Assembly (NCBI GenBank): GCA_945872085.1
Contig: CAMBYG010000002.1
Coordinates: 1-64,000, forward strand
Source of the DNA: Chitinophaga pinensis
Lineage (GTDB): Bacteria; Bacteroidota; Bacteroidia; Chitinophagales; Chitinophagaceae
DNA: 64,000 bases
Reading direction: 5' to 3'
Both the position numbers and the translations under genes were made by a program. Within the stretch, counting starts at the first letter, position 1. Each line of letters opens with the position of its first letter. Shown here one piece after another: positions 1 to 64,000 of the stretch. The notes under the pieces were generated by a model. The model did not search any database, was not told where the DNA came from, and was given only the letters and a program-made list of their open reading frames with translations.

Positions 1-1050
1 ATAAAGCAGCAATTGTTGTATTTAATGCAACGAGGTAGAGTAATTAAATTTTTAGATAGAACCTTCAATGTAAAAAAGGATTTCACCATTGAGATTTTTA
101 AATTTATATTAGAACATCATAAAGCGGAAAATGTTTTTCAGTTTGAAATAACAGCCGATATTGTGCACCCTGATATAATTGCCTTCATCAACGAACAGGT
201 TCCTAAAGGTTTATTCCGTTTCGAGATAGGCATTCAAACCGTAAACCAACAAGCTAATTTAGAAGTAAAAAGAAAACAAAATTTTGATAAAACAGCTGGT
301 GTTATAAAACAATTGCAAGACAAAATTGAAATGCACTTGGATTTAATAGTAGGTCTCCCACTCGACTATCTATCTGATATCAAATTTAGTTTTGAAGAAG
401 TATTTAATTTATATCCACCCGAATTGCAATTAGGTTTTTTAAAATTCCTGAAAGGCACCCCCATTAGAGAGCGCTACGAGCAATATGGCTATGAGTTTGA
501 CCCCGCACCGCCCTATCAATTAATTAAAAGTAATTTCTTAAGTGCGGAAGCATTAAGTTCCATTACTCATCTAGAGCATGTTTTAGAATTGTATTGGAAC
601 AAAAAAAGAGCTTTACATACCCTTAAATACATTCACGAGCACTATAGTATATTCGATTTTCTTTGTGGCTTAGGTGCATATTTTATAGAAAAATACGGAC
701 CTATTCATTTTACGCTTACTCAACAATATGAAGCCTTACGAGACTATAGTATGAAAACCTACCTAGAAGACATCCTACTTCAAGAGTTTATTGCTATAGA
801 TTATTATTTACAACATAGTGTAAAACCAAAACCATTTATTTTAGAAGAATTAGAGAAGAAGGAAAAAAATAAACTGTTAGAAGACAATTTATATAATATT
901 CATCAAGGTCGATATTTTATTGCTACAATTCATTTCGATTGGCAGCATTATTGTGCAACTAAGGAACTCATAAAAACAACACAATACTTGGGCATACATT
1001 ATCAAGGCACAGGCATACCGGCAAATTGCATACAAATAAAAAGGGGCTAA
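1..1050 (+). CDS. B12-binding radical SAM protein, C-terminal part (5' end outside window)
   Basis: The frame is open from the first base, so the gene begins upstream. The visible ~349 residues carry the second half of a radical SAM barrel (ITADIVHPDII, FEIGIQT, HLDLIVGLP, then LGFLKFLKGTPI) and a C-terminal domain like that of cobalamin-binding radical SAM proteins (DUF4080 type). The N-terminal B12 domain and the CxxxCxxC cluster motif would lie outside the window. Family members are often methylthiotransferase- or methyltransferase-like, and the substrate is unknown here. The gene converges on porV and its stop codon lies inside the shared terminator hairpin. Confidence 0.7.
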   Translation: MKQQLLYLMQRGRVIKFLDRTFNVKKDFTIEIFKFILEHHKAENVFQFEITADIVHPDIIAFINEQVPKGLFRFEIGIQTVNQQANLEVKRKQNFDKTAGVIKQLQDKIEMHLDLIVGLPLDYLSDIKFSFEEVFNLYPPELQLGFLKFLKGTPIRERYEQYGYEFDPAPPYQLIKSNFLSAEALSSITHLEHVLELYWNKKRALHTLKYIHEHYSIFDFLCGLGAYFIEKYGPIHFTLTQQYEALRDYSMKTYLEDILLQEFIAIDYYLQHSVKPKPFILEELEKKEKNKLLEDNLYNIHQGRYFIATIHFDWQHYCATKELIKTTQYLGIHYQGTGIPANCIQIKRG

Positions 1051-1060
1051 AAGCCCCTTT
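1040..1060. terminator. Bidirectional rho-independent terminator
   Basis: A 9-bp stem (AAAGGGGCT / AGCCCCTTT) with an AAA loop is flanked by A-rich and T-rich runs on opposite sides. It can end both the radical SAM gene and the convergent porV. The radical SAM stop codon TAA (1048-1050) is part of the hairpin. Confidence 0.8.
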
Positions 1061-1082
1061 ATTATTAAGTTTAATGTTTTAG

Positions 1083-2276
1083 TTACTCAGCTGAAGAACC
1101 ATTATTAAATACCTTATCAAAACTATCGTAATTAAACAGCAAAGACACTCTTAAGGTATTGGCTAAAGGATTTTGTATAAGCGTATTGCCAGCAGATATT
1201 AAGTAGGAGAAATTCAAATCCATTACATTGTATTTGATACCCGCACCAATAGTATAATATTTTCTTGCTCCTTTATTAGGATCTTCATAAAAATAACCTG
1301 CTCGTAATGCAAACTGATTTTGATACCAATACTCCATTCCTACAGAAGTGGTAAACTCAGATAGCTCTTCTTTAAAGCCGCCTGGAGCATCAGAGAAAGA
1401 CCCCATCATACCAGAAACCACTGTTTTTTCTGGATAATAATAATAAGATTTACCCGTACTATCCGATGCAATTTGCAAGGAAGGAACTAAAAGTTTATTA
1501 AAATCTAATGCAAAGGTCACTTTATTATATTCATCAATTTCTTTAGTATAAGCTACGCCAATACCTAAATTCATAGGAATAAAATCTTTACGAATAGATG
1601 AATAGGAAATTTTAGAGCCTAAATTACTAATAACTACACCCCAACTAAATGTTTGTTTTTGCGCTGCTGCGTTTTCATTTGATTTAGTATAATACAATCC
1701 TAAATCTGTAGCAAAAGCTTTACCCGGATTGAAATCGGTATTACCGGCATAACCAGAACTGATATTTGAATACACATAACGAAGTGCTACACCAGCAGAG
1801 AGATTTTCTGATAATTTTCTACTATAACCTAAGTCTAAGGCCATTTCCCTAGGCTTGCCTGTTCCTATTGGCGACGCATTAATGTCTGTAAAGTTGATAT
1901 CTCCTAAATTAAAATAGCGCAGAGAACTGCTAATTGCTTGATTATTATCTGTTCCAAATTTATGAAAACCCGTAAGGTAGATTAAAGATATATCTGGAAT
2001 TAAACTGCGCATCCAAGGCGTATACGTAATTGCTATACCATTATTCTTTTCATTGAAAGGAACTTTTGCAATATTCCAATAATGCGCATTTGCATCTGCC
2101 GAAACAGCAATGCCAGCATCGCCCATAGCTCCTGCTCGAGCATCGGGTGAGATACGTAAAAAAGGAACACCTGTTGTTATAGTACTTACTTGACCATTTA
2201 AACTTGTTTGTGCCAACAAATTGATTGGAATAAGAAAAGCTACTAATAAAGAAAATTTTAATAAACTTGATTTCAC
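1083..2276 (-). CDS. porV: T9SS outer-membrane beta-barrel protein PorV (LptO)
   Basis: PorV is the outer-membrane shuttle that takes type IX substrates from the SprA translocon to the PorU sortase. The 397-residue protein has a signal peptide ending LLA|Q (cleavage near residue 22). It then has the PorV/FadL-like N-terminal signature PFLRISPDARAGAMGDAG and alternating barrel strands to a terminal LRVSLLFNYDSF segment. It lies 86 bp downstream of porU on the same strand, the order expected for this locus in Bacteroidota. Length and motif agree with PorV rather than a generic FadL porin. Confidence 0.92.
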   Translation of the reverse strand: MKSSLLKFSLLVAFLIPINLLAQTSLNGQVSTITTGVPFLRISPDARAGAMGDAGIAVSADANAHYWNIAKVPFNEKNNGIAITYTPWMRSLIPDISLIYLTGFHKFGTDNNQAISSSLRYFNLGDINFTDINASPIGTGKPREMALDLGYSRKLSENLSAGVALRYVYSNISSGYAGNTDFNPGKAFATDLGLYYTKSNENAAAQKQTFSWGVVISNLGSKISYSSIRKDFIPMNLGIGVAYTKEIDEYNKVTFALDFNKLLVPSLQIASDSTGKSYYYYPEKTVVSGMMGSFSDAPGGFKEELSEFTTSVGMEYWYQNQFALRAGYFYEDPNKGARKYYTIGAGIKYNVMDLNFSYLISAGNTLIQNPLANTLRVSLLFNYDSFDKVFNNGSSAE

Positions 2277-2324
2277 TGTTATGTTATTTTAAAAGATAAA
2301 TTTATAAAGTATTTGTAAGCATTC

Positions 2325-2343
2325 AAAACAGAATTCCTGTTTT
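2325..2343 (-). other. Inverted repeat between porU and porV
   Basis: AAAACAG and CTGTTTT are separated by 5 nt in the 86-bp porU-porV gap. On the transcribed (minus) strand it would form a weak, AT-rich hairpin with only a modest T-run. It could attenuate or process the porU-porV message, or have no role. Confidence 0.3.
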
Positions 2344-2362
2344 AAACTAGATTGCCGAGATA

Positions 2363-5300
2363 TTAACGAACAATTATGAGTTTTTGGTATGCTGCAGCCG
2401 ATTGACCATTTGCAGCTGTAATGCCAATTCTATAAACATACATACCACTTGCTACACTCACCCCATAGCTACTCTTTGTATCCCAAGTGATTGTTGCGGT
2501 TCTGCTTCCAGTGGCTTGTATGTTTTCCTTTATTTGATGAATCAACTGACCTGTTGTACTCAAAATATCTATTTGCACCTCCATATTTTCATTTGGATGA
2601 TTATGTTCAAAAGAAAAAGTGGTAACATCATTAAATGGATTTGGGAAATTAAAAACATTACCCAATTCCATTTCGTTTCCATCAACAACTTTAAAATCTA
2701 CGCTACCTTCTCCTGAATTATTATTAATGTCCCACGCTTTCACTTTAATGCTGTGCATGCCAAGGGCTAAATTTTTCATCGGAAATTTAATAATCCCTTT
2801 TTTGTAAGTACCCGTTTCCGTTTCGTAATAATCATTTAAAACAAAAGGATGTTGCTCGTCTTCATCTAATATTGCAATACAATCGTGCCCCACTCCATTT
2901 CCCGAAACATTGATCCCTGAAGCATCTGACAACTTTACATACAATACAGAATTTGGATTAGTAATACCTCCATTTCTAAATAAACTATCATTCATAAACG
3001 GACGAACAATTGGCTTATCATCGTCTACAATAGGTGTATCTGAAAAATTACCTAATACATAATTGGTATCGCAGCCTGCAGCATCTTCGGTTGAAGATTG
3101 CGCATAGTATAAAATTCGAGTTTTCCCAGGCGTTATATCAAGATCTTTAGGCAAAATAAATTCTATTGTAAAATGGCCATTTTGAACGCTTGCTTGTCCT
3201 CTATAAATAATTGAATTTTGTGAAAAATAGGTTCGGTTCGCATTCGTTTCTTTAGTAACTAGCTGTACTTTTCTTGGCTTGTCTAAAATTAAAACCGTAG
3301 CCGTACCGTTAAAATTGCTAAGCACTTGATTAGCGCCATTTTTTACAGACCCTTCAATTTTATAATGTCCTAATGCTTTTAAAGAATCAATTACTTGCTG
3401 CGTATTCATATCCACAATAGAATCTGTACTTACTAATTCTTTAGGGAAAGCAGGCAACAATGCTGGATCTCCCAACAATGCAAATTTTCTAAAATTAGCC
3501 AGATCAAAAGAACCTGGATTTATGTACGTCTGATTTTTACTTCTTCTAAATGCATCTCCGAATGTTGCCCAATTGGTATTGGTATGACTAAATTGAGCCA
3601 TTAAATATTGGGAATTCATGATTCTATTGCTAGATTGATATACTAACTGTGTAGTAGTAACTAATGCAATTGCGCCGGCCTTTTCCCTCAACACCAATTG
3701 CTCACCTGCAGACACATAACTTGGATTGTCGAATCTTGAAAATTCGCAAGTTGCCGTAATCATAAACGGCATTTTAAACTCATTATTCCAAGTAAGATAA
3801 TCAGCACTACTTAAAACATTCTCATGCGCTAATCGCTCTGTATTACCATGCCCATTATAGTTGATCAACAAGGTACCTTTGAATATATGATCATTTATTG
3901 TTTTATTAGCATCTGGACAACGAATACCTCCAGGAGAGGATATAAAAGGTAAATTGTCTAAGTATACTTTGTTTTCGTAGTAGATATTGCTTTTGCTAGC
4001 AATAGATGATGCCATAATTTCACCATCTTGCAAATGCGGCCCCGCGCCATCTTCATTATCGGCAACAATGGTTGTACTTAATCTCCATGGCCCAAAAGCA
4101 GCATTACTCATGTATGCAGCAATTTTATCAACAACTACATTTGCTTCATATAAAGACTTCACTGGCAATCTACCCACACCAATATCCATAGTATTAGGAA
4201 TATTTTCATTTTCAATATTTTCATTCGAATCTAAAAATGAAAAATAATCATCTGAGCAATAGCCATTAATTACATTCACCGATTGTTTGGTAACATAGGT
4301 AGGTACATAATTGGTGTTTTTTGCTATTCTATTTTTATAATCGTAAGATGCATCTCCAAACAACAATAAATATCTAGGCATTTGATTAGTGTCATTACCA
4401 GCACGTTGATAAAATAGTTTTGCAAAATCTCTGATCGCTCCAATATCTTGGGACCCCGAAGCAAACTCGTTATAAATTTGCGTGGTGCTTGCAACTGCAA
4501 CCCTTAGATTATTTTTCTGTTGATGTAAACTAGCTAAACGATTAGCTGCGGATATAAAAGAAGGGTGTGTTACAATTATTAAATCTGTTTGTGCCAAACC
4601 ATGCAAATCTTGATTAGCGATTTTACCTTCCGATTGTGGCGTGAGTAATGCATTATTGTTAAATGCAATAAACTCATGTAACTGGCTAGCATTTTGTACA
4701 AAACTCAAAGAAGTTCCATTCCATTGTAATTGCATTTGTGAAGGGTGCAGCGCATCTGTAACATCCCACACCTTAGTACCAGAAGAAGCCGCCTGAATAG
4801 TATATGTGGCTAAATTGGTTGCGCCCACACTATTCCAATCTCTAAAAGCAATAAAATTATTTTTAAAAATTAATTTTCTTCTAAAATTAATTTCCATGAA
4901 ATCAATAAAGGATTTAGCTCCAAGATATGCTGAACTAAAATCAAATTGCAACTGAATTTGTCCGGTGTTGGAAATTGAAAATTGATCAAACCTGTCATCA
5001 ATTGGATCCGACATTTCATCCACACCTACTGCATTAAAATAATATGTTTTAAAAACTGTACTGTTTATGCTCAGCTTTAATTGACTAGGCCCAGCAGTGC
5101 TTCTAGCACCTACAAGTAGCCTTGTATAAAGCGGACTTTGTGCAGAATCTGCATCTAAAGTAAATATTCGTTTGTTTGGCCTTACCCCATCATTACCCAT
5201 TTCATCACCCCACCATTGTTTGCCAAAACTACCTACGTTTACGGCGTCTATATCTTCCACCCAATAATCATTATAGGTGTCTACTAAAGTATTGGGTGTG

Positions 5301-6115
5301 CCAATGCCAAATACAGAATCGATACGAGATGCATTAGGCAATGCCTGAACGGTAATGAAATAATAGCTTTTATCCTCATATAGGTTATTAAGATGTCGGA
5401 ATTGTTTATTAACACTGTCTTTTACCCATGCTACAGGCCCATTAGCATAAAATATAAAATAATCGCCTGGGTTAAATTGCCCATCGCCACCATCTACCAT
5501 TTGAATTGCATTTTCTGTAAGATCATCTGGTGTGGAAACGCTATTATCTTCAGACAACATAGTGCCCCCATTACCAAACAAATGAATGGTATTACTTGCA
5601 CATGGACCGCCAATTGCGCCAAGTGTATTTTTTAAATAGGCATAATCAATTTTGTATACGCCACGTTTTGAAATACTTATTTTATAAAAATCTCCTTGAC
5701 TTAAGACAGAATGAGAAGCCGTTGTTTTTAATAATTTTTTAGCTGTTGTAGCTCCTATTGATTCTTTAATGTTAACTGTTACTTGGTCTAATTGCTGTTT
5801 ATTTCCATTAACAAATTGATATACAGGTATTTGTAAAAATACAAATGCTTGCTTTCGCTCCATGCCCAAAATCACTTTATATTCACTTAATGCATGGAAA
5901 AGCGTGTCTGCAACTGCAGAAGTAAGACGCTTATAAGAAGCCTTATCCAATTGAATGGAAGGTATAGCATATTGCTTAAGTTGCACCTTAACGGTATAAT
6001 AACCCTGGGAGGTCTGATGGGCATCTACAGCAATTGTTTGTTGCACAATGTCTTGAGCATTTGCAACTATAAAAGCACTAAAAAATGCCACTATTCCAAG
6101 TAATAGCTGTTTCAT
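2363..6115 (-). CDS. porU: T9SS sortase PorU, gingipain-type (C25) cysteine protease
   Basis: PorU removes the C-terminal signal of type IX substrates at the cell surface and joins them to an anchor. The 1250-residue protein has a signal peptide ending ANA|Q (residues 20/21), a long N-terminal region, and a C25 peptidase domain with His756 in NYNGHGN and Cys790 in TATCEFSRF. The His-Cys spacing fits a gingipain catalytic dyad. It ends in an Ig-like region and a CTD-like domain (FPNPFNDVTTF and ASGMYVYRI), which PorU is known to retain. It is the first gene of porU-porV and is divergent from gldJ, as in other gliding Bacteroidota. Confidence 0.93.
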   Translation of the reverse strand: MKQLLLGIVAFFSAFIVANAQDIVQQTIAVDAHQTSQGYYTVKVQLKQYAIPSIQLDKASYKRLTSAVADTLFHALSEYKVILGMERKQAFVFLQIPVYQFVNGNKQQLDQVTVNIKESIGATTAKKLLKTTASHSVLSQGDFYKISISKRGVYKIDYAYLKNTLGAIGGPCASNTIHLFGNGGTMLSEDNSVSTPDDLTENAIQMVDGGDGQFNPGDYFIFYANGPVAWVKDSVNKQFRHLNNLYEDKSYYFITVQALPNASRIDSVFGIGTPNTLVDTYNDYWVEDIDAVNVGSFGKQWWGDEMGNDGVRPNKRIFTLDADSAQSPLYTRLLVGARSTAGPSQLKLSINSTVFKTYYFNAVGVDEMSDPIDDRFDQFSISNTGQIQLQFDFSSAYLGAKSFIDFMEINFRRKLIFKNNFIAFRDWNSVGATNLATYTIQAASSGTKVWDVTDALHPSQMQLQWNGTSLSFVQNASQLHEFIAFNNNALLTPQSEGKIANQDLHGLAQTDLIIVTHPSFISAANRLASLHQQKNNLRVAVASTTQIYNEFASGSQDIGAIRDFAKLFYQRAGNDTNQMPRYLLLFGDASYDYKNRIAKNTNYVPTYVTKQSVNVINGYCSDDYFSFLDSNENIENENIPNTMDIGVGRLPVKSLYEANVVVDKIAAYMSNAAFGPWRLSTTIVADNEDGAGPHLQDGEIMASSIASKSNIYYENKVYLDNLPFISSPGGIRCPDANKTINDHIFKGTLLINYNGHGNTERLAHENVLSSADYLTWNNEFKMPFMITATCEFSRFDNPSYVSAGEQLVLREKAGAIALVTTTQLVYQSSNRIMNSQYLMAQFSHTNTNWATFGDAFRRSKNQTYINPGSFDLANFRKFALLGDPALLPAFPKELVSTDSIVDMNTQQVIDSLKALGHYKIEGSVKNGANQVLSNFNGTATVLILDKPRKVQLVTKETNANRTYFSQNSIIYRGQASVQNGHFTIEFILPKDLDITPGKTRILYYAQSSTEDAAGCDTNYVLGNFSDTPIVDDDKPIVRPFMNDSLFRNGGITNPNSVLYVKLSDASGINVSGNGVGHDCIAILDEDEQHPFVLNDYYETETGTYKKGIIKFPMKNLALGMHSIKVKAWDINNNSGEGSVDFKVVDGNEMELGNVFNFPNPFNDVTTFSFEHNHPNENMEVQIDILSTTGQLIHQIKENIQATGSRTATITWDTKSSYGVSVASGMYVYRIGITAANGQSAAAYQKLIIVR

Positions 6116-6255
6116 AATTAAGGTAAAGTTACAAATAGAATTAAAAGCACTCGTTTTTTGGTAGTTAATCTTCTAAGTATAATAAACGAAAGCAGCTGAA
6201 AATTAGTATTATTTTATAGTTTTAAATAAATTTGGTAAACAATTTTAGATAATTC

Positions 6256-6286
6256 TTGACATTTTAATAAGAATGCTTTATCATTG
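6256..6286 (+). promoter_or_regulatory. Candidate gldJ promoter (Bacteroidota type)
   Basis: TTG at 6256-6258 and TATCATTG at 6279-6286 are separated by 20 bp. This matches the Bacteroidota -33 TTG / -7 TAnnTTTG arrangement with one mismatch. Initiation near 6291 would give a leader of about 40 nt. Confidence 0.55.
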
Positions 6287-6332
6287 TAGTAGTTTTTAGG
6301 TTTATACCCAATTCGTAGCAATAATTTTTATT

Positions 6333-7847
6333 ATGAAAAAAACACTTTTTGGAATGAGCATGCTCGTATTAGGAGCTGCAACGTTATTAAGCTCTTGCTC
6401 TTCAAATAGAAAAGCAGGTGGCGGATCTTCAAAAACAGGCTGGTCATACGGAGACTCTAAACTTGGTGGTTTTGAGAATCCAACTACATATGTTCCTAAT
6501 GGTCCTGGTACCGTATTTATTGAAGGCGGCCGTTTTACAATGGGACAAACTGAGGAAGATTTAACCATGGATAGAAACAATATCGCTAGAACTGTTTCTG
6601 TTTCATCATTTTATATGGACCAAACAGAGGTTGCTAATGTTCACTATCGTGAATATATCCATTGGATGACACGTGCATATGTGAATGACTACCCTTTATT
6701 AGTGGCTCAAGCATTGCCTGATACTGCATCTTGGAGAGAAGCAATGTCTTACAATGAACCATTGGTTAACTATTATTTCCGTCATAATTCATACAGCTAC
6801 TACCCAGTTGTTGGCGTGAATTGGAACCAAGCGAGAGAATATTGCAAATGGAGAACAGACCGTGTAAATGAAAAAATATTGATTGAATTGGGTGCGTTAA
6901 AGAAAAATCCTAACCAGACTAATGAAGACGTATTCACTACAGACACTTATATCAACGGCCAATATCAAGGTACTGTTGGTAAAAATCCAAGAAAAGATTT
7001 AAATCCAAGTGGTGCAGGAACTAGAACATACAATTACTCTGATGGTGTATTTGTTCCAGAATACAGATTACCAACAGAAGCAGAATGGGAATATGCCGCT
7101 TTAGGATTAATTGAAAACAATCCAGAGCCTCGCACAAAACGTCGTCGTGGCGAAGAGGTAATTACCAATCGTAAAGTATTCCCTTGGGGTGATGCATATA
7201 CTACTCGTTCTGGTTTTAGAAATCAATATCAAGGTCAATTCTTAGGCAACTTCAAACGTGGTAAAGGTGATCAAATGGGTGTTGCTGGTGGATTAAATGA
7301 CAATGCTGACATTCCTGCAGATATCTATTCTTACAAACCAAATGCTTATGGCCTATACAATATGGCTGGCAACGTTTCTGAGTGGGTTTTAGATACTTAT
7401 CGTCCAACATCTCCTCAAGATGTAAATGACTTCCGTCCATTCCGCGGTAACTCTTATGATACTTACAAACGTATTGCTGAAGACAATAGTTTAGAAGACA
7501 AAGATAGTTTAGGTCGTTTATCTACACGTCCTTTGGATATCAGTGAATTAAGTATTGCAGAAAGAAATTCATATAGAAATTCAGATTTACGTAATTTCAA
7601 AGATGGCGATACTATTTCTCAATACACATACGACTATGGTAAAACTACTTTAGTTAATGACGATGCAAGAGTATACAAAGGTGCATCTTGGGCTGATAGA
7701 GCATATTGGTTATCACCAGGCACTCGTCGTTACGCACAAGCAAATCATGCAAGTCCAAAAATTGGTTTCCGTTGCGTACAAGACAAATTAGGTCCTCCAG
7801 TAGCTAACGCTTCAAGAGGCAACTACTTCGGTAAAAAAAATAAGTAA
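6333..7847 (+). CDS. gldJ: Gliding motility/T9SS lipoprotein GldJ
   Basis: GldJ is an outer-membrane lipoprotein with a formylglycine-generating-enzyme-like (FGE-sulfatase) fold that supports GldK and the T9SS/gliding machinery. The 504-residue protein has a lipoprotein signal peptide with lipobox LSSC (Cys22). The FGE-like domain spans roughly residues 60-490, with FYMDQTEVANVHYREY, YRLPTEAEWEYAA, YNMAGNVSEWV, YKGASWADRAYW and IGFRCV. It is divergent from porU, the usual arrangement. FGE catalysis is not expected in this family, and the role is structural. It is paralogous to gldK at 43-44 kb. Confidence 0.93.
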   Translation: MKKTLFGMSMLVLGAATLLSSCSSNRKAGGGSSKTGWSYGDSKLGGFENPTTYVPNGPGTVFIEGGRFTMGQTEEDLTMDRNNIARTVSVSSFYMDQTEVANVHYREYIHWMTRAYVNDYPLLVAQALPDTASWREAMSYNEPLVNYYFRHNSYSYYPVVGVNWNQAREYCKWRTDRVNEKILIELGALKKNPNQTNEDVFTTDTYINGQYQGTVGKNPRKDLNPSGAGTRTYNYSDGVFVPEYRLPTEAEWEYAALGLIENNPEPRTKRRRGEEVITNRKVFPWGDAYTTRSGFRNQYQGQFLGNFKRGKGDQMGVAGGLNDNADIPADIYSYKPNAYGLYNMAGNVSEWVLDTYRPTSPQDVNDFRPFRGNSYDTYKRIAEDNSLEDKDSLGRLSTRPLDISELSIAERNSYRNSDLRNFKDGDTISQYTYDYGKTTLVNDDARVYKGASWADRAYWLSPGTRRYAQANHASPKIGFRCVQDKLGPPVANASRGNYFGKKNK

Positions 7848-7867
7848 ACTTTACATAACTTAAAATA

Positions 7868-7897
7868 AAAAAACCTCTTCAATGAAGAGGTTTTTTT
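7868..7897 (+). terminator. Rho-independent terminator after gldJ
   Basis: The stem AACCTCTTC / GAAGAGGTT (7872-7880 / 7884-7892) with a 3-nt loop is followed by a run of T. It separates gldJ from murF. Confidence 0.85.
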
Positions 7898-7912
7898 ATT
7901 TTTACAAAAAAT

Positions 7913-9208
7913 ATGCACGCTATGCAATTGCACGCTTTATATCAATACTACTTACAAAACCCCACTATATGTATAGACACACGCAAAATCACTGAAGGCT
8001 GTCTGTTTTTTGCATTAAAAGGGCCTAATTTCAATGGCAATGCATTTGCTAAAGAGGCCTTAGAAAGAGGAGCGCAGTGGGTAATTATTGACGAAGAGCA
8101 TTTTAAAATAAGTGAGCAATGCATCCTTGTAGAAGATGTACTTTCATGTTTACAACAATTAGCTACTTATCATCGAAAACAATTAAATATTCCATTCCTT
8201 GCCATCACAGGGTCTAATGGTAAAACCACCACAAAAGAACTTATCACGTGTGTACTTAAAACAAGCTTTAAAACCGTAGCAACAATTGGAAATTTAAATA
8301 ACCATATTGGCGTGCCCCTTACCATTTTAAGTATACCCTTAGATACCGAAATGGCCATCATTGAAATGGGCGCAAATCATCAAAGAGAGATTGCCTCGTA
8401 TTGCGATATTGCACTTCCTAATTTTGGTCTAATCAACAATTGCGGCAAAGCACATATTGAAGGCTTTGGAGGCGAAGAAGGTGTAAGAAAAGGCAAAGGG
8501 GAATTGTACGATTTTTTAATTGCAAATAATGGCACCCTATTCTTAAACACAGACCTGCCCTACCTCGTAGAAATGAGTGCAGGATCTAAACATAAAATCA
8601 CTTATGGAACCCAAGATGCAAATTATATTGCAAAACCTATCATGCAAGATACATTTATTGGCGCTGCTATAATGAATAGAGATGCAGAAACCATAATCCA
8701 TTCGCATCTTGTAGGTGCTTATAATTTTCCCAATATCCTTGCGGCGGTTTGCATAGGATTGCATTTTGGAATAAAAATTGACACTATAAAAGAAGCTATT
8801 GAAAACTATCACCCCGACAATAGCAGATCTCAATTAACCAAGAAAGGCTCTAATACGATTATATTGGATGCATACAATGCCAATCCCAGTAGCATGAAAG
8901 TTGCCATTGAGAACTTTGCCGCTATGCCCAATAAACATAAATTAGTTTGGCTTGGAGCAATGAAAGAAATGGGTGCCGCAGCACATAATGAACACCAACA
9001 ACTCATTGAGTTGTTAGGCACACATCCTTGGGAACAAGTTATTTTAGTTGGCAAAGAATTTGAGTCTACCCAACACAACTACCAATGGTTTGAAAACACT
9101 GCATTAGCAGTGGAGTATATTAATCAGCAAGTTTTTGAAAACAAAACAATACTTATAAAAGGTTCTAGAGCAAGTAAAATGGAGTTATTATTCGACGCTA
9201 TCTCCTGA
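7913..9208 (+). CDS. murF: UDP-N-acetylmuramoyl-tripeptide--D-alanyl-D-alanine ligase
   Basis: MurF is the last cytoplasmic amino-acid ligase of peptidoglycan synthesis, adding D-Ala-D-Ala to UDP-MurNAc-tripeptide using ATP. The 431-residue protein shows the substrate domain (CIDTRKITEGCLFFAL), the ATP-binding loop TGSNGKTT at residues 99-106, the central-domain MAIIEMGANH and NFGLINNCGKAHIEGFGG, and the C-terminal ILDAYNANPSSM. The start could be 7913 or the ATG at 7922. Its last 21 bases overlap the end of the convergent zapA-like gene. Confidence 0.92.
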   Translation: MHAMQLHALYQYYLQNPTICIDTRKITEGCLFFALKGPNFNGNAFAKEALERGAQWVIIDEEHFKISEQCILVEDVLSCLQQLATYHRKQLNIPFLAITGSNGKTTTKELITCVLKTSFKTVATIGNLNNHIGVPLTILSIPLDTEMAIIEMGANHQREIASYCDIALPNFGLINNCGKAHIEGFGGEEGVRKGKGELYDFLIANNGTLFLNTDLPYLVEMSAGSKHKITYGTQDANYIAKPIMQDTFIGAAIMNRDAETIIHSHLVGAYNFPNILAAVCIGLHFGIKIDTIKEAIENYHPDNSRSQLTKKGSNTIILDAYNANPSSMKVAIENFAAMPNKHKLVWLGAMKEMGAAAHNEHQQLIELLGTHPWEQVILVGKEFESTQHNYQWFENTALAVEYINQQVFENKTILIKGSRASKMELLFDAIS

Positions 9209-9484
9209 TGCTAGTACAGCATCGATTTTATTGCTAATTTCTTCTATTTGATTAAGGGCTATAGGATTGTGATTAGGCTCAATAGCCTTGTCTGCTGCAT
9301 ACATCAATAATACCATGGCAATAAAGTCTTGATCGTCTTTACCTGCATAGGCATTACGCATTTCCATTACTTTTTCATCTGCCACTTTTACTGCTTTGCG
9401 CACCAACTCCTCCTCACTAGGATTTATTTTAATACGATAACTTCTACCAGATATCCATACGTTAATGGTAATCATTTCTTCCAT
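9188..9484 (-). CDS. zapA: Cell division protein ZapA-like
   Basis: This 98-residue protein has the size and pattern of ZapA, a small coiled-coil protein that cross-links FtsZ filaments. It has an N-terminal beta segment (ITINVWISGRSYRIKI), the family-typical EEELVRKAVKVADEKV helix, and a C-terminal helix suited to dimerisation. It is the last gene of a four-gene minus-strand run, starting 2 bp after the lspA stop. Its 3' end overlaps the 3' end of murF by 21 bp. A second ATG at residue 4 is an alternative start. Confidence 0.78.
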   Translation of the reverse strand: MEEMITINVWISGRSYRIKINPSEEELVRKAVKVADEKVMEMRNAYAGKDDQDFIAMVLLMYAADKAIEPNHNPIALNQIEEISNKIDAVLASGDSVE

Positions 9485-9486
9485 AA

Positions 9487-10110
9487 TTAATCTGTTTTTA
9501 CTTCTTTAGGAAGTGTGAGTAAACGCTTTTGAAAAAATAACAAAGTTAAAACACCTATCGATATAGACGCATCTGCAATATTAAATACCGGTTCAAAAAA
9601 TCGTATTGTATAGGCGCCAATAAAAGGTGTTGACGATGGCAAGGTCCATTCTATTAAAGGAAAATAAAGCATATCTACTACTCTGCCATGAAATAAATTA
9701 GCATAGCCTGTACCCCAAGGCACCCACTGACCCAAGCAAAAACTACTCTCTGAAAATAGTTTACCATAAAAAACAGAATCAATTAAATTTCCAAATGCAC
9801 CGGCCAAAATAAGCGCTGCACATATCAAGGTAGCCTTACTAAATCCTTTATGAATCATCGTTTTTAAATAGTAAAAACCAAACCCAACCGCTACCAATCT
9901 AAAAAGTGTGAGTATCAATTTGGCAATAGAAGCATCGCCAAATTTCATACCAAAGGCCATGCCTTCATTTTCTATAAAATGTAATCTAAACCAAGAGCCC
10001 AAAACCGCAACTTCTTGTCCGTAATAGAAATGTGTTTTGATATATATTTTCAAACACTGATCAATCAACAAAATTAAAACGATTAAAAAAAGTAGGTTTC
10101 TATATTTCAC
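9487..10110 (-). CDS. lspA: Lipoprotein signal peptidase (signal peptidase II)
   Basis: LspA is the membrane aspartyl protease that cleaves prolipoproteins before the lipidated cysteine. The 207-residue protein has four hydrophobic segments and the conserved boxes FIENEGMAFG, GAFGNLIDS, GRVVDML (Asp146) and FNIADASISIG (Asp180). The two Asp residues are the expected catalytic pair. It is longer than the ~165-residue proteobacterial enzyme because of an insert between GNLIDS and GRVVD, which is common in Bacteroidota. It sits downstream of two lipoprotein genes in the same operon. Confidence 0.95.
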   Translation of the reverse strand: MKYRNLLFLIVLILLIDQCLKIYIKTHFYYGQEVAVLGSWFRLHFIENEGMAFGMKFGDASIAKLILTLFRLVAVGFGFYYLKTMIHKGFSKATLICAALILAGAFGNLIDSVFYGKLFSESSFCLGQWVPWGTGYANLFHGRVVDMLYFPLIEWTLPSSTPFIGAYTIRFFEPVFNIADASISIGVLTLLFFQKRLLTLPKEVKTD

Positions 10111-10115
10111 AGGTA

Positions 10116-11099
10116 CTAAGATTTAGGTAATTGATGAAGGTATTGCAAAAGTGTTTGACCAACAGCCTTAAGTGTACTTTTGTTGATTCGATTTAAATTA
10201 TCTTGTTGTGTATGCCAATGTGCAGCAAATCCTGTCTTTTGCAAATTAATAATATCAATAGTTGGAATGCCCGCAATGGTATTCACAAAATAATGATCAT
10301 CTGTTATATTCCCTGCATCCTCATAAACAAAATAAGAACCGTAACCAGCATCTGCAGCAGCTTGCCACACTTGCGTTACAACATTGGATGCATATTGCAT
10401 AGAATAAGCTTCTTGAGGAAAGCGTGCATTAGTTGCTCCCACCATATCCAGCAAAATACCCGCCACCGCTTTGTAATTAGCGACATGTGGATGTTTTGCC
10501 CAATATTGCGTTCCCAATCCGTAAGACGCTTCACCCCATTCTGTTTTACCATAATCTTCTGCATCTACCAATAAAATATCTACACCATAATTATTTGCAA
10601 GCGGATGTTCTTTTAATGATTTTGCCAAAGCCATTAATACACCTACTCCACTAGCTCCATCATCAGCTGCAAGTATAGGAGCCTCTTTATTTACCGCATC
10701 TTCATCGGCCCATTTGCGAGAATCCCAATGGGCTAATAATAGAATTCTATTTTTGGCTGCTGGATGTATTGCACCAATAATATTGATACAAGGCAATGAG
10801 GTTCCATCTCCGGCTTTTACGGTTACCGACTGGGTATACACAGTGTCTACAAACGACCCTAATGTTTTTTGTAAATAAGCAGCACACTCTTTTTGGCCTT
10901 CACTACCCGGATAACGAGGCCCTAATTGCACTTGTTGTGCTACAAAAGAATAGGCCAACTGCTCATCGAATGGAGCTACCCTTGCAATAGATGTGTTTGA
11001 TGGTTGAGCATCACTATCCTTTTCTGAAATATCTGAATTACAAGATAAAATAACTAAAAAAATAAAAATAAAGTACAACTTGTTGATCTGTATATGCAT
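10116..11099 (-). CDS. Glutaminyl-peptide cyclotransferase-like M28 lipoprotein
   Basis: This is predicted to be an exported zinc enzyme that converts N-terminal Gln to pyroglutamate (type II glutaminyl cyclase), built on the M28 aminopeptidase fold. The 327-residue protein has lipobox VILSC (Cys20). It then has LAHWDSRKWADED, the metal-binding ADDGASGVG (Asp146/147), VDAEDYG (Glu181), ILLDMVGA, a DDHYF histidine and HTQQDNL. A single set of cyclase-like ligands favours cyclase over aminopeptidase. It lies 5 bp upstream of lspA. The activity fits the abundance of Gln at position +1 of exported proteins in this window. A plain M28 peptidase remains possible. Confidence 0.75.
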   Translation of the reverse strand: MHIQINKLYFIFIFLVILSCNSDISEKDSDAQPSNTSIARVAPFDEQLAYSFVAQQVQLGPRYPGSEGQKECAAYLQKTLGSFVDTVYTQSVTVKAGDGTSLPCINIIGAIHPAAKNRILLLAHWDSRKWADEDAVNKEAPILAADDGASGVGVLMALAKSLKEHPLANNYGVDILLVDAEDYGKTEWGEASYGLGTQYWAKHPHVANYKAVAGILLDMVGATNARFPQEAYSMQYASNVVTQVWQAAADAGYGSYFVYEDAGNITDDHYFVNTIAGIPTIDIINLQKTGFAAHWHTQQDNLNRINKSTLKAVGQTLLQYLHQLPKS

Positions 11100-11105
11100 A
11101 ACTGT

Positions 11106-11966
11106 TTATTTAACACTCTTTTCAATAACTTGATACACTTCTTTCGTTGCAGCTGCATCGTGCACAAAAGCAACTATTTTACAATTAGCCGCTTTCCATT
11201 TTGCAGGCAAAGTATATAAGGTAGTCTTTTCAAAAACGAGCCCAGAAGCTTTTGTAGCAATAGAATCTAAAACCGATGCGCCACCAACTGGCGTAATAAC
11301 ATCTCTCAATACATGCTTGAAGGTATAATTAGAATCGATATAAGATGGATACTCTTGTGCATCCACTAAATTATTTTCATAAATAGCTATACTAATATTG
11401 TGCTTGTTAGATAATGGGCTAGTATATTTTAAACTTGTTTTTATAATAGCTTCACGAGTAGCATCGTCGAAGGTAACAGACAATTGCATATTGATTGGCG
11501 TTGTGAGCGCTAATTGCGTTTGTACATTATTAGACCATAGTGTACGTGCATTTAAAATAGTACCGCCAAACATTTTTCTGTCTACAGCAGCAATAGGTAA
11601 AAATTGCACACCTCCTAAAAGCGTTGACAAATCAGTTGCATCTGTCAATCTAAAATCTTCTTTGGTTAAGCCAGTTAAAGGTTGTGTCTGCGCCTGATTA
11701 AAAGGATAATACCCTATTGCAACAACCCTTGTAGGATTGGCATTTTGAATGGTTGCAACAATATTATGACCATCCGGACAATTGGGGCATTTTACACCCG
11801 TAAATTCTTCTATTAAAACATTTTTTAATTGAGCATTTTCAACTGGCGCCATATAAAAAGTATCCTTCGCTTGCACTTTGCTAAAATCAATAGCCGGACC
11901 AATTTCTTTGGTGCAGGCACTCAATAATACAATAGCGCTTATAGGAATAAATAAAGCAAATTTCAT
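11106..11966 (-). CDS. Omp28-related lipoprotein with thioredoxin-like CxxC
   Basis: This 286-residue exported lipoprotein (lipobox LSAC, Cys18) resembles the Omp28 family of Bacteroidota outer-membrane lipoproteins. The segment VLIEEFTGVKCPNCPDG (Cys60/Cys63) is a thioredoxin-like active-site loop. VVAIGYYPF and a beta-rich C-terminal region (MQLSVTFDDATREAIIK) follow. The family is named after a surface protein of Porphyromonas, and its exact function is not settled. Redox activity is inferred from the CxxC. It heads the operon Omp28-like / cyclase-like / lspA / zapA. Confidence 0.75.
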   Translation of the reverse strand: MKFALFIPISAIVLLSACTKEIGPAIDFSKVQAKDTFYMAPVENAQLKNVLIEEFTGVKCPNCPDGHNIVATIQNANPTRVVAIGYYPFNQAQTQPLTGLTKEDFRLTDATDLSTLLGGVQFLPIAAVDRKMFGGTILNARTLWSNNVQTQLALTTPINMQLSVTFDDATREAIIKTSLKYTSPLSNKHNISIAIYENNLVDAQEYPSYIDSNYTFKHVLRDVITPVGGASVLDSIATKASGLVFEKTTLYTLPAKWKAANCKIVAFVHDAAATKEVYQVIEKSVK

Positions 11967-11969
11967 CTA

Positions 11970-11983
11970 TACAAATATTTGTA
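11970..11983. promoter_or_regulatory. 14-bp perfect palindrome just before the Omp28-like gene
   Basis: TACAAATATTTGTA is a perfect palindrome ending 3 bp from the start codon of the minus-strand gene. It contains an off-register match to the -7 element (ATATTTG). It may be an operator or a chance AT-rich palindrome. Confidence 0.25.
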
Positions 11984-12094
11984 CGAAGTTAATAAATTCT
12001 AATAGCTTTAAAACAAATTCTACTCAAAAACCAATGAATGAAGCCTATAAATTGAAAAAGGTTTAACTTTACTCTTTAAATACCTAAAAATAGC

Positions 12095-12484
12095 ATGGAA
12101 GAAAGTAAACGCCAGAAACAGGTTGCCCGTTTAGTGCATGATGAAATGAATGAGATTTTTCAAAAAGAAGGTCTTACTATGTTTGAAGGGGGCATGGTCT
12201 CCATTGCTAAAGTTATAGTAACACCCGATTTATTAGAAGCACGCTTTTACTTGAGTTTATTTCAAGTGCCCGATACCGCTAAATTTTTACAAATAATTAA
12301 AGAACAAAAAAGTGTTCTTCGAAACGCACTTGGTACAAAAGTTAAAAACCAATTACGAAGAGTACCTGATCTTCAATTTTTCCTAGACGATACTTTAGAT
12401 TATGTTTTCAAAATGGAGGCTATATTTAAACAAATTGAAGAAGAAAAAATAGCGCGCGAAGCAGCTAAAAAAAAGGAAGGCTAA
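12095..12484 (+). CDS. rbfA: 30S ribosome-binding factor A
   Basis: RbfA helps mature the 5' end of 16S rRNA in the small subunit. The 129-residue protein follows the family pattern: RQKQVARLVHDEMNEIFQ at the N-terminus, then ISIAKV-type strands (MVSIAKVIVTPDLLEARFYLS), a central helix (VLRNALGTKVKNQLR) and VPDLQFFLDDTLDY. It ends in a charged Lys/Glu tail. The stop codon is immediately followed by the ATG of the ABC permease gene (no spacer), so the two are probably co-translated. Confidence 0.92.
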   Translation: MEESKRQKQVARLVHDEMNEIFQKEGLTMFEGGMVSIAKVIVTPDLLEARFYLSLFQVPDTAKFLQIIKEQKSVLRNALGTKVKNQLRRVPDLQFFLDDTLDYVFKMEAIFKQIEEEKIAREAAKKKEG

Positions 12485-13735
12485 ATGAGCAAATGGAGCT
12501 TATACGGACTAATAGCAAAACGTTATTTGTTTAGTTTGCGTAAGCAAACAGCTGTGAGTATTTTATCTAAGATAAGCATGGGCGCATTAGTGGTGAGTAC
12601 GGCTGCTATGATTTTACTCTTTTCTGTTTTCAACGGCTTTGAATCACTCGTAAAAAACCTATACGCTACATTCTATCCCGATATTAAAATTACTGCCACA
12701 CAAGGAAAATTCTTTTCTTATACACCTCAGCTCCTGCAGCAAATACAAACAACCAAAGGCATTCAATACCTGAGCACCAGTATTGAAGACAATGCATTGG
12801 TAAGCAATGGAGAAACACAAATTATAGCCACGGTAAAAGGCATTGACAAGCAATTTTTTAAGGTCAACAACTTTAATAAAGACTATATCATTGCAGGTAA
12901 TAATGAATTAAATGTCACTAGTAATGCGCTTAATCCGTCAGCCATCATAGGCAATGGCATTGCTAATAAGCTAGGTATTGATGTGCTTAATAATTTCTCC
13001 AGTTTAGAGCTGATTTATCCCAATGCAAAAACCGATTTGCTTCAAGTGCAAGATGCCAATGCCTTTCAACGGCAATATGTAAAACCCGATGGCACATTTA
13101 GCATACAAGACGAATTTGACAACGCTTATGTGTTAGTTCCACTTTCTACCGCACAAACGTTAATGAACCAGGAAGATCAAATCAGTAGTATAGAAATAAA
13201 AAGCAGTGGTGAATCAGACGCAGCTTCCATAAAAAATATACTACAAAAAAATCTAGGTGCTTCCTTTACTATTGCTACGCGCTACGAGCAAAACAAAACC
13301 TTATACGGCATCATGCAAAGTGAGAAATGGATTGTCTTTGCGCTGCTTACTTTGATTTTAGTGATTGCTTCTTTCAATCTCACCGGCGCCTTGTCAATGT
13401 TGGTATTAGAAAAACAAAAAGACCTTTCGATGCTTCGCAGCATGGGACTCAAAGGACTAGAAATACAAACTATCATTTTACTAGAAGGTCTGCTCTGGTC
13501 TTTTGTAGGCTGTAGCTTAGGTTTATTAATTGGCGGATTGATTGCTTGGGGGCAACAACAATTTGGATGGGTTAAATTAGAAGGGTCTTTTATTATCCAA
13601 TCCTATCCTGTAAAATTTGTTCTCAGCGATGTCATCCTCATTTTCATGACCGTATTATCGGTAGGAGCCATAGCGTCCTTAATACCTGCATTTAAAAGTA
13701 GTAAGTTGACAGCTCCCAATAATTTAAAATCATAA
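12485..13735 (+). CDS. ABC transporter permease, LolC/LolE-like (FtsX family)
   Basis: This 416-residue inner-membrane protein has the MacB/FtsX layout. One TM helix lies near residues 25-50 (SMGALVVSTAAMILLFSVFNG), followed by a ~230-residue periplasmic domain and three C-terminal TM helices (about 280-305, 330-355 and 375-400). The coupling region LVLEKQKDLSMLRSMGLK is typical of LolC/E. It probably extracts lipoproteins from the inner membrane, with an ATPase encoded elsewhere. Its ATG directly abuts the rbfA stop, and it ends 1 bp from the convergent argS stop. Confidence 0.82.
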   Translation: MSKWSLYGLIAKRYLFSLRKQTAVSILSKISMGALVVSTAAMILLFSVFNGFESLVKNLYATFYPDIKITATQGKFFSYTPQLLQQIQTTKGIQYLSTSIEDNALVSNGETQIIATVKGIDKQFFKVNNFNKDYIIAGNNELNVTSNALNPSAIIGNGIANKLGIDVLNNFSSLELIYPNAKTDLLQVQDANAFQRQYVKPDGTFSIQDEFDNAYVLVPLSTAQTLMNQEDQISSIEIKSSGESDAASIKNILQKNLGASFTIATRYEQNKTLYGIMQSEKWIVFALLTLILVIASFNLTGALSMLVLEKQKDLSMLRSMGLKGLEIQTIILLEGLLWSFVGCSLGLLIGGLIAWGQQQFGWVKLEGSFIIQSYPVKFVLSDVILIFMTVLSVGAIASLIPAFKSSKLTAPNNLKS

Positions 13736-13736
13736 A

Positions 13737-15536
13737 TTACATTCTTGAAGGCACTTCAATACCCAATAGCAACATACCTCTTTTGAGGGTATACGCTGTT
13801 TGTATAATCAAGTATAATCTAAATTGTTTTTGCGCTTCAGTATCGGCATGCGCAATGCTGTGCGCATCGTAAAAAGTATTAAATGCTTGGGCTAATTGAA
13901 AACAATAATTAGCTACCAATGAAGGATTATATTCGTTTGCAGCTGCAGCTATAAGCCCATCAAACTGTTCTAATAATAATACGACTTGTTTTTCTGCTTT
14001 AGCTAATTGACCTAATGATAAAACAGCTTCCTTATTGAGTTGAGGTGCATCATAAGCAATGCCCTCTTTGCGTAGGATAGAGCAAATACGTGCATGCGCA
14101 TATTGAATAAAGGTAGCGGTATAACCGTGTAAGTCAATTGATTCTTTAGGATCAAAAATCATTTTCTTTTTAGGATCTACACGCAATAAGTAAAATTTCA
14201 ATGCCCCTAGTCCTATTTGTTTATACAAAGTGCTTAACTCAGCTGCTGTAAATCCGCTTGTTTTGCCTGCTTCTTCGGTTTGCTTTTGTGCTAGTGCAAT
14301 CATCTCCTCAATCATATCATCTGCATCAACCACGGTACCTTCTCTACTTTTCATACGGCCACTTGGCAATTCTACCATGCCATAGGATAAGTGAAAAATA
14401 CCATCGGCACAAGGCTCTCCCAATTTCGACAAAATCAATTTTAAAACTTGCATATGATAATTTTGCTCATCTGCAATAACATAAATAGATTGATTCAATT
14501 GATGCTCATCGTATTTTAATTTAGCCGTTCCTATATCTTGCGTAATATAAACAGCTGTGCCATCGCCTCTCAATAATAATTTTTGATCTAAGCCATCATT
14601 CGTGAGATCTATCCAAACCGAGTTATCTTCTTTTTTGAATAATACGCCTTTTTGCAAGCCCTCTTCTATAATGGCTTTACCTAATAAATAGGTATTGCTT
14701 TCATAATAATATTGATCAAAACTAATACCTAATCGCTCATACGTATCTTTAAACCCTTCATATACCCAGTCGTTCATTTGTTTCCACAAAGCACGGGTAT
14801 CGGCATCGCCTTGTTCCCATTTTAAAAGCAATGCTTGTGCTGCTAATAAAATTGGCGCTTGCTTTTCTGCAAGTGTAGCTTCCATTCCCGAAGCGGTTAA
14901 TTGCGCTACTTCTTCTTTGTATACATCGTTGAACTTCACATAATAATCGCCCACCAAATGATCGCCTTTAATGCCTGTACTTGCAGGCGTGGCGTTGTTG
15001 GCATAGCGCATCCAAGCAATCATAGATTTACAAATATGAATACCGCGATCATTAATCAAGTTGGCTTTTACAACCGCATGACCTTGCGTTTTCAAAATAT
15101 TTGCCATGGCAGCACCCAAGAAATTGTTTCTTAAATGACCAAAATGCAAGGGTTTATTGGTATTGGGAGATGAATATTCAATCATTACGCGCTTGTTACT
15201 ACTAGGCAAAACTGGTGCTTGTAGAAAACTACTTTGTAAATAATTGATAAGGAATCGATCTTGTATGCTGATATTTAAGAATCCACTCACCAACTGATAG
15301 TGCGCAACAAACTCGGAAAATTGCGTTTGTAATTGTGTGCCCAATAAGTTGCCTATTTCATCTGGTTTGCATTTCAACAATTTTACAAAAGGGAAAAGCA
15401 CCACCGTATATTCGCCTTCAAACTCAGCTTTTGTTTCGTTCACCGTAATCTGATCAATCGAAAAGGAATGCTCAGGGTAAGATGCTGTCAACACGTCTAA
15501 TACACAGTTCTTTAATTTAACAACTAATAGGCTCAT
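13737..15536 (-). CDS. argS: Arginine--tRNA ligase
   Basis: Class I aminoacyl-tRNA synthetase charging tRNA-Arg. The chosen start is the ATG at 15536 (MSLLVVKL...), giving 599 residues. The frame extends 18 bases further to a TTG, but that region overlaps a -7 promoter element. The N-terminal Add-1 domain is followed by VMIEYSSPNTNKPLHFGHLRNN, with the HIGH-type motif HFGH at residues 131-134. Then come the KMSKS-like SGRMKSREGTVV and the DALR anticodon-binding domain (FIQYAHARICSILRKE). ArgS commonly lacks a canonical KMSKS. Confidence 0.95.
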   Translation of the reverse strand: MSLLVVKLKNCVLDVLTASYPEHSFSIDQITVNETKAEFEGEYTVVLFPFVKLLKCKPDEIGNLLGTQLQTQFSEFVAHYQLVSGFLNISIQDRFLINYLQSSFLQAPVLPSSNKRVMIEYSSPNTNKPLHFGHLRNNFLGAAMANILKTQGHAVVKANLINDRGIHICKSMIAWMRYANNATPASTGIKGDHLVGDYYVKFNDVYKEEVAQLTASGMEATLAEKQAPILLAAQALLLKWEQGDADTRALWKQMNDWVYEGFKDTYERLGISFDQYYYESNTYLLGKAIIEEGLQKGVLFKKEDNSVWIDLTNDGLDQKLLLRGDGTAVYITQDIGTAKLKYDEHQLNQSIYVIADEQNYHMQVLKLILSKLGEPCADGIFHLSYGMVELPSGRMKSREGTVVDADDMIEEMIALAQKQTEEAGKTSGFTAAELSTLYKQIGLGALKFYLLRVDPKKKMIFDPKESIDLHGYTATFIQYAHARICSILRKEGIAYDAPQLNKEAVLSLGQLAKAEKQVVLLLEQFDGLIAAAANEYNPSLVANYCFQLAQAFNTFYDAHSIAHADTEAQKQFRLYLIIQTAYTLKRGMLLLGIEVPSRM

Positions 15537-15551
15537 GGTAATGAATTTATG

Positions 15552-15559
15552 CAAAAATA
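15552..15559 (-). promoter_or_regulatory. Candidate -7 element for argS
   Basis: On the minus strand TATTTTTG matches TAnnTTTG and ends 15 bases before the argS ATG at 15536. No good -33 TTG lies at the usual distance. It overlaps the in-frame TTG (15552-15554), arguing against that upstream start. Confidence 0.4.
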
Positions 15560-15617
15560 CAATTTAAAAATGTATTATCTAAGTAGGCAACTAAATCCAA
15601 TAAATACCTGCTTCATT

Positions 15618-15650
15618 TTGAAGGAGAAGCTACATAATTGCCTATCTTTG
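15618..15650 (+). promoter_or_regulatory. Candidate promoter for the lipoprotein gene at 15670
   Basis: TTG at 15618-15620 and a perfect TAnnTTTG (TATCTTTG, 15643-15650) are separated by 22 bp, slightly longer than usual. Initiation near 15656 would leave a leader of about 13 nt. Confidence 0.5.
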
Positions 15651-15669
15651 AAGCGAAAATTTTTAAACC

Positions 15670-16767
15670 ATGCGTTTTATTACAACTCGTTTTTTGATCC
15701 TCCTCTGCGTTGTGCAATTAGTAAGTTCTTGTTCAAAGGATTTTAAAATTGATGCCCCTTACAAAGATATTACCATTGTTTATGGCTTACTTAATATAAG
15801 TGATACAGCCCATTATATCCGCATTCACAAAGCCTTTTTAGATGAAACTAAAAATGCCTTAGTAATGGCTACGGCAACCGATTCTATCTACTATAAAAAT
15901 TTGAGCGTAACGGTTTACGAATTAAAAAAACCAAATCCAAACACGGGCAATCGCCCCTCCGATTCTATTGTAAAAACGCTTGTGCTTCAACGTGTAGATT
16001 TAAGCACCGAAGGCTACCCTAAAGAGCCGGGCACCTTTAGTCAATTACCCAATATTGCCTATAAATTCAAAACGCCATTGAGCGACGCCTATGATTATAT
16101 GCTGCGCATCAATTCTAATGGCAAAATCATTACTGGCGTTACCCCAATTATTGCAAAAGACAGCACCAAATTTACGGTCAATGAAATTGACTATGATCCT
16201 AGTTACCTCATTCGCTTTAAGGATGTGAACCAGTTTGCGCGCTTCGAATTAGGTATTGGCTCTCCCAATTTTGCTAAATTCTACAATGGTATTATCCGCT
16301 TCCATTGGGTTGATAAAAATAGTACTAATGGCACCAGCACCGATCATTACCAAGATTGGATGTTTAACGACAACTGCGTGATTGCGACCCTCAATACTAG
16401 AGAGAATATTGTGATGGGCACTTATAAAACGTATTTTTACACGGCTATAAGAAATGCTATAGGTCCGGCACCGGCCAATATAGAACGCTATATCGATAGT
16501 AGCGATATTTTTATATGGGCAGGTAGCAGTGATTTATATACCTATAATTTAATCAATAATAATACCGGTGGACTAACCGCTGACCAGATCAAACCAACCT
16601 GGTCAAACTTGCAATCTAGTGGCAGCGCTACCGATGTGATAGGTATCTTTACCAGTCGTGCCGTAAAACGAAAATTTAATATTGGCATGGATCCCTTTAG
16701 TTTCGAATCCCTCAAAACGCATCCTGAGACCATAAGTTTAAATATCAAAGGCCTATCCGACCGTTGA
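15670..16767 (+). CDS. Exported lipoprotein of unknown function (DUF4249-like)
   Basis: This 365-residue protein has a lipoprotein signal peptide (lipobox LVSSC, Cys21) and a beta-rich body. The start of the mature protein (FKIDAPYKDITIVYGLLNISDTAHYIRI... pattern) resembles Bacteroidota DUF4249-type lipoproteins, which often sit near outer-membrane receptors, but no receptor gene is adjacent here. I do not recognise a catalytic motif. It is divergent from argS, monocistronic, and followed by a strong terminator. The family assignment is tentative. Confidence 0.6.
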   Translation: MRFITTRFLILLCVVQLVSSCSKDFKIDAPYKDITIVYGLLNISDTAHYIRIHKAFLDETKNALVMATATDSIYYKNLSVTVYELKKPNPNTGNRPSDSIVKTLVLQRVDLSTEGYPKEPGTFSQLPNIAYKFKTPLSDAYDYMLRINSNGKIITGVTPIIAKDSTKFTVNEIDYDPSYLIRFKDVNQFARFELGIGSPNFAKFYNGIIRFHWVDKNSTNGTSTDHYQDWMFNDNCVIATLNTRENIVMGTYKTYFYTAIRNAIGPAPANIERYIDSSDIFIWAGSSDLYTYNLINNNTGGLTADQIKPTWSNLQSSGSATDVIGIFTSRAVKRKFNIGMDPFSFESLKTHPETISLNIKGLSDR

Positions 16768-16791
16768 CATCTTTGCATAAATTTTCAATCA

Positions 16792-16825
16792 AAAATGCCT
16801 TAACAACAGCTTGTTAAGGCATTTT
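16792..16825 (+). terminator. Strong rho-independent terminator
   Basis: A 15-bp perfect stem (16792-16806 / 16811-16825) has a CAGC loop and ends in TTTT. It closes the lipoprotein gene and isolates dnaK. Confidence 0.85.
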
Positions 16826-16835
16826 CATTAAGCTT

Positions 16836-16868
16836 TGTCAGTATTGCTGACATATTTGCACAAATATG
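16836..16868. promoter_or_regulatory. Two abutting palindromes over the dnaK promoter
   Basis: TGTCAG-5nt-CTGACA (16836-16852) is followed, sharing two bases, by CATATTTG-CA-CAAATATG (16851-16868). Both are perfect inverted repeats and lie across the predicted -33 and spacer. No CIRCE element (TTAGCACTC-N9-GAGTGCTAA) is present, so these are the best candidates for heat-shock control. Binding is inferred only from symmetry and position. Confidence 0.45.
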
Positions 16869-16874
16869 GCTTTG
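16844..16874 (+). promoter_or_regulatory. Candidate dnaK promoter
   Basis: TTG at 16844-16846 and TGGCTTTG at 16867-16874 (one mismatch to TAnnTTTG) have the preferred 20-bp spacing. Initiation near 16880 gives a leader of about 54 nt. The spacer and -33 region are covered by two palindromes, listed separately. Confidence 0.5.
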
Positions 16875-16933
16875 GCACATTTTTTGAAGTACTAGAGTCA
16901 AACAAACGTAAACAATTAAACAATTTATATTTT

Positions 16934-18820
16934 ATGGGAAAAATTATTGGTATTGACTTAGGAACCACTAACTCTTGCGTATCTGTAATGGAAGGCAATG
17001 AAGCCGTTGTAATTGCAAACGACGAAGGTCGTCGCACTACCCCTTCGGTAGTTGCTTTCTTAAAAAATGGCGAGCGTAAAGTAGGCGATCCTGCAAAACG
17101 CCAGGCCATCACCAACCCTACCAACACCATCATGTCTATCAAACGCTTTATGGGTCGTAGATTTGATGAAGTAGGTGCTGACATTGCAGACTCTTCGTAT
17201 GCTGTTCAAAAAGGCGACAACAATACACCACGCGTTCAAATCGATGATCGCATGTATACTCCACAAGAAATTTCTGCTATTATTCTTCAAAAAATGAAGA
17301 AAACGGCTGAAGAGTTTTTAGGTCAAGATGTAACTGAAGCGGTAATTACCGTACCTGCTTATTTCAATGATGCACAACGCCAAGCGACTAAAGAAGCAGG
17401 TGAAATTGCAGGCTTGAATGTGCGTCGTATCATCAATGAACCTACTGCTGCTGCATTAGCTTATGGTATGGACAAACAACATACGGATAGCAAAATCGTT
17501 GTATTCGACTTAGGAGGTGGTACCTTCGACGTATCGATCTTAGAATTAGGCGATGGCGTGTTTGAAGTAAAATCTACTAATGGCGATACGCACTTAGGGG
17601 GCGATGATTTTGATAAAGTGATCATGGACTGGTTGGCAGCTGAATTTAAAAATGATGAAGCTATTGATCTACGCAAAGACCCAATGTCTTGGCAACGATT
17701 GAAAGAAGCGGCTGAAAAAGCAAAAATCGAATTGTCTTCTTCTCAAGAAACAGAAATCAATTTACCGTATATCGCAGCAGTAGATGGCGTGCCTAAACAC
17801 TTAGTGCGCAAAATGTCTCGTGCAAAATTCGAGCAATTAGCCGATAGCTTAGTAGAGCGTACCTTAGAGCCTTGTCGTAAAGCATTAAAAGATGCAGGCA
17901 TGAGCACTAGCGATATCGATGAGGTTATTTTAGTAGGTGGATCTACTCGTATTCCTAAAATACAAGAAGTAGTTGAAAAGTTCTTTGGTAAAAAACCAAA
18001 TAAAGGAGTAAACCCAGATGAAGTAGTTGCTATTGGTGCGGCTATTCAAGGCGGTGTATTAAGCGGCGATGTAAAAGATGTGTTGTTACTTGATGTTACG
18101 CCACTTAGCTTAGGTATCGAAACGATGGGCGGTGTAATGACGCGCTTGATAGAATCGAACACTACCATTCCTACTAAGAAAAGCGAAACCTTCTCTACCG
18201 CTGCAGACAATCAGCCTAGTGTAGAAATCAATGTATTGCAAGGTGAGCGCCCTATGGCTAAGGACAATAAATCTTTAGGTCGATTTATCTTAGACGGTAT
18301 TCCACCATCACAAAGAGGTGTGCCTCAAATTGAAGTTATCTTTGATATCGATGCGAATGGTATCTTGCATGTAACGGCAAAAGATAAAGGCACTGGCAAA
18401 CAGCAAAATATTCGTATCGAAGCAGGTTCTGGATTGAGTAAAGAAGAGATTGAAAAAATGAAGAACGAAGCTAAAGCAAACGAAGAAGCAGATAAAGCGG
18501 TACGTGAGCGTGTAGAAAAATTAAATATGGCCGATGGTTTGATCTTCAATTCTGAAAAACAATTGAAAGACAATGCAGACAAAATACCTGCAGATAAAAA
18601 AGAAGCTATAGAAAAAGCATTACAAGCCCTTAAAGATGCACATAAAGCTGAAGATTTAGCAGGTATCGATGCCGCAATGGAAACATTAAATACCGCTTGG
18701 TCGGCAGCTAGCGAGCATATGTATGCAGGCAACCCACAAGAAGCTGCAGCAAACGAAGGTGCTACTAATGAAAAACAAGATGATAATGTAGCTGATGCAG
18801 AATTTGAAGAAGTAAAATAA
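16934..18820 (+). CDS. dnaK: Hsp70 chaperone DnaK
   Basis: DnaK is the main Hsp70, an ATP-driven folding chaperone working with DnaJ and GrpE. The ATG at 16934 gives a 628-residue protein beginning [18 protein letters not shown]; the frame is open further upstream but that part overlaps the promoter. It has the ATPase motifs ([46 protein letters not shown]), the linker [15 protein letters not shown], and the acidic tail ending AEFEEVK. It appears monocistronic, with its own terminator and no grpE or dnaJ beside it. Confidence 0.97.
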
Positions 18821-18840
18821 ATTAGTACAACAAGCAAATA

Positions 18841-18870
18841 AAAAAGCAACTCTTAGGAGTTGCTTTTTTT
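18841..18870 (+). terminator. Rho-independent terminator after dnaK
   Basis: The stem AAAAAGCAACTC-type (18841-18852 / 18857-18868) has a 4-nt loop and continues into a T-run. Confidence 0.88.
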
Positions 18871-18943
18871 GTTTTAATAGTAATAACGCTAAAAAAATAA
18901 AAACTATTTATTTAAAAAAAATAATAATACTCAGATAAATAAA

Positions 18944-19306
18944 TTAATTAAGTTCAAAAAATATCGAATCACTATTATGATTAATTAGAATAAGCCTATT
19001 TGATTCGTTTAACAGTTCATATGTATTATCAGCAGTTTTAATTTTATTATCTTTTACTTCTATTAAGGTTTCATACATCATCGAGTCTTTATATGTAATT
19101 ACTAATTTCTCTGATTTTATATGCGCTTTATAATCATGCAAATCACCTCCAACCATATTAATTAATGGTAACATGAAATTATTTGAATCATCAAATCTAG
19201 GATGAATTTCAATAAATCTATATACACCATTTTTACTTTGGCTTGAATTGCAGTTTGCCATAATAAATAATATAGAAATAAAAATTATTATAATTTTAAT
19301 ATTCAT
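18944..19306 (-). CDS. Small putative lipoprotein of unknown function
   Basis: The ATG at 19306 (MNIKIIIIF...) gives 120 residues. A hydrophobic signal segment is followed by IMANC, a lipobox-like site with an atypical Asn at -1. The mature part is small, beta-rich and resembles no family I know. An upstream in-frame start (19366) would add residues that are the shadow of the preceding frame, so it is rejected. The start codon overlaps the last 11 bases of the frameshifted gene upstream, which suggests the two were a translationally coupled pair. The region is visibly more AT-rich than its surroundings. Confidence 0.55.
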   Translation of the reverse strand: MNIKIIIIFISILFIMANCNSSQSKNGVYRFIEIHPRFDDSNNFMLPLINMVGGDLHDYKAHIKSEKLVITYKDSMMYETLIEVKDNKIKTADNTYELLNESNRLILINHNSDSIFFELN

Positions 19307-19636
19307 AGCTAGAAATTTTAATTTTATAATCATTTGTTGACCCATTTTCAATAAAATCTGGACCAAATGTGAAAGTCATTTGATTGATATCTTGAGTGAA
19401 TAATAATTTACATTCTATTAAACCACCCGTACTTTCGTATTGCAAATACCAAGCCCATTGCAATCCTTTAATTTCCTTCCAAGCTCAATTTTTGTTGTAA
19501 TTGTACCTGCAAACACCATATGTGTATAAAAAACTAATGTGAATAAAAGGATGTTCTTCGTAAATAAAATTTTTAAATTAACAATATTTGAATCAAAATA
19601 AACTTTTTTGTAAAACTGGAATGGGTTTCTTTGCAT
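19296..19636 (-). pseudogene. Frameshifted small exported protein gene
   Basis: The first frame (to the stop at 19418-19420) encodes a signal-peptide-like stretch (ILLFTLVFYTHMVFA) and then KIELGRKLKDCNGLGIC. I recall that pattern, LG....C.G.GIC, from small secreted Bacteroidota proteins. The -1 frame is open from 19484 to 19296 and continues with GLIECKLLFTQDINQMTF down to SSYEY and stop. A single-base shift within the 63-base overlap would join them. The start is unclear: the only ATG upstream (19636) overlaps the opposite-strand ORF. It may be decayed, a sequencing error, or genuinely frameshifted. Confidence 0.45.
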
Positions 19637-19888
19637 CCCAATACACCCGAAGAAAATGCCTTAAAAAGTAATGCCCCTCTTTCGCTAAAGGAAGCTGCTA
19701 CTGCAATAGCAGCAGCATCGGGAAACGCTGCTGATGATGCACCCCTAAAAGATAAACTGCTCACGCATTTGGAAATGCAAGGCGCAAACGCTCAAGATGA
19801 AATAAAGTACTGGAAAGCAAAATACTACCGCATGAAGGAACGCTTTGAAGCACTAGAAGCTAGTACCCATAAGAAGCCCAAATCCTAA
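19631..19888 (+). CDS. Small ORF of unknown function, start unclear (possibly 5'-truncated)
   Basis: This 85-residue frame has sensible protein composition: an Ala-rich segment (LSLKEAATAIAAASG) and then a charged helix suited to a coiled coil (DEIKYWKAKYYRMKERFEALEA). The frame is open from 19592 but contains no ATG; TTG at 19631 is the only reasonable start. Its 5' end runs head-on into the 5' end of the frameshifted minus-strand gene. It could be a real small cytosolic protein or the 3' remnant of a longer gene. I do not recognise the family. Confidence 0.4.
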   Translation: MHPNTPEENALKSNAPLSLKEAATAIAAASGNAADDAPLKDKLLTHLEMQGANAQDEIKYWKAKYYRMKERFEALEASTHKKPKS

Positions 19889-19953
19889 AGAACAAGGTGC
19901 TGCTTTGCATAGCCTTTTTTGCATGGCATTTCCTCAATCTTTTGCCTTTATTC

Positions 19954-19984
19954 TTGCGCATTTCAGTAAAAAAAAGCACCTTTG
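19954..19984 (+). promoter_or_regulatory. Candidate promoter for the PLP-enzyme gene
   Basis: TTG at 19954-19956, a 20-bp spacer and CACCTTTG at 19977-19984 (one mismatch to TAnnTTTG). Initiation near 19990 gives a leader of about 20 nt and places the upstream in-frame TTG at 19982 inside the promoter. Confidence 0.55.
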
Positions 19985-20011
19985 TGTATTCATTCACAAA
20001 ACCCCCAATTT

Positions 20012-21238
20012 ATGTCTCAAAATAAGCAACTAGGATTTGATACCGTATGTATTCATGGCGGTCATCAACTCGATGCTAAACGCGCTCACCTTACCCCTAT
20101 TTATGCTACCAGCACGTACACCTTTGATAGTGCAGAGCATGGCGATGCTATCTTTTCTGGGAAAACCCCGGGCTATGCGTATGGTCGCTTTGGCAACCCT
20201 ACCGTAAATGAGGCAGAAGATCGCATAGCAATGATGGAAGCGTATGGCATTAAGGATGAACAAGGCAATCCTTTGCAATTAAAAGCTATTTTGCATGCAT
20301 CGGGCATGGGTGCTATCACCACTATGTTGTTGGGCAATTTGAAAGCGGGCGATAAAATGTTGTCGCACCACTCTTTATATGGTGGCACGCAAGAATTGCT
20401 AGACAAAGTGATTTGCAATTTGGGTATTGAAATTATAATTATTGATTTTCATGATATCGAAAAAGTAAAAGCTACTATCGCAGGCGATCCGGCAATTAAA
20501 ATGTTGTATATCGAAACTCCTGCCAACCCTACTATTCAATGTGTAGATTTGGAGGAGCTTACTAAAATTGGTAAAGCACACAAGCTTATCGTTTGTGCCG
20601 ACAATACCTTTGCTACGCCTTACCTAACACAACCTTTTAAATATGGTGTTGATTTTGTAATGCACTCTACCACTAAATATTTGAATGGACATGGAACTGC
20701 AGTAGGTGGCATCTTAATTGGAAAAGATATCGACCGTATGAAAACGGTGATTAATAAAACTAAAAATTTATTAGGTGCTAACTCTAATGCATTCGAAGCA
20801 TTTTTACTTACCAATGGTTTACGCACCTTCTCTTTACGCATGGAGCGTCATTGCACAAATGGCGAAAAAGTAGCTGCATTTTTAGCAGCACATCCTGCTG
20901 TAGAAACGGTTTATTATTTGGGCTTAGCATCGCACCCCGATCATTCTACAGCTATGAAACAAATGAAACATGCAGGCGCTATGATGAGTTTTGAATTGAA
21001 AGGTGGCTTAGATGCTGGTAAGCGTTTTATTAATAGCTTACAACTACTCACTCATGCAGTTTCTTTAGGCACTTGCGATACGCTATTGTCGCACCCTGCT
21101 TCTACAACCCATGCAGGCGTACCTCGCGAAAAGCGCTTGGAATTTGGCGTGAGCGATGGATTGATTCGTATGAGTGTAGGTTTGGAAAATGTAGAAGATA
21201 TTATTGCCGACTTAACACAAGCATTAGCCAACGCTTAA
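20012..21238 (+). CDS. Cys/Met metabolism gamma-family PLP enzyme (methionine gamma-lyase-like)
   Basis: A PLP-dependent transsulfuration-family enzyme acting on homoserine-ester, cystathionine or methionine-type substrates. The chosen start (MSQNKQLGF) gives 408 residues. Landmarks are YGRFGNPTVNEAE, ASGMGAIT, IETPANPT, ADNTFATPYL and the PLP lysine Lys222 in HSTTKYLNGHG. The C-terminal half (GLASHPDHS, AMMSFELKGG, AVSLGTCDTLLSHPAS) is closest to methionine gamma-lyase. However, the lyase-specific Cys in the YGCT motif is Gly here (LYGGTQELL). That leaves cystathionine gamma-lyase/synthase or O-acylhomoserine activity open. The thiolase gene starts 10 bp downstream. Confidence 0.85.
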   Translation: MSQNKQLGFDTVCIHGGHQLDAKRAHLTPIYATSTYTFDSAEHGDAIFSGKTPGYAYGRFGNPTVNEAEDRIAMMEAYGIKDEQGNPLQLKAILHASGMGAITTMLLGNLKAGDKMLSHHSLYGGTQELLDKVICNLGIEIIIIDFHDIEKVKATIAGDPAIKMLYIETPANPTIQCVDLEELTKIGKAHKLIVCADNTFATPYLTQPFKYGVDFVMHSTTKYLNGHGTAVGGILIGKDIDRMKTVINKTKNLLGANSNAFEAFLLTNGLRTFSLRMERHCTNGEKVAAFLAAHPAVETVYYLGLASHPDHSTAMKQMKHAGAMMSFELKGGLDAGKRFINSLQLLTHAVSLGTCDTLLSHPASTTHAGVPREKRLEFGVSDGLIRMSVGLENVEDIIADLTQALANA

Positions 21239-21248
21239 TAATAAAAAT

Positions 21249-22460
21249 ATGCAAGACGTATTTATTGTAGATGCCGTGCGAACCCCTATTGGAAAATATG
21301 GTGGTGCGCTCGCTTCGGTTCGACCAGATGATTTACTCGCTCATGTTATAAAAGCATTAGTACAACGCAATCCTTCTTTATCACTATATGCTATTGAAGA
21401 TGTTATTGCTGGCGCAGCCAATCAGGCAGGCGAAGACAATCGTAATGTAGCTCGTATGGCGGCGTTATTGGCCGACTTGCCAACTAGCGTTGGTGGCAAT
21501 ACCGTAAATCGATTGTGCGCATCGGGCCTACAAGCTATAATGGATGCTAGTCGCGCTATTATGTGTGGCGATGGTGATGTGTATATTGCAGGAGGCGTAG
21601 AAAGCATGTCGCGCGCACCTTTTGTGATGGGCAAAGCAGCTACTGCCTTTGCACGCCATCAAGAAATTTTTGACACTACAATGGGTTGGCGTTTTATAAA
21701 CCCTGCATTAAGTGAAAAACACCATCCTTTCACCATGGGCGAAACGGCAGAAAATGTGGCGGCGCAATGGTCTATATCTAGAGCCGATCAAGATGCGTTT
21801 GCAGTAAGTAGCCAGGAGAAATACCAAGCGGCACATGATGCTAATAAATTTGCGAATGAACTTATTCCATATACCGTTGCATTAGGCAAAGGCAAAAATC
21901 TTTTGTTTGATAAAGATGAGCACCCACGACTTTCGACTTTAGATGCATTAGGCACATTAAAACCCGCGTTTAAAAAAGAAGGCAGTGTTACCGCTGGCAA
22001 CAGCAGTGGCATTAATGATGGTGCCAGTGCATTGTTATTAGTCAACCAAAAAGCCTTAGCGCAATTTCAACTAAAGGCAATAGCTAAAATTAAAAGTATG
22101 GCAATTGCTGGCGTAGACCCTTCTATTATGGGCATAGGTCCTGTGCCGGCTGTGCGCAAAGCATTGCAACGTGCGGGCTTAACTATTGGAGACATCGATT
22201 TGTTTGAATTGAATGAAGCATTTGCATCACAAAGCTTAGCATGTATGCATGAGTTGGGTATCGATGCTGAGAAAGTAAATGTAAATGGTGGTGCGATAGC
22301 GCTTGGCCATCCGTTGGGTGCTAGTGGTGCACGCATTTCTACTACCCTATTGCATGAAATGAAAAAACGTAAAGCACGCTATGGTGTTGCTACCATGTGT
22401 ATTGGTGTAGGACAAGGTGCTGCTATTGTATACGAATTGGTAGCTGACGATGAAAATTGA
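21249..22460 (+). CDS. Thiolase, 3-oxoadipyl-CoA/acetyl-CoA acetyltransferase type
   Basis: A CoA-dependent thiolase. The 403-residue protein has the acyl-carrying Cys90 (VNRLCASGLQA), His354 (GGAIALGHPLGASG) and Cys384 (MCIGVGQGAA), so the active site is complete. The N-terminal half (VRPDDLLAHVIKAL, ANQAGEDNRNVARMA, SRAPFVMG, FDTTMGWRF) resembles PcaF/PaaJ 3-oxoadipyl-CoA thiolases, but acetoacetyl-CoA is an equally possible substrate. It starts 10 bp after the PLP-enzyme gene and overlaps the ACMSD gene by 11 bases. That ties it to tryptophan/aromatic catabolism more than to fatty-acid oxidation. Confidence 0.88.
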   Translation: MQDVFIVDAVRTPIGKYGGALASVRPDDLLAHVIKALVQRNPSLSLYAIEDVIAGAANQAGEDNRNVARMAALLADLPTSVGGNTVNRLCASGLQAIMDASRAIMCGDGDVYIAGGVESMSRAPFVMGKAATAFARHQEIFDTTMGWRFINPALSEKHHPFTMGETAENVAAQWSISRADQDAFAVSSQEKYQAAHDANKFANELIPYTVALGKGKNLLFDKDEHPRLSTLDALGTLKPAFKKEGSVTAGNSSGINDGASALLLVNQKALAQFQLKAIAKIKSMAIAGVDPSIMGIGPVPAVRKALQRAGLTIGDIDLFELNEAFASQSLACMHELGIDAEKVNVNGGAIALGHPLGASGARISTTLLHEMKKRKARYGVATMCIGVGQGAAIVYELVADDEN

Positions 22461-23442
22461 TATTCATACCCATATAATGCCGGAGCATATACCCAACTAT
22501 TTTCAAAAGTTTGGGTATGGCGAATTTATTCATTTAGAGCACCACTGTCCCGGTTGTGCCAAAATGATTAAAGGCGATAAAGTATTTAGAGAAGTAGAAC
22601 AAAATTGCTGGGACACTACCGTGCGTATGAAAGAAATGGATATGACCGAAGTGTCTATGCAAGTGCTTTCTACGATTCCTGTTTTATTTAATTATTGGGC
22701 AAAGCCACAAGACGGTTTAGAAACTGCTCGTTTTTTCAATGATCATATTGCACAATCGTGCCAACTGCATCCCGACCGATTTATTGGATTGGGTACTTTG
22801 CCTTTGCAAGACATTGATTTATCGATCAAAGAACTAGAACGCTGTATGCAAACCTTGCAGTTGGCAGGCATAGAAATAGGCTCTAATATTAATGGTAAGA
22901 ACTTAAGCGATCCTTATTTTTTTCCTTTATGGGAAGCCGCTGAGCGCCTCAACTGCTCCATCTTTGTGCATCCTTGGGAAATGATGGGCGAAGATCAAAT
23001 GCAACGCTATTGGCTACCTTGGTTGGTAGGCATGCCTGCAGAAACAGCGCGCGCTATTAGCTCCATGATTTTTGGAGGCGTCTTTACAAAATTCCCAAAA
23101 TTGAAAGTAGCCTTTGCACACGGAGGCGGTTCATTTCCGTTCACTATTGGAAGAATAGAACATGGATTTTTAGTGCGCCCCGATTTATGTGCCATCGATA
23201 ATGCAGAAAACCCGAAAAACTATTTAGGTAAATTTTGGATAGATGCTTTAGTACATGATCCTAAAGCATTAAATTATATCATCGATACAATGGGTGCAGA
23301 TAAAATTTGCATGGGCAGCGATTACCCTTTCCCACTTGGCGAGCATCAACCTGGCAAGCTAATTGAATCGATGCCGTATGATGCGCAACTAAAAGAAAAA
23401 TTATTATTTAAAAATGCTATGGATTGGCTTCATAAATCCTAA
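22450..23442 (+). CDS. 2-amino-3-carboxymuconate-6-semialdehyde decarboxylase (ACMSD)
   Basis: ACMSD decarboxylates 2-amino-3-carboxymuconate semialdehyde in the kynurenine branch of tryptophan catabolism, diverting flux from quinolinate. It is a zinc amidohydrolase-fold enzyme. In this 330-residue protein the zinc ligands fall at His6, His8 (DIHTHIM), His174 (FVHPWEMMG) and Asp291 (GSDYPFPLG), with His224 (AFAHGGGSFPF) and Arg47. To my knowledge these numbers are identical to those of the human enzyme. The ATG overlaps the thiolase end by 11 bases. No other kynurenine-pathway gene is in the window. Confidence 0.92.
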   Translation: MKIDIHTHIMPEHIPNYFQKFGYGEFIHLEHHCPGCAKMIKGDKVFREVEQNCWDTTVRMKEMDMTEVSMQVLSTIPVLFNYWAKPQDGLETARFFNDHIAQSCQLHPDRFIGLGTLPLQDIDLSIKELERCMQTLQLAGIEIGSNINGKNLSDPYFFPLWEAAERLNCSIFVHPWEMMGEDQMQRYWLPWLVGMPAETARAISSMIFGGVFTKFPKLKVAFAHGGGSFPFTIGRIEHGFLVRPDLCAIDNAENPKNYLGKFWIDALVHDPKALNYIIDTMGADKICMGSDYPFPLGEHQPGKLIESMPYDAQLKEKLLFKNAMDWLHKS

Positions 23443-23443
23443 T

Positions 23444-23478
23444 AAAAAAAGGCAATCAATTATGATTGCCTTTTTTTT
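23444..23478. terminator. Bidirectional rho-independent terminator
   Basis: GGCAATCA / TGATTGCC (23451-23458 / 23463-23470) is flanked by 7 A and 8 T. It serves the ACMSD operon and the convergent secreted-protein gene, which stops at 23480. Confidence 0.88.
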
Positions 23479-23479
23479 G

Positions 23480-25069
23480 TTATCGCATCAAGGTAACATC
23501 ACCTTTTAGTTTCATAGCTTCTTTTTGACCATTAAATTGAATATCCAAATACCAATAGTAGGTTCCTAATTCTGCAGGAATGCCTCCAAAGGTACCGTCC
23601 CAACCACGCGTAGGTGCATTGGTTTGAAATTGTAATTGCCCCCATCTGTTATACACCGACAAATCGAAAAAATTCATTTGTTCATAATTTCCAACAACTC
23701 TAAATACGTCATTAACACCATCCCCGTTAGGACTAAAAGCCGAAGGCACTAAAAAGTGTGTATTACTTGTTACAGTGAGCTCTACAGTAGCGGTATCAGT
23801 GCAAGACATTGTATCGCTCACAATATGCGTAATGGTATATGTGCCAGGCGTTTTATAAATATGTGAAAGGCTATTCCCAGAATAAAATTTATTGTCTCCA
23901 GTATACCATTCGTAATTAGTAATATTTCCTATCGAATTACTTTGTGCATACAACACCTCTTTAATATCAATAGGATTGGCTGATAAACTTATTCCAGCCT
24001 GAAGAAGGGGGTGATGTGTATCTATGTAAGTGGTATCTTTTAAACTTGGACATCCGGGCATTTGATACGTAAGCACTAGAGAATAAGTTCCTTGCAAAGC
24101 ATATGCATGCGATACCGCTGGCAATGACGATGAATGACCATCTCCAAAACTCCAATGAACAGAACTTGGAATAGCACCTACTCCATTACATACACAATGT
24201 ACAGAGTCTATTGTACAGCCAATAGATTTTGTAACTGATGACGTTGCTTTATTTACTTTTAAATAAAAAGAATCTGTTGATAAGCAATATTGATTGAAAG
24301 CAATATCATCTAAAGCAAAATCATTTCCCTCATCAATAGTATTTTGATTGATAATGGAAATAATTGCTGAAGTGGTAGTGCCACTATTCCAAATAGCATG
24401 AAATGGCTCCCAAATGGCACCTGAAGCATTGGCAGTAAACACAGGACCAATAAGTACACCATTAATGGAGAATTGCAATTGAGCAGGATTGGGATCGGTA
24501 TTCAAAACAGTAGCAACCCATGTTGAAAAATCATAATCGGTATGAGGAACAACCGATATCGTTTGTTGCCAAACCACTATATTAGGGGTATCGGATGCAT
24601 TGCAAATAAACATATTACCTGTTCCAGAAGTATGATCGCCCATCGTTAAATAATCGGGATGAATAGCATTTGGATTATTCCCAATGAAATAATTACTAGC
24701 CGGCATCATATTATTAGCGGCGCTAATATAGCTTTGATAATTAGATTGAAAACTCTGATTGCCCAAAGAAAAATCGCCATTAAGAACCACATTTTGCGTG
24801 GCTAAACTTTTAATACTAAGAGAATAAAAACCCTCGGTAGCCGTATCTGAAAACATAGGGTTAAATGCTTTCCCAATATAAGTACCAAGCCCTCCCCATA
24901 TGGTATCTAAAGCAACATAATTTTGACCGCTAATACTAACAGGCATAGCCTTGCTTTCGGGTGCACAAATATAAAGGGTGTCATTAGCAAAGGATAGATG
25001 TAAGCAATTTTGCGCATAAGCATTAACAGCACTGACAAATAGCACTATAGCAAGAGCTAACTTTTTCAT
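23480..25069 (-). CDS. T9SS type B sorting-domain (CHU_C) secreted protein with PKD domains
   Basis: This is a probable type IX secretion substrate. The 529-residue protein has a signal peptide ending AYA|Q (residues 19/20) and a beta-sandwich, carbohydrate-binding-like N-terminal half (VVLNGDFSLGNQSF, FALDDIAFNQ). Two PKD-like repeats follow (HWSFGDGHSSS...HAYALQGTY and YEWYTGDNKF...HIYKTPGTY). The C-terminal ~85-residue type B sorting domain has PSAFSPNGDGVNDVF, VYNRWGQLQF and GTYYWYLDIQ. No enzymatic domain is visible, so an adhesin or matrix role is likely. Type B domains usually rely on a PorP/SprF-like partner, which is absent here. Confidence 0.85.
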   Translation of the reverse strand: MKKLALAIVLFVSAVNAYAQNCLHLSFANDTLYICAPESKAMPVSISGQNYVALDTIWGGLGTYIGKAFNPMFSDTATEGFYSLSIKSLATQNVVLNGDFSLGNQSFQSNYQSYISAANNMMPASNYFIGNNPNAIHPDYLTMGDHTSGTGNMFICNASDTPNIVVWQQTISVVPHTDYDFSTWVATVLNTDPNPAQLQFSINGVLIGPVFTANASGAIWEPFHAIWNSGTTTSAIISIINQNTIDEGNDFALDDIAFNQYCLSTDSFYLKVNKATSSVTKSIGCTIDSVHCVCNGVGAIPSSVHWSFGDGHSSSLPAVSHAYALQGTYSLVLTYQMPGCPSLKDTTYIDTHHPLLQAGISLSANPIDIKEVLYAQSNSIGNITNYEWYTGDNKFYSGNSLSHIYKTPGTYTITHIVSDTMSCTDTATVELTVTSNTHFLVPSAFSPNGDGVNDVFRVVGNYEQMNFFDLSVYNRWGQLQFQTNAPTRGWDGTFGGIPAELGTYYWYLDIQFNGQKEAMKLKGDVTLMR

Positions 25070-25253
25070 ATATTATACTTTTAAAATAAAACACTAACAG
25101 CATTTAATACTAATAAAATAATTAAAATGTAACGTAGTTAATTATTTGAAGGGGATAACACTAATAATAAAAAACTAAAAAATTAAATACTTACAACTTT
25201 TAAATGCGCTGCAAGATAAATTAATTTATATACAAAATATAAAAAGGTAAAAT

Positions 25254-25280
25254 AAAAAAGGTCGCATATGCGACCTTTAA
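25254..25280 (-). terminator. Rho-independent terminator after smc
   Basis: The palindrome AAAGGTCGC-ATAT-GCGACCTTT (25257-25278) is followed on the minus strand by a T-rich run (AATAAAAAA on the plus strand). The rest of the 231-bp gap at 25070-25300 is AT-rich and shows no gene. Confidence 0.85.
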
Positions 25281-25300
25281 CAAATATTAAAAAAATTATA

Positions 25301-28300
25301 TTAATCGTTCAGGCTTCTGAAATCTACCGGCACTAGTTTACTTACTCCGGCCTCTTGCATAGTAACACCATAGATCACATCTACTGCCGACATAGTTTGT
25401 TTATTGTGCGTAACAATAATAAACTGAGAGTTGTCGGAGAACTGACGAATCATATGAGTGAATTTACCTACATTGGCATCATCTAAAGGCGCATCTACCT
25501 CATCCAGAATACAGAATGGTGCAGGCTTAATTAGATAGATAGCAAATAAGAAAGCGGTAGAGGTTAATGTTTTCTCACCACCACTCAATTGTGTAAGTGT
25601 ACTTGGGCGTTTACCTTTAGGTTGTGCATAAATTTCAATGCCACTCTCTGCCACATTATTTGGATCTGTCAATCGCAAATCGCAACTATCTTCTGCTGTA
25701 AAGAGGGCTTTAAATACTTCTTTAAAATTGGCACTTACTTTATCAAATGTTTCTTTAAATTTCTCGTTAGCAGTAGTTTCTACTTCTTCTATCGTGCTCA
25801 TCAAAGAAACCTTAGCATCTACTAAGTCCATTTTTTGCTCTACTATAAAGTCGTGACGCGCTTTAATTTCTTGGAAGGCTTCAATGGCCGTAGGGTTAAC
25901 CTCACCAATATTATCCAAGCGTTTTTTCATTTTTTCGGCTTCCGCATTTAATTCTTCTACTGATTGCGTGCCCGTTCTTGCCTCATCAATAATATCATCG
26001 ATATTTACTTTAAACTCCAACAACAAGCGTTCTTTCATACCTGTTAATCGTAGTTTCAACTCATTGAGTGTATCTTTTATTCCTGTAAGCAATTGCTCTG
26101 CTTGTTCTTTTTCTCTTCGTTTTTGATTCAACAAACCTTCTTGCTCAGACAAGGTATTTCTGAACTCATAATACAAACGATCTTTTTCATTCAACACTTT
26201 CTCATCCACTTCTTTTTGTTTCAAAAGCGCCACCCATGCAGCATCGCCTTCTTGTAGCGTAGCTGTAGTTGCGGTAATTTGAATATGCGTTTCTGCTAAC
26301 TGTTCGTTATTCTTTTCGATCTGAATTCTTAAATCAGCCAATTGATTGGTTCTGAATGCTAATTCTTGTTGTAGATTATCTAATTTACTTTGCTGTCTTG
26401 TAAAGGCTAAATTATGTTGATTGTATTTTTCATTAGCGGCATTAAATGCAACTTCTACTTCTTTAAAAGCTGCATCTGCAATAGCTATATCTTTTTGCAT
26501 AGCTGCGTATGCCTCATTGATGGTTGCTAAAGCTTCGCGTGTATCGCTGATGCTATCTTGCGTTTCATCTAATTGCGCTTGCAAGTCGGCTACACGAAGT
26601 ACGGCTTGTTTATTGAGGTGCTCAAAGTTTTCAATTCGATTACCTAAATTAATTTCTTGATTCTGCAATTGATTCAACGATGTTTTTGTTTGTTCAATCG
26701 CTTGTCCGTTTAAAGCTTGGTTAAAGCCCGTAATTAGGGTTTGCGTTTCCTCAATATAATTCTGTAAGGATTGTGTAGTGGTTGTCAATTGCGCTATCTC
26801 TTCAGTAAGGCGTTCTAAGTTTTTAGCACGGCCAATCTTATTACCTTCAAACAAACCAACAGATCCACCACCAACAGCATAAGCACCTTTCATAAGATTT
26901 CCTTTCTTATCAATCAGCATCATTCCCTTTTCTAAAACTACATCTTGCAATGCATTTAAATCATCGGCAATAAATACATGTTGTAATAACTGATTGGCTA
27001 AAGCTTGATATTTTGCATCTACGGTTATGGTAGTTAATGCAGGCGTTACTTGAGGATGACTAAACTTTGGAGCAGCAGTAGCATGTTGTGCTACTTGATT
27101 AAGCACAAAGAAATTAGCCTTACCTTTTTTATTGGTATCTAATAACTGAATAGCCTCTAAAGCCTCTTGCCAATTTTCGACTACGTAATAATTCAAGTAA
27201 GAGTCTAATACATTTTCTAAAGCGGTACGGTATTCTTTTTGCACCGTACAAACATCAGAAAGCAAAGGGGCATCGCTTTTCCAAGCAGCATTTTTCTTTA
27301 AGAATTTAATAGAATCTGGATAGCCTTCTAAACTATCAACTAAGGATTTTAATAAATCGTGCTCATTGCGTTTAGCATCTAATTTTCTATTTTCTTCTAC
27401 TAAGTTAGAACGATGTTGTTCTAATTGTTCTTGTGCTTTAAATATTTTTCCTTTTACTTCTTCTTGCTGAGCAATTAAATCTTGCAAACGGTCTTGTTGT
27501 TCTTGAATTTGAACGGCATGATCTGCTTTCTCGTCTTGCAATTGTTTGATTTGTGCTTCGCGGGTTGTTTTTTCATCAACAATTTGTTGCATGCTACGTT
27601 GCAAGTTCATTACAGAAGAATCTGCAACGGCTACTTTTTTCTCCGCATCAAATTGTAAGCGTTGCTGATCTTGCAAACCAATACGTAATTTTTCAACAAC
27701 TGTTTTCTTAGCATCAAAATCTGCTCTTGCAACGTCTACTGCTGCGCGCAATTCTTTTAATTCATCTTGTATAGTAGCTAGCGCTGCCGTTTCATCACCA
27801 ATCTGACTGGTTGCAAAATCTATAGACTCTTGCAATTGCGTTAATTGTTGGCCTGCGCCTTCCACAAATTGCGCTAGGCTTTTCTCTCTTTCTTTTAAAT
27901 AATCTAATCGTTGCGCTGCTAATTTTTTATCACTTTCTAACTGACTGATTTTTGAAATAAGCTCATTGAAATGTTTTTGCAAACCATTCAATTCTTGCTC
28001 ACGCTCAATCAACACTACTTTATCTTTAGTAACACTAGCCTCTTCGGTAGCTACTTGAGCTTCTAATTGTATCTTGCGATCCGTTTCTGTTGTTACTTGT
28101 TCGTTGAGTGTTTTATATTGCTCGTTAAAATCTTCTAGAGACGCTTTAGCTAATTCTACACTAACCGTTTTATATTCTGATTTAATTTGAAAATAGCGCT
28201 CTGCTTTTTTTGCTTGATTTTCAAGTGTTCTAAGATTGTTACCAATTTCGAATAATAAATCTTCAATACGATTTAAGTCTTGTTCTGTAGCGTCTAATTT

Positions 28301-28837
28301 TAATTTAGCTTCTTTCTTTCTTGTTTTATAAATTGAAATGCCAGCCGCCTGCTCCAACATTCTTCTACGAGAACCATCTTTGTCTTTAATGATATCATCA
28401 ACCATCCCCAACTCAATAATCGCATACGAATCATTACTTACCCCTGTGTCTAAGAATAAATTATGAATATCCTTCAATCGACAGGTTACATCATTCAATC
28501 GGTATTCACTTTCACCACTTTTATAAAATTTACGCGTAATGGTAACGGTAGTAAATTCAGTAGGTAATAAATTTCTAGTATTCTCAAAAGTTAAAGATAC
28601 TTCTGCCATTCCCGATGCAGAACGAGATCGCGAACCATTAAACACCAAATCATCCAAATTATCGGAACGTAAGGATTTTATTTTATGCTCACCAATTACC
28701 CAACGGATAGCATCTACGATATTTGATTTACCGCAACCATTCGGACCAACAATACCTGTAATAGGATGGTCTAATTGGATAACTGTTTTATCTGCAAATG
28801 ATTTGAATCCTTTTATTTCTAATGATTTTAACCGCAC
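25301..28837 (-). CDS. smc: Chromosome segregation protein SMC
   Basis: SMC is the condensin ATPase that organises and segregates the chromosome with ScpA/ScpB. The 1178-residue protein has the Walker A GPNGCGKS (residues 31-38), two long coiled-coil arms, a hinge near residues 510-660 (LEGYPDSIKFL, then KGAYAVGGG), the C-terminal signature LSGGEKTL (from residue 1084) and Walker B CILDEVDAPLDD. The start is GTG at 28837: a stop lies 9 bases upstream in frame, so no earlier start is possible and the N-terminal sequence is complete. It is divergent from hscA. Confidence 0.96.
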   Translation of the reverse strand: MRLKSLEIKGFKSFADKTVIQLDHPITGIVGPNGCGKSNIVDAIRWVIGEHKIKSLRSDNLDDLVFNGSRSRSASGMAEVSLTFENTRNLLPTEFTTVTITRKFYKSGESEYRLNDVTCRLKDIHNLFLDTGVSNDSYAIIELGMVDDIIKDKDGSRRRMLEQAAGISIYKTRKKEAKLKLDATEQDLNRIEDLLFEIGNNLRTLENQAKKAERYFQIKSEYKTVSVELAKASLEDFNEQYKTLNEQVTTETDRKIQLEAQVATEEASVTKDKVVLIEREQELNGLQKHFNELISKISQLESDKKLAAQRLDYLKEREKSLAQFVEGAGQQLTQLQESIDFATSQIGDETAALATIQDELKELRAAVDVARADFDAKKTVVEKLRIGLQDQQRLQFDAEKKVAVADSSVMNLQRSMQQIVDEKTTREAQIKQLQDEKADHAVQIQEQQDRLQDLIAQQEEVKGKIFKAQEQLEQHRSNLVEENRKLDAKRNEHDLLKSLVDSLEGYPDSIKFLKKNAAWKSDAPLLSDVCTVQKEYRTALENVLDSYLNYYVVENWQEALEAIQLLDTNKKGKANFFVLNQVAQHATAAPKFSHPQVTPALTTITVDAKYQALANQLLQHVFIADDLNALQDVVLEKGMMLIDKKGNLMKGAYAVGGGSVGLFEGNKIGRAKNLERLTEEIAQLTTTTQSLQNYIEETQTLITGFNQALNGQAIEQTKTSLNQLQNQEINLGNRIENFEHLNKQAVLRVADLQAQLDETQDSISDTREALATINEAYAAMQKDIAIADAAFKEVEVAFNAANEKYNQHNLAFTRQQSKLDNLQQELAFRTNQLADLRIQIEKNNEQLAETHIQITATTATLQEGDAAWVALLKQKEVDEKVLNEKDRLYYEFRNTLSEQEGLLNQKRREKEQAEQLLTGIKDTLNELKLRLTGMKERLLLEFKVNIDDIIDEARTGTQSVEELNAEAEKMKKRLDNIGEVNPTAIEAFQEIKARHDFIVEQKMDLVDAKVSLMSTIEEVETTANEKFKETFDKVSANFKEVFKALFTAEDSCDLRLTDPNNVAESGIEIYAQPKGKRPSTLTQLSGGEKTLTSTAFLFAIYLIKPAPFCILDEVDAPLDDANVGKFTHMIRQFSDNSQFIIVTHNKQTMSAVDVIYGVTMQEAGVSKLVPVDFRSLND

Positions 28838-28935
28838 AGTTCTTTATATTTTAATATGAATATGTTTTTCTATAAATAGCCTAGCAAAGACACGCTATTT
28901 GGGAGGTACAAAATACATATTTATAGCCTATTTTT

Positions 28936-28943
28936 CAAATTTA
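28936..28943 (-). promoter_or_regulatory. Possible -7 element for smc
   Basis: TAAATTTG on the minus strand matches TAnnTTTG about 98 bases before the smc GTG. The only TTG nearby is too far (27 bp), so support is weak. Confidence 0.25.
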
Positions 28944-29036
28944 TTTGGGTATTTAAGGGGTATTTTGGGGCAATTTCCATGGATTTTATTGATATCGCTA
29001 TAAATTAGGAAAAGCAACAAAACCACTTGATTATCC

Positions 29037-29044
29037 TATCTTTG
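29037..29044 (+). promoter_or_regulatory. Candidate -7 element for hscA
   Basis: TATCTTTG is a perfect TAnnTTTG match 22 bases before the hscA ATG. No TTG lies at the preferred upstream distance. Confidence 0.4.
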
Positions 29045-29066
29045 CGATCATTACTAATTTACATTT

Positions 29067-30923
29067 ATGGCAAAAATAGGCATCAATATAGCTACCGGTA
29101 GTATCCAGAAAGAAGATGCTATTGTGGGCATTGATTTAGGCACCACCAACAGCTTGGTGGCCATTGTGAGAGAAGATAGCCGACAAGCAATCGCTTTGAA
29201 AGAGATCGACGGCATGAGTTTAGTGCCTTCGGTGGTTTTTTTTGATGAGCAAAATCAGGCTCAGGTTGGCACTGCTGCACTTGAAAAGCTACTAAGCCAT
29301 CCGGAAAGAACGATTTATTCTGCCAAAAGACTAATGGGCAAAAGCTATAAAGACCTTTCGCAAGACAGCCATTTTTTTGCCTATAAAATACACGACGATG
29401 CCACAGACGCTTTAGTAAAAGTTCAAATTGATGATCAGTTTTATTCGCCTATCGAATTGTCTTCTTTAATTTTAAAAGAATTAAAATCGAGAGCAGAGCA
29501 CGTCTTAAAAATGCCCGTAAATAGAGCGGTTATTACGGTTCCTGCTTATTTTAATGATACCCAACGACAAGCCACACGTGATGCAGGCAAATTGGCAGGA
29601 TTGGATGTGCTTCGCATAGTCAATGAGCCAACCGCAGCTAGCTTAGCCTATGGTATTGGACTGGATCCTAACGAAGAAAAAACTGTTGCCGTTTACGACT
29701 TAGGAGGCGGCACATTTGACGTTTCCATTTTAAAAATTAACCAAGGAATTTTTGAAGTGCTTTCTACCAATGGAGACACCTATCTTGGCGGCGACGACTT
29801 AGATAGAGCTATAGTAGTTTATTGGAAAGAGCAATTAGAAAAAGCTGGGATAGCCTGCGATCATAGCTCAATACTTCAACAACTGCGCTTATCAGCAGAG
29901 CAAGCCAAAAAAGAATTAAGTAGTGCATCTACGGCTTCAACAATTATTGCTGGCCAACCGCTACAAATTGACAAAGAAACTTTTGAAGGCTTAATTAAGC
30001 CCCTAATTAATAGAACCTTACAATCATGCCAACAGGCACTGCAAGATGCCCAACTGCGCATAGACCAAATAGATTCGGTAATAATGGTGGGCGGATCTAC
30101 TCGTGTACCAGCTGTAAAAAATAGCGTTCGCGATTTCTTTAAAAAAGAAGTTAACGATTCACTGAACCCTGATGAAGTAGTAGCTCTTGGCGCTGCTATA
30201 CAAGCCGATATTTTAGCGGGCAACAATACGGATATGTTGTTGCTGGATATCACCCCACTTTCTTTAGGAATAGAAACATTGGGAGGACTAATGGATGTGC
30301 TTATTCCTAGAAATGCAAAAATCCCCAATAAAGCAGGTCGACAATACACTACTTCACAAGACGGACAAAGCAATTTGCTCATCAATGTTTATCAAGGCGA
30401 GCGCGACCAGGTGGCACATAATAGAAAATTAGCTTCTTTTACCTTACGAAATATTCCGGCGATGCCTGCTGGACTACCTAAGATTGACATTCAATTTTTA
30501 TTAGATGCTGATGGTATTTTAAAAGTGAGTGCTACAGAATTGCGCAGTGGTGTGGCACAAGAGATTTCGGTAAAAGCACAATATGGCTTAGATGATAGCA
30601 TGGTAGAACAAATGTTATTAGATTCGCTAACGCATGCTAAAGATGACATGCAAGTGCGTGCCTTAATAGAAGCGAGCACAGAGGCAGAACAAATGATTAG
30701 TACTACAGAAAAATTCTTAATCAATTATGCAGAAGCTATTGATAAAGAAGAGCTAGCGCAAACTAAAACACAAATAGATCTTTTAAAAAATTGTATCGCT
30801 TTAAAAGACAAAGACGGTATTCAAAAAAACACAGAATTACTCAACGAAATTACGCGTCCATTTGCCGAACGCGTAATGGATATTGCATTAAAAGATGCCA
30901 TGCGTGGTAAAAAAATATTGTAA
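29067..30923 (+). CDS. hscA: Hsp70-family Fe-S assembly chaperone HscA
   Basis: HscA is the specialised Hsp70 that helps transfer Fe-S clusters from the IscU scaffold. This 618-residue protein is clearly Hsp70 ([54 protein letters not shown]). It differs from the DnaK at 17-19 kb by a ~20-residue N-terminal extension before GIDLGTTNS, the LVAIVRED and [16 protein letters not shown] segments, and the lack of an acidic EEVK tail, all typical of HscA. No iscU, iscS, hscB or ferredoxin gene is next to it. A generic second DnaK is the alternative. Confidence 0.85.
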
Positions 30924-30925
30924 AT

Positions 30926-30955
30926 AAAAAAAGGACGCGTTAAGCGTCCTTTTTT
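30926..30955. terminator. Bidirectional rho-independent terminator
   Basis: AAAAAAAGGACGC (30926-30938) pairs with GCGTCC plus T-run (30944-30955) around a 5-nt loop. It lies between the convergent hscA and aspartokinase genes. Confidence 0.88.
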
Positions 30956-30958
30956 ATT

Positions 30959-32227
30959 TTATACAGCTTGTAAAACGAGCTGAATAGTAGATCTTGTTTT
31001 CTGTTGCAATAAGCAAACGGTATCTTTAGTAAGCTCCTCAATAATGGCATTGTCATAATGACGAATAGTCAAAAGATGGGCATTTTCATTTCTAGTTATT
31101 TTGTAGTCTTCCTGAAGTGCATTACAAAGCGCTTCAATTTGGTCTTCTTTATGATCTATGCAAGCAATAAAGCTAATAGCCGCATTTTGGATAAGATTTA
31201 TTTTAATGCGCAATTGATGGAATACATGATATAGCTTACTTAGATTATCTTCCGTGATAAAAGAAAAATCGCGCGTTGTTACTTGCAATAATACTTGTTG
31301 CTTCTTCAAAACAATTATTGGTGGATAATGAGTATGAGCAAGCTCATTTTGAATGGTAGTACCTTTTAAATCGGGTTTTAAAAAGCACTTCACATGCAAG
31401 GGGATATTTTTGTTTTGAAGTGGTTTTATAGTTTTTGGATGAATGACTTGAGCTCCATAAAACGCCATCTCAATAACTTCACTGTATGAAATTAAATCTA
31501 TTTTTTGAGTGGCTTTAAATTGCTTTGGATCGGCATTAAGTAAGCCTTCTACATCTTTCCAAATGCTAACCGAATCGGCATTTAACATAGCAGCTAATAA
31601 AGCAGCAGTATAATCTGAACCTTCTCTTCCTAAAGTAACAGAAGCATTGTCTGAAGTAGCCCCTATGAAGCCTTGTGTTAATACAATAGCCTGTTGCAAT
31701 ACGGGCAAACATTGATCTAGCACTTGTTTTTCTGTTTGCTTCCAATCTACTTTTGCATCTCTATAAGTGGTGTCGGTACGAATTAAGTCTCTAGCATCGA
31801 TCCAAGTTGTAGCCAACTGCTTTTGATTAAGAAAAGCTGCAAAAATGCGAGAAGATAATAATTCGCCAATACAAACTATTTGATCATAACTATAATCAAA
31901 ATCTAATAAATTAAAATCATCAATACTCCACTCCAGCTCTGTAAACAATGCGTTTAAATGCGGGAATACTGCATTGAAATTATCCGGACTTAATATTTGT
32001 TGAGCATAGTCGATATGCGCTTGCTCTAATTGTTTAGCTAACCTTTTCGCTTCTTCAATTTGTTTTGCTTTACAAGCTAATGCAATAGCCTCTAAGGCAT
32101 TGGTTGTTTTTCCATAAGCGGAGAGCACAATCACTAAAGGGGTGTTTACCGATTGTATGATTGGTAATAATTGCTGCATTTGAACTGGGCTTGCAATACT
32201 CGCTCCACCGAATTTGTATACTTGCAT
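30959..32227 (-). CDS. Aspartate kinase (monofunctional)
   Basis: Phosphorylates aspartate in the first step of Lys/Met/Thr and diaminopimelate synthesis. The 422-residue protein has the kinase motifs VYKFGGASIAS (residues 3-13), GELLSSRIFAAFL, GREGSDYTAALLA and DVEGLLNADP, then the ISYSEVIEMAFYGAQVIHPK segment. About 130 residues of C-terminal ACT-like regulatory region follow (VTTRDFSF, IKINLIQNAAISFIACID). It is the last gene of the run after mlaD and the OstA-like gene, with a 5-bp gap. That link to envelope genes may reflect precursor supply for peptidoglycan or be incidental. No homoserine dehydrogenase fusion is seen. Confidence 0.92.
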   Translation of the reverse strand: MQVYKFGGASIASPVQMQQLLPIIQSVNTPLVIVLSAYGKTTNALEAIALACKAKQIEEAKRLAKQLEQAHIDYAQQILSPDNFNAVFPHLNALFTELEWSIDDFNLLDFDYSYDQIVCIGELLSSRIFAAFLNQKQLATTWIDARDLIRTDTTYRDAKVDWKQTEKQVLDQCLPVLQQAIVLTQGFIGATSDNASVTLGREGSDYTAALLAAMLNADSVSIWKDVEGLLNADPKQFKATQKIDLISYSEVIEMAFYGAQVIHPKTIKPLQNKNIPLHVKCFLKPDLKGTTIQNELAHTHYPPIIVLKKQQVLLQVTTRDFSFITEDNLSKLYHVFHQLRIKINLIQNAAISFIACIDHKEDQIEALCNALQEDYKITRNENAHLLTIRHYDNAIIEELTKDTVCLLQQKTRSTIQLVLQAV

Positions 32228-32232
32228 AATGT

Positions 32233-33825
32233 TTATTTAAAAATAACAGGTTTTACTTTAGGCCTTCGCTCTGGAATCCATTTAAATTTACTCAAAAATA
32301 AATCTTTCAAATTAATTTCTTGAAGCGGCGAAATAGTTTGCTTTACATCTTCTTGAAAAACAATTTTAGCTATCGATTGATTACTAAAATAAATATGCAT
32401 GCGCTCTGCACTAGACTGATTAACACCTACAAACGCACCACTATCATCTTTAGGATAATAGATACACGTAGTATTGGGATAAATCCATACATCCTTTAAA
32501 GCATTATTTTCAAAATTCCCTTTGAGTACACTGCCTTGAATTTGATCATATAATTTTGCGGAAGCTGGCCCTGCTTGAGACACAATCAAAGCATTGTTTG
32601 GAATATACATATGATCGAGCGCGCCTTTTTTAAAATAAAGAGAAATAGTATCGCCTGTTAACTGTGCATTTCTAGCCCAAAGTACTGGCTTTATCATACA
32701 CGTCAAGATACTGTCTTTACTATTGTAGTAAATACTGTCTGCACTTGCTTGGAGCGAATCTGAAAATAGACTAACCTTATTATAGGCCTTATAAAATTTT
32801 GGATGTAGGGTATCATTAGGCAGTTCATCTTGATAGATTTCTTTTACTACCTTTTTCTTTTTATCCAATACAATAGGCTGAATTGGTGCAATCAAAAACG
32901 TATCTGCAGATAAGAAAAAACTATCTTGCTCTTGCTCTATTTTCATCACAGGCCTTATATAGGCTATCATTTTCTGAATAGATTCCTGATAACTTGCCCA
33001 TCCTGCATAGAGGGTAATATGCTGCGCTGTATCCTTTGCTATCACCTTACCTTTGGCAATGCTCCAATTCGACTTTCGATTATATTCCAAGGTATCTGCT
33101 TCAATATATTGTTCTTTATTTTGAGCAGAAGATCGGCTATAAAATTTACCTACTTCATTTTTAGCATCATATATACCATTACTACTAATTAATATAGAGG
33201 AGGCATTAACAACTTTTGATTGATCTAAAATACGAATCAATTTTGTCTGGGTATTATAGCCTATTTTTTTTGACGTGCAATTATATTGTGGATCCGTGAC
33301 TACTACATCACCTTCAAAAACTGCATCTTTTGTCTTAACCGTGTATTGTCCTTTTTCGCTAGACAGCGTTGTAAGCTCAGCCTGTAGGGTGCCTCCCGTG
33401 GTATAAGTGCCAATCTTCGCTTGAGTTTGATAATCTAAGGAGTCTGTCCAGAGTGAGTTCTTACCATCGGTAAGCGTTACATTAGATCTAAAAATAGCTA
33501 ATTTCTTATCTCCCGCATATTTTACATAATCACTTGAAATCGTAGTTCCATCTGCTTGCACAATTAAAACATCACCAAATGCTTCTGCATCATTTAATAC
33601 TAAATTAATAATAGCACTATCACAATACAACAAAGTACCTTGATGCTCTAGCTGAACATTACCAATTAATTTTTGAAAGGAGGAATCTCCTTCTTTTTGA
33701 AAGCCTTGAAGGGCATCAGCAGATTTAACTACTAAAGGAATAACTTTAGCCTGCGCAAAAATATCCGAAGTGGAAGACCACAAAATAGTAAAAAGTAAAA
33801 ACAGATAACGTACGTAGAAGCTCAT
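32233..33825 (-). CDS. OstA/LptA-like envelope protein
   Basis: A predicted periplasmic or outer-membrane protein of the OstA-like (LptA/LptD N-terminal) fold, implicated in LPS transport. The 530-residue protein has a signal peptide ending IFA|Q (residues 24/25) and short beta-repeats typical of the fold (GNVQLEHQGTLLYCDSAIIN, FGDVLIVQADGTTISSDYVKY, YQTQAKIGTYTTGGTL). No transmembrane barrel is obvious at the C-terminus, which is basic (RRPKVKPVIFK). It lies 13 bp after mlaD and 5 bp before the aspartokinase gene. Whether it is a functional LptA or a Bacteroidota-specific relative cannot be told from sequence alone. Confidence 0.78.
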   Translation of the reverse strand: MSFYVRYLFLLFTILWSSTSDIFAQAKVIPLVVKSADALQGFQKEGDSSFQKLIGNVQLEHQGTLLYCDSAIINLVLNDAEAFGDVLIVQADGTTISSDYVKYAGDKKLAIFRSNVTLTDGKNSLWTDSLDYQTQAKIGTYTTGGTLQAELTTLSSEKGQYTVKTKDAVFEGDVVVTDPQYNCTSKKIGYNTQTKLIRILDQSKVVNASSILISSNGIYDAKNEVGKFYSRSSAQNKEQYIEADTLEYNRKSNWSIAKGKVIAKDTAQHITLYAGWASYQESIQKMIAYIRPVMKIEQEQDSFFLSADTFLIAPIQPIVLDKKKKVVKEIYQDELPNDTLHPKFYKAYNKVSLFSDSLQASADSIYYNSKDSILTCMIKPVLWARNAQLTGDTISLYFKKGALDHMYIPNNALIVSQAGPASAKLYDQIQGSVLKGNFENNALKDVWIYPNTTCIYYPKDDSGAFVGVNQSSAERMHIYFSNQSIAKIVFQEDVKQTISPLQEINLKDLFLSKFKWIPERRPKVKPVIFK

Positions 33826-33838
33826 ACTAAAACAACAA

Positions 33839-34786
33839 CTATTTAGATGGCTTTCTACCTATAATAGAAATATTAAAATATCGAGATGGCCTAGCCTTAA
33901 CATCTTCAAGGAGCGCTTGAAGTGAGACTACAGATTTATTCATATTATCATACATCTCCTTGTCATTAAATGCTTTCCCAATTGCGCCTTCTCCTTTATT
34001 AACTTTCTGCAACAATACATGCATATCGTCTAAAGAATTTTGCAAATCCTGTATGGTTTTATCAATGGGTGCTGCTGCTAATTTTTCAGAAATCACATTA
34101 AAATTCTTTAGCGTTCCAGCCAATTCATTGTTTTGATCAGAAAGCGTTTTTGTAAAATTATTAGTATTCGTAATGATTGCTGATATTTTACTGGATTCTT
34201 TATCAACTGATCCTGCAATATGCTCTATATGTTCTAAACTAGATTTTAAAGTGCTAATACTTTTTTGGATATCATTCTTAGTATTATTATTTAACGTACT
34301 ATTTAAATTTTCTAGTAATACATTCAACTTCATCATCACTTTTGCAATTTCGTGAGCTATTGGATTAAATTGCGACGAAACATTCTCCATCAGTCCGCCT
34401 TCCACAACAGATGCTATTGACGAGCCTGGCTCTATATAAGTTGTTGCATTAGTAATTTGCAAACTGATCGCTTTGGTACCTAACAAGTCGGCAGATACTA
34501 ATTTAGCAACAGAATTTGTGGGTATTTGTACCGATGGATTTATGGCTAAAACAACTTTTACTTTACCATTTGGAGCTAGGGATATAGAGGCTACTTTACC
34601 AACAGAAAAACCTTTAATTTGAACTAAAGAAGAATTTTGCAATCCTTGAACATTGTCATAATAACAAGTGTATTCCTCAAAATCGTAAAACAAACTCGTG
34701 CCTTTAAGAAAATAGAAGCCTATAAAAAATATAAGTAAAGCAGCAGCGGTAAGGATTCCTATTTTTGCTTCTTTAGTAAATGTCAT
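33839..34786 (-). CDS. MlaD-family (MCE domain) protein
   Basis: A periplasmic lipid-binding subunit of a Mla-type phospholipid transport system. The 315-residue protein has one N-terminal TM anchor (residues ~9-27, GILTAAALLIFFIGFYFL), an MCE domain (~35-115: YYDNVQGLQNSSLVQIKGFSVGKV, LVSADLLGTKAISLQI), and a long helical tail suited to coiled-coil contacts. It is followed by the OstA-like gene (13 bp) and preceded at 79 bp by the TolB/barrel fusion gene. The ABC permease and ATPase genes mlaE and mlaF are not in the window. Confidence 0.87.
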   Translation of the reverse strand: MTFTKEAKIGILTAAALLIFFIGFYFLKGTSLFYDFEEYTCYYDNVQGLQNSSLVQIKGFSVGKVASISLAPNGKVKVVLAINPSVQIPTNSVAKLVSADLLGTKAISLQITNATTYIEPGSSIASVVEGGLMENVSSQFNPIAHEIAKVMMKLNVLLENLNSTLNNNTKNDIQKSISTLKSSLEHIEHIAGSVDKESSKISAIITNTNNFTKTLSDQNNELAGTLKNFNVISEKLAAAPIDKTIQDLQNSLDDMHVLLQKVNKGEGAIGKAFNDKEMYDNMNKSVVSLQALLEDVKARPSRYFNISIIGRKPSK

Positions 34787-34805
34787 AAGTTAAAGATAAT
34801 TTATT

Positions 34806-34821
34806 CAAAGTTACAAAAGTA
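34806..34821 (-). promoter_or_regulatory. Candidate -7 elements upstream of mlaD
   Basis: Two back-to-back matches to TAnnTTTG lie on the minus strand: TAACTTTG (34813-34806) and TACTTTTG (34821-34814), 20-35 bases before the mlaD ATG. No clear -33 TTG is present. Confidence 0.4.
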
Positions 34822-34865
34822 AAAAGTAGCACATACGTCTTTATTACTTTTTATGATATAATTAA

Positions 34866-37800
34866 TTAAAAATCGTAGCCTAAGGAAAAATAAACCACTG
34901 GTTTTGCTCCGCCGTCAGAATTCCACGCAGCATCTAAGCGCATATAATAACCCCAAAGCGTAGTTCTTAAGCCTGCTCCAATGCCTGCAGCCAATCCGCC
35001 ATTCCAAGGTATTTTAAACTGGGTATTAACTCCATTAGCACTAGCATTAAATATTTTCGAATCATTTACAGCATCTGGCAATAGGCCGTTCCATGCCGAT
35101 CCCGCATCGCAAAATAAAATTGCTTGTAAATTTCGTACAAAATCTAATTTTGATGGATAAGCCATCAGTGTATTTGTGATAGGTATTCTAATTTCCGCAT
35201 TCATCAATGCATACGTATCTCCATTTCTACCATTTTGATTATAGCCTCTTAAATTGGTTACTAGCGATTGAAACATATAGTTATTGCTAGTTGAAATAGT
35301 AGTATTGGAATTAAAGTTGGAACTAATTTGGTTATCTACACCGCCTAAAAAATAACAAATCTTATGATCTCCATAGGAATGTGCACCAGCTAATCGAATT
35401 GCATAAATAATATTTCTATAAATTTTTTGATACGCTCTAAAATCAAATCCCACATTCCATAATTTACCTTTCTGATCATTGAGCTGATTCATAAATTCCA
35501 CATAGAATTTATATCGGTAACCTAATCGAATATTTTTGAGTTCGGTTTTGCTGTTATCAAAAACATATTCGACTTTACCCGTAATCCAATTGGTATTAGA
35601 AGCTGGAGTGTATAATAGTGATAGGCTATCACTAGCTTTATAATTTAAATTATCGTTACGAAATCCTAAACTTGTTCTTAGCGATTGTATTTTGTCAAAT
35701 GGGTGATTCCAATACCCCTGCAAAAGAGAGCTTACCGATTTGCCAACTAAATTATTATTGGAAAATATAAGCACACTCTGAGGAACAAAATAGGTATAAA
35801 TATCTTTATTGAGCTGATAGTATTTTTTGGTGTAGCTAAAATAAGATGCTGTTCTTACACCTGTTATTCCCCAATCATTTCTTCTTTTTAAATTATCATA
35901 GGATAAGAAATAAGTAAAGCCTGCCAAATTAGTGGGCAATCTAAATCCTCCTGTAAACTGATGATTTTCTAGTACATCTTTTAAGCTAGCCGTAAGCATG
36001 GCGCCTAAATCGGGATTAGAAAATGAATTTCCGTTAGTAGCTACCGTCTGATATTTATTAAACAATATACTATTGTCCATTTTGGCAGAAACAAAATCGG
36101 CATGAAAATTCAATAAATACGGCTCAGCTTTCATTTTTACAAAACTACTATCGGTTTGATCAATGGTTGATTGCGTTTTATTTAATAAAGAATCGAGTTC
36201 ATTCTTGAAAGCTATTTCTTTTTCAAAACCAGTATAAACAATGTTGCCCTCCTTTAAAAAATGAACATCCCGAACTCCATCACCACCTTCTACATCTGCT
36301 CTAGCTACTTCAGATAAAGAATCTAATCTGTAATTTTTGAAAAAAGTAGTTTTATGCAAATTGGAATCAAATTGTTTCAAACTTATGAGGGGTAAATTGT
36401 AAGTATAAATAGCATTTTTATGCTCCTTTCTAATCACTTCAAAAACCTTATCTGTAGTATGACTATACCCATGAAACATAATACTATTAGGATAGTTGGT
36501 AATTGGGAAGCTAACTGCAGAATCATAGTTTTTATAGTCCCTTGCAAAATCTATAATATACTTATTCTGCACCCCACTGCCATTGTACAAATAAGCAATT
36601 TGTTTTTTACCAAATTGTATTGGTTGAGAAATAGTACCAACATTATAATTGGTTAGTGGCAATAAATTAGCGCGCTTTGTTTTGGTATCGTAAAAAAACA
36701 AATTTTTAAAGCCGGTAGGCATCTTATTTACTTCTTGTTTCACTACTAAATTAGGAGCTGTTCTATTAGAGGAAAAAACAATTCCTTTTCGATCACCACC
36801 GCTTAGCATAACGGGCTCTATATCATCCCAAATATCATTCGTTAATTGACTTACTAAACTACGCTTAAGCGTCAGTACAAATAAATCGGATTGACAATTT
36901 TTTATAGCCGAAACAATCAATTGATTATCATCTTCCATAAAACTTAAGTTCAATACCCGATCAAAATTCTTAGGCTTTATAACAAAATTCTCAATTTTAG
37001 CTTTCAGTGAATTATATACCTTAATGCGTAATTGATTTTTCTTTTTGTATAAGATCGCCAACTTTAAGCCCGTATTCGACCATGTTAAAATAGGGTAATT
37101 AGGATCTTGCTGCTCGTTATAGTCGAGCTTCCCAATAGACAGCAATTGCCTAACCGCTTTATTGCCATTTGTGTATTGCAAGTTCACTGAATACATACCT
37201 CGGTCATAAGTCACAAATGCTACATCTGTTCCTCTTGAAGAAACAGCAACTTGTTTGACCACTGCATTTTTATTTTTTAATTCTAAATCAAATTTTTTAA
37301 GGTTACTATCCAATTGCTGCTGATTTAATGCATCCTTTGCATAAACTTCATTGTAAAAGGTTAGAATATTTTTATACACATTAACTATTGGCTGAGCAAG
37401 AGTGACTTTACTAGCAGCATTAATTCCTTTTTCTTCTTTTAAAGACCATAAAAAATCTTCGCTAATAGATGACCCAAAGGTGGTGTACAAATACTTCCAA
37501 AATGCTATGCCAGCTTCTTTAGGATACTTTTCTAAAATTCTATTGAAAGGCAATTGAGTATTTTCCTGTACTATATTTTTCCAAGCAATCTCTTGCGATG
37601 GCTCCCAATCATATACTTTGTAGGCAATATACGCATCCATAACCCATTGAGGCAAATCTAGACTAATAGCATTTTTAATAATCTCTCTTGTTGTTTCTCC
37701 AAACATCATTTTCTCAACCATCACCCTAGCCAAACCTTCTCTAATTTGGTTTTTTACATCTGCATGACTACCCGTGAAATAAACCTTAAGCACATCTCCA

Positions 37801-38222
37801 GCAAAGTTTATCTTTCCTGCTTGCATTTGTCGTATTTGACTTTCTGCATTTAATCCAATATTAGATTGATTAAACTCATCATGATTATTAAAGACTACAA
37901 TTTCGTACCGAGTTGGAAATTGACCGCCAATTTTATTTTCTATGATCATGATATGTCGCTCTGCCTCTTCTGCAACATAACGAGCAAGATTTCTTCCCGC
38001 TTTATCGTAATGATAAATTCTAAAATGTTTAGTATCAAAAAAATCAAAATTAAATGTTCTTAACTGAACTCTATTCTGACCATAAACTTCTAAATAGGTT
38101 TGCGCAAAACTAGTAGCCTGAATAAAAAAGCTCAAAACAAACAATAAAATTGTCCATTTGCATCCTTTAGTATAGGCAACATGTGGTATTCCCTTAAAAT
38201 TTCTATTTATAAACTGTAACAT
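34866..38222 (-). CDS. Outer-membrane fusion protein: peptidase-MA-like domain, TolB-like propeller, C-terminal barrel
   Basis: This 1118-residue exported protein has a signal peptide ending SFA|Q (residues 40/41). Residues ~45-250 resemble the peptidase MA (gluzincin) fold (FRIYHYDKAGRNLARYVAEEAE, LPQWVMDAYIAY). The zinc-binding HExxH position reads REGLA, so it should be inactive. Residues ~330-640 look like a TolB/PD40 propeller (VFSSNRTAPN). The last ~400 residues form a BamA/surface-antigen-like barrel (NLRGYNQNGRNGDTYALMNAEIRIPI, ending VVYFSLGYDF). It precedes mlaD and the OstA-like gene on the same strand, suggesting envelope lipid or protein assembly. The exact role is unknown. Confidence 0.72.
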   Translation of the reverse strand: MLQFINRNFKGIPHVAYTKGCKWTILLFVLSFFIQATSFAQTYLEVYGQNRVQLRTFNFDFFDTKHFRIYHYDKAGRNLARYVAEEAERHIMIIENKIGGQFPTRYEIVVFNNHDEFNQSNIGLNAESQIRQMQAGKINFAGDVLKVYFTGSHADVKNQIREGLARVMVEKMMFGETTREIIKNAISLDLPQWVMDAYIAYKVYDWEPSQEIAWKNIVQENTQLPFNRILEKYPKEAGIAFWKYLYTTFGSSISEDFLWSLKEEKGINAASKVTLAQPIVNVYKNILTFYNEVYAKDALNQQQLDSNLKKFDLELKNKNAVVKQVAVSSRGTDVAFVTYDRGMYSVNLQYTNGNKAVRQLLSIGKLDYNEQQDPNYPILTWSNTGLKLAILYKKKNQLRIKVYNSLKAKIENFVIKPKNFDRVLNLSFMEDDNQLIVSAIKNCQSDLFVLTLKRSLVSQLTNDIWDDIEPVMLSGGDRKGIVFSSNRTAPNLVVKQEVNKMPTGFKNLFFYDTKTKRANLLPLTNYNVGTISQPIQFGKKQIAYLYNGSGVQNKYIIDFARDYKNYDSAVSFPITNYPNSIMFHGYSHTTDKVFEVIRKEHKNAIYTYNLPLISLKQFDSNLHKTTFFKNYRLDSLSEVARADVEGGDGVRDVHFLKEGNIVYTGFEKEIAFKNELDSLLNKTQSTIDQTDSSFVKMKAEPYLLNFHADFVSAKMDNSILFNKYQTVATNGNSFSNPDLGAMLTASLKDVLENHQFTGGFRLPTNLAGFTYFLSYDNLKRRNDWGITGVRTASYFSYTKKYYQLNKDIYTYFVPQSVLIFSNNNLVGKSVSSLLQGYWNHPFDKIQSLRTSLGFRNDNLNYKASDSLSLLYTPASNTNWITGKVEYVFDNSKTELKNIRLGYRYKFYVEFMNQLNDQKGKLWNVGFDFRAYQKIYRNIIYAIRLAGAHSYGDHKICYFLGGVDNQISSNFNSNTTISTSNNYMFQSLVTNLRGYNQNGRNGDTYALMNAEIRIPITNTLMAYPSKLDFVRNLQAILFCDAGSAWNGLLPDAVNDSKIFNASANGVNTQFKIPWNGGLAAGIGAGLRTTLWGYYMRLDAAWNSDGGAKPVVYFSLGYDF

Positions 38223-38275
38223 CTAAATGTTTAAACTATTTTTACACTTAAAATTACGCAAAAAAACAAGGCAAA

Positions 38276-38917
38276 ATGACTTCTATAAAAACTTTTACAT
38301 TTAATCCATTTCAAGAAAATACTTATCTAATTATTAATGAAAAAAAGGAGTGCTGGTTTGTAGATCCGGGTATGTTTTCTACTGCTGAAAACGATGAAAT
38401 GTTGAACTACATTAAAAAAAATAATTTAATCCCGCAAGCAATAATTAATACCCATGCTCATTTAGATCACATTGTAGGTGTTCATTTTTTACAAAATGAA
38501 TTTGGGATTCCATTTTACCTACATGAGTTAGATGAAGCTACCTTGAAATATGGCCCCATTGCTGCAGCTATGTATGGGTTGGGCACCATAAACATGCCTA
38601 TATCTTATGAATTTTATAAAGACGAGCATTTTAATTTAGGAGACACTTCCATTAGCGTAATGCATACACCAGGCCACGCACCTGGTCATGTTATATTGTA
38701 TTGCGCATCTGAAAAATGGGTAATCAATGGCGATATGCTTTTTGCAGGGAGCATAGGTAGAACAGACCTCCCAGGATCTGATCATAATGATATGCTTATT
38801 AGCATAATAGAAAAAATCATTACATTGCCAGACGAAACTAAAGTTTATTGTGGTCACGGTATTGCAACTACAATTAAAAATGAAAAAACTAGCAACCCCT
38901 ACCTTTTAAATTTATAA
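38276..38917 (+). CDS. Metallo-beta-lactamase fold hydrolase (glyoxalase II-like)
   Basis: A 213-residue cytosolic dinuclear-metal hydrolase. The metal motif THAHLDH has His60, His62, Asp64 and His65, with MHTPGHAPGH and NGDMLFAGSIGRTDLPGSD supplying further ligands and the CGHG histidine near the end. The length and GRTDLPG motif fit the short glyoxalase II-like subgroup, which hydrolyses thioesters, but the natural substrate is not predictable. It is divergent from the barrel-fusion gene (53-bp gap) and convergent with comB (4-bp gap). Confidence 0.85.
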   Translation: MTSIKTFTFNPFQENTYLIINEKKECWFVDPGMFSTAENDEMLNYIKKNNLIPQAIINTHAHLDHIVGVHFLQNEFGIPFYLHELDEATLKYGPIAAAMYGLGTINMPISYEFYKDEHFNLGDTSISVMHTPGHAPGHVILYCASEKWVINGDMLFAGSIGRTDLPGSDHNDMLISIIEKIITLPDETKVYCGHGIATTIKNEKTSNPYLLNL

Positions 38918-38921
38918 ATTA

Positions 38922-39635
38922 TTAAAGACTCACTAATTGATCACCTCTAAGGATAGGAACGATTGGATGCAAATTTGTACTCGTACAATATTCCAAATCT
39001 TTAATTAAGCCATATCCACTAAGTCTATTATAGTGAGAGCTATTTTTAAGGAAAGGCAAATAGGCTCCTTTGCTTGCATCATGCAAATGAATTGCCGCTC
39101 TTGCACTATCGCAGTTTATAGCAAAATCAACTTGCAAAGCATTGGCTACGGCTCCTGCAAAGAGGGTGTCTTCTAAATTAAAACGATCTTTCCAAGCAGC
39201 ACAACCTAAAACAACGGGCTTATTATCTTTTTTAAGAAAATCAACAATTGCATCTAAATTTAAAAAAGAACCAATTATAATATTAGCTGCCCCTTTAACC
39301 ATATGCAATAGTTTTGTGCCATTAGTGGTTGTTAGCACTAACGTTTTCCCTTGTATAAAATCTGCTGGATACTCAAATGGAGAATTGCCATAGGCTAAAC
39401 CAGGTGCCACTTTGCCATCACGCTCACCGGCAGTTATACTATTAGGCGTTTGATTGCCAATAGTAATACATTCTTCTACAGAAGCTACGGGAACAACACA
39501 CGCTGCCCCATTATGTAAGGCTGTAGTAATGGTAGACGTGGCTCTAAAAATATCTATTATTACTACATTACAATCCGTAGTATCATATAAATGTAATAAT
39601 GCTGGAGAAAGACAAACTTCTAATTTATGTTTCAT
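38922..39635 (-). CDS. comB: 2-phosphosulfolactate phosphatase ComB
   Basis: ComB removes phosphate from 2-phosphosulfolactate to give sulfolactate, a step known from coenzyme M synthesis and other C3-sulfonate pathways. The 237-residue protein shows VVIIDIFRATSTI, AGERDGKVAPGLAYGNSPFEY, LTTTNGTKLL and CAAWKDRFNLEDTLFAGA, the full set of family motifs. Neither comA (phosphosulfolactate synthase) nor comC is in the window. In a non-methanogen the product may feed sulfonates or sulfonolipids, but this is inference. It lies downstream of the gldN terminator on the same strand. Confidence 0.9.
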   Translation of the reverse strand: MKHKLEVCLSPALLHLYDTTDCNVVIIDIFRATSTITTALHNGAACVVPVASVEECITIGNQTPNSITAGERDGKVAPGLAYGNSPFEYPADFIQGKTLVLTTTNGTKLLHMVKGAANIIIGSFLNLDAIVDFLKKDNKPVVLGCAAWKDRFNLEDTLFAGAVANALQVDFAINCDSARAAIHLHDASKGAYLPFLKNSSHYNRLSGYGLIKDLEYCTSTNLHPIVPILRGDQLVSL

Positions 39636-39648
39636 GTTAAAAATTTAT

Positions 39649-39677
39649 AAAAAAAAAGGCGCTACAGGAGCGCCTTT
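39649..39677 (-). terminator. Terminator of the gldK-L-M-N operon
   Basis: The stem AAAGGCGCT / AGCGCCTTT (39655-39663 / 39669-39677) has a 5-nt loop. The minus-strand product ends in a long U-run (A-run at 39649-39657 on plus). It separates gldN from comB. Confidence 0.85.
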
Positions 39678-39694
39678 CAAATAAAATTTGATTA

Positions 39695-40600
39695 TTAATA
39701 AACCCACATATCGTGTTCTTTATTAAAGATCATTTCAGTAGTTTTTTCTGCTTCATACAATTGCTCCATAGGTGTATACCCTAAGTTGTTGAAAGAAGCA
39801 CCATAAGGATTGCTTACTTTAATAATATAGCTGCTGAAAAAACGGTTTTCAAAATAAGTATCCCAGTTAATACGAGCCACATCATTTTCTGGATTGTAAA
39901 CTTCGTATTGTGCTAAGGTTTCGCGAATATTTGGATAGTAAATCCAGAATAAAGGAATGGTAAATTTAAATACATTCTCATCTGTATACTCATCTTTTAA
40001 CGGAGCAATACCTAAAATACGTACTACCATTCTTCCTAAATTTCTATCAAAGATCCAATCTTCTTTTATTCTAAATTTAGTGATTTGATCTAGAATAACC
40101 CCTTTTCTTCTATATACATATGTTGTTTCTTGAGTAATAGGATCTACGCTTGGAATAGTATCCATACGGCCTTCCAATTTCTCCAATAACTGATCTTTAG
40201 TCATGGTTGAAGTGAAATTATCTTCATTAAAGGCTTGTATTTTCCCAGTTTTGATGGCATTCATCAAAATCTCTATAAACATACCACCACCAGATAATTC
40301 ATCACCTGGATAACGGAATGCTAAGTTTTGTTTTTGACGAGTGTCAATTTCACGCCAAACACGCTTCTTCCACATAACATCCGCTTCACGGATAGGTTGC
40401 CATGGTAAAATTCTTGATTCGTGTGGAATCTTATCATAAACACCATCTGGTGTTAATGAGTTTTTCCATGTAGCACCAATAACTTCTGGAGCAGCGGTTG
40501 TGTTATTATCTTTATTAGCTGCATTTTGAGCAAATGCACTAAAAGAACTGCACATAATAGCTACAGCTGCAACGGTTTTGAATGAAAAGAGGATACGCAT
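39695..40600 (-). CDS. gldN: Gliding motility/T9SS protein GldN (PorN)
   Basis: GldN forms, with the lipoprotein GldK, the periplasmic ring of the type IX secretion system beneath the outer membrane. The 301-residue protein has a signal peptide ending AFA|Q (residues 24/25) and the family motifs SRILPWQPIREADVMWKKRVWR, REIDTRQKQN, FRIKEDWIFDR and FWIYYPNIRETLA. It is the last gene of gldK-L-M-N, 22 bp after gldM, and is followed by a terminator. Confidence 0.95.
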   Translation of the reverse strand: MRILFSFKTVAAVAIMCSSFSAFAQNAANKDNNTTAAPEVIGATWKNSLTPDGVYDKIPHESRILPWQPIREADVMWKKRVWREIDTRQKQNLAFRYPGDELSGGGMFIEILMNAIKTGKIQAFNEDNFTSTMTKDQLLEKLEGRMDTIPSVDPITQETTYVYRRKGVILDQITKFRIKEDWIFDRNLGRMVVRILGIAPLKDEYTDENVFKFTIPLFWIYYPNIRETLAQYEVYNPENDVARINWDTYFENRFFSSYIIKVSNPYGASFNNLGYTPMEQLYEAEKTTEMIFNKEHDMWVY

Positions 40601-40622
40601 AATCCTATATTTGTTTTTAAAA

Positions 40623-42170
40623 TTAATTCAATGTAAATATTAAGGTACCAACAGGTCTAACTTTTTTATCTGGACCAACAGCTTTAATGTTTTCAAAAAA
40701 CACTTTATCGCCTGCTCTTAAACCTTCTATATAAGAAGCTGCTGCACCTTTATTCATATAAGGACCTGTAATGCTAATCGTTGGTTTTGGATCTCCTCTT
40801 TTAGGCAATACAGAGATGTCATAGCTTGTTACAACGAATTTAGCATCAAAATCAAAATTTGCTAATTCTGCAACAATACCACCTTGTGCTTTGAAGACAT
40901 TGGTAGGAATTACACCACTAGATTTACCACCTACTTTAGGTGTTGGAGGTGGAATTTCTTTAATACGCAATGGAATAGTCCCAACCGTTTTGATTGATTT
41001 TCCGCCATCAGCTTTAACATTGATAGTCGCATTTACTTGACCAACAGCACTAACGATAACATCATATTTACCATTACTCGTTTTGTTTAAAGTAGCACCC
41101 GGAATATTCACAGAAACATCTTCTAAAGAATAACCCGCAGCAGATACGGTAATTGGATTCGGAACACCAATATACAATACATTCATTTTATCTAACTGTA
41201 AAGAAGCTCCGGCGGATCCCACCATATATTGAAACTCCCATGGTTCTGTAATTTTAGTACCATTCATGTCAATAGATAAGGTTCCTTTTACCGTTTGAAG
41301 GCCTACGCCCGTTGCTGCTGTTTCCCAAAATCCGATACCATCTTCTACTTTCTTAACACGACCATCGGAGAAATTAGGTTTCACAGACTTGTTGTAAGCA
41401 GCCAACATGATTTGCGCTTCTACTTTTTGCCCTACAAGAGCGTAGCTCGTTTTAGGAACAGCAATTGCAGCAATAGCATCAAATTTCATTTGTTTAGCAT
41501 CTGCTTCTTTAAATAATTCATTAATTATTAAAGATTCTGTATTTCTAACGTCGTTTTGGAATTTAGACATTAAGGTAACAACCGCCATTACAGGCATAGA
41601 GTGAAAATTACCATAAGACCAATCCGCTTGTGGATTAGATTCTGATTTCTTAGGGTTATTGATGCGAATAGGTAATTGCTCTTCAAATTGCTTTTGAATT
41701 TCAGGGAATAAAACACTAACCGCCATTTTTTTGAAATCAGCTAATTTTTGTTTTAACGTATCTCCACCTTTTTTCTCTACTAACAAAACAGTAGATGCAT
41801 CGATATTGCTTTCTGCTTTGATTTCTTTTTCTCCATTATCTATTTTATATCCACCAGACTCTTCAATAACACGCTCTTTCCAATTTTCTAAATAGCTATA
41901 AAGAAGATCTGCTTCTTTAGAAATTTGTTTTGCTTTGTCATTAAATTCTTTTACACGATCATGTGCCTCTGGACGAGCCTCATTAGCATCAAACGCTAAG
42001 TGTAATTCATTATTTTTAGAATTAATGGATGTATTGGACTGTGTAATACTCTGATTAATAATTTTGAATGCGTGCAATATCTCGGATGAAACATTGAGGG
42101 CAAGCATAGCGGTCAACACTAAATACATTAGGTTGATCATTAACTGCCTTGGCTCTTTAGGTACAGACAT
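40623..42170 (-). CDS. gldM: T9SS motor protein GldM (PorM)
   Basis: GldM pairs with GldL as the inner-membrane motor of the type IX system and spans the periplasm to reach the GldK/N ring. The 515-residue protein starts with PKEPRQLMINLMYLVLTAML, the family-typical single TM helix (about residues 10-32). A helical domain and beta-rich D2-D4 domains follow (ASLQLDKMNVLYIGVPNPI, GGIVAELANFDFDAKFVVTSYDI). The operon position between gldL (71 bp) and gldN (22 bp) agrees. Confidence 0.96.
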   Translation of the reverse strand: MSVPKEPRQLMINLMYLVLTAMLALNVSSEILHAFKIINQSITQSNTSINSKNNELHLAFDANEARPEAHDRVKEFNDKAKQISKEADLLYSYLENWKERVIEESGGYKIDNGEKEIKAESNIDASTVLLVEKKGGDTLKQKLADFKKMAVSVLFPEIQKQFEEQLPIRINNPKKSESNPQADWSYGNFHSMPVMAVVTLMSKFQNDVRNTESLIINELFKEADAKQMKFDAIAAIAVPKTSYALVGQKVEAQIMLAAYNKSVKPNFSDGRVKKVEDGIGFWETAATGVGLQTVKGTLSIDMNGTKITEPWEFQYMVGSAGASLQLDKMNVLYIGVPNPITVSAAGYSLEDVSVNIPGATLNKTSNGKYDVIVSAVGQVNATINVKADGGKSIKTVGTIPLRIKEIPPPTPKVGGKSSGVIPTNVFKAQGGIVAELANFDFDAKFVVTSYDISVLPKRGDPKPTISITGPYMNKGAAASYIEGLRAGDKVFFENIKAVGPDKKVRPVGTLIFTLN

Positions 42171-42241
42171 CCTATATAAATTTTCTTAGATTTTAAAAAT
42201 GGTTTCTTCTTTCTCTTCTTTTATAGATCATTGCTATGCAA

Positions 42242-43066
42242 TTATCTACCTTGCATTGCAGTTAGCATATTGCCATAAATTTGGTTTAATGTACCCAAAT
42301 TAGTTGCCAATTTAGCAATTTGTTCTTTTGCTTTTTGTGCATCTTCAGCACTTGAAGCCATAGATTCAGAAGCAGTTACTAAATTACTGTAGAATTTATT
42401 CATTGCTTTCAAATGATTGTTAGCATCTTGTAATTCTACTTCATAAATTTGATTTAGAGAACCTAAGTTTTTAGACAACACTTGTACTTGCTGATGGAAT
42501 GAAGCAGTATCTGCAGCAGCATTATTGAATGCATTCATAGTATCAGAAGCCCCTGAGAAAGACGTTGTCATAGTACCAATTGCAGCTGTAGCTTGACGTG
42601 TAGTAGTTGTAAACTCATTCGTAACTGAAGTTACTTCTGTTAAGTCTTTCATTTGATCAACAGATTGACCAAATTTTTGGAAATTATCACTTAATCTTTT
42701 CAAATTAGCTGGATTAATTTGAGCTTCTTCCATCATTTTATCTAATGAAGCAGTAGCTGATTGACCAGGTAATGAACTTGTTGGTTTATGCGAAATTCCT
42801 TTACGTGCAGCTTCTACATGTGGGTTTTCGTCTAATCCTGGATAATATTTTTCCCAATAATAATCTTTGTGAGGCGGGAGTAAACCTAACAATACGAAGA
42901 TGAATGCTTCCGTACACATACCAATAGTAAGCATGATACTTGCACCTGGTAAATGCTCAATTTTAAATAAAGCCCCTACCAATACAACACCAGCACCTAT
43001 ACCGATGATTAAGTTTTTAAGATATTTTCCACTTGCAGTTTCGAAATATAATGCAATTGATTTCAT
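42242..43066 (-). CDS. gldL: T9SS motor protein GldL (PorL)
   Basis: GldL is the inner-membrane partner of GldM and is thought to use the proton motive force. The 274-residue protein has two adjacent TM helices (about residues 18-34 and 42-62) with FKIEHLPGAS between them. Glu53 within TM2 (GMCTEAFIF) matches the membrane-buried Glu known to matter in GldL. A long helical cytoplasmic tail follows. The spacing to gldK is 44 bp and to gldM 71 bp. Confidence 0.95.
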   Translation of the reverse strand: MKSIALYFETASGKYLKNLIIGIGAGVVLVGALFKIEHLPGASIMLTIGMCTEAFIFVLLGLLPPHKDYYWEKYYPGLDENPHVEAARKGISHKPTSSLPGQSATASLDKMMEEAQINPANLKRLSDNFQKFGQSVDQMKDLTEVTSVTNEFTTTTRQATAAIGTMTTSFSGASDTMNAFNNAAADTASFHQQVQVLSKNLGSLNQIYEVELQDANNHLKAMNKFYSNLVTASESMASSAEDAQKAKEQIAKLATNLGTLNQIYGNMLTAMQGR

Positions 43067-43110
43067 ATTAATTTCTTTTATAATTTTTTAAAATACGGTT
43101 TATTGATTTA

Positions 43111-44367
43111 TTATCTTCTGTTTGTTAATGCTGGAGCAATTTGTTGATATACACAACGGAAACCAATATAAGCTTTCGCAGTATCTGCAAATTCATAATC
43201 TCTTGTACTTACTTGTAAGTAGAAAGCAACATCTCTCCAACTACCACCACGAATCACTTTACGTTTCATCCAAAGTGGATCATTTTCTTTTACTTTATAA
43301 TTAATGTCAGGGTTCATATCAGAAATAGAACTGTATGTGCCGCCAAAATAGCTAGTTGAAGTCCATTCTGCTACATTTCCAGACATGTTATATAAACCAT
43401 AATCATTAGGCCAATAACGATCTACCGGGACAGTATACAAACCACCATCTGCTGCGTAATTGCCTCTTTGTGGTTTGAAATTCGCTAAATAACATCCTTT
43501 TTTGTTAATCACATAAGGACCGCCCCATGGATATGGAGACTCTGTTCTGCCGCCACGTGCTGCCCATTCCCATTGAATCTCATTTGGTAAACGAAACTCG
43601 CCTTCAAAATATTGTCTGTATTTATCTCTTGATGAACGCCACATCATGGTTCTCCAATTACAAAAAGCTACTGCTTGATTGTAGTTGACACCTACAACAG
43701 GATATTTATCAAATGCAGAAAACCAGTTGTATTGTTGAGCTATAGGCTCATTGTAAGAATGAATAAACTGACGCATCCAAACTGTAGTATCTGGATAAGC
43801 AGGAATATCATATTTTTTAACAAATGCAGTTCTTGCTTGAGTTGGATTTTTCACCGCTTCATCATAATCAAACACTTCGTAGTGATAAACTAATTTTGAT
43901 TGATCTAACTCTTTTCTACCCCAACCAGATAATTCAGCTGGAATATACATGCTAGCCAATTGATCTTGCACATCAGCATCTCTGTAATTGATTCTTTTTC
44001 TTAAATCTAATTTTTGAGTACCATCTGGCAAATCAATAAAATCGCCTAAGATCGTATGTGCTGTAGAATCTTTAACAAAATTAGTAAATGAACGGTATTG
44101 ATCATTAGAAATCTCCATGGCATCCATGTAAAATCCAGTCATTTGAACTGTACGAATCAAGGCATCGTTTTTACCACGCACATCTTCATCGCTAGCCCCC
44201 ATTTTCAATACTCCTGATGGAACATACACCATTCCAATTGGTTCTGGTGCTCTATAGGCCATCATGTTTGGAGAGCCTACCAATTGTCCTTCAGGACCAG
44301 ATGCTCCACAGCTCGCAAGCATTGCAGTCAACGCGAAAGCAGAAATCTTCAGTGAAAGTTGTTTCAT
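43111..44367 (-). CDS. gldK: T9SS lipoprotein GldK (PorK)
   Basis: GldK is an FGE-sulfatase-fold lipoprotein that makes the outer-membrane-bound ring with GldN. The ATG at 44367 gives 418 residues with lipobox MLASC (Cys20). A longer frame upstream (to 44433) would put 22 residues before the signal peptide and is rejected. The FGE-like domain shows PIGMVYVPSGVLKMG, GFYMDAMEISNDQYRSF, FRLPNEIQWEWAA, YNMSGNVAEWT, VIRGGSWRD and IGFRCVYQ. It is the first gene of gldK-L-M-N. No convincing -7 element was found directly upstream. Confidence 0.95.
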   Translation of the reverse strand: MKQLSLKISAFALTAMLASCGASGPEGQLVGSPNMMAYRAPEPIGMVYVPSGVLKMGASDEDVRGKNDALIRTVQMTGFYMDAMEISNDQYRSFTNFVKDSTAHTILGDFIDLPDGTQKLDLRKRINYRDADVQDQLASMYIPAELSGWGRKELDQSKLVYHYEVFDYDEAVKNPTQARTAFVKKYDIPAYPDTTVWMRQFIHSYNEPIAQQYNWFSAFDKYPVVGVNYNQAVAFCNWRTMMWRSSRDKYRQYFEGEFRLPNEIQWEWAARGGRTESPYPWGGPYVINKKGCYLANFKPQRGNYAADGGLYTVPVDRYWPNDYGLYNMSGNVAEWTSTSYFGGTYSSISDMNPDINYKVKENDPLWMKRKVIRGGSWRDVAFYLQVSTRDYEFADTAKAYIGFRCVYQQIAPALTNRR

Positions 44368-44558
44368 AATCCTATTGTTGTTTTTGCGATTAAGCAAATA
44401 ATTAATTTTATAATTACACTTATAACAATGCAATTTAGCTCACAATATTCAAAGATTTTTTGAAAAAAACAAGTAATTAGCGAAAAATCTTTTCATTTAT
44501 TTTCAATTTATAGCCCAAAAAGCTCTTTTCTTCCTTTATTTTATGATTTTCACCCCAA

Positions 44559-46526
44559 TTAAAATCCACCTGAGGGAAAATTAATTTTATCACAGCTCTC
44601 TTTATTGCAAATCAACAAAAAAGTACCCTTATTTTCTGCTTGTTTAGCATTGTCTACAATTTCTTCTTTTTCCTCTACCATGAAGTGATGAAATGCGGAC
44701 TGATAATTGAATTTTACTTTTTCGAATTGACTTTTTGAACAACTTACCACCTGATAGCCATAGTAATCTCTTAAGGCAACCATATTCCAGTATGCATAGG
44801 CATACGGATTTCGGATTGCTTTAGCTTTTATTTGTGCAAGCAAATGCGCTGCCTTTGCTATCCATTCTGGAATTTTATAAGCTATTCCCAAAACCATCAA
44901 AACCTCTGATAAAACAGCATTAGAAGAAGGTATAGAGCCATCGTATTCATCTAGCTTGGGCACTAATATGTCTTTGTTTTGCGCTGAACTGAAATAATAG
45001 CTTTGCTGTTCTTTATCATAAAAAAACACGTCTATACGATTCAAAACTTCTTTTGCTAAATCTAGCCATTTTTTATTGCCCGTTGCAGTATTCAATTCTA
45101 TTAAAGCTCTTGATAAAAACACATAGTCATCCAAATTAATCATGTGTTTTAATTGTCCATTTTTATAAACATGACCAGGAGTGCCCAAGATATCAAACAT
45201 GTCAATTGTAGCTTCCATATTAGCAACAGCTGCATCAAGATAGATATCATTATGAAACACTCTTCCTGCTTTAGCAAGTGACCAATTAAATAAAGCATTC
45301 CATGACAAAAGGGCCTTATCATCTGTCAGTGGTCGTTTTCTTTTGCTTCTATTTTCAAATAGTTTTTGCTGTATTTCTTTAAACACACTATCTTCTCTAG
45401 ATAAAAGCAGAATATCGTCTATATGCAGAATAATTTTGCCTTCCCAATTGCCTTGTTCACTAGCCGCTAGGTGTTTCTCTGCAAAAGCCATTTCTTCTGG
45501 GTTAAGCAACCCTTTAAGTTCAGCATATGTCCAACAATAAAATGCGCCCTCCTCCCCTTCCGAATCTGCATCTATTGCGCAATAATACAATGCTTCACTT
45601 CCTTTCAATTCTCGATTGGCAAAACTAATAAGGTCATCTATTACCCATTTATATAGCTCGTTTTTGGTTAGCGTATAAGCATCGCACAAAACACTGATAA
45701 GTAAGGCGTTGTCGTACAACATTTTTTCAAAATGTGGTACTAACCAGGCGTTATCTACCGTATATCTACATAGGCCGCTCCCTATACAATCATAAATCCC
45801 TCCACACAGCAAAGCATTCAGACTGAATATAGCATGACTTAACGCTTCTTCATCATGCGTAAGCTGATAAGATTCCAATAAAAATTGTATGCTCATAATA
45901 CCAGGAAACTTCGGAGCCGATCCAAAACCACCCGATTCTTTATCGCCTAATTGGAGCAATTTTTTTTGGGCTAATTCGAAATCTTCTTTTTCAAAAGTAA
46001 TTGAACTGGATTCTTTAATGGCATTTGAAGCGTTCTTTAAAAAAGCAGTTAATTGTTCTGCCTGAGCTGTAATTTCTTCTACTCTATGTGTCCAAGCATA
46101 TTGAATACGCTGCAATACATCCATCCAAGAAATTCTATTATATAGGGCCTGAGGAGGGAAGTAAGTACCCCCATAAAAGGGTTTCTTATCGGGAGTAACA
46201 AAAACATTTAAAGGCCATCCGCCTTGTCCGTTCATAGCCTGTAAAGCATCCATATAAAAATGATCTACGGCCGGCAGTTCTTCTCTATCCACTTTTATAT
46301 TAACAAAGTGCTCGTTCATATAAGCCGCAACCCTATCATCTTCAAAGCTTTCGTGTTCCATCACATGGCACCAATGACAAGCTGCATAACCTATGCTTAT
46401 TAAAACAGGTTTGTTTTTTTCTTGTGCTTCTTTAAATGCTTCATCGCACCAGGGATACCAATCTACAGGATTTTGGGCATGCTGTAAAAGATATGGACTT
46501 AATTCTAATTGTAATCTATTGGGCAT
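44559..46526 (-). CDS. DUF255 thioredoxin-domain protein (YyaL/SSP411-like)
   Basis: This 655-residue protein (start at [12 protein letters not shown] 46526) has an N-terminal thioredoxin-like domain with CHWC (Cys50/Cys53) in [16 protein letters not shown] and [26 protein letters not shown] large alpha/alpha barrel-like region resembling N-acylglucosamine epimerase/cellulase folds follows. The family is widespread but its function is not established; redox-linked activity is inferred from the CxxC. It follows hemD (61 bp gap) on the same strand. The upstream GTG start at 46541 is less likely than this ATG. Confidence 0.85.
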
Positions 46527-46587
46527 AAGACAAAATAACACAAAATCATTTGCTTTTGTATGGTACCCAATTATAATTTATAACGAA

Positions 46588-47400
46588 TTACTTTTTCTTG
46601 GTTTTTTTCAAACTTGCTATAAAGTAATTCTCTAAGGCTACCGCCATAGAGGGTGCATTGGGTGAAGGAGCCATAATATCCACGCGAAATTTTGCGTCTT
46701 CTATAGCTTTACTAGTTACTATGCCAAAAGCGCCAAACAAGGTTGTTTTTTGCTTAAATGTTGGCATTTGTTCTTTTAATGCTTGAATACTAATTGGACT
46801 AAAAAATAAAATACAATCAAAATTCTTTTTAACAACTTCTTTTATTTCATTACTTATTGTTCTGAACAAAGTAACTTCTACAAAATCTATTTTTTGTTTC
46901 AACATTCCTTGGCCTAATTCGTTTTTACTAGCTTCGGAGCAAGGCATAATAAATTGTTGATCAGCTTTGTGTTTGGCCAAAATCTCTAGCAATCCATCAT
47001 TGGAACCATCTGCAGAAAAAAATACTTTTCGTTTTCTATAAAGGATAAATTTCTGAAGATAAAGTGCAACAGCTTCTGAAATGCAAAAATATTTCATCTC
47101 CTGAGAAACTTTTATTTTCATTTCTTCACAAATTCTAAAGAAATGATCTACCGCATTGCGACTAATAAAAATGACCGCGGTAAAATTTTCTATTGCAATC
47201 TTTTGCTTTCTGAATTCTTTTGCATCAATACCTTCCACTCTTAAAAAAGAATGAAATGTTGGAACAAATCCATATTTCTTTGCCAAATCATAATAAGGTG
47301 ATTTGTCAGTTTCAGGCTTTGGCTGAGTAATAAGAATTGTCTTTGGAACAATCATAGAATGCTCAGTCACTTTAGTAATAGTACGAACAGTTTTAGCCAT
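46588..47400 (-). CDS. hemD: Uroporphyrinogen-III synthase
   Basis: HemD closes and inverts hydroxymethylbilane to uroporphyrinogen III in heme synthesis. The sequence of this family is very divergent. In this 270-residue protein the diagnostic parts are ILITQPKPETDKSPYYDLAKK near the N-terminus, VIFISRNAVDHFF, SADGSNDGLLEIL, ILFFSPISIQALKE and the C-terminal AFGIVTSKAIED...PSPNAPSMAVALENY. The C-terminus is Lys-rich. Adjacency to a DUF4271 gene is a recurring Bacteroidota arrangement. Confidence 0.85.
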   Translation of the reverse strand: MAKTVRTITKVTEHSMIVPKTILITQPKPETDKSPYYDLAKKYGFVPTFHSFLRVEGIDAKEFRKQKIAIENFTAVIFISRNAVDHFFRICEEMKIKVSQEMKYFCISEAVALYLQKFILYRKRKVFFSADGSNDGLLEILAKHKADQQFIMPCSEASKNELGQGMLKQKIDFVEVTLFRTISNEIKEVVKKNFDCILFFSPISIQALKEQMPTFKQKTTLFGAFGIVTSKAIEDAKFRVDIMAPSPNAPSMAVALENYFIASLKKTKKK

Positions 47401-47435
47401 TAAGTTATTTTTTGAAAGCCGTTAATATATTACTA

Positions 47436-48305
47436 TTAACTTAAGCCTCGAATCAAATACTTCAATATTACTGCCATAGGAAGTAATTCTGATGCGCAAA
47501 GGTAAAGAAAAAAATGAAATCTACTAAACTCAATGAATTTATTAAAGATCTTCCAAGACCTTAAATATCGATTGAAATATAGAATACTAATAATATAAAA
47601 GGAGATTATTAATAATGTACCATACATGCTTTTGTCAGAAAAAGCCAAAAGTATTATCATTGGCAATAGTAATACGGCTAGAATTTTATTAACTAAAAAA
47701 ACATTGAAAATATATTGTTCAGTAATGTGGGTTAATTTAAATGCCCATCCAAAAAATTGAATAGCAGCATATTTAACTAAATAAATAAGTAGCACACACA
47801 CAACAAGCAACAAGGGCAATAGCCCTAATGGAAAACTAAGTGAAGAAGTAACGCGATGCTCTATTGTAAAAAACAGAAAGACCCCTAGGGTGCAAACAAA
47901 AAATATATTCATTAATAAATTGGATACCGCCGCACCATGCAAATGCTCTTTTGAGTCTCTATTTACTTTTGCCAAACCCCAAAACATACCCCACAAATCT
48001 CTAAAATATTTTGGATCGGTATAGCGTATAATGCCTAATAATAAGCTCAAGAAATACAAAGCGTAAAATGCTATCGTTTTATCTTTATACACTTTTTGTA
48101 TTGCCGGATAATAAACGGCCTTGGGCATTGTAGGCTTAGTTTGGGAACACCAATAATAGAGATCAAAATTGGGATGCATAGGAATAGCCGTTGGAGCTAT
48201 TTTTTTTGGGTGCAGCAAAGCAGGCACATCCGTTGTATCTGCATATAAATGCAATGAAACAAACAAGTTAAATACAAGCCCAAAAATAAATATACGAAGC
48301 TGCAT
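47436..48305 (-). CDS. DUF4271 integral membrane protein
   Basis: The ATG at 48305 (MQLRIFIFG) gives 289 residues. The frame reaches a TTG at 48323, but a -7 element overlaps it. A signal-like N-terminus is followed by a ~75-residue non-membrane segment and about six TM helices (TIAFYALYFLSLLLGII, GVFLFFTIEHR, LGLLPLLLVVCVLLIYLV, ILAVLLLPMIILLAF, LLIISFYIISIL, FHFFLYLCASELLPM). The C-terminal FHFFLYLCASELLPMAVILKYL is typical of DUF4271. The function is unknown; the repeated neighbourhood with hemD hints at a heme or envelope link. Confidence 0.82.
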   Translation of the reverse strand: MQLRIFIFGLVFNLFVSLHLYADTTDVPALLHPKKIAPTAIPMHPNFDLYYWCSQTKPTMPKAVYYPAIQKVYKDKTIAFYALYFLSLLLGIIRYTDPKYFRDLWGMFWGLAKVNRDSKEHLHGAAVSNLLMNIFFVCTLGVFLFFTIEHRVTSSLSFPLGLLPLLLVVCVLLIYLVKYAAIQFFGWAFKLTHITEQYIFNVFLVNKILAVLLLPMIILLAFSDKSMYGTLLIISFYIISILYFNRYLRSWKIFNKFIEFSRFHFFLYLCASELLPMAVILKYLIRGLS

Positions 48306-48320
48306 AGCTGATATAAAAAT

Positions 48321-48328
48321 CAAAATTA
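48321..48328 (-). promoter_or_regulatory. Candidate -7 element for the DUF4271-hemD-DUF255 operon
   Basis: TAATTTTG on the minus strand matches TAnnTTTG 15 bases before the DUF4271 ATG. No good -33 TTG is present. Confidence 0.4.
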
Positions 48329-48394
48329 ATAGAATTACATCAAAAAGACACAGAAGTTTATCAACATAGGAAATTAATAATCAATTGCTTTATG

Positions 48395-48402
48395 TAGATT
48401 TG
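48395..48402 (+). promoter_or_regulatory. Candidate -7 element for hemW
   Basis: TAGATTTG matches TAnnTTTG 22 bases before the hemW ATG. The nearest TTG is too close to serve as -33. Confidence 0.4.
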
Positions 48403-48424
48403 TGATACAAGTATTCCTTAATTA

Positions 48425-49549
48425 ATGGCAGGCATTTATATTCACATCCCTTTTTGTAAAAAAGCATGCAATTATTGCAACTTTCACTTTTCTACTTCGC
48501 TTGCCTCAAAAAGCCATTTAATAGAAGCTATAAAAGAAGAACTACGTTTACAAGCCTCCTATTTGCAAAATCATGCTATAGATACCATCTACTTTGGTGG
48601 CGGCACACCTTCTTTATTGAGCGCAGAAGAACTACAATCGATTTTCGCAAGTATAGAACGCTATTATTCCATAAATGAGCTTAAAGAATTTACATTAGAA
48701 GCTAATCCAGATGATTTAGATGCTAATTATTTAAATGCATTACAAAACACGTCAGTAAATCGATTAAGCATCGGTGTTCAGTCTTTCAAAGAGGCCGATT
48801 TACTATTTATGAATCGAGCACATTCCATACAACAGGTTGATTATGCCTTAAAATGCGCCCAAGACAAAGGATTTACTAATATTAGTATTGATCTCATTTA
48901 TGGCACCCCTAATTTGAGTATGAAAGAATGGGAACAACATTTAAATACGATGCTAACTTATGAAATACCCCACTTTTCATCCTATGGATTAACCGTAGAA
49001 CCTAAAACAACATTAGCTCATCAGATTAAAACAAAGCAATTACCTGCATTAAATCCGGATGAGGCAGCACAACAATTTTTGCTTTTAATAGATTGGGCAA
49101 AGGAAAACAATTTTGACCATTATGAAATATCCAATTTCGGAAAACCTGGCGCCCACGCTATTCACAATACTAATTATTGGAAAGGGATTCCCTATCTAGG
49201 CATTGGCCCATCGGCTCATAGCTTTAACCATAAATCTAGACAATGGAATATAGCAAACAACCAAGTGTATATTAAATCTATTCTACAAGACCAAACCATT
49301 CCTGCTACTGAGGAAGAGCTTTCTCTCGCAGATCAAGTCAATGAATATGTCATGACTTCATTAAGAACGATGTGGGGCTGCGATCTTGACAAAATAAAAA
49401 ACACTTGGCATACAACATTAGATACGGTTATTATTGAAAAGTATATACAACAACAGTTACTTACACAACATCAACAAACAATCTTTCTTTCTAAGCAAGG
49501 CAAACTTTTTGCAGATGCTATTGCTGCCGATTTATTTATAGTCTCATGA
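48425..49549 (+). CDS. hemW: Radical SAM heme chaperone HemW
   Basis: HemW is a radical SAM protein related to oxygen-independent coproporphyrinogen oxidase (HemN) and is thought to deliver heme. The 374-residue protein starts IYIHIPFCKKACNYCNF with the cluster cysteines Cys11, Cys15 and Cys18. It also has TIYFGGGTPSLL, LSIGVQSF, NISIDLIYGTPN and a C-terminal HemN domain (ISNFGKPGAHAIHN, LGIGPSAHSF, YVMTSLRT). It lacks the extra N-terminal residues of true HemN and is short, favouring HemW. The stop overlaps the next start as ATGA. Confidence 0.92.
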   Translation: MAGIYIHIPFCKKACNYCNFHFSTSLASKSHLIEAIKEELRLQASYLQNHAIDTIYFGGGTPSLLSAEELQSIFASIERYYSINELKEFTLEANPDDLDANYLNALQNTSVNRLSIGVQSFKEADLLFMNRAHSIQQVDYALKCAQDKGFTNISIDLIYGTPNLSMKEWEQHLNTMLTYEIPHFSSYGLTVEPKTTLAHQIKTKQLPALNPDEAAQQFLLLIDWAKENNFDHYEISNFGKPGAHAIHNTNYWKGIPYLGIGPSAHSFNHKSRQWNIANNQVYIKSILQDQTIPATEEELSLADQVNEYVMTSLRTMWGCDLDKIKNTWHTTLDTVIIEKYIQQQLLTQHQQTIFLSKQGKLFADAIAADLFIVS

Positions 49550-50009
49550 AATTAAAGTATTCCTTTTTATTACTAATCACCTTACTTACACTTAATGCCT
49601 GCAAACAAATTCAAGCACTTAAATGTAAGAATATCGCTCGCTTTGAGATGGTGAGTGCTTCATTAAAAGAAACACAAATCAACCTTGATTTAATTATAGA
49701 AAATCCAAATGCATTTACTGTTGATATAAAAAAATTCGTTACGTACTCTATAAAGACGATCAGCAGATTGGCACTGTTAAAAGCGATAGCCTAATGCATT
49801 TTATTGCAAATAAGGAAACTACTATAAGCTTAAATACTAGAATCGAGTCGAAAAAAGTTATTTCCAATGCTATTGATATGCTCTTAAATGCCAATCAAAC
49901 CGTTCGATTTAAGATTATTGGCACTGCTGCCATAGGCAGGGGAAATGTATTTATAACCATACCTGTTCAATACACCATAGATAAAAAATGGAATGAACTT
50001 ATGCCCTAA
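49546..50009 (+). pseudogene. LEA14-like (WHy domain) lipoprotein gene with a -1 frameshift at an A7 run
   Basis: The first frame begins with a lipoprotein signal (lipobox LNAC, Cys19) and LDLIIENPNAFTVDIKK, the start of an LEA14/WHy-type domain. It then reads out of frame to a stop at 49792-49794. The rest of the domain (IRYVLYKDDQQIGTVKSDSL, ISLNTRIESKKVI, ITIPVQYTID) is in the -1 frame, open from 49725 to 50009. The frames join exactly at ATA AAA AAA TTC (49726-49737), where one extra A or a -1 slip gives a 154-residue protein. It is coupled to hemW by an ATGA overlap. It may be a sequencing error, a recent mutation or real recoding. Confidence 0.7.
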
Positions 50010-50109
50010 GATTTAGATTTAAATTCAAATTAAATCTGCAAACGTTCAAAAATTCCATAAGCAATTTGTAATTTAGCCAATCTATTCACTTTATTTTAAT
50101 TAAATAAAT

Positions 50110-50856
50110 ATGAAATTACTAGAAGGAAAAGTAGCCCTAATAACTGGCGGAAGCAGAGGAATAGGCGAAGCAATTGCCTTAAAATTTGCTGCTGAAGGAG
50201 CTCATATAGCGTTTACGTATGTTTCATCAGATGAACGTGCAAAAGCATTAGAAGAAAAACTAAGCGCTATGGGCGTGCAGGCTAAAGGATATAAATCTGA
50301 TGCAGGTGATTATGCAGCAGCAGAGACCCTAGTAAATGAAATAATGACGCAATTTGGCACCGTTGATATTTGTGTAAATAATGCAGGTATTAGCAAAGAC
50401 AACTTGCTCATGCGTATGACTCCAGAACAATGGGATGATGTGCTCCAAGCTAATCTTAAATCTATTTATAATTTAAGTAAGCAAGTAATAAAACCGATGA
50501 TGAAAAACCGCAAAGGAAGCATCATCAACATGAGCTCTATTGTGGGCATGAAAGGCAATGCAGGTCAAAGCAGCTATGCCGCTTCTAAAGCTGGTATTAT
50601 TGGCTTTACAAAATCTATAGCACAAGAATTAGGTAGCAGAAATATACGTGTAAACGCTATTGCACCTGGCTTTATTGAAACCGATATGACTCATTATTTA
50701 AAAGATGGTGGTGCAGAAAAATGGTTTGAAAAAATACCTATGGCTCGCTTTGGCAAACCAGAAGAAGTAGCTGATGTAGCCCTTTTCTTAGCCTCTGATA
50801 TGAGCAGTTATGTAAGTGGACAAGTAATAAGCGTTTGTGGCGCTATGAATACTTAA
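50110..50856 (+). CDS. fabG: 3-oxoacyl-[acyl-carrier-protein] reductase FabG
   Basis: FabG is the NADPH-dependent reductase of the fatty-acid elongation cycle, a short-chain dehydrogenase. The 248-residue protein has the cofactor motif TGGSRGIGEA, NNAG, the catalytic Ser143 (NMSSIVG), Tyr156 and Lys160 (SSYAASKAG), and IAPGFIETDM. The final segment (YVSGQVISVCGAM) is standard. It lies 17 bp before fabH on the same strand, which supports a fatty-acid synthesis role over other SDR activities. Confidence 0.92.
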   Translation: MKLLEGKVALITGGSRGIGEAIALKFAAEGAHIAFTYVSSDERAKALEEKLSAMGVQAKGYKSDAGDYAAAETLVNEIMTQFGTVDICVNNAGISKDNLLMRMTPEQWDDVLQANLKSIYNLSKQVIKPMMKNRKGSIINMSSIVGMKGNAGQSSYAASKAGIIGFTKSIAQELGSRNIRVNAIAPGFIETDMTHYLKDGGAEKWFEKIPMARFGKPEEVADVALFLASDMSSYVSGQVISVCGAMNT

Positions 50857-50873
50857 TTTAAAAAAATATTAAA

Positions 50874-51872
50874 ATGCAAAAAACAAGAGCTTCTATAACT
50901 GCTATTGGCGCCTATTTGCCAGAATATATTTTAGACAATGCTGAGTTGGAAAAAATGGTGGATACCAATAACGAATGGATTCTTTCCAGAACCGGTATTC
51001 ATGAACGTAGAATTTTAAAAGGCGAAGGCATGGGCACCTCTGAAATGGGCGCCGGTGCGGTTCGTATGCTTTTAGAAAAACGTGGTATTACGGCAGAAGA
51101 TATTGATTTGATTATATGTGCCACTACCACTCCCGATCATCAATTTCCTGCTACGGCTAATATTATTGCTGATAAAGTGGGCATTAAAAATGCTTTTGGG
51201 TTTGATATCAATGCTGCTTGCAGTGGATTTTTATTTTCCCTAACTACAGCTGCCCAATTTATTGAAACGGGCAAATACAAAAAAGTGATTGTTGTAGGTG
51301 GCGATAAAATGAGTTCCATTGTTGATTATACCGATCGTACTACTTGCGTTTTATTTGGCGATGCGGCAGCCGCTGTTTTATTAGAACCGGATACCGAAGG
51401 CTTTGGCATTCAAGATTCCATATTAAAAAGTGATGGCGCTGGCAGAACCTATTTAAGACAAAAAGCTGGTGGGTCTGCTTACCCTGCCTCTATGGAAACG
51501 GTTATGAACAGAGAGCATTACGTATATCAAGAAGGACAAACAGTATTTAAATTTGCTGTAAAAGGCATGGCCGATGTATCTGCAGAAATCATGGAACGAA
51601 ATAATCTTACAGGAGATGATGTTGCATGGCTCGTGCCGCACCAAGCTAACAAACGTATTATTGACGCCACCAGAGATCGCATGGGTGTATCTAACGACAA
51701 AGTAATGATGAACATTCAACGCTATGGCAATACGACTAATGCAACAATCCCTTTATGTTTGTTTGAGTGGGAAAAACAACTTAAAAAGGGCGACAATATT
51801 ATTCTTGCTGCATTTGGTGGTGGATTTACTTGGGGTGCAACCTATATCAAGTGGGCTTATGATACAAAATAA
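50874..51872 (+). CDS. fabH: Beta-ketoacyl-ACP synthase III FabH
   Basis: FabH condenses acetyl-CoA (or branched acyl-CoA) with malonyl-ACP to start fatty-acid synthesis. The 332-residue protein has the catalytic triad Cys116 ([11 protein letters not shown]), His256 (VPHQANKRI) and Asn286 ([10 protein letters not shown]). The N-terminal [13 protein letters not shown] and the C-terminal [14 protein letters not shown] are also typical. It follows fabG at 17 bp and ends at a strong terminator shared with atpC. Confidence 0.95.
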
Positions 51873-51892
51873 GTTGACCTAGATAAGAACAT

Positions 51893-51925
51893 AAAAAAAA
51901 GACAAGCAATATGCTTGTCTTTTTT
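51893..51925. terminator. Bidirectional rho-independent terminator
   Basis: GACAAGCA / TGCTTGTC (51901-51908 / 51912-51919) with an ATA loop is preceded by 8 A and followed by 6 T. It separates the convergent fabH and atpC. Confidence 0.88.
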
Positions 51926-51944
51926 ATTTGTTTGCTAATTGCTT

Positions 51945-52196
51945 CTAAAGTGCGATAGCACCCTCAATCAAAACAGTAGCTTTGTTATTTAATACTTCAA
52001 TAAAACCAGAATTGATTTCGTAAGAAGTAGTATTATTTTTATCGGTTAAAATTTTCATTTTACCTTTTCCTAAAGAAGCAATCATAGCAGCATGTTGGTC
52101 TAATACTTCAAAAGACCCTTCGGTTCCTGGTAATTGTATACCATAAACTTTGCCACTATAAATTTTTTTCTCTGGTGTCAATATATCTAATTGCAT
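51945..52196 (-). CDS. atpC: F1 ATP synthase epsilon subunit (short form)
   Basis: This 83-residue protein has the N-terminal beta-sandwich of the epsilon subunit (MQLDILTPEKKIYSGKV, LPGTEGSFEVLDQHAAMIASL, INSGFIEVLNNKATVLIEGA). It lacks the C-terminal helical hairpin that inhibits rotation in many bacteria. The short form is common in Bacteroidota. It follows atpD by 23 bp on the same strand. Confidence 0.92.
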   Translation of the reverse strand: MQLDILTPEKKIYSGKVYGIQLPGTEGSFEVLDQHAAMIASLGKGKMKILTDKNNTTSYEINSGFIEVLNNKATVLIEGAIAL

Positions 52197-52219
52197 GAAT
52201 AATGAATTTTATGCTAAAC

Positions 52220-53734
<1,515 letters not shown>

Positions 53735-53768
53735 TTATATAATTAAAAAATTAAATTGAAATTTGGCG

Positions 53769-53776
53769 CAAAGGTA
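53769..53776 (-). promoter_or_regulatory. Candidate -7 element for atpD-atpC
   Basis: TACCTTTG on the minus strand is a perfect TAnnTTTG match about 43 bases before the atpD ATG. The -33 region is A-rich without a clear TTG. Confidence 0.45.
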
Positions 53777-53840
53777 ATGCATAAAAGCAAAAGAAAAAAA
53801 CGAATAGGGAAAAAAATAAATCCTAATCATATGATTTTTA

Positions 53841-54851
53841 TCAGAGGCGAGTAAATTCGAAGGTGGGGGTCCCTTTTATCCCATTTTTACTGTAAAAATC
53901 TAAAAAGTGTAATTTGTAATAGTAACCGCTATTGGTCTTCACTAAATAGCATTTATTGGGATTCACTTTGTATAGGCCTGACTGTATGTCATACGATTTC
54001 CAATCAAAGCCAATAATATTTCTATTGGGTACAAATTGAACCCCAGGGTAGTTATATGACTTAATTTGCTGATAACCAGTAGTACTATCCGCCGCAACCG
54101 TAGTTTGGTAAGGGTTAATTAAAACTGCATTAACAATATAAGGAAAGTTGTTCAAATCATAATAGATATGCCTAAACCTAGTAAATACAATGTCCCAAGC
54201 GTTCTTATTGGGTTCCATAGCTACTTTTCTAAGCGTATTATTCGACCAATTGAAATAAACACAATTTTTATCTTTCTCTTTAGTAAGGGTAATAGCCGAA
54301 GCGGTATCTGCAGTCAAGGGCGCGCATTCAACTTGATATTCATTGACTGTACAATTTTTAATCCTACACTTTATAAACGTAGTTGGATCTAGCTTTATGA
54401 TATAAACTTCATTTTTAGACTGCAAATTGCCATTTTGCAAAGAGCCTGTATACCAGCTTCCAAAAGCAGTGCTATCGGGCAGACCAGAGGGAGAGTCAAA
54501 AAGATAATTAGCCTCATTTATTGAAGAAGTGGCTTTAACTGCAGAAAATTGGGTTTGGTGGGTGTTGTATACCCAAACCCCATTGCCGCCATTAAGGGTT
54601 TTGCCACCATTAATAAAAACATGTGTACCCGAATCGTTTGACTCAAAACTGAGGTCCCAATCATCTACCTTAGCGGTAGCCACTACTCTTTTCATTTCAA
54701 AATCATAGTAAATCACTTCTTGATATTGTTCGCCAATCACCACAGAGTCTAATGTGCCGGCACTAGAAAGCAAGGATAAGGTCTTGTCTTTTTTCAAACA
54801 AGATGACAAGGAAAGCAGCATTAGGGTGAAAATAAAAGTATAGCCTTTCAT
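53841..54851 (-). CDS. HmuY-family-like lipoprotein
   Basis: This 336-residue lipoprotein (lipobox LSSC, Cys18) has the features of the HmuY fold. These are YYDFEMKRVVATAKVDDWDLSFESND near the start, AWDIVFTRFRHIYYD with NAVLINPYQTTVA in the middle, and a C-terminal CYLVKTNSGYYYKLHFLDFY and GTPTFEFTRL. HmuY itself is a hemophore, but many family members are not known to bind heme. The axial ligands cannot be assigned from sequence alone. No HmuR-type receptor gene is nearby. It is separated from atpD by 115 bp and is divergent from the TlpA-like gene. Confidence 0.7.
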   Translation of the reverse strand: MKGYTFIFTLMLLSLSSCLKKDKTLSLLSSAGTLDSVVIGEQYQEVIYYDFEMKRVVATAKVDDWDLSFESNDSGTHVFINGGKTLNGGNGVWVYNTHQTQFSAVKATSSINEANYLFDSPSGLPDSTAFGSWYTGSLQNGNLQSKNEVYIIKLDPTTFIKCRIKNCTVNEYQVECAPLTADTASAITLTKEKDKNCVYFNWSNNTLRKVAMEPNKNAWDIVFTRFRHIYYDLNNFPYIVNAVLINPYQTTVAADSTTGYQQIKSYNYPGVQFVPNRNIIGFDWKSYDIQSGLYKVNPNKCYLVKTNSGYYYKLHFLDFYSKNGIKGTPTFEFTRL

Positions 54852-54963
54852 AATGGCCGTAAAGATCTAAAAATAGACCTATTAATTTGTCAGTTTTTTG
54901 TCATTTTTATTTTTACAAACTTGAAATAAACATGAAGTTTTTCAATTTAGTAGTTGAATTGTT

Positions 54964-54971
54964 TAAGTTTG
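54964..54971 (+). promoter_or_regulatory. Candidate -7 element for the TlpA-like gene
   Basis: TAAGTTTG matches TAnnTTTG 18 bases before the ATG at 54990. It overlaps the region of the rejected TTG start at 54954. No good -33 TTG was found. Confidence 0.4.
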
Positions 54972-54989
54972 CAGATTAAAAAAATATAC

Positions 54990-56129
54990 ATGACAAATAG
55001 ATCATTTATTCATTACCTTATTGTTGCTAGTTTATTCTTAATTTCTTGTGGTAAATCCAATAGTTCTTTTCAAGTAAAAGGGAGCATACAGAATTTGCCA
55101 ACACAAACCATTTTCTTAGAAGAGATGGGAGTGGCTGGCGATGTAATTGTAGACTCTACTAAAGCAGACAAAGAAGGTAATTTTACGTTGCAAGCAAAAA
55201 ATGAAGAAGCTACTTTATACCGAATAAAATTTAGCGATAATGCCTTTATCATTTTTAGTACTGCCGATAAGGATATCAGCATAAAAGCAGAATGGCCGAA
55301 TATTGAGAATTATACCATATCAGGAGCGCCGGAAGCTATTGAAATAAAAAACTTTATCACACGAATTAGAGAAGATTATATTCGCAATTTCAATACGCTA
55401 TACTTGGTTTTAGATACCGCTAAAGCAAGACAAGATGATGCAATGGCAGAAAAAGTTACAGCAGACATCAATCAACTTAGCGCTTCTCTTACAAGCTTTG
55501 TAGAAAGCTATACCGACACCACCCATTATGTTCCTAATGCTTATTTTGCTATGAATATGCTCAACTTTAATGCAGAAAGAGCATTTTTCACTGCGCTATC
55601 TTCCAATATGGCTGGTCGTTTTTCTAATAGCAAATTAGCAAAAGCAATTGTGGAAAAAATCAATAATTCACTTGGTGGAAACACAGGAAATAGTGGCGTT
55701 AAAAGTCAAATAGCCGTTGGCCTTCAAGCACCAGCAATTGAAGTATTTGGTATTGACGGCACTACCGTTCGCTTAGCTGACTATAGAGGGAAATATGTAC
55801 TCATAGATTTTTGGGCATCTTGGTGCAAACCTTGCAGAAATGAAAATCCAAATGTAGTTAAAGCCTTTAATGCCTTTCAAAATAAGAACTTTACGGTTTT
55901 TAGTGTTTCACTAGATACTGAAAAAGACAATTGGTTAGCAGCCATTAAAAGTGATGGATTAACTTGGAAACAAGGTAGCGAACTGAAAGGATGGGAAAGC
56001 AAAGTTGTGCGCGACTATCAATTAGAAGCTATTCCGTCTAACTGCTTGATAGACCCAAATGGAAAAATATTGGCCATTAATATTACTGGTGACGAATTAC
56101 AAAAAGCACTGCAAGAATTAGTAAAATAA
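54990..56129 (+). CDS. TlpA-like thiol:disulfide oxidoreductase lipoprotein (DUF4369 + AhpC/TSA)
   Basis: The 379-residue protein (ATG 54990, MTNRSF) has lipobox FLISC (Cys20). An N-terminal DUF4369-like beta domain (FQVKGSIQNLPTQTIFLEE) is followed by a helical middle part and a C-terminal thioredoxin fold. The redox motif WASWCKPC has Cys279 and Cys282. The VSLDTEKDNWLAAI and cis-Pro IPSNCLIDPNGK segments are typical. This TlpA/ResA-like class reduces or exchanges disulfides in the periplasm. The partner protein is unknown. Confidence 0.88.
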   Translation: MTNRSFIHYLIVASLFLISCGKSNSSFQVKGSIQNLPTQTIFLEEMGVAGDVIVDSTKADKEGNFTLQAKNEEATLYRIKFSDNAFIIFSTADKDISIKAEWPNIENYTISGAPEAIEIKNFITRIREDYIRNFNTLYLVLDTAKARQDDAMAEKVTADINQLSASLTSFVESYTDTTHYVPNAYFAMNMLNFNAERAFFTALSSNMAGRFSNSKLAKAIVEKINNSLGGNTGNSGVKSQIAVGLQAPAIEVFGIDGTTVRLADYRGKYVLIDFWASWCKPCRNENPNVVKAFNAFQNKNFTVFSVSLDTEKDNWLAAIKSDGLTWKQGSELKGWESKVVRDYQLEAIPSNCLIDPNGKILAINITGDELQKALQELVK

Positions 56130-56155
56130 AAAAGGGGCCAAATGGCCCCTTTTTT
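56128..56155. terminator. Bidirectional rho-independent terminator
   Basis: GGGGCC / GGCCCC around AAAT (56134-56149) is flanked by A and T runs. It lies between the TlpA-like gene and the convergent outer-membrane protein gene. Confidence 0.88.
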
Positions 56156-56158
56156 ATT

Positions 56159-56833
56159 TTACATTTCAAATTCTAAATGCTTTTTATTAGGATTGGATTT
56201 GTCAACAAAAAACTTAAAATCATGCCCAAAAGACAAGAGTAATAAATTAACTTTCTCTCCTTTATAGGCTGCATTATTTTCATTTAAGAAGTTTACCGGA
56301 TAGTACTGTAGCTTTACAGAAAATGATTTTCTCACAAAACCAACAAATACATTTGGTAAAAATTGCTGTGTAGCTGTACTAAACCATTCTGAGCTTTTTT
56401 GTTTATCCGAACGATTAACAAATTGCTTTTCTTTATAATTGAAAGGCAAATCTATACCTCCGCCAATAAAACCAAAACGATTCGTTTTCATGTCTCCAAA
56501 TTTCAATGCTGCACTCACTCCAAAAGCGTATACGCGTTTTTTGAATGTAGTATCCCCTCTTTTTTCAATGAAGCCAATATTCTTAATGCCTACCCCTAAT
56601 ATTGCTCCAGCATGTTTATTAAATTCATTGTGAATCGTATGGCCAATATTGAAAAATGGGGCGTATCTCATAATTGGATCTCCTGAATTGGTTCCACTGG
56701 TAAAAGCAGTAGAAAAAATAGAACCATCTAATTGCGACGCATAATGCCATTTAGAGGTATGTAAATCTGTCTTTGTTTGGCCATTTGCCAATACGCTTAT
56801 TAAAAGCGAACTTACTAGTAACGTTTTTCTCAT
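56159..56833 (-). CDS. Putative outer-membrane beta-barrel protein of unknown function
   Basis: The 224-residue protein has a signal peptide ending ANG|Q (residues 18/19). Alternating strands fit an 8- to 10-stranded barrel (GAILGVGIKNIGF, RFGFIGGGIDLPFNYKE, FLPNVFVGFVRKSFSVKLQYYP, VNLLLLSFGHDFKF). The C-terminus is charged (KKHLEFEM) rather than ending in an aromatic residue. I do not recognise a named family. It is divergent from lon. Confidence 0.6.
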   Translation of the reverse strand: MRKTLLVSSLLISVLANGQTKTDLHTSKWHYASQLDGSIFSTAFTSGTNSGDPIMRYAPFFNIGHTIHNEFNKHAGAILGVGIKNIGFIEKRGDTTFKKRVYAFGVSAALKFGDMKTNRFGFIGGGIDLPFNYKEKQFVNRSDKQKSSEWFSTATQQFLPNVFVGFVRKSFSVKLQYYPVNFLNENNAAYKGEKVNLLLLSFGHDFKFFVDKSNPNKKHLEFEM

Positions 56834-56868
56834 AGGATAACTTTTTTTTAATTATAAACTTGTTTTAG

Positions 56869-56876
56869 CAAAAATA
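56869..56876 (-). promoter_or_regulatory. Candidate -7 element for the barrel gene at 56833
   Basis: TATTTTTG on the minus strand matches TAnnTTTG about 35 bases before the start codon. No -33 TTG at the usual distance. Confidence 0.35.
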
Positions 56877-57003
56877 GGCATCACGATTTGATTATTTAAC
56901 AGTAAACTTGTAAAATATCTGCTAATTTTTCAGTTTTTAGCCTTTGGCATAATAATTGAACATAATAAAGAAGAAAATAACAACTATTTAAATTCAATAA
57001 TAA

Positions 57004-57016
57004 AGACAGTTTGTCT
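57004..57016. promoter_or_regulatory. Inverted repeat before lon
   Basis: AGACA-GTT-TGTCT lies 15 bases before the lon ATG at 57032. It overlaps ACAGTTTG, a two-mismatch version of the -7 element. It might be an operator for lon, but short arms make chance possible. Confidence 0.3.
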
Positions 57017-57031
57017 GAAAAATATAAACCT

Positions 57032-59425
57032 ATGCTATTGCAACAAAATGAACAAGACATGGAATTTTTACCCGTACTTCCCATGGGTGAAGAAGAGATG
57101 AATGACGAAGAGCGTAAAAGCTTGCCCGACAATTTACCGATTATTGCCCTACGCAATACGGTACTATTCCCTAATGTAGTATTACCCATTACTGTTTCTA
57201 GAGAAAAATCTATCCTTGCTATTACCCAAGCCAATAAAAAAGACAAATGGATTGGAGTGGTTGCTCAAAAAGACGGCAATTTTGAAGATCCAGAAACCGA
57301 AGACATGTTTCATGTTGGTACTTTGGCCAAAATTGTAAAAATGATAAAAATGCCCGATGGCAACATCACACTTTTTATCATGGGTAAAATTCGTTTTCAA
57401 ATAAATTCTTTTACAGAAACAGAACCCTATTTTAAGGCAAACATTACCTATAAAGAAGATCACTTTCCAAAAGAAGATGCCAATTTTGATGCTTTAGTAG
57501 GCTCTATCAAAGACTACGCAGAGAAAATAATTCAACAAACCAATACCCTACCTCCTGAAGCGGCAATCATGTTGCGCAATATAGAAAACTACTCTTTTTT
57601 AGTGCACTATATTGCATCCAATATTAATGCAAAGTTATTAGACAAACAGAGCTTATTGGAAGAAGACAATATTCAACTTAGAGCAGAAAAATTATTAAAC
57701 CTTTTGCAAAGCGAATTGCAACTCGCCGAACTAAAAAATGAAATCACCAATAAAACAAGAGGCGAAATCGATAAACAACAACGAGAGTATTTTTTGCAGC
57801 AGCAGTTAAAATCGATCAAAGATGAATTGGGCGATGCTAATGAACGGGAAATAAAAGATCTTCAAAAAAGAGCAGAACAAGTCCAATGGACCGAAGCGGC
57901 CAAAGACCTGTTTAAAAAAGGCATTGAGAAATTAGAACGTATGCACCCAACAACACCCGATTATTCGGTGGTGTATAATCATTTAGATTTAATGTTGGAT
58001 CTACCATGGGGTGTTTATACAAAAGATTCTTATGATCTTAAAAAGGCACAAAAAGTTTTAGATCATGATCATTATGGAATGGATGAAATCAAAGATCGTA
58101 TTATTGAGTATTTAGCCGTACTTAAATTAAAAGGCGATTTAAAATCACCCATCCTATGCTTTGTTGGCCCTCCTGGTATTGGTAAAACATCTTTAGGTAA
58201 AAGTATTGCAAATGCTATTGATCGTAAATATGTTCGATTGAGCTTAGGTGGATTGCATGACGAAAGCGAATTGCGCGGTCATCGCAAAACCTATATTGGG
58301 GCAATGCCGGGTAGAATTATTCAGCAGTTAAGAAAAGTAAAAAGTGCCAATCCTGTATTTATTTTAGATGAAATTGATAAAATTGGTAAAGACTTTAGAG
58401 GAGATCCAAGTTCTGCTTTATTAGAGATTTTAGATCCTGAACAAAACAGTGCTTTTTATGATAATTATTTAGAGCTGGAGTTTGACTTATCAAAAGTACT
58501 TTTCATTGCTACCGCTAATAGCTTAAGCGATATACAACCCGCTTTAAGAGATCGTTTAGAGATCATTCAATTATCCGGCTATTCGGTAGAAGAAAAAGTA
58601 GAAATTGCAAAGCGCCATTTAATACCAAAGCAAAAAGAAATGCATGGCTTATTAAAAACGCCTTTAAAATTCAATGATAAGTTATTGCAAAAAATAGTTC
58701 AAGACTATACGAGAGAAAGTGGTGTGAGAGAATTGGATCGATTAATGGCTAGTGTCATGCGAAACATTGCTAAACAAGTAGCATTAGAAGAAACGGTTGC
58801 AAATACGATTGACGAGAGTAAAGTAGAGGAAGTTTTGGGTAAGCCAAGATTTTTAAATGATATTTATAGCAAGGGTCATCCGGCTGGAGTAGTAGTAGGT
58901 TTGGCATGGACCTATGTAGGTGGTGATATCTTATTTATTGAGTCTAGCTTATCTAAAGGGAAAGGCACCCTAACCCTTACGGGCAACTTAGGCAATGTAA
59001 TGAAAGAAAGTGCCACTACGGCCCTTTCTTATCTTAAAGCACATGCACAAACCTTTGGAATAGCTAATAATGCCTTTACGGAAAATGATATTCATATTCA
59101 CGTTCCCGAAGGCGCTGTACCCAAAGATGGCCCAAGCGCTGGTATCACGATGCTTTCTGCCTTAGCTTCTTCTTTTACCGGCAGAAAAATAAAACCATAC
59201 TTAGCTATGACAGGTGAAATTACCTTGCGAGGACAAGTGCTACCTGTTGGTGGTATAAAAGAAAAAGTATTGGCAGCTAAGCGTGCAGGCATAAAAGAAA
59301 TTATCTTATGTATACAAAATGAAAAAGATATTAATGAAATTTCTAAAAACTATATTAAAGGATTAAAATTTCATTATGTAAGCGAAATGGACGAAGTTAT
59401 TCAAATAGCACTTATGAAAAAATAA
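57032..59425 (+). CDS. lon: ATP-dependent protease Lon
   Basis: Lon is the AAA+ serine protease for damaged and regulatory proteins. The ATG at 57032 gives 797 residues; an in-frame TTG at 57011 lies in the inverted repeat and is rejected. It has the N-terminal substrate domain (LPIIALRNTVLFPNVVLPI), Walker A GPPGIGKTSLG, Walker B VFILDEIDKIG, and the protease dyad Ser702 (PKDGPSAGIT) and Lys743 (LPVGGIKEK). It appears monocistronic and ends at an unusually long terminator stem. Confidence 0.96.
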   Translation: MLLQQNEQDMEFLPVLPMGEEEMNDEERKSLPDNLPIIALRNTVLFPNVVLPITVSREKSILAITQANKKDKWIGVVAQKDGNFEDPETEDMFHVGTLAKIVKMIKMPDGNITLFIMGKIRFQINSFTETEPYFKANITYKEDHFPKEDANFDALVGSIKDYAEKIIQQTNTLPPEAAIMLRNIENYSFLVHYIASNINAKLLDKQSLLEEDNIQLRAEKLLNLLQSELQLAELKNEITNKTRGEIDKQQREYFLQQQLKSIKDELGDANEREIKDLQKRAEQVQWTEAAKDLFKKGIEKLERMHPTTPDYSVVYNHLDLMLDLPWGVYTKDSYDLKKAQKVLDHDHYGMDEIKDRIIEYLAVLKLKGDLKSPILCFVGPPGIGKTSLGKSIANAIDRKYVRLSLGGLHDESELRGHRKTYIGAMPGRIIQQLRKVKSANPVFILDEIDKIGKDFRGDPSSALLEILDPEQNSAFYDNYLELEFDLSKVLFIATANSLSDIQPALRDRLEIIQLSGYSVEEKVEIAKRHLIPKQKEMHGLLKTPLKFNDKLLQKIVQDYTRESGVRELDRLMASVMRNIAKQVALEETVANTIDESKVEEVLGKPRFLNDIYSKGHPAGVVVGLAWTYVGGDILFIESSLSKGKGTLTLTGNLGNVMKESATTALSYLKAHAQTFGIANNAFTENDIHIHVPEGAVPKDGPSAGITMLSALASSFTGRKIKPYLAMTGEITLRGQVLPVGGIKEKVLAAKRAGIKEIILCIQNEKDINEISKNYIKGLKFHYVSEMDEVIQIALMKK

Positions 59426-59460
59426 AACAAAAGGCACCTAATAGGTGCCTTTTGTTTTAT
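59422..59460. terminator. 18-bp perfect-stem bidirectional terminator
   Basis: Arms at 59422-59439 and 59443-59460 are perfect reverse complements around the loop AAT. The core is AGGCACCT / AGGTGCCT. It lies between the convergent lon and DUF6089-like genes and has U-rich ends in both directions. The lon stop codon lies inside the 5' arm. Confidence 0.88.
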
Positions 59461-59474
59461 AATAAAAGTTAAGT

Positions 59475-60188
59475 TTATTTTTTACTTTTTGTATTTAATT
59501 TAAATGTATACCCTAGAGCGTACACTGCATAAGCATCAAATTTTTGTGATCTCACCGATAAACTAAATCCATCAAGATAGTCGGAGATGCAAGTTTTGTA
59601 ACATGCTTCTAAAAACAAAGAAGATTGAGCATTTAACTTATATCTAAATCCTAAGCTTGCAGGGATGGTAAGTAATACTTTTGGTTGGCTTATGGATTGT
59701 TCTTTAACTAAACCTACTTGTTCAGAAGAAACCGCAGCAAAGTAATTGGTATCGATTTTACTTATATCTCTTTTAGGATTGATTTTTGCAAAACCAAAAC
59801 CAAAAGCAACAAAAGGTTGGAATTTCTTATCGTCGCGAAACAGATTAAATTCAAGCATCGCAGACATGTCAATTAAGGATGTAGAAAAACTATAATTTCT
59901 GTGCTTTGCCCACTCAGGAGAATCAAATTGTGCATCATCACCTTTTAAACTAGCAATATTTAAAGACCCTCTTAAATAAACTCTTTCCCCTTTTAAATGA
60001 TATCTAACCATTCCTTGAAGACCTAACTTCAGATCCTTGGAACTACCTAAAACAGAAGGTGTTAAATCACCTTGATACACATTACCAGTAAGTGCACAAG
60101 TAAAGTCTACTTCTTTTGCCTGGTTTTGGGCATTAACAAAAAGAGGCAATAAAGCTAATAGTACAATTGAAAATTTTTTAAGCATCAT
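59475..60188 (-). CDS. DUF6089-like outer-membrane barrel protein
   Basis: The 237-residue protein has a signal peptide ending VNA|Q (residues 20/21). Features of the DUF6089 barrel family follow: GNVYQGDLTPSV, an RNYSFSTSLIDMSAMLEFN strand pair, FQPFVAFGFGFAKINP, LGFRYKLNAQSSLFLE and SDYLDGFS. The family is common in Chitinophagaceae and relatives, and its function is unknown. It is 21 bp after the DPP III gene but has its own well-formed promoter. Confidence 0.78.
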   Translation of the reverse strand: MMLKKFSIVLLALLPLFVNAQNQAKEVDFTCALTGNVYQGDLTPSVLGSSKDLKLGLQGMVRYHLKGERVYLRGSLNIASLKGDDAQFDSPEWAKHRNYSFSTSLIDMSAMLEFNLFRDDKKFQPFVAFGFGFAKINPKRDISKIDTNYFAAVSSEQVGLVKEQSISQPKVLLTIPASLGFRYKLNAQSSLFLEACYKTCISDYLDGFSLSVRSQKFDAYAVYALGYTFKLNTKSKK

Positions 60189-60197
60189 ATTTTTTTA

Positions 60198-60227
60198 CAA
60201 ATATACTCATTAATTTACTGTTGGCAA
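60198..60227 (-). promoter_or_regulatory. Promoter for the DUF6089-like gene
   Basis: On the minus strand, TTG (60227-60225), a 19-bp spacer and TATATTTG (60205-60198) match the Bacteroidota consensus exactly. The -33 lies inside the 3' end of the DPP III gene. The leader would be only a few bases long. Confidence 0.5.
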
Positions 60228-62270
60228 AAAACTATACTTCTTTTTATAATCCATCATTTGTTGGAAGAAAGAAGTAGGGTAAGTAACTTTCACATCAATG
60301 ATCTTATCGCCTTCTAAAACAGGCTCTAATACAGGCTGAATAAATCCTCTGTAGGGCTTAATACCAAGTGTTGCATATCGGCTTATAATTTCTTTATGCA
60401 AAACAGGATCTACATTCACGCCATAGGTTTCCACTAAAGCAGTTGCAGCTTTATAATCACCTTCTGATTTTATACGTTGTATCTCTCTTAATAATTGCCC
60501 AAATAAGTTACGCAACTTGTTATAGTCGTTTATGCGCACATAGGTTTGATTATTTACTTTAACCAACTCTACTACGTTGTCTTGCTTTCCTTTTTCAAAT
60601 ACCCAACGCGCATTCAATTGGCGATTACGCATGTGAGCCTCTTCTAATTTTTCACCTGGTTTTAATCTTGTTAATTGCGTCATTAGCCCATTCATCATAT
60701 ATTGGTCATAACCTGCTTTACCCACCTCTTCGCTTTCTGCCACGCCAATCTCTATTAGTTTCTTATCCATGATATAATACAACCCTACAAGATCTGCACG
60801 TGCTTCTTCTAAACAAGAAGCGTAATTTTTTAATGTCTTATCTGGTGTTTCTACACCTTTGTTGATCTGACCACTTGCATGCCCAATACATTCGTGCATA
60901 TCGGTATGCAAATCGCTAGCTAATGCACCATATTTTTTCAATCTATTTTTTACCGTTTCATCGATTACAAATTCATCTAGCATACCGCTTTTGCTGCTAT
61001 TTACATTATACGAATGAATAATATTGCTTAGCGAAACAGATTTTGATCCATACTCTTTTCTAATCCAATCGGCATTTGGTAGATTTACTCCGATTGGTGT
61101 TGAAGGTGCATTGTCGCCACTTTCTACAATTGTAGTAATCGCTTTTGCGGTAATACCTTTAACTTGTTTTTTCTTATGCTCCGGCATTAATGGCGAATGA
61201 TCTTCAAACCATTGCGCTTTGGCTGCAATCGCCGCGATGCGCTTTGTTGCTTCCATGTCTTTCATAGACACCATACTTTGAAAACTTCCTTTCTTACCTA
61301 TAGCGTCAAGGTACACTTCAATAAATCCATTGACTACATCGATTCTGCTTGCTGTATCATGCACCCATTCTATACTATAATCATCAAAGGTTTTTAAATC
61401 GCCGGTTTTATAAAAATCTACAAGCAGTTGTATTGATTTTTTTTGCTGATCATTTTCTGCAACACCTGTTGCTTTTTCTAACCAATATACTATTTGAGTG
61501 ATCGATTTATCATACATACCGCCTACTTTCCAAATTCGTTCTGTGAGTTGTCCATTTTCTTTTACCACTTTACTGTTCAACCCCCAACTTGGTGCATTTC
61601 CTTTTGTATCTTTTAAATTATAAAAGGCTTCTACTTCATTCTGCGTCACTCCTTCATAATAATTATTAGCTGAGTTGGCGATATTATCTACACCAGCTCT
61701 AAGATCTACACATTTAGGCATAAAGCTAGCATCAAAAATAATAGGCTGTATTCTTTTGGTAAATGCTTCAATGTTCTCACCTTCATTAAGCGGCAAGGCA
61801 TTGCTTGGAGTTGTACTTACTAAGTTTTTGAAATAGTCGTAAGTACAAGCAGGAATGAATTTCTCATTACTATAATGATGGTAGTTGCCATTACTAAACC
61901 ATACACGTCCGCAATACGCTTCAAATTGCTTCCAAGACGTATCGTTTTTATCTCCTTTATAATTTTCATAAACTGCTTCAATGGTTTTTCTTACCAACAA
62001 ACCATATTTACTTTTTTGATCGTAAATAATATCTCTTCCGCTCAAGGCTGCTTCATATAAATAATAAGCCAATTGTTTTTGTTGCAAGGTTAATTGATTA
62101 AAACCAGGTACTTCATATCGAAGTATTTGCAAATCAGCAAAAGCCTCAGCTTCAACTACAAAGGAAGCATCATACGTTACTGCTTCGCTTTCGGAAGTCT
62201 TGCTTTTTGGATTACAAGAAATTAATAAAACAGTAGCTAGTACTAAAGTATACAAAATGTTACTTTTCAT
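60210..62270 (-). CDS. Dipeptidyl-peptidase III family (M49) metallopeptidase lipoprotein
   Basis: The 686-residue lipoprotein (lipobox LLISC, Cys19) is a zinc exopeptidase releasing dipeptides. It has the M49 hallmark HEXXGH as HECIGH (His459, Glu460, His464) and the third-ligand motif CLEEARADLVGLYY about 40 residues later. The HECxGH form is the variant known from Bacteroidota DPP III. The lipoprotein signal places it in the periplasm or on the outer membrane, unlike cytosolic eukaryotic DPP III. It is divergent from the oxygenase gene. Confidence 0.9.
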   Translation of the reverse strand: MKSNILYTLVLATVLLISCNPKSKTSESEAVTYDASFVVEAEAFADLQILRYEVPGFNQLTLQQKQLAYYLYEAALSGRDIIYDQKSKYGLLVRKTIEAVYENYKGDKNDTSWKQFEAYCGRVWFSNGNYHHYSNEKFIPACTYDYFKNLVSTTPSNALPLNEGENIEAFTKRIQPIIFDASFMPKCVDLRAGVDNIANSANNYYEGVTQNEVEAFYNLKDTKGNAPSWGLNSKVVKENGQLTERIWKVGGMYDKSITQIVYWLEKATGVAENDQQKKSIQLLVDFYKTGDLKTFDDYSIEWVHDTASRIDVVNGFIEVYLDAIGKKGSFQSMVSMKDMEATKRIAAIAAKAQWFEDHSPLMPEHKKKQVKGITAKAITTIVESGDNAPSTPIGVNLPNADWIRKEYGSKSVSLSNIIHSYNVNSSKSGMLDEFVIDETVKNRLKKYGALASDLHTDMHECIGHASGQINKGVETPDKTLKNYASCLEEARADLVGLYYIMDKKLIEIGVAESEEVGKAGYDQYMMNGLMTQLTRLKPGEKLEEAHMRNRQLNARWVFEKGKQDNVVELVKVNNQTYVRINDYNKLRNLFGQLLREIQRIKSEGDYKAATALVETYGVNVDPVLHKEIISRYATLGIKPYRGFIQPVLEPVLEGDKIIDVKVTYPTSFFQQMMDYKKKYSFLPTVN

Positions 62271-62357
62271 GAGAATAAATTTAAGTGTAAATATAGTATT
62301 TATTAAGGCATATTTAATTTACCGTATTTTATATATATTTATAAAAATTCACTCTTT

Positions 62358-63305
62358 ATGAATACGATTCCGGTAGTTGATTTAAGTCAATACACACAAG
62401 GCAATGACGCAGAAAAAAACAACTTTGTGCAAGCGCTTGGTACTGCCTATGAAGAAGTAGGCTTTGTAGCTGTAGTAAATCATGGCATACCTAATGCTTT
62501 GATAAAACAGCTATACGAGCAAGTTGAGGCATTCTTTAGCCTGACCGAAAATCAAAAAAAACAATATGAAAAAATAGCCTTGGCAGGACAAAGAGGTTAT
62601 ACCTCTTTTGGCAGAGAACATGCTAAAGGCTTTGACGCTCCTGACTTAAAAGAATTTTTTCAATTTGGTCAGATCATTGAAGATGGAGAGCAGGTAGATG
62701 AATTTTACCCCGATAATGTTTTCGTAAATGAACTACCTGAATTTACTCATACCCTTGAACAAGCCTATCGTGCTTTTGAACAAAGCGGGAAAGCGCTTCT
62801 AGAAGCCATAGCACTTTTTTTAAATTTAGACCCGCATTACTTTTCTCCTGAAATTCATAATGGCAACTCTATTTTAAGAGCCATTCACTATCCACCTATT
62901 ACACAAGAACCAAAATCATCGATTAGAGCAGAGCAACATGAGGATATTAATTTGATTACTCTATTAGTTGGTGCATCGGCTGAAGGTTTGCAAGTTTTAA
63001 ACAAACAAGATGAATGGGTAAATGTACAATCCAGTGACGATCAAATCGTTGTAAATGTTGGAGATATGCTCCAACGATTGACCAATAACCGATTAAAATC
63101 TACTACCCATAGAGTGGTAAATCCACCTAAAGAAAAGTGGCATACCCATCGCTACTCTATACCGTTTTTCCTACATCCCAAAGGAAGCATGTCCTTAGCA
63201 TGCTTGCCTAGTTGTATCAACGAAGCGCATCCAAAACAATATGATGATTATAGCGCTGCACAATATTTAGACGAGCGGCTTAGAGAGATTGGATTAAAGA
63301 AATAA
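62358..63305 (+). CDS. Isopenicillin N synthase-like Fe(II)/2-oxoglutarate oxygenase
   Basis: This 315-residue cytosolic non-heme iron oxygenase has the N-terminal DIOX_N domain (IPVVDLSQY, GFVAVVNHGIP, GQRGYTSFGREHAKG). Its jelly-roll carries the HxD...H ligands (EQHEDINLITLL and STTHRVVNP) and the 2OG-binding RYSIPFF, so the active site looks complete. The RxS motif argues for a 2-oxoglutarate-dependent enzyme rather than true isopenicillin N synthase. No biosynthetic cluster surrounds it. The substrate is unknown. Confidence 0.88.
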   Translation: MNTIPVVDLSQYTQGNDAEKNNFVQALGTAYEEVGFVAVVNHGIPNALIKQLYEQVEAFFSLTENQKKQYEKIALAGQRGYTSFGREHAKGFDAPDLKEFFQFGQIIEDGEQVDEFYPDNVFVNELPEFTHTLEQAYRAFEQSGKALLEAIALFLNLDPHYFSPEIHNGNSILRAIHYPPITQEPKSSIRAEQHEDINLITLLVGASAEGLQVLNKQDEWVNVQSSDDQIVVNVGDMLQRLTNNRLKSTTHRVVNPPKEKWHTHRYSIPFFLHPKGSMSLACLPSCINEAHPKQYDDYSAAQYLDERLREIGLKK

Positions 63306-63331
63306 AAAAAGGGCTACAATTGTAGCCCTTT
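63304..63331. terminator. Bidirectional rho-independent terminator
   Basis: The palindrome AAAGGGCTACAATTGTAGCC-type (63308-63331; GGGCTAC / GTAGCCC arms) is preceded by an A-run. It lies between the convergent oxygenase gene and atpA. Confidence 0.85.
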
Positions 63332-63348
63332 ATATTTGAATTTAAAAC

Positions 63349-64000
63349 TTAGTTTTTAAACTGAGGAATTAAAGAATCTGCTAATGCTTTCATTTTAGCT
63401 AATCCATCTTCAGGTAAGTTACCTTTTTTGAATTCTAATAATAATTCAGGCATTTTAGTTTCTAATTCATTAATAAATGTTTCTTCAAATGCACGTACAT
63501 TTTTCACCGGCACTTCACGAATCATGTTATTAGTTCCTAAATAAATAATCGCAACTTGTTTTTCTACGCTATACGGAGTAAACTGAGGTTGTTTTAAAAT
63601 CTCAACATTTCTAGCACCTTTATCGATTACATTTTTAGTAGCCGCATCAAGATCACCACCAAATTTAGCAAACGCTTCTAACTCACGGAAAAGAGCTTGG
63701 TCTAATTTTAAAGTACCTGCTACTTTTTTCATTGATTTAATCTGCGCACTACCACCCACACGACTTACAGAAATACCTACGTTAATAGCAGGACGGATAC
63801 CCGCATTAAACAAGTTAGATTCTAAGAAAATTTGTCCGTCTGTGATAGAAATTACGTTGGTTGGGATATATGCAGATACGTCACCAGCTTGTGTTTCAAT
63901 AATTGGTAAAGCCGTCAATGAACCACCACCTTTTACTAAATGTTTGATAGACTCTGGTAAATCGTTCATAGTTTTAGCAAGCGCATCATTATTAATAACT
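63349..64000 (-). CDS. atpA: F1 ATP synthase alpha subunit, C-terminal part (5' end outside window)
   Basis: The frame is open to the window edge ([20 protein letters not shown]), so this is the C-terminal ~216 residues of AtpA. Diagnostic segments are [49 protein letters not shown] and a C-terminal helical domain ending LIPQFKN. In most bacteria atpG follows atpA. Here the next gene downstream is a convergent oxygenase, so atpG must lie elsewhere. Confidence 0.95.

Follow-up and report, generated by a model that had tools for sequence, protein, structure and literature searches.

Frameshifts at homopolymers have been described in the reduced, AT-rich genomes of Blochmannia and Buchnera, in which a single indel in a poly-A tract interrupts a gene that is otherwise intact, and for Blochmannia, rescue in such tracts has been proposed (PMC3017870). 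In tssM (tssM1) of C. rodentium, a tract of 11 A shortly 5' of a premature stop, with the C-terminal domain in another frame, was demonstrated experimentally to rescue by transcriptional frameshifting (PMC4256274). IS elements and dnaX, in turn, undergo programmed -1 ribosomal frameshifting at A_AAA_AAA/G, with an open -1 frame beyond the heptamer. In E. coli, insertion of a base by RNA polymerase at an A7 run affected ~0.39% of the transcripts of one gene (PMC6260861), and heptamers lacking stimulators reached at most ~10 times a 0.055% background (PMC4066793). When transcription errors were surveyed across the genomes of E. coli and Buchnera, none was found to restore a frame (PMC5574713).

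The gene considered here resembles the Blochmannia and Buchnera cases in having a single poly-A indel and an otherwise intact sequence, but those genomes carry frequent long tracts (9 or more) and several affected genes each, whereas here the run has 7 A and a single gene is affected among 137 comparisons. As in tssM1, poly-A lies shortly 5' of a premature stop and the C-terminal domain is in another frame; however, tssM1 has 11 A and was established by experiment, whereas the present case has 7 A and is a sequence observation. An in-phase heptamer followed by an open -1 frame is shared with the IS elements and dnaX, but, unlike in these, neither a conserved motif nor a stimulator was found, and the ancestral gene has a single frame.

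The window, a stretch of 64,000 nucleotides from a Chitinophaga pinensis assembly (GCA_945872085.1, contig CAMBYG010000002.1), contains a homologous protein that is split at an A run in this assembly (Table 1). The junction, ATA AAA AAA TTC, is present where the preliminary description of this DNA had placed it. Frame 0 runs from its ATG to a TAA at 49792-49794 and has 82 codons, the length of the truncated form foreseen there, with final codons past the A7 run that are out of frame; starting at the run, the -1 frame meets no stop before 50007-50009 and encodes IRYVLYKDDQQIG...ELMP. Both parts match a single congener protein, residues 1-80 in one frame and residues 62-153 in the adjacent frame, as expected if they are two halves of one protein in frames 0 and -1. 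No second intact copy was found in the genome (1.9 Mb, 95 contigs, 94.87% complete), in which the gene's only two matches are these two halves.

Table 1. Features of the split locus and its neighbours in the window
Feature	Coordinates	Strand	Remarks
hemW (radical SAM heme chaperone), intact	48425-49549	+	TIGR00539, 266.5 bits against a cut-off of 205.4; in the ORF list; immediately 5' of the lipoprotein gene
Frame-0 part, 82-codon ORF: lipoprotein-like signal (LNAC) and N-terminal portion of a LEA_2-type protein	49546-49794	+	
Seven-A run, A_AAA_AAA in the 0 frame	49728-49734	+	One base less than both congeners have there
-1 frame part: C-terminal 91 codons and stop, partial LEA_2 domain	49734-50009	+	
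TAATG: truncated-frame stop sharing bases with a conserved Met codon that is in frame in the -1 frame	49792-49796	+	
fabG-like SDR, intact, next gene 3'	50110-50856	+	96-99% identical in congeners

The split gene is a putative LEA_2 (LEA14/WHy-type) lipoprotein gene linked to hemW. Its intact congener orthologues match LEA_2 (PF03168) with 48.2 and 41.1 bits, exceeding the Pfam cut-off of 25.4, whereas the C-terminal piece from the window alone stays just under it (23.2 bits, E 9.6e-5) and the N-terminal piece gave no LEA_2 match in the Pfam profile search. In all three species, a hydrophobic segment precedes a candidate lipobox Cys (LNAC, INAC and VSAC). The order hemW-LEA_2 gene-fabG is common to the window and the two congeners; at ~27 more distant loci tested, neither neighbour was detected. 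The hemW stop overlaps the putative start of the lipoprotein gene in an ATGA (49546-49549, +), which suggests translational coupling of the two. Searching PDB sequences with the aligned congener proteins returned no match, and no published work on LEA14 lipoproteins of Bacteroidetes was found.

In both congeners (L002 and L003), the gene is a single ORF of 154 codons in the same hemW-fabG context, the length that the preliminary description had obtained for the restored protein. The junction site is one base longer in each, the two sequences being GTAAAGAAAATT and GTAAAAAACTT, and an A7 or A8 run is absent from it in both. Eight A residues in close relatives had been named beforehand as the sign of a simple sequencing error; the extra base is thus there, but the eight A residues are not, and a 7-A run combined with decay of the second half, the other outcome that would have spoken against the earlier interpretation, was not seen in the relatives compared. 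Among the matches listed, every homologue is one open frame without stops save the gene in the window, which alone gives two overlapping matches in adjacent frames of one contig. With the congeners uninterrupted and the listed matches otherwise single-frame, sequence comparison indicates that the ancestral state is an intact gene and that the split is a derived feature limited to this assembly. An A7 at the same Lys-Lys position occurs in some normal single-frame homologues (L025, L029 and L037), so that the A-run originates from coding Lys-Lys; the bases of the window's TAATG are Leu/Ile-Met codons in the congeners. A homologue is present in 118 of the 147 family genomes searched; since the other 29 have none at E 0.001, the putative LEA_2 lipoprotein gene may be dispensable.

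Changes in the region after the junction were polarized with the second congener as outgroup. The window lineage has 27, and 20 of these hit the third position of a codon (P 1.8e-5 against an expectation of one third). Its ratio of synonymous to nonsynonymous changes (17/10) does not differ from that of the sister lineage (11/10; Fisher P 0.56). A neutral share of 10% or less of the window branch is compatible with these data, a share of 20% fits marginally (0.014-0.042), and shares of at least 30% fit poorly (P at most 0.01). Because the third-position bias persists after the junction, loss of the frame must be very recent, exist solely in the assembly, or be offset by rescue; an old pseudogene was rejected on the same pattern. 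Coding constraint after the junction shows no decay. This absence of decay is also expected under efficient slippage rescue.

The run lies in the correct phase for a slippery heptamer, and to this extent its description as a canonical site stands; the motif is, however, not special. In the same 120-kb contig, 30 other in-frame A_AAA_AAA/A_AAA_AAG heptamers are spread over 28 of the 92 ORFs of at least 90 codons, and A7 is scarcer in the window than in shuffles (72 against ~114). An A-run starting at a third codon position, moreover, automatically reads A_AAA_AAA once it has lost a base. Given the comparison with shuffles and these other heptamers, the heptamer is no more than chance provides; given these other heptamers and this automatic origin, the motif alone weighs little. 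The case is a useful warning about perfect slippery heptamers found where two frames meet in AT-rich DNA: taken alone, such a motif says little for recoding, since it is expected by construction whenever an A-run in that phase loses a base.

No SD-like motif (GAGG, GGAG, AGGA, GGNGG or AGGKG, motif kinds as in PMC4066793) occurs in the 30 bases 5' of the run, and the RNA 3' of it folds no more stably than shuffled sequences do (z +0.30, +0.57 and +0.33 for pseudoknot-free folds). A conserved programmed frameshift making two functional products, for which the motif alone speaks, is contradicted by the congeners, which are single-frame and have no such motif, and by the homologues that carry A7 at the same Lys-Lys and are nevertheless single-frame. 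With motif and shift not conserved in the congeners and neither SD-like nor structural stimulators found, programmed frameshifting was rejected, and we consider it scarcely credible. Rescue of a functional amount of full-length protein is unlikely, whether by slippage during transcription of the run or by a -1 shift of the ribosome on it. It would fit the shift-prone class to which A_AAA_AAA belongs, the constraint that persists after the junction, and the precedents in Blochmannia (PMC3017870) and C. rodentium tssM (PMC4256274). However, the run has just 7 A, a length at which insertion in E. coli is as rare as noted above (PMC6260861); unstimulated heptamers stay near background (PMC4066793); SD-like motifs and stable downstream folds (z +0.3 to +0.6) were not found; and the E. 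coli and Buchnera survey is without any frame-restoring error (PMC5574713). Going by these published rates, a 7-A site would probably give under ~1% full-length product through unprogrammed slippage, their transfer to this bacterium being an assumption. A real, fixed seven-A allele, with low-level slippage yielding enough full-length lipoprotein to keep the gene under selection, is more doubtful still. If true, slippage in a Bacteroidota bacterium would here rescue a gene at an unusually short run.

The reading that we favor, with a probability of roughly 0.88, is a recent one-base deletion or a consensus error in the A-run, accompanied by at most low-level unprogrammed slippage. The gene is split, its ancestral state is intact and constraint is not lost after the junction; from this we infer either recent replication slippage or a consensus error at the run, two branches that the consensus sequence by itself does not tell apart. 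Against this reading, replication slippage is only moderately frequent at A7, a run length at which Illumina-type assemblies seldom err. That replication slippage in the population really removed one base, recently, and left the gene truncated, as a young pseudogene or minor strain variant, has close to an even chance of being correct: the state is derived relative to two congeners, the assembly is otherwise clean and about a fifth of the family genomes are without a detected homologue, but the deletion must be young, as the substitutions show no relaxed constraint. An error of sequencing or assembly, the true genome having the whole gene and the consensus having dropped a base, is a real possibility, albeit short of even odds; it agrees with a second half free of decay, with a split limited to one assembly and with the position of the event in a homopolymer, where errors fall, whereas the lack of any further homopolymer frameshift in 137 protein comparisons speaks against a general tendency of the assembly to err at runs. 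The two options of a recent change and a homopolymer artefact, raised in the preliminary description, are thus supported, whereas the recoding offered beside them is not supported as a programmed event, given the unconserved motif, the search for stimulators that found none and the frequency of the same heptamer in other genes of this contig. The split is a homopolymer frameshift, and real recoding is not supported. As such it is ordinary, one-base homopolymer frameshifts being common in draft genomes, and matters little by itself.

Under the favored deletion or consensus error, replication slippage in the A-run would have dropped one base very recently, or the consensus would contain the equivalent error. 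After a real deletion, the expected product would be a truncated putative lipoprotein of 82 residues without most of the LEA_2 domain, the gene would be a young pseudogene or strain variant, and full-length protein would arise only via low-level non-programmed slippage. Coupled re-initiation at the TAATG is conceivable and would give a C-terminal piece of 71 residues, which is probably non-functional because it has no signal peptide.

The 137 comparisons with congener proteins cover sampled stretches with ~156 kb of aligned coding sequence, a few genes being queried from both congeners and the split gene being counted twice; only the LEA_2 gene is split, as detected with the proteins of either congener. 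ORFs of the contig contain 84 A/T runs of 7-9. A single split among these comparisons argues against homopolymer errors of a systematic kind and against tolerance of many frameshifts, and neither genome-wide homopolymer errors nor widespread frameshift tolerance was seen in them; one isolated consensus error is still compatible with this result.

A peptidase M49 (dipeptidyl peptidase III-like) gene in the window (60210-62270, -) is intact, with 686 codons. In congener G002 (locus L006, contig C8 40916-42504), ~190 middle codons of its counterpart are absent and the ends are in different frames; the gene looks broken in that congener and not in the window. Outside the window, positions 108484-109299 of G000 contig C2 match G002 C8 88710-89111 with both ends in one frame, ~520 bases lying between the matched parts as against ~34 codons in the congener; the extra bases may be an insertion, a gap-fill or a sign of two genes.
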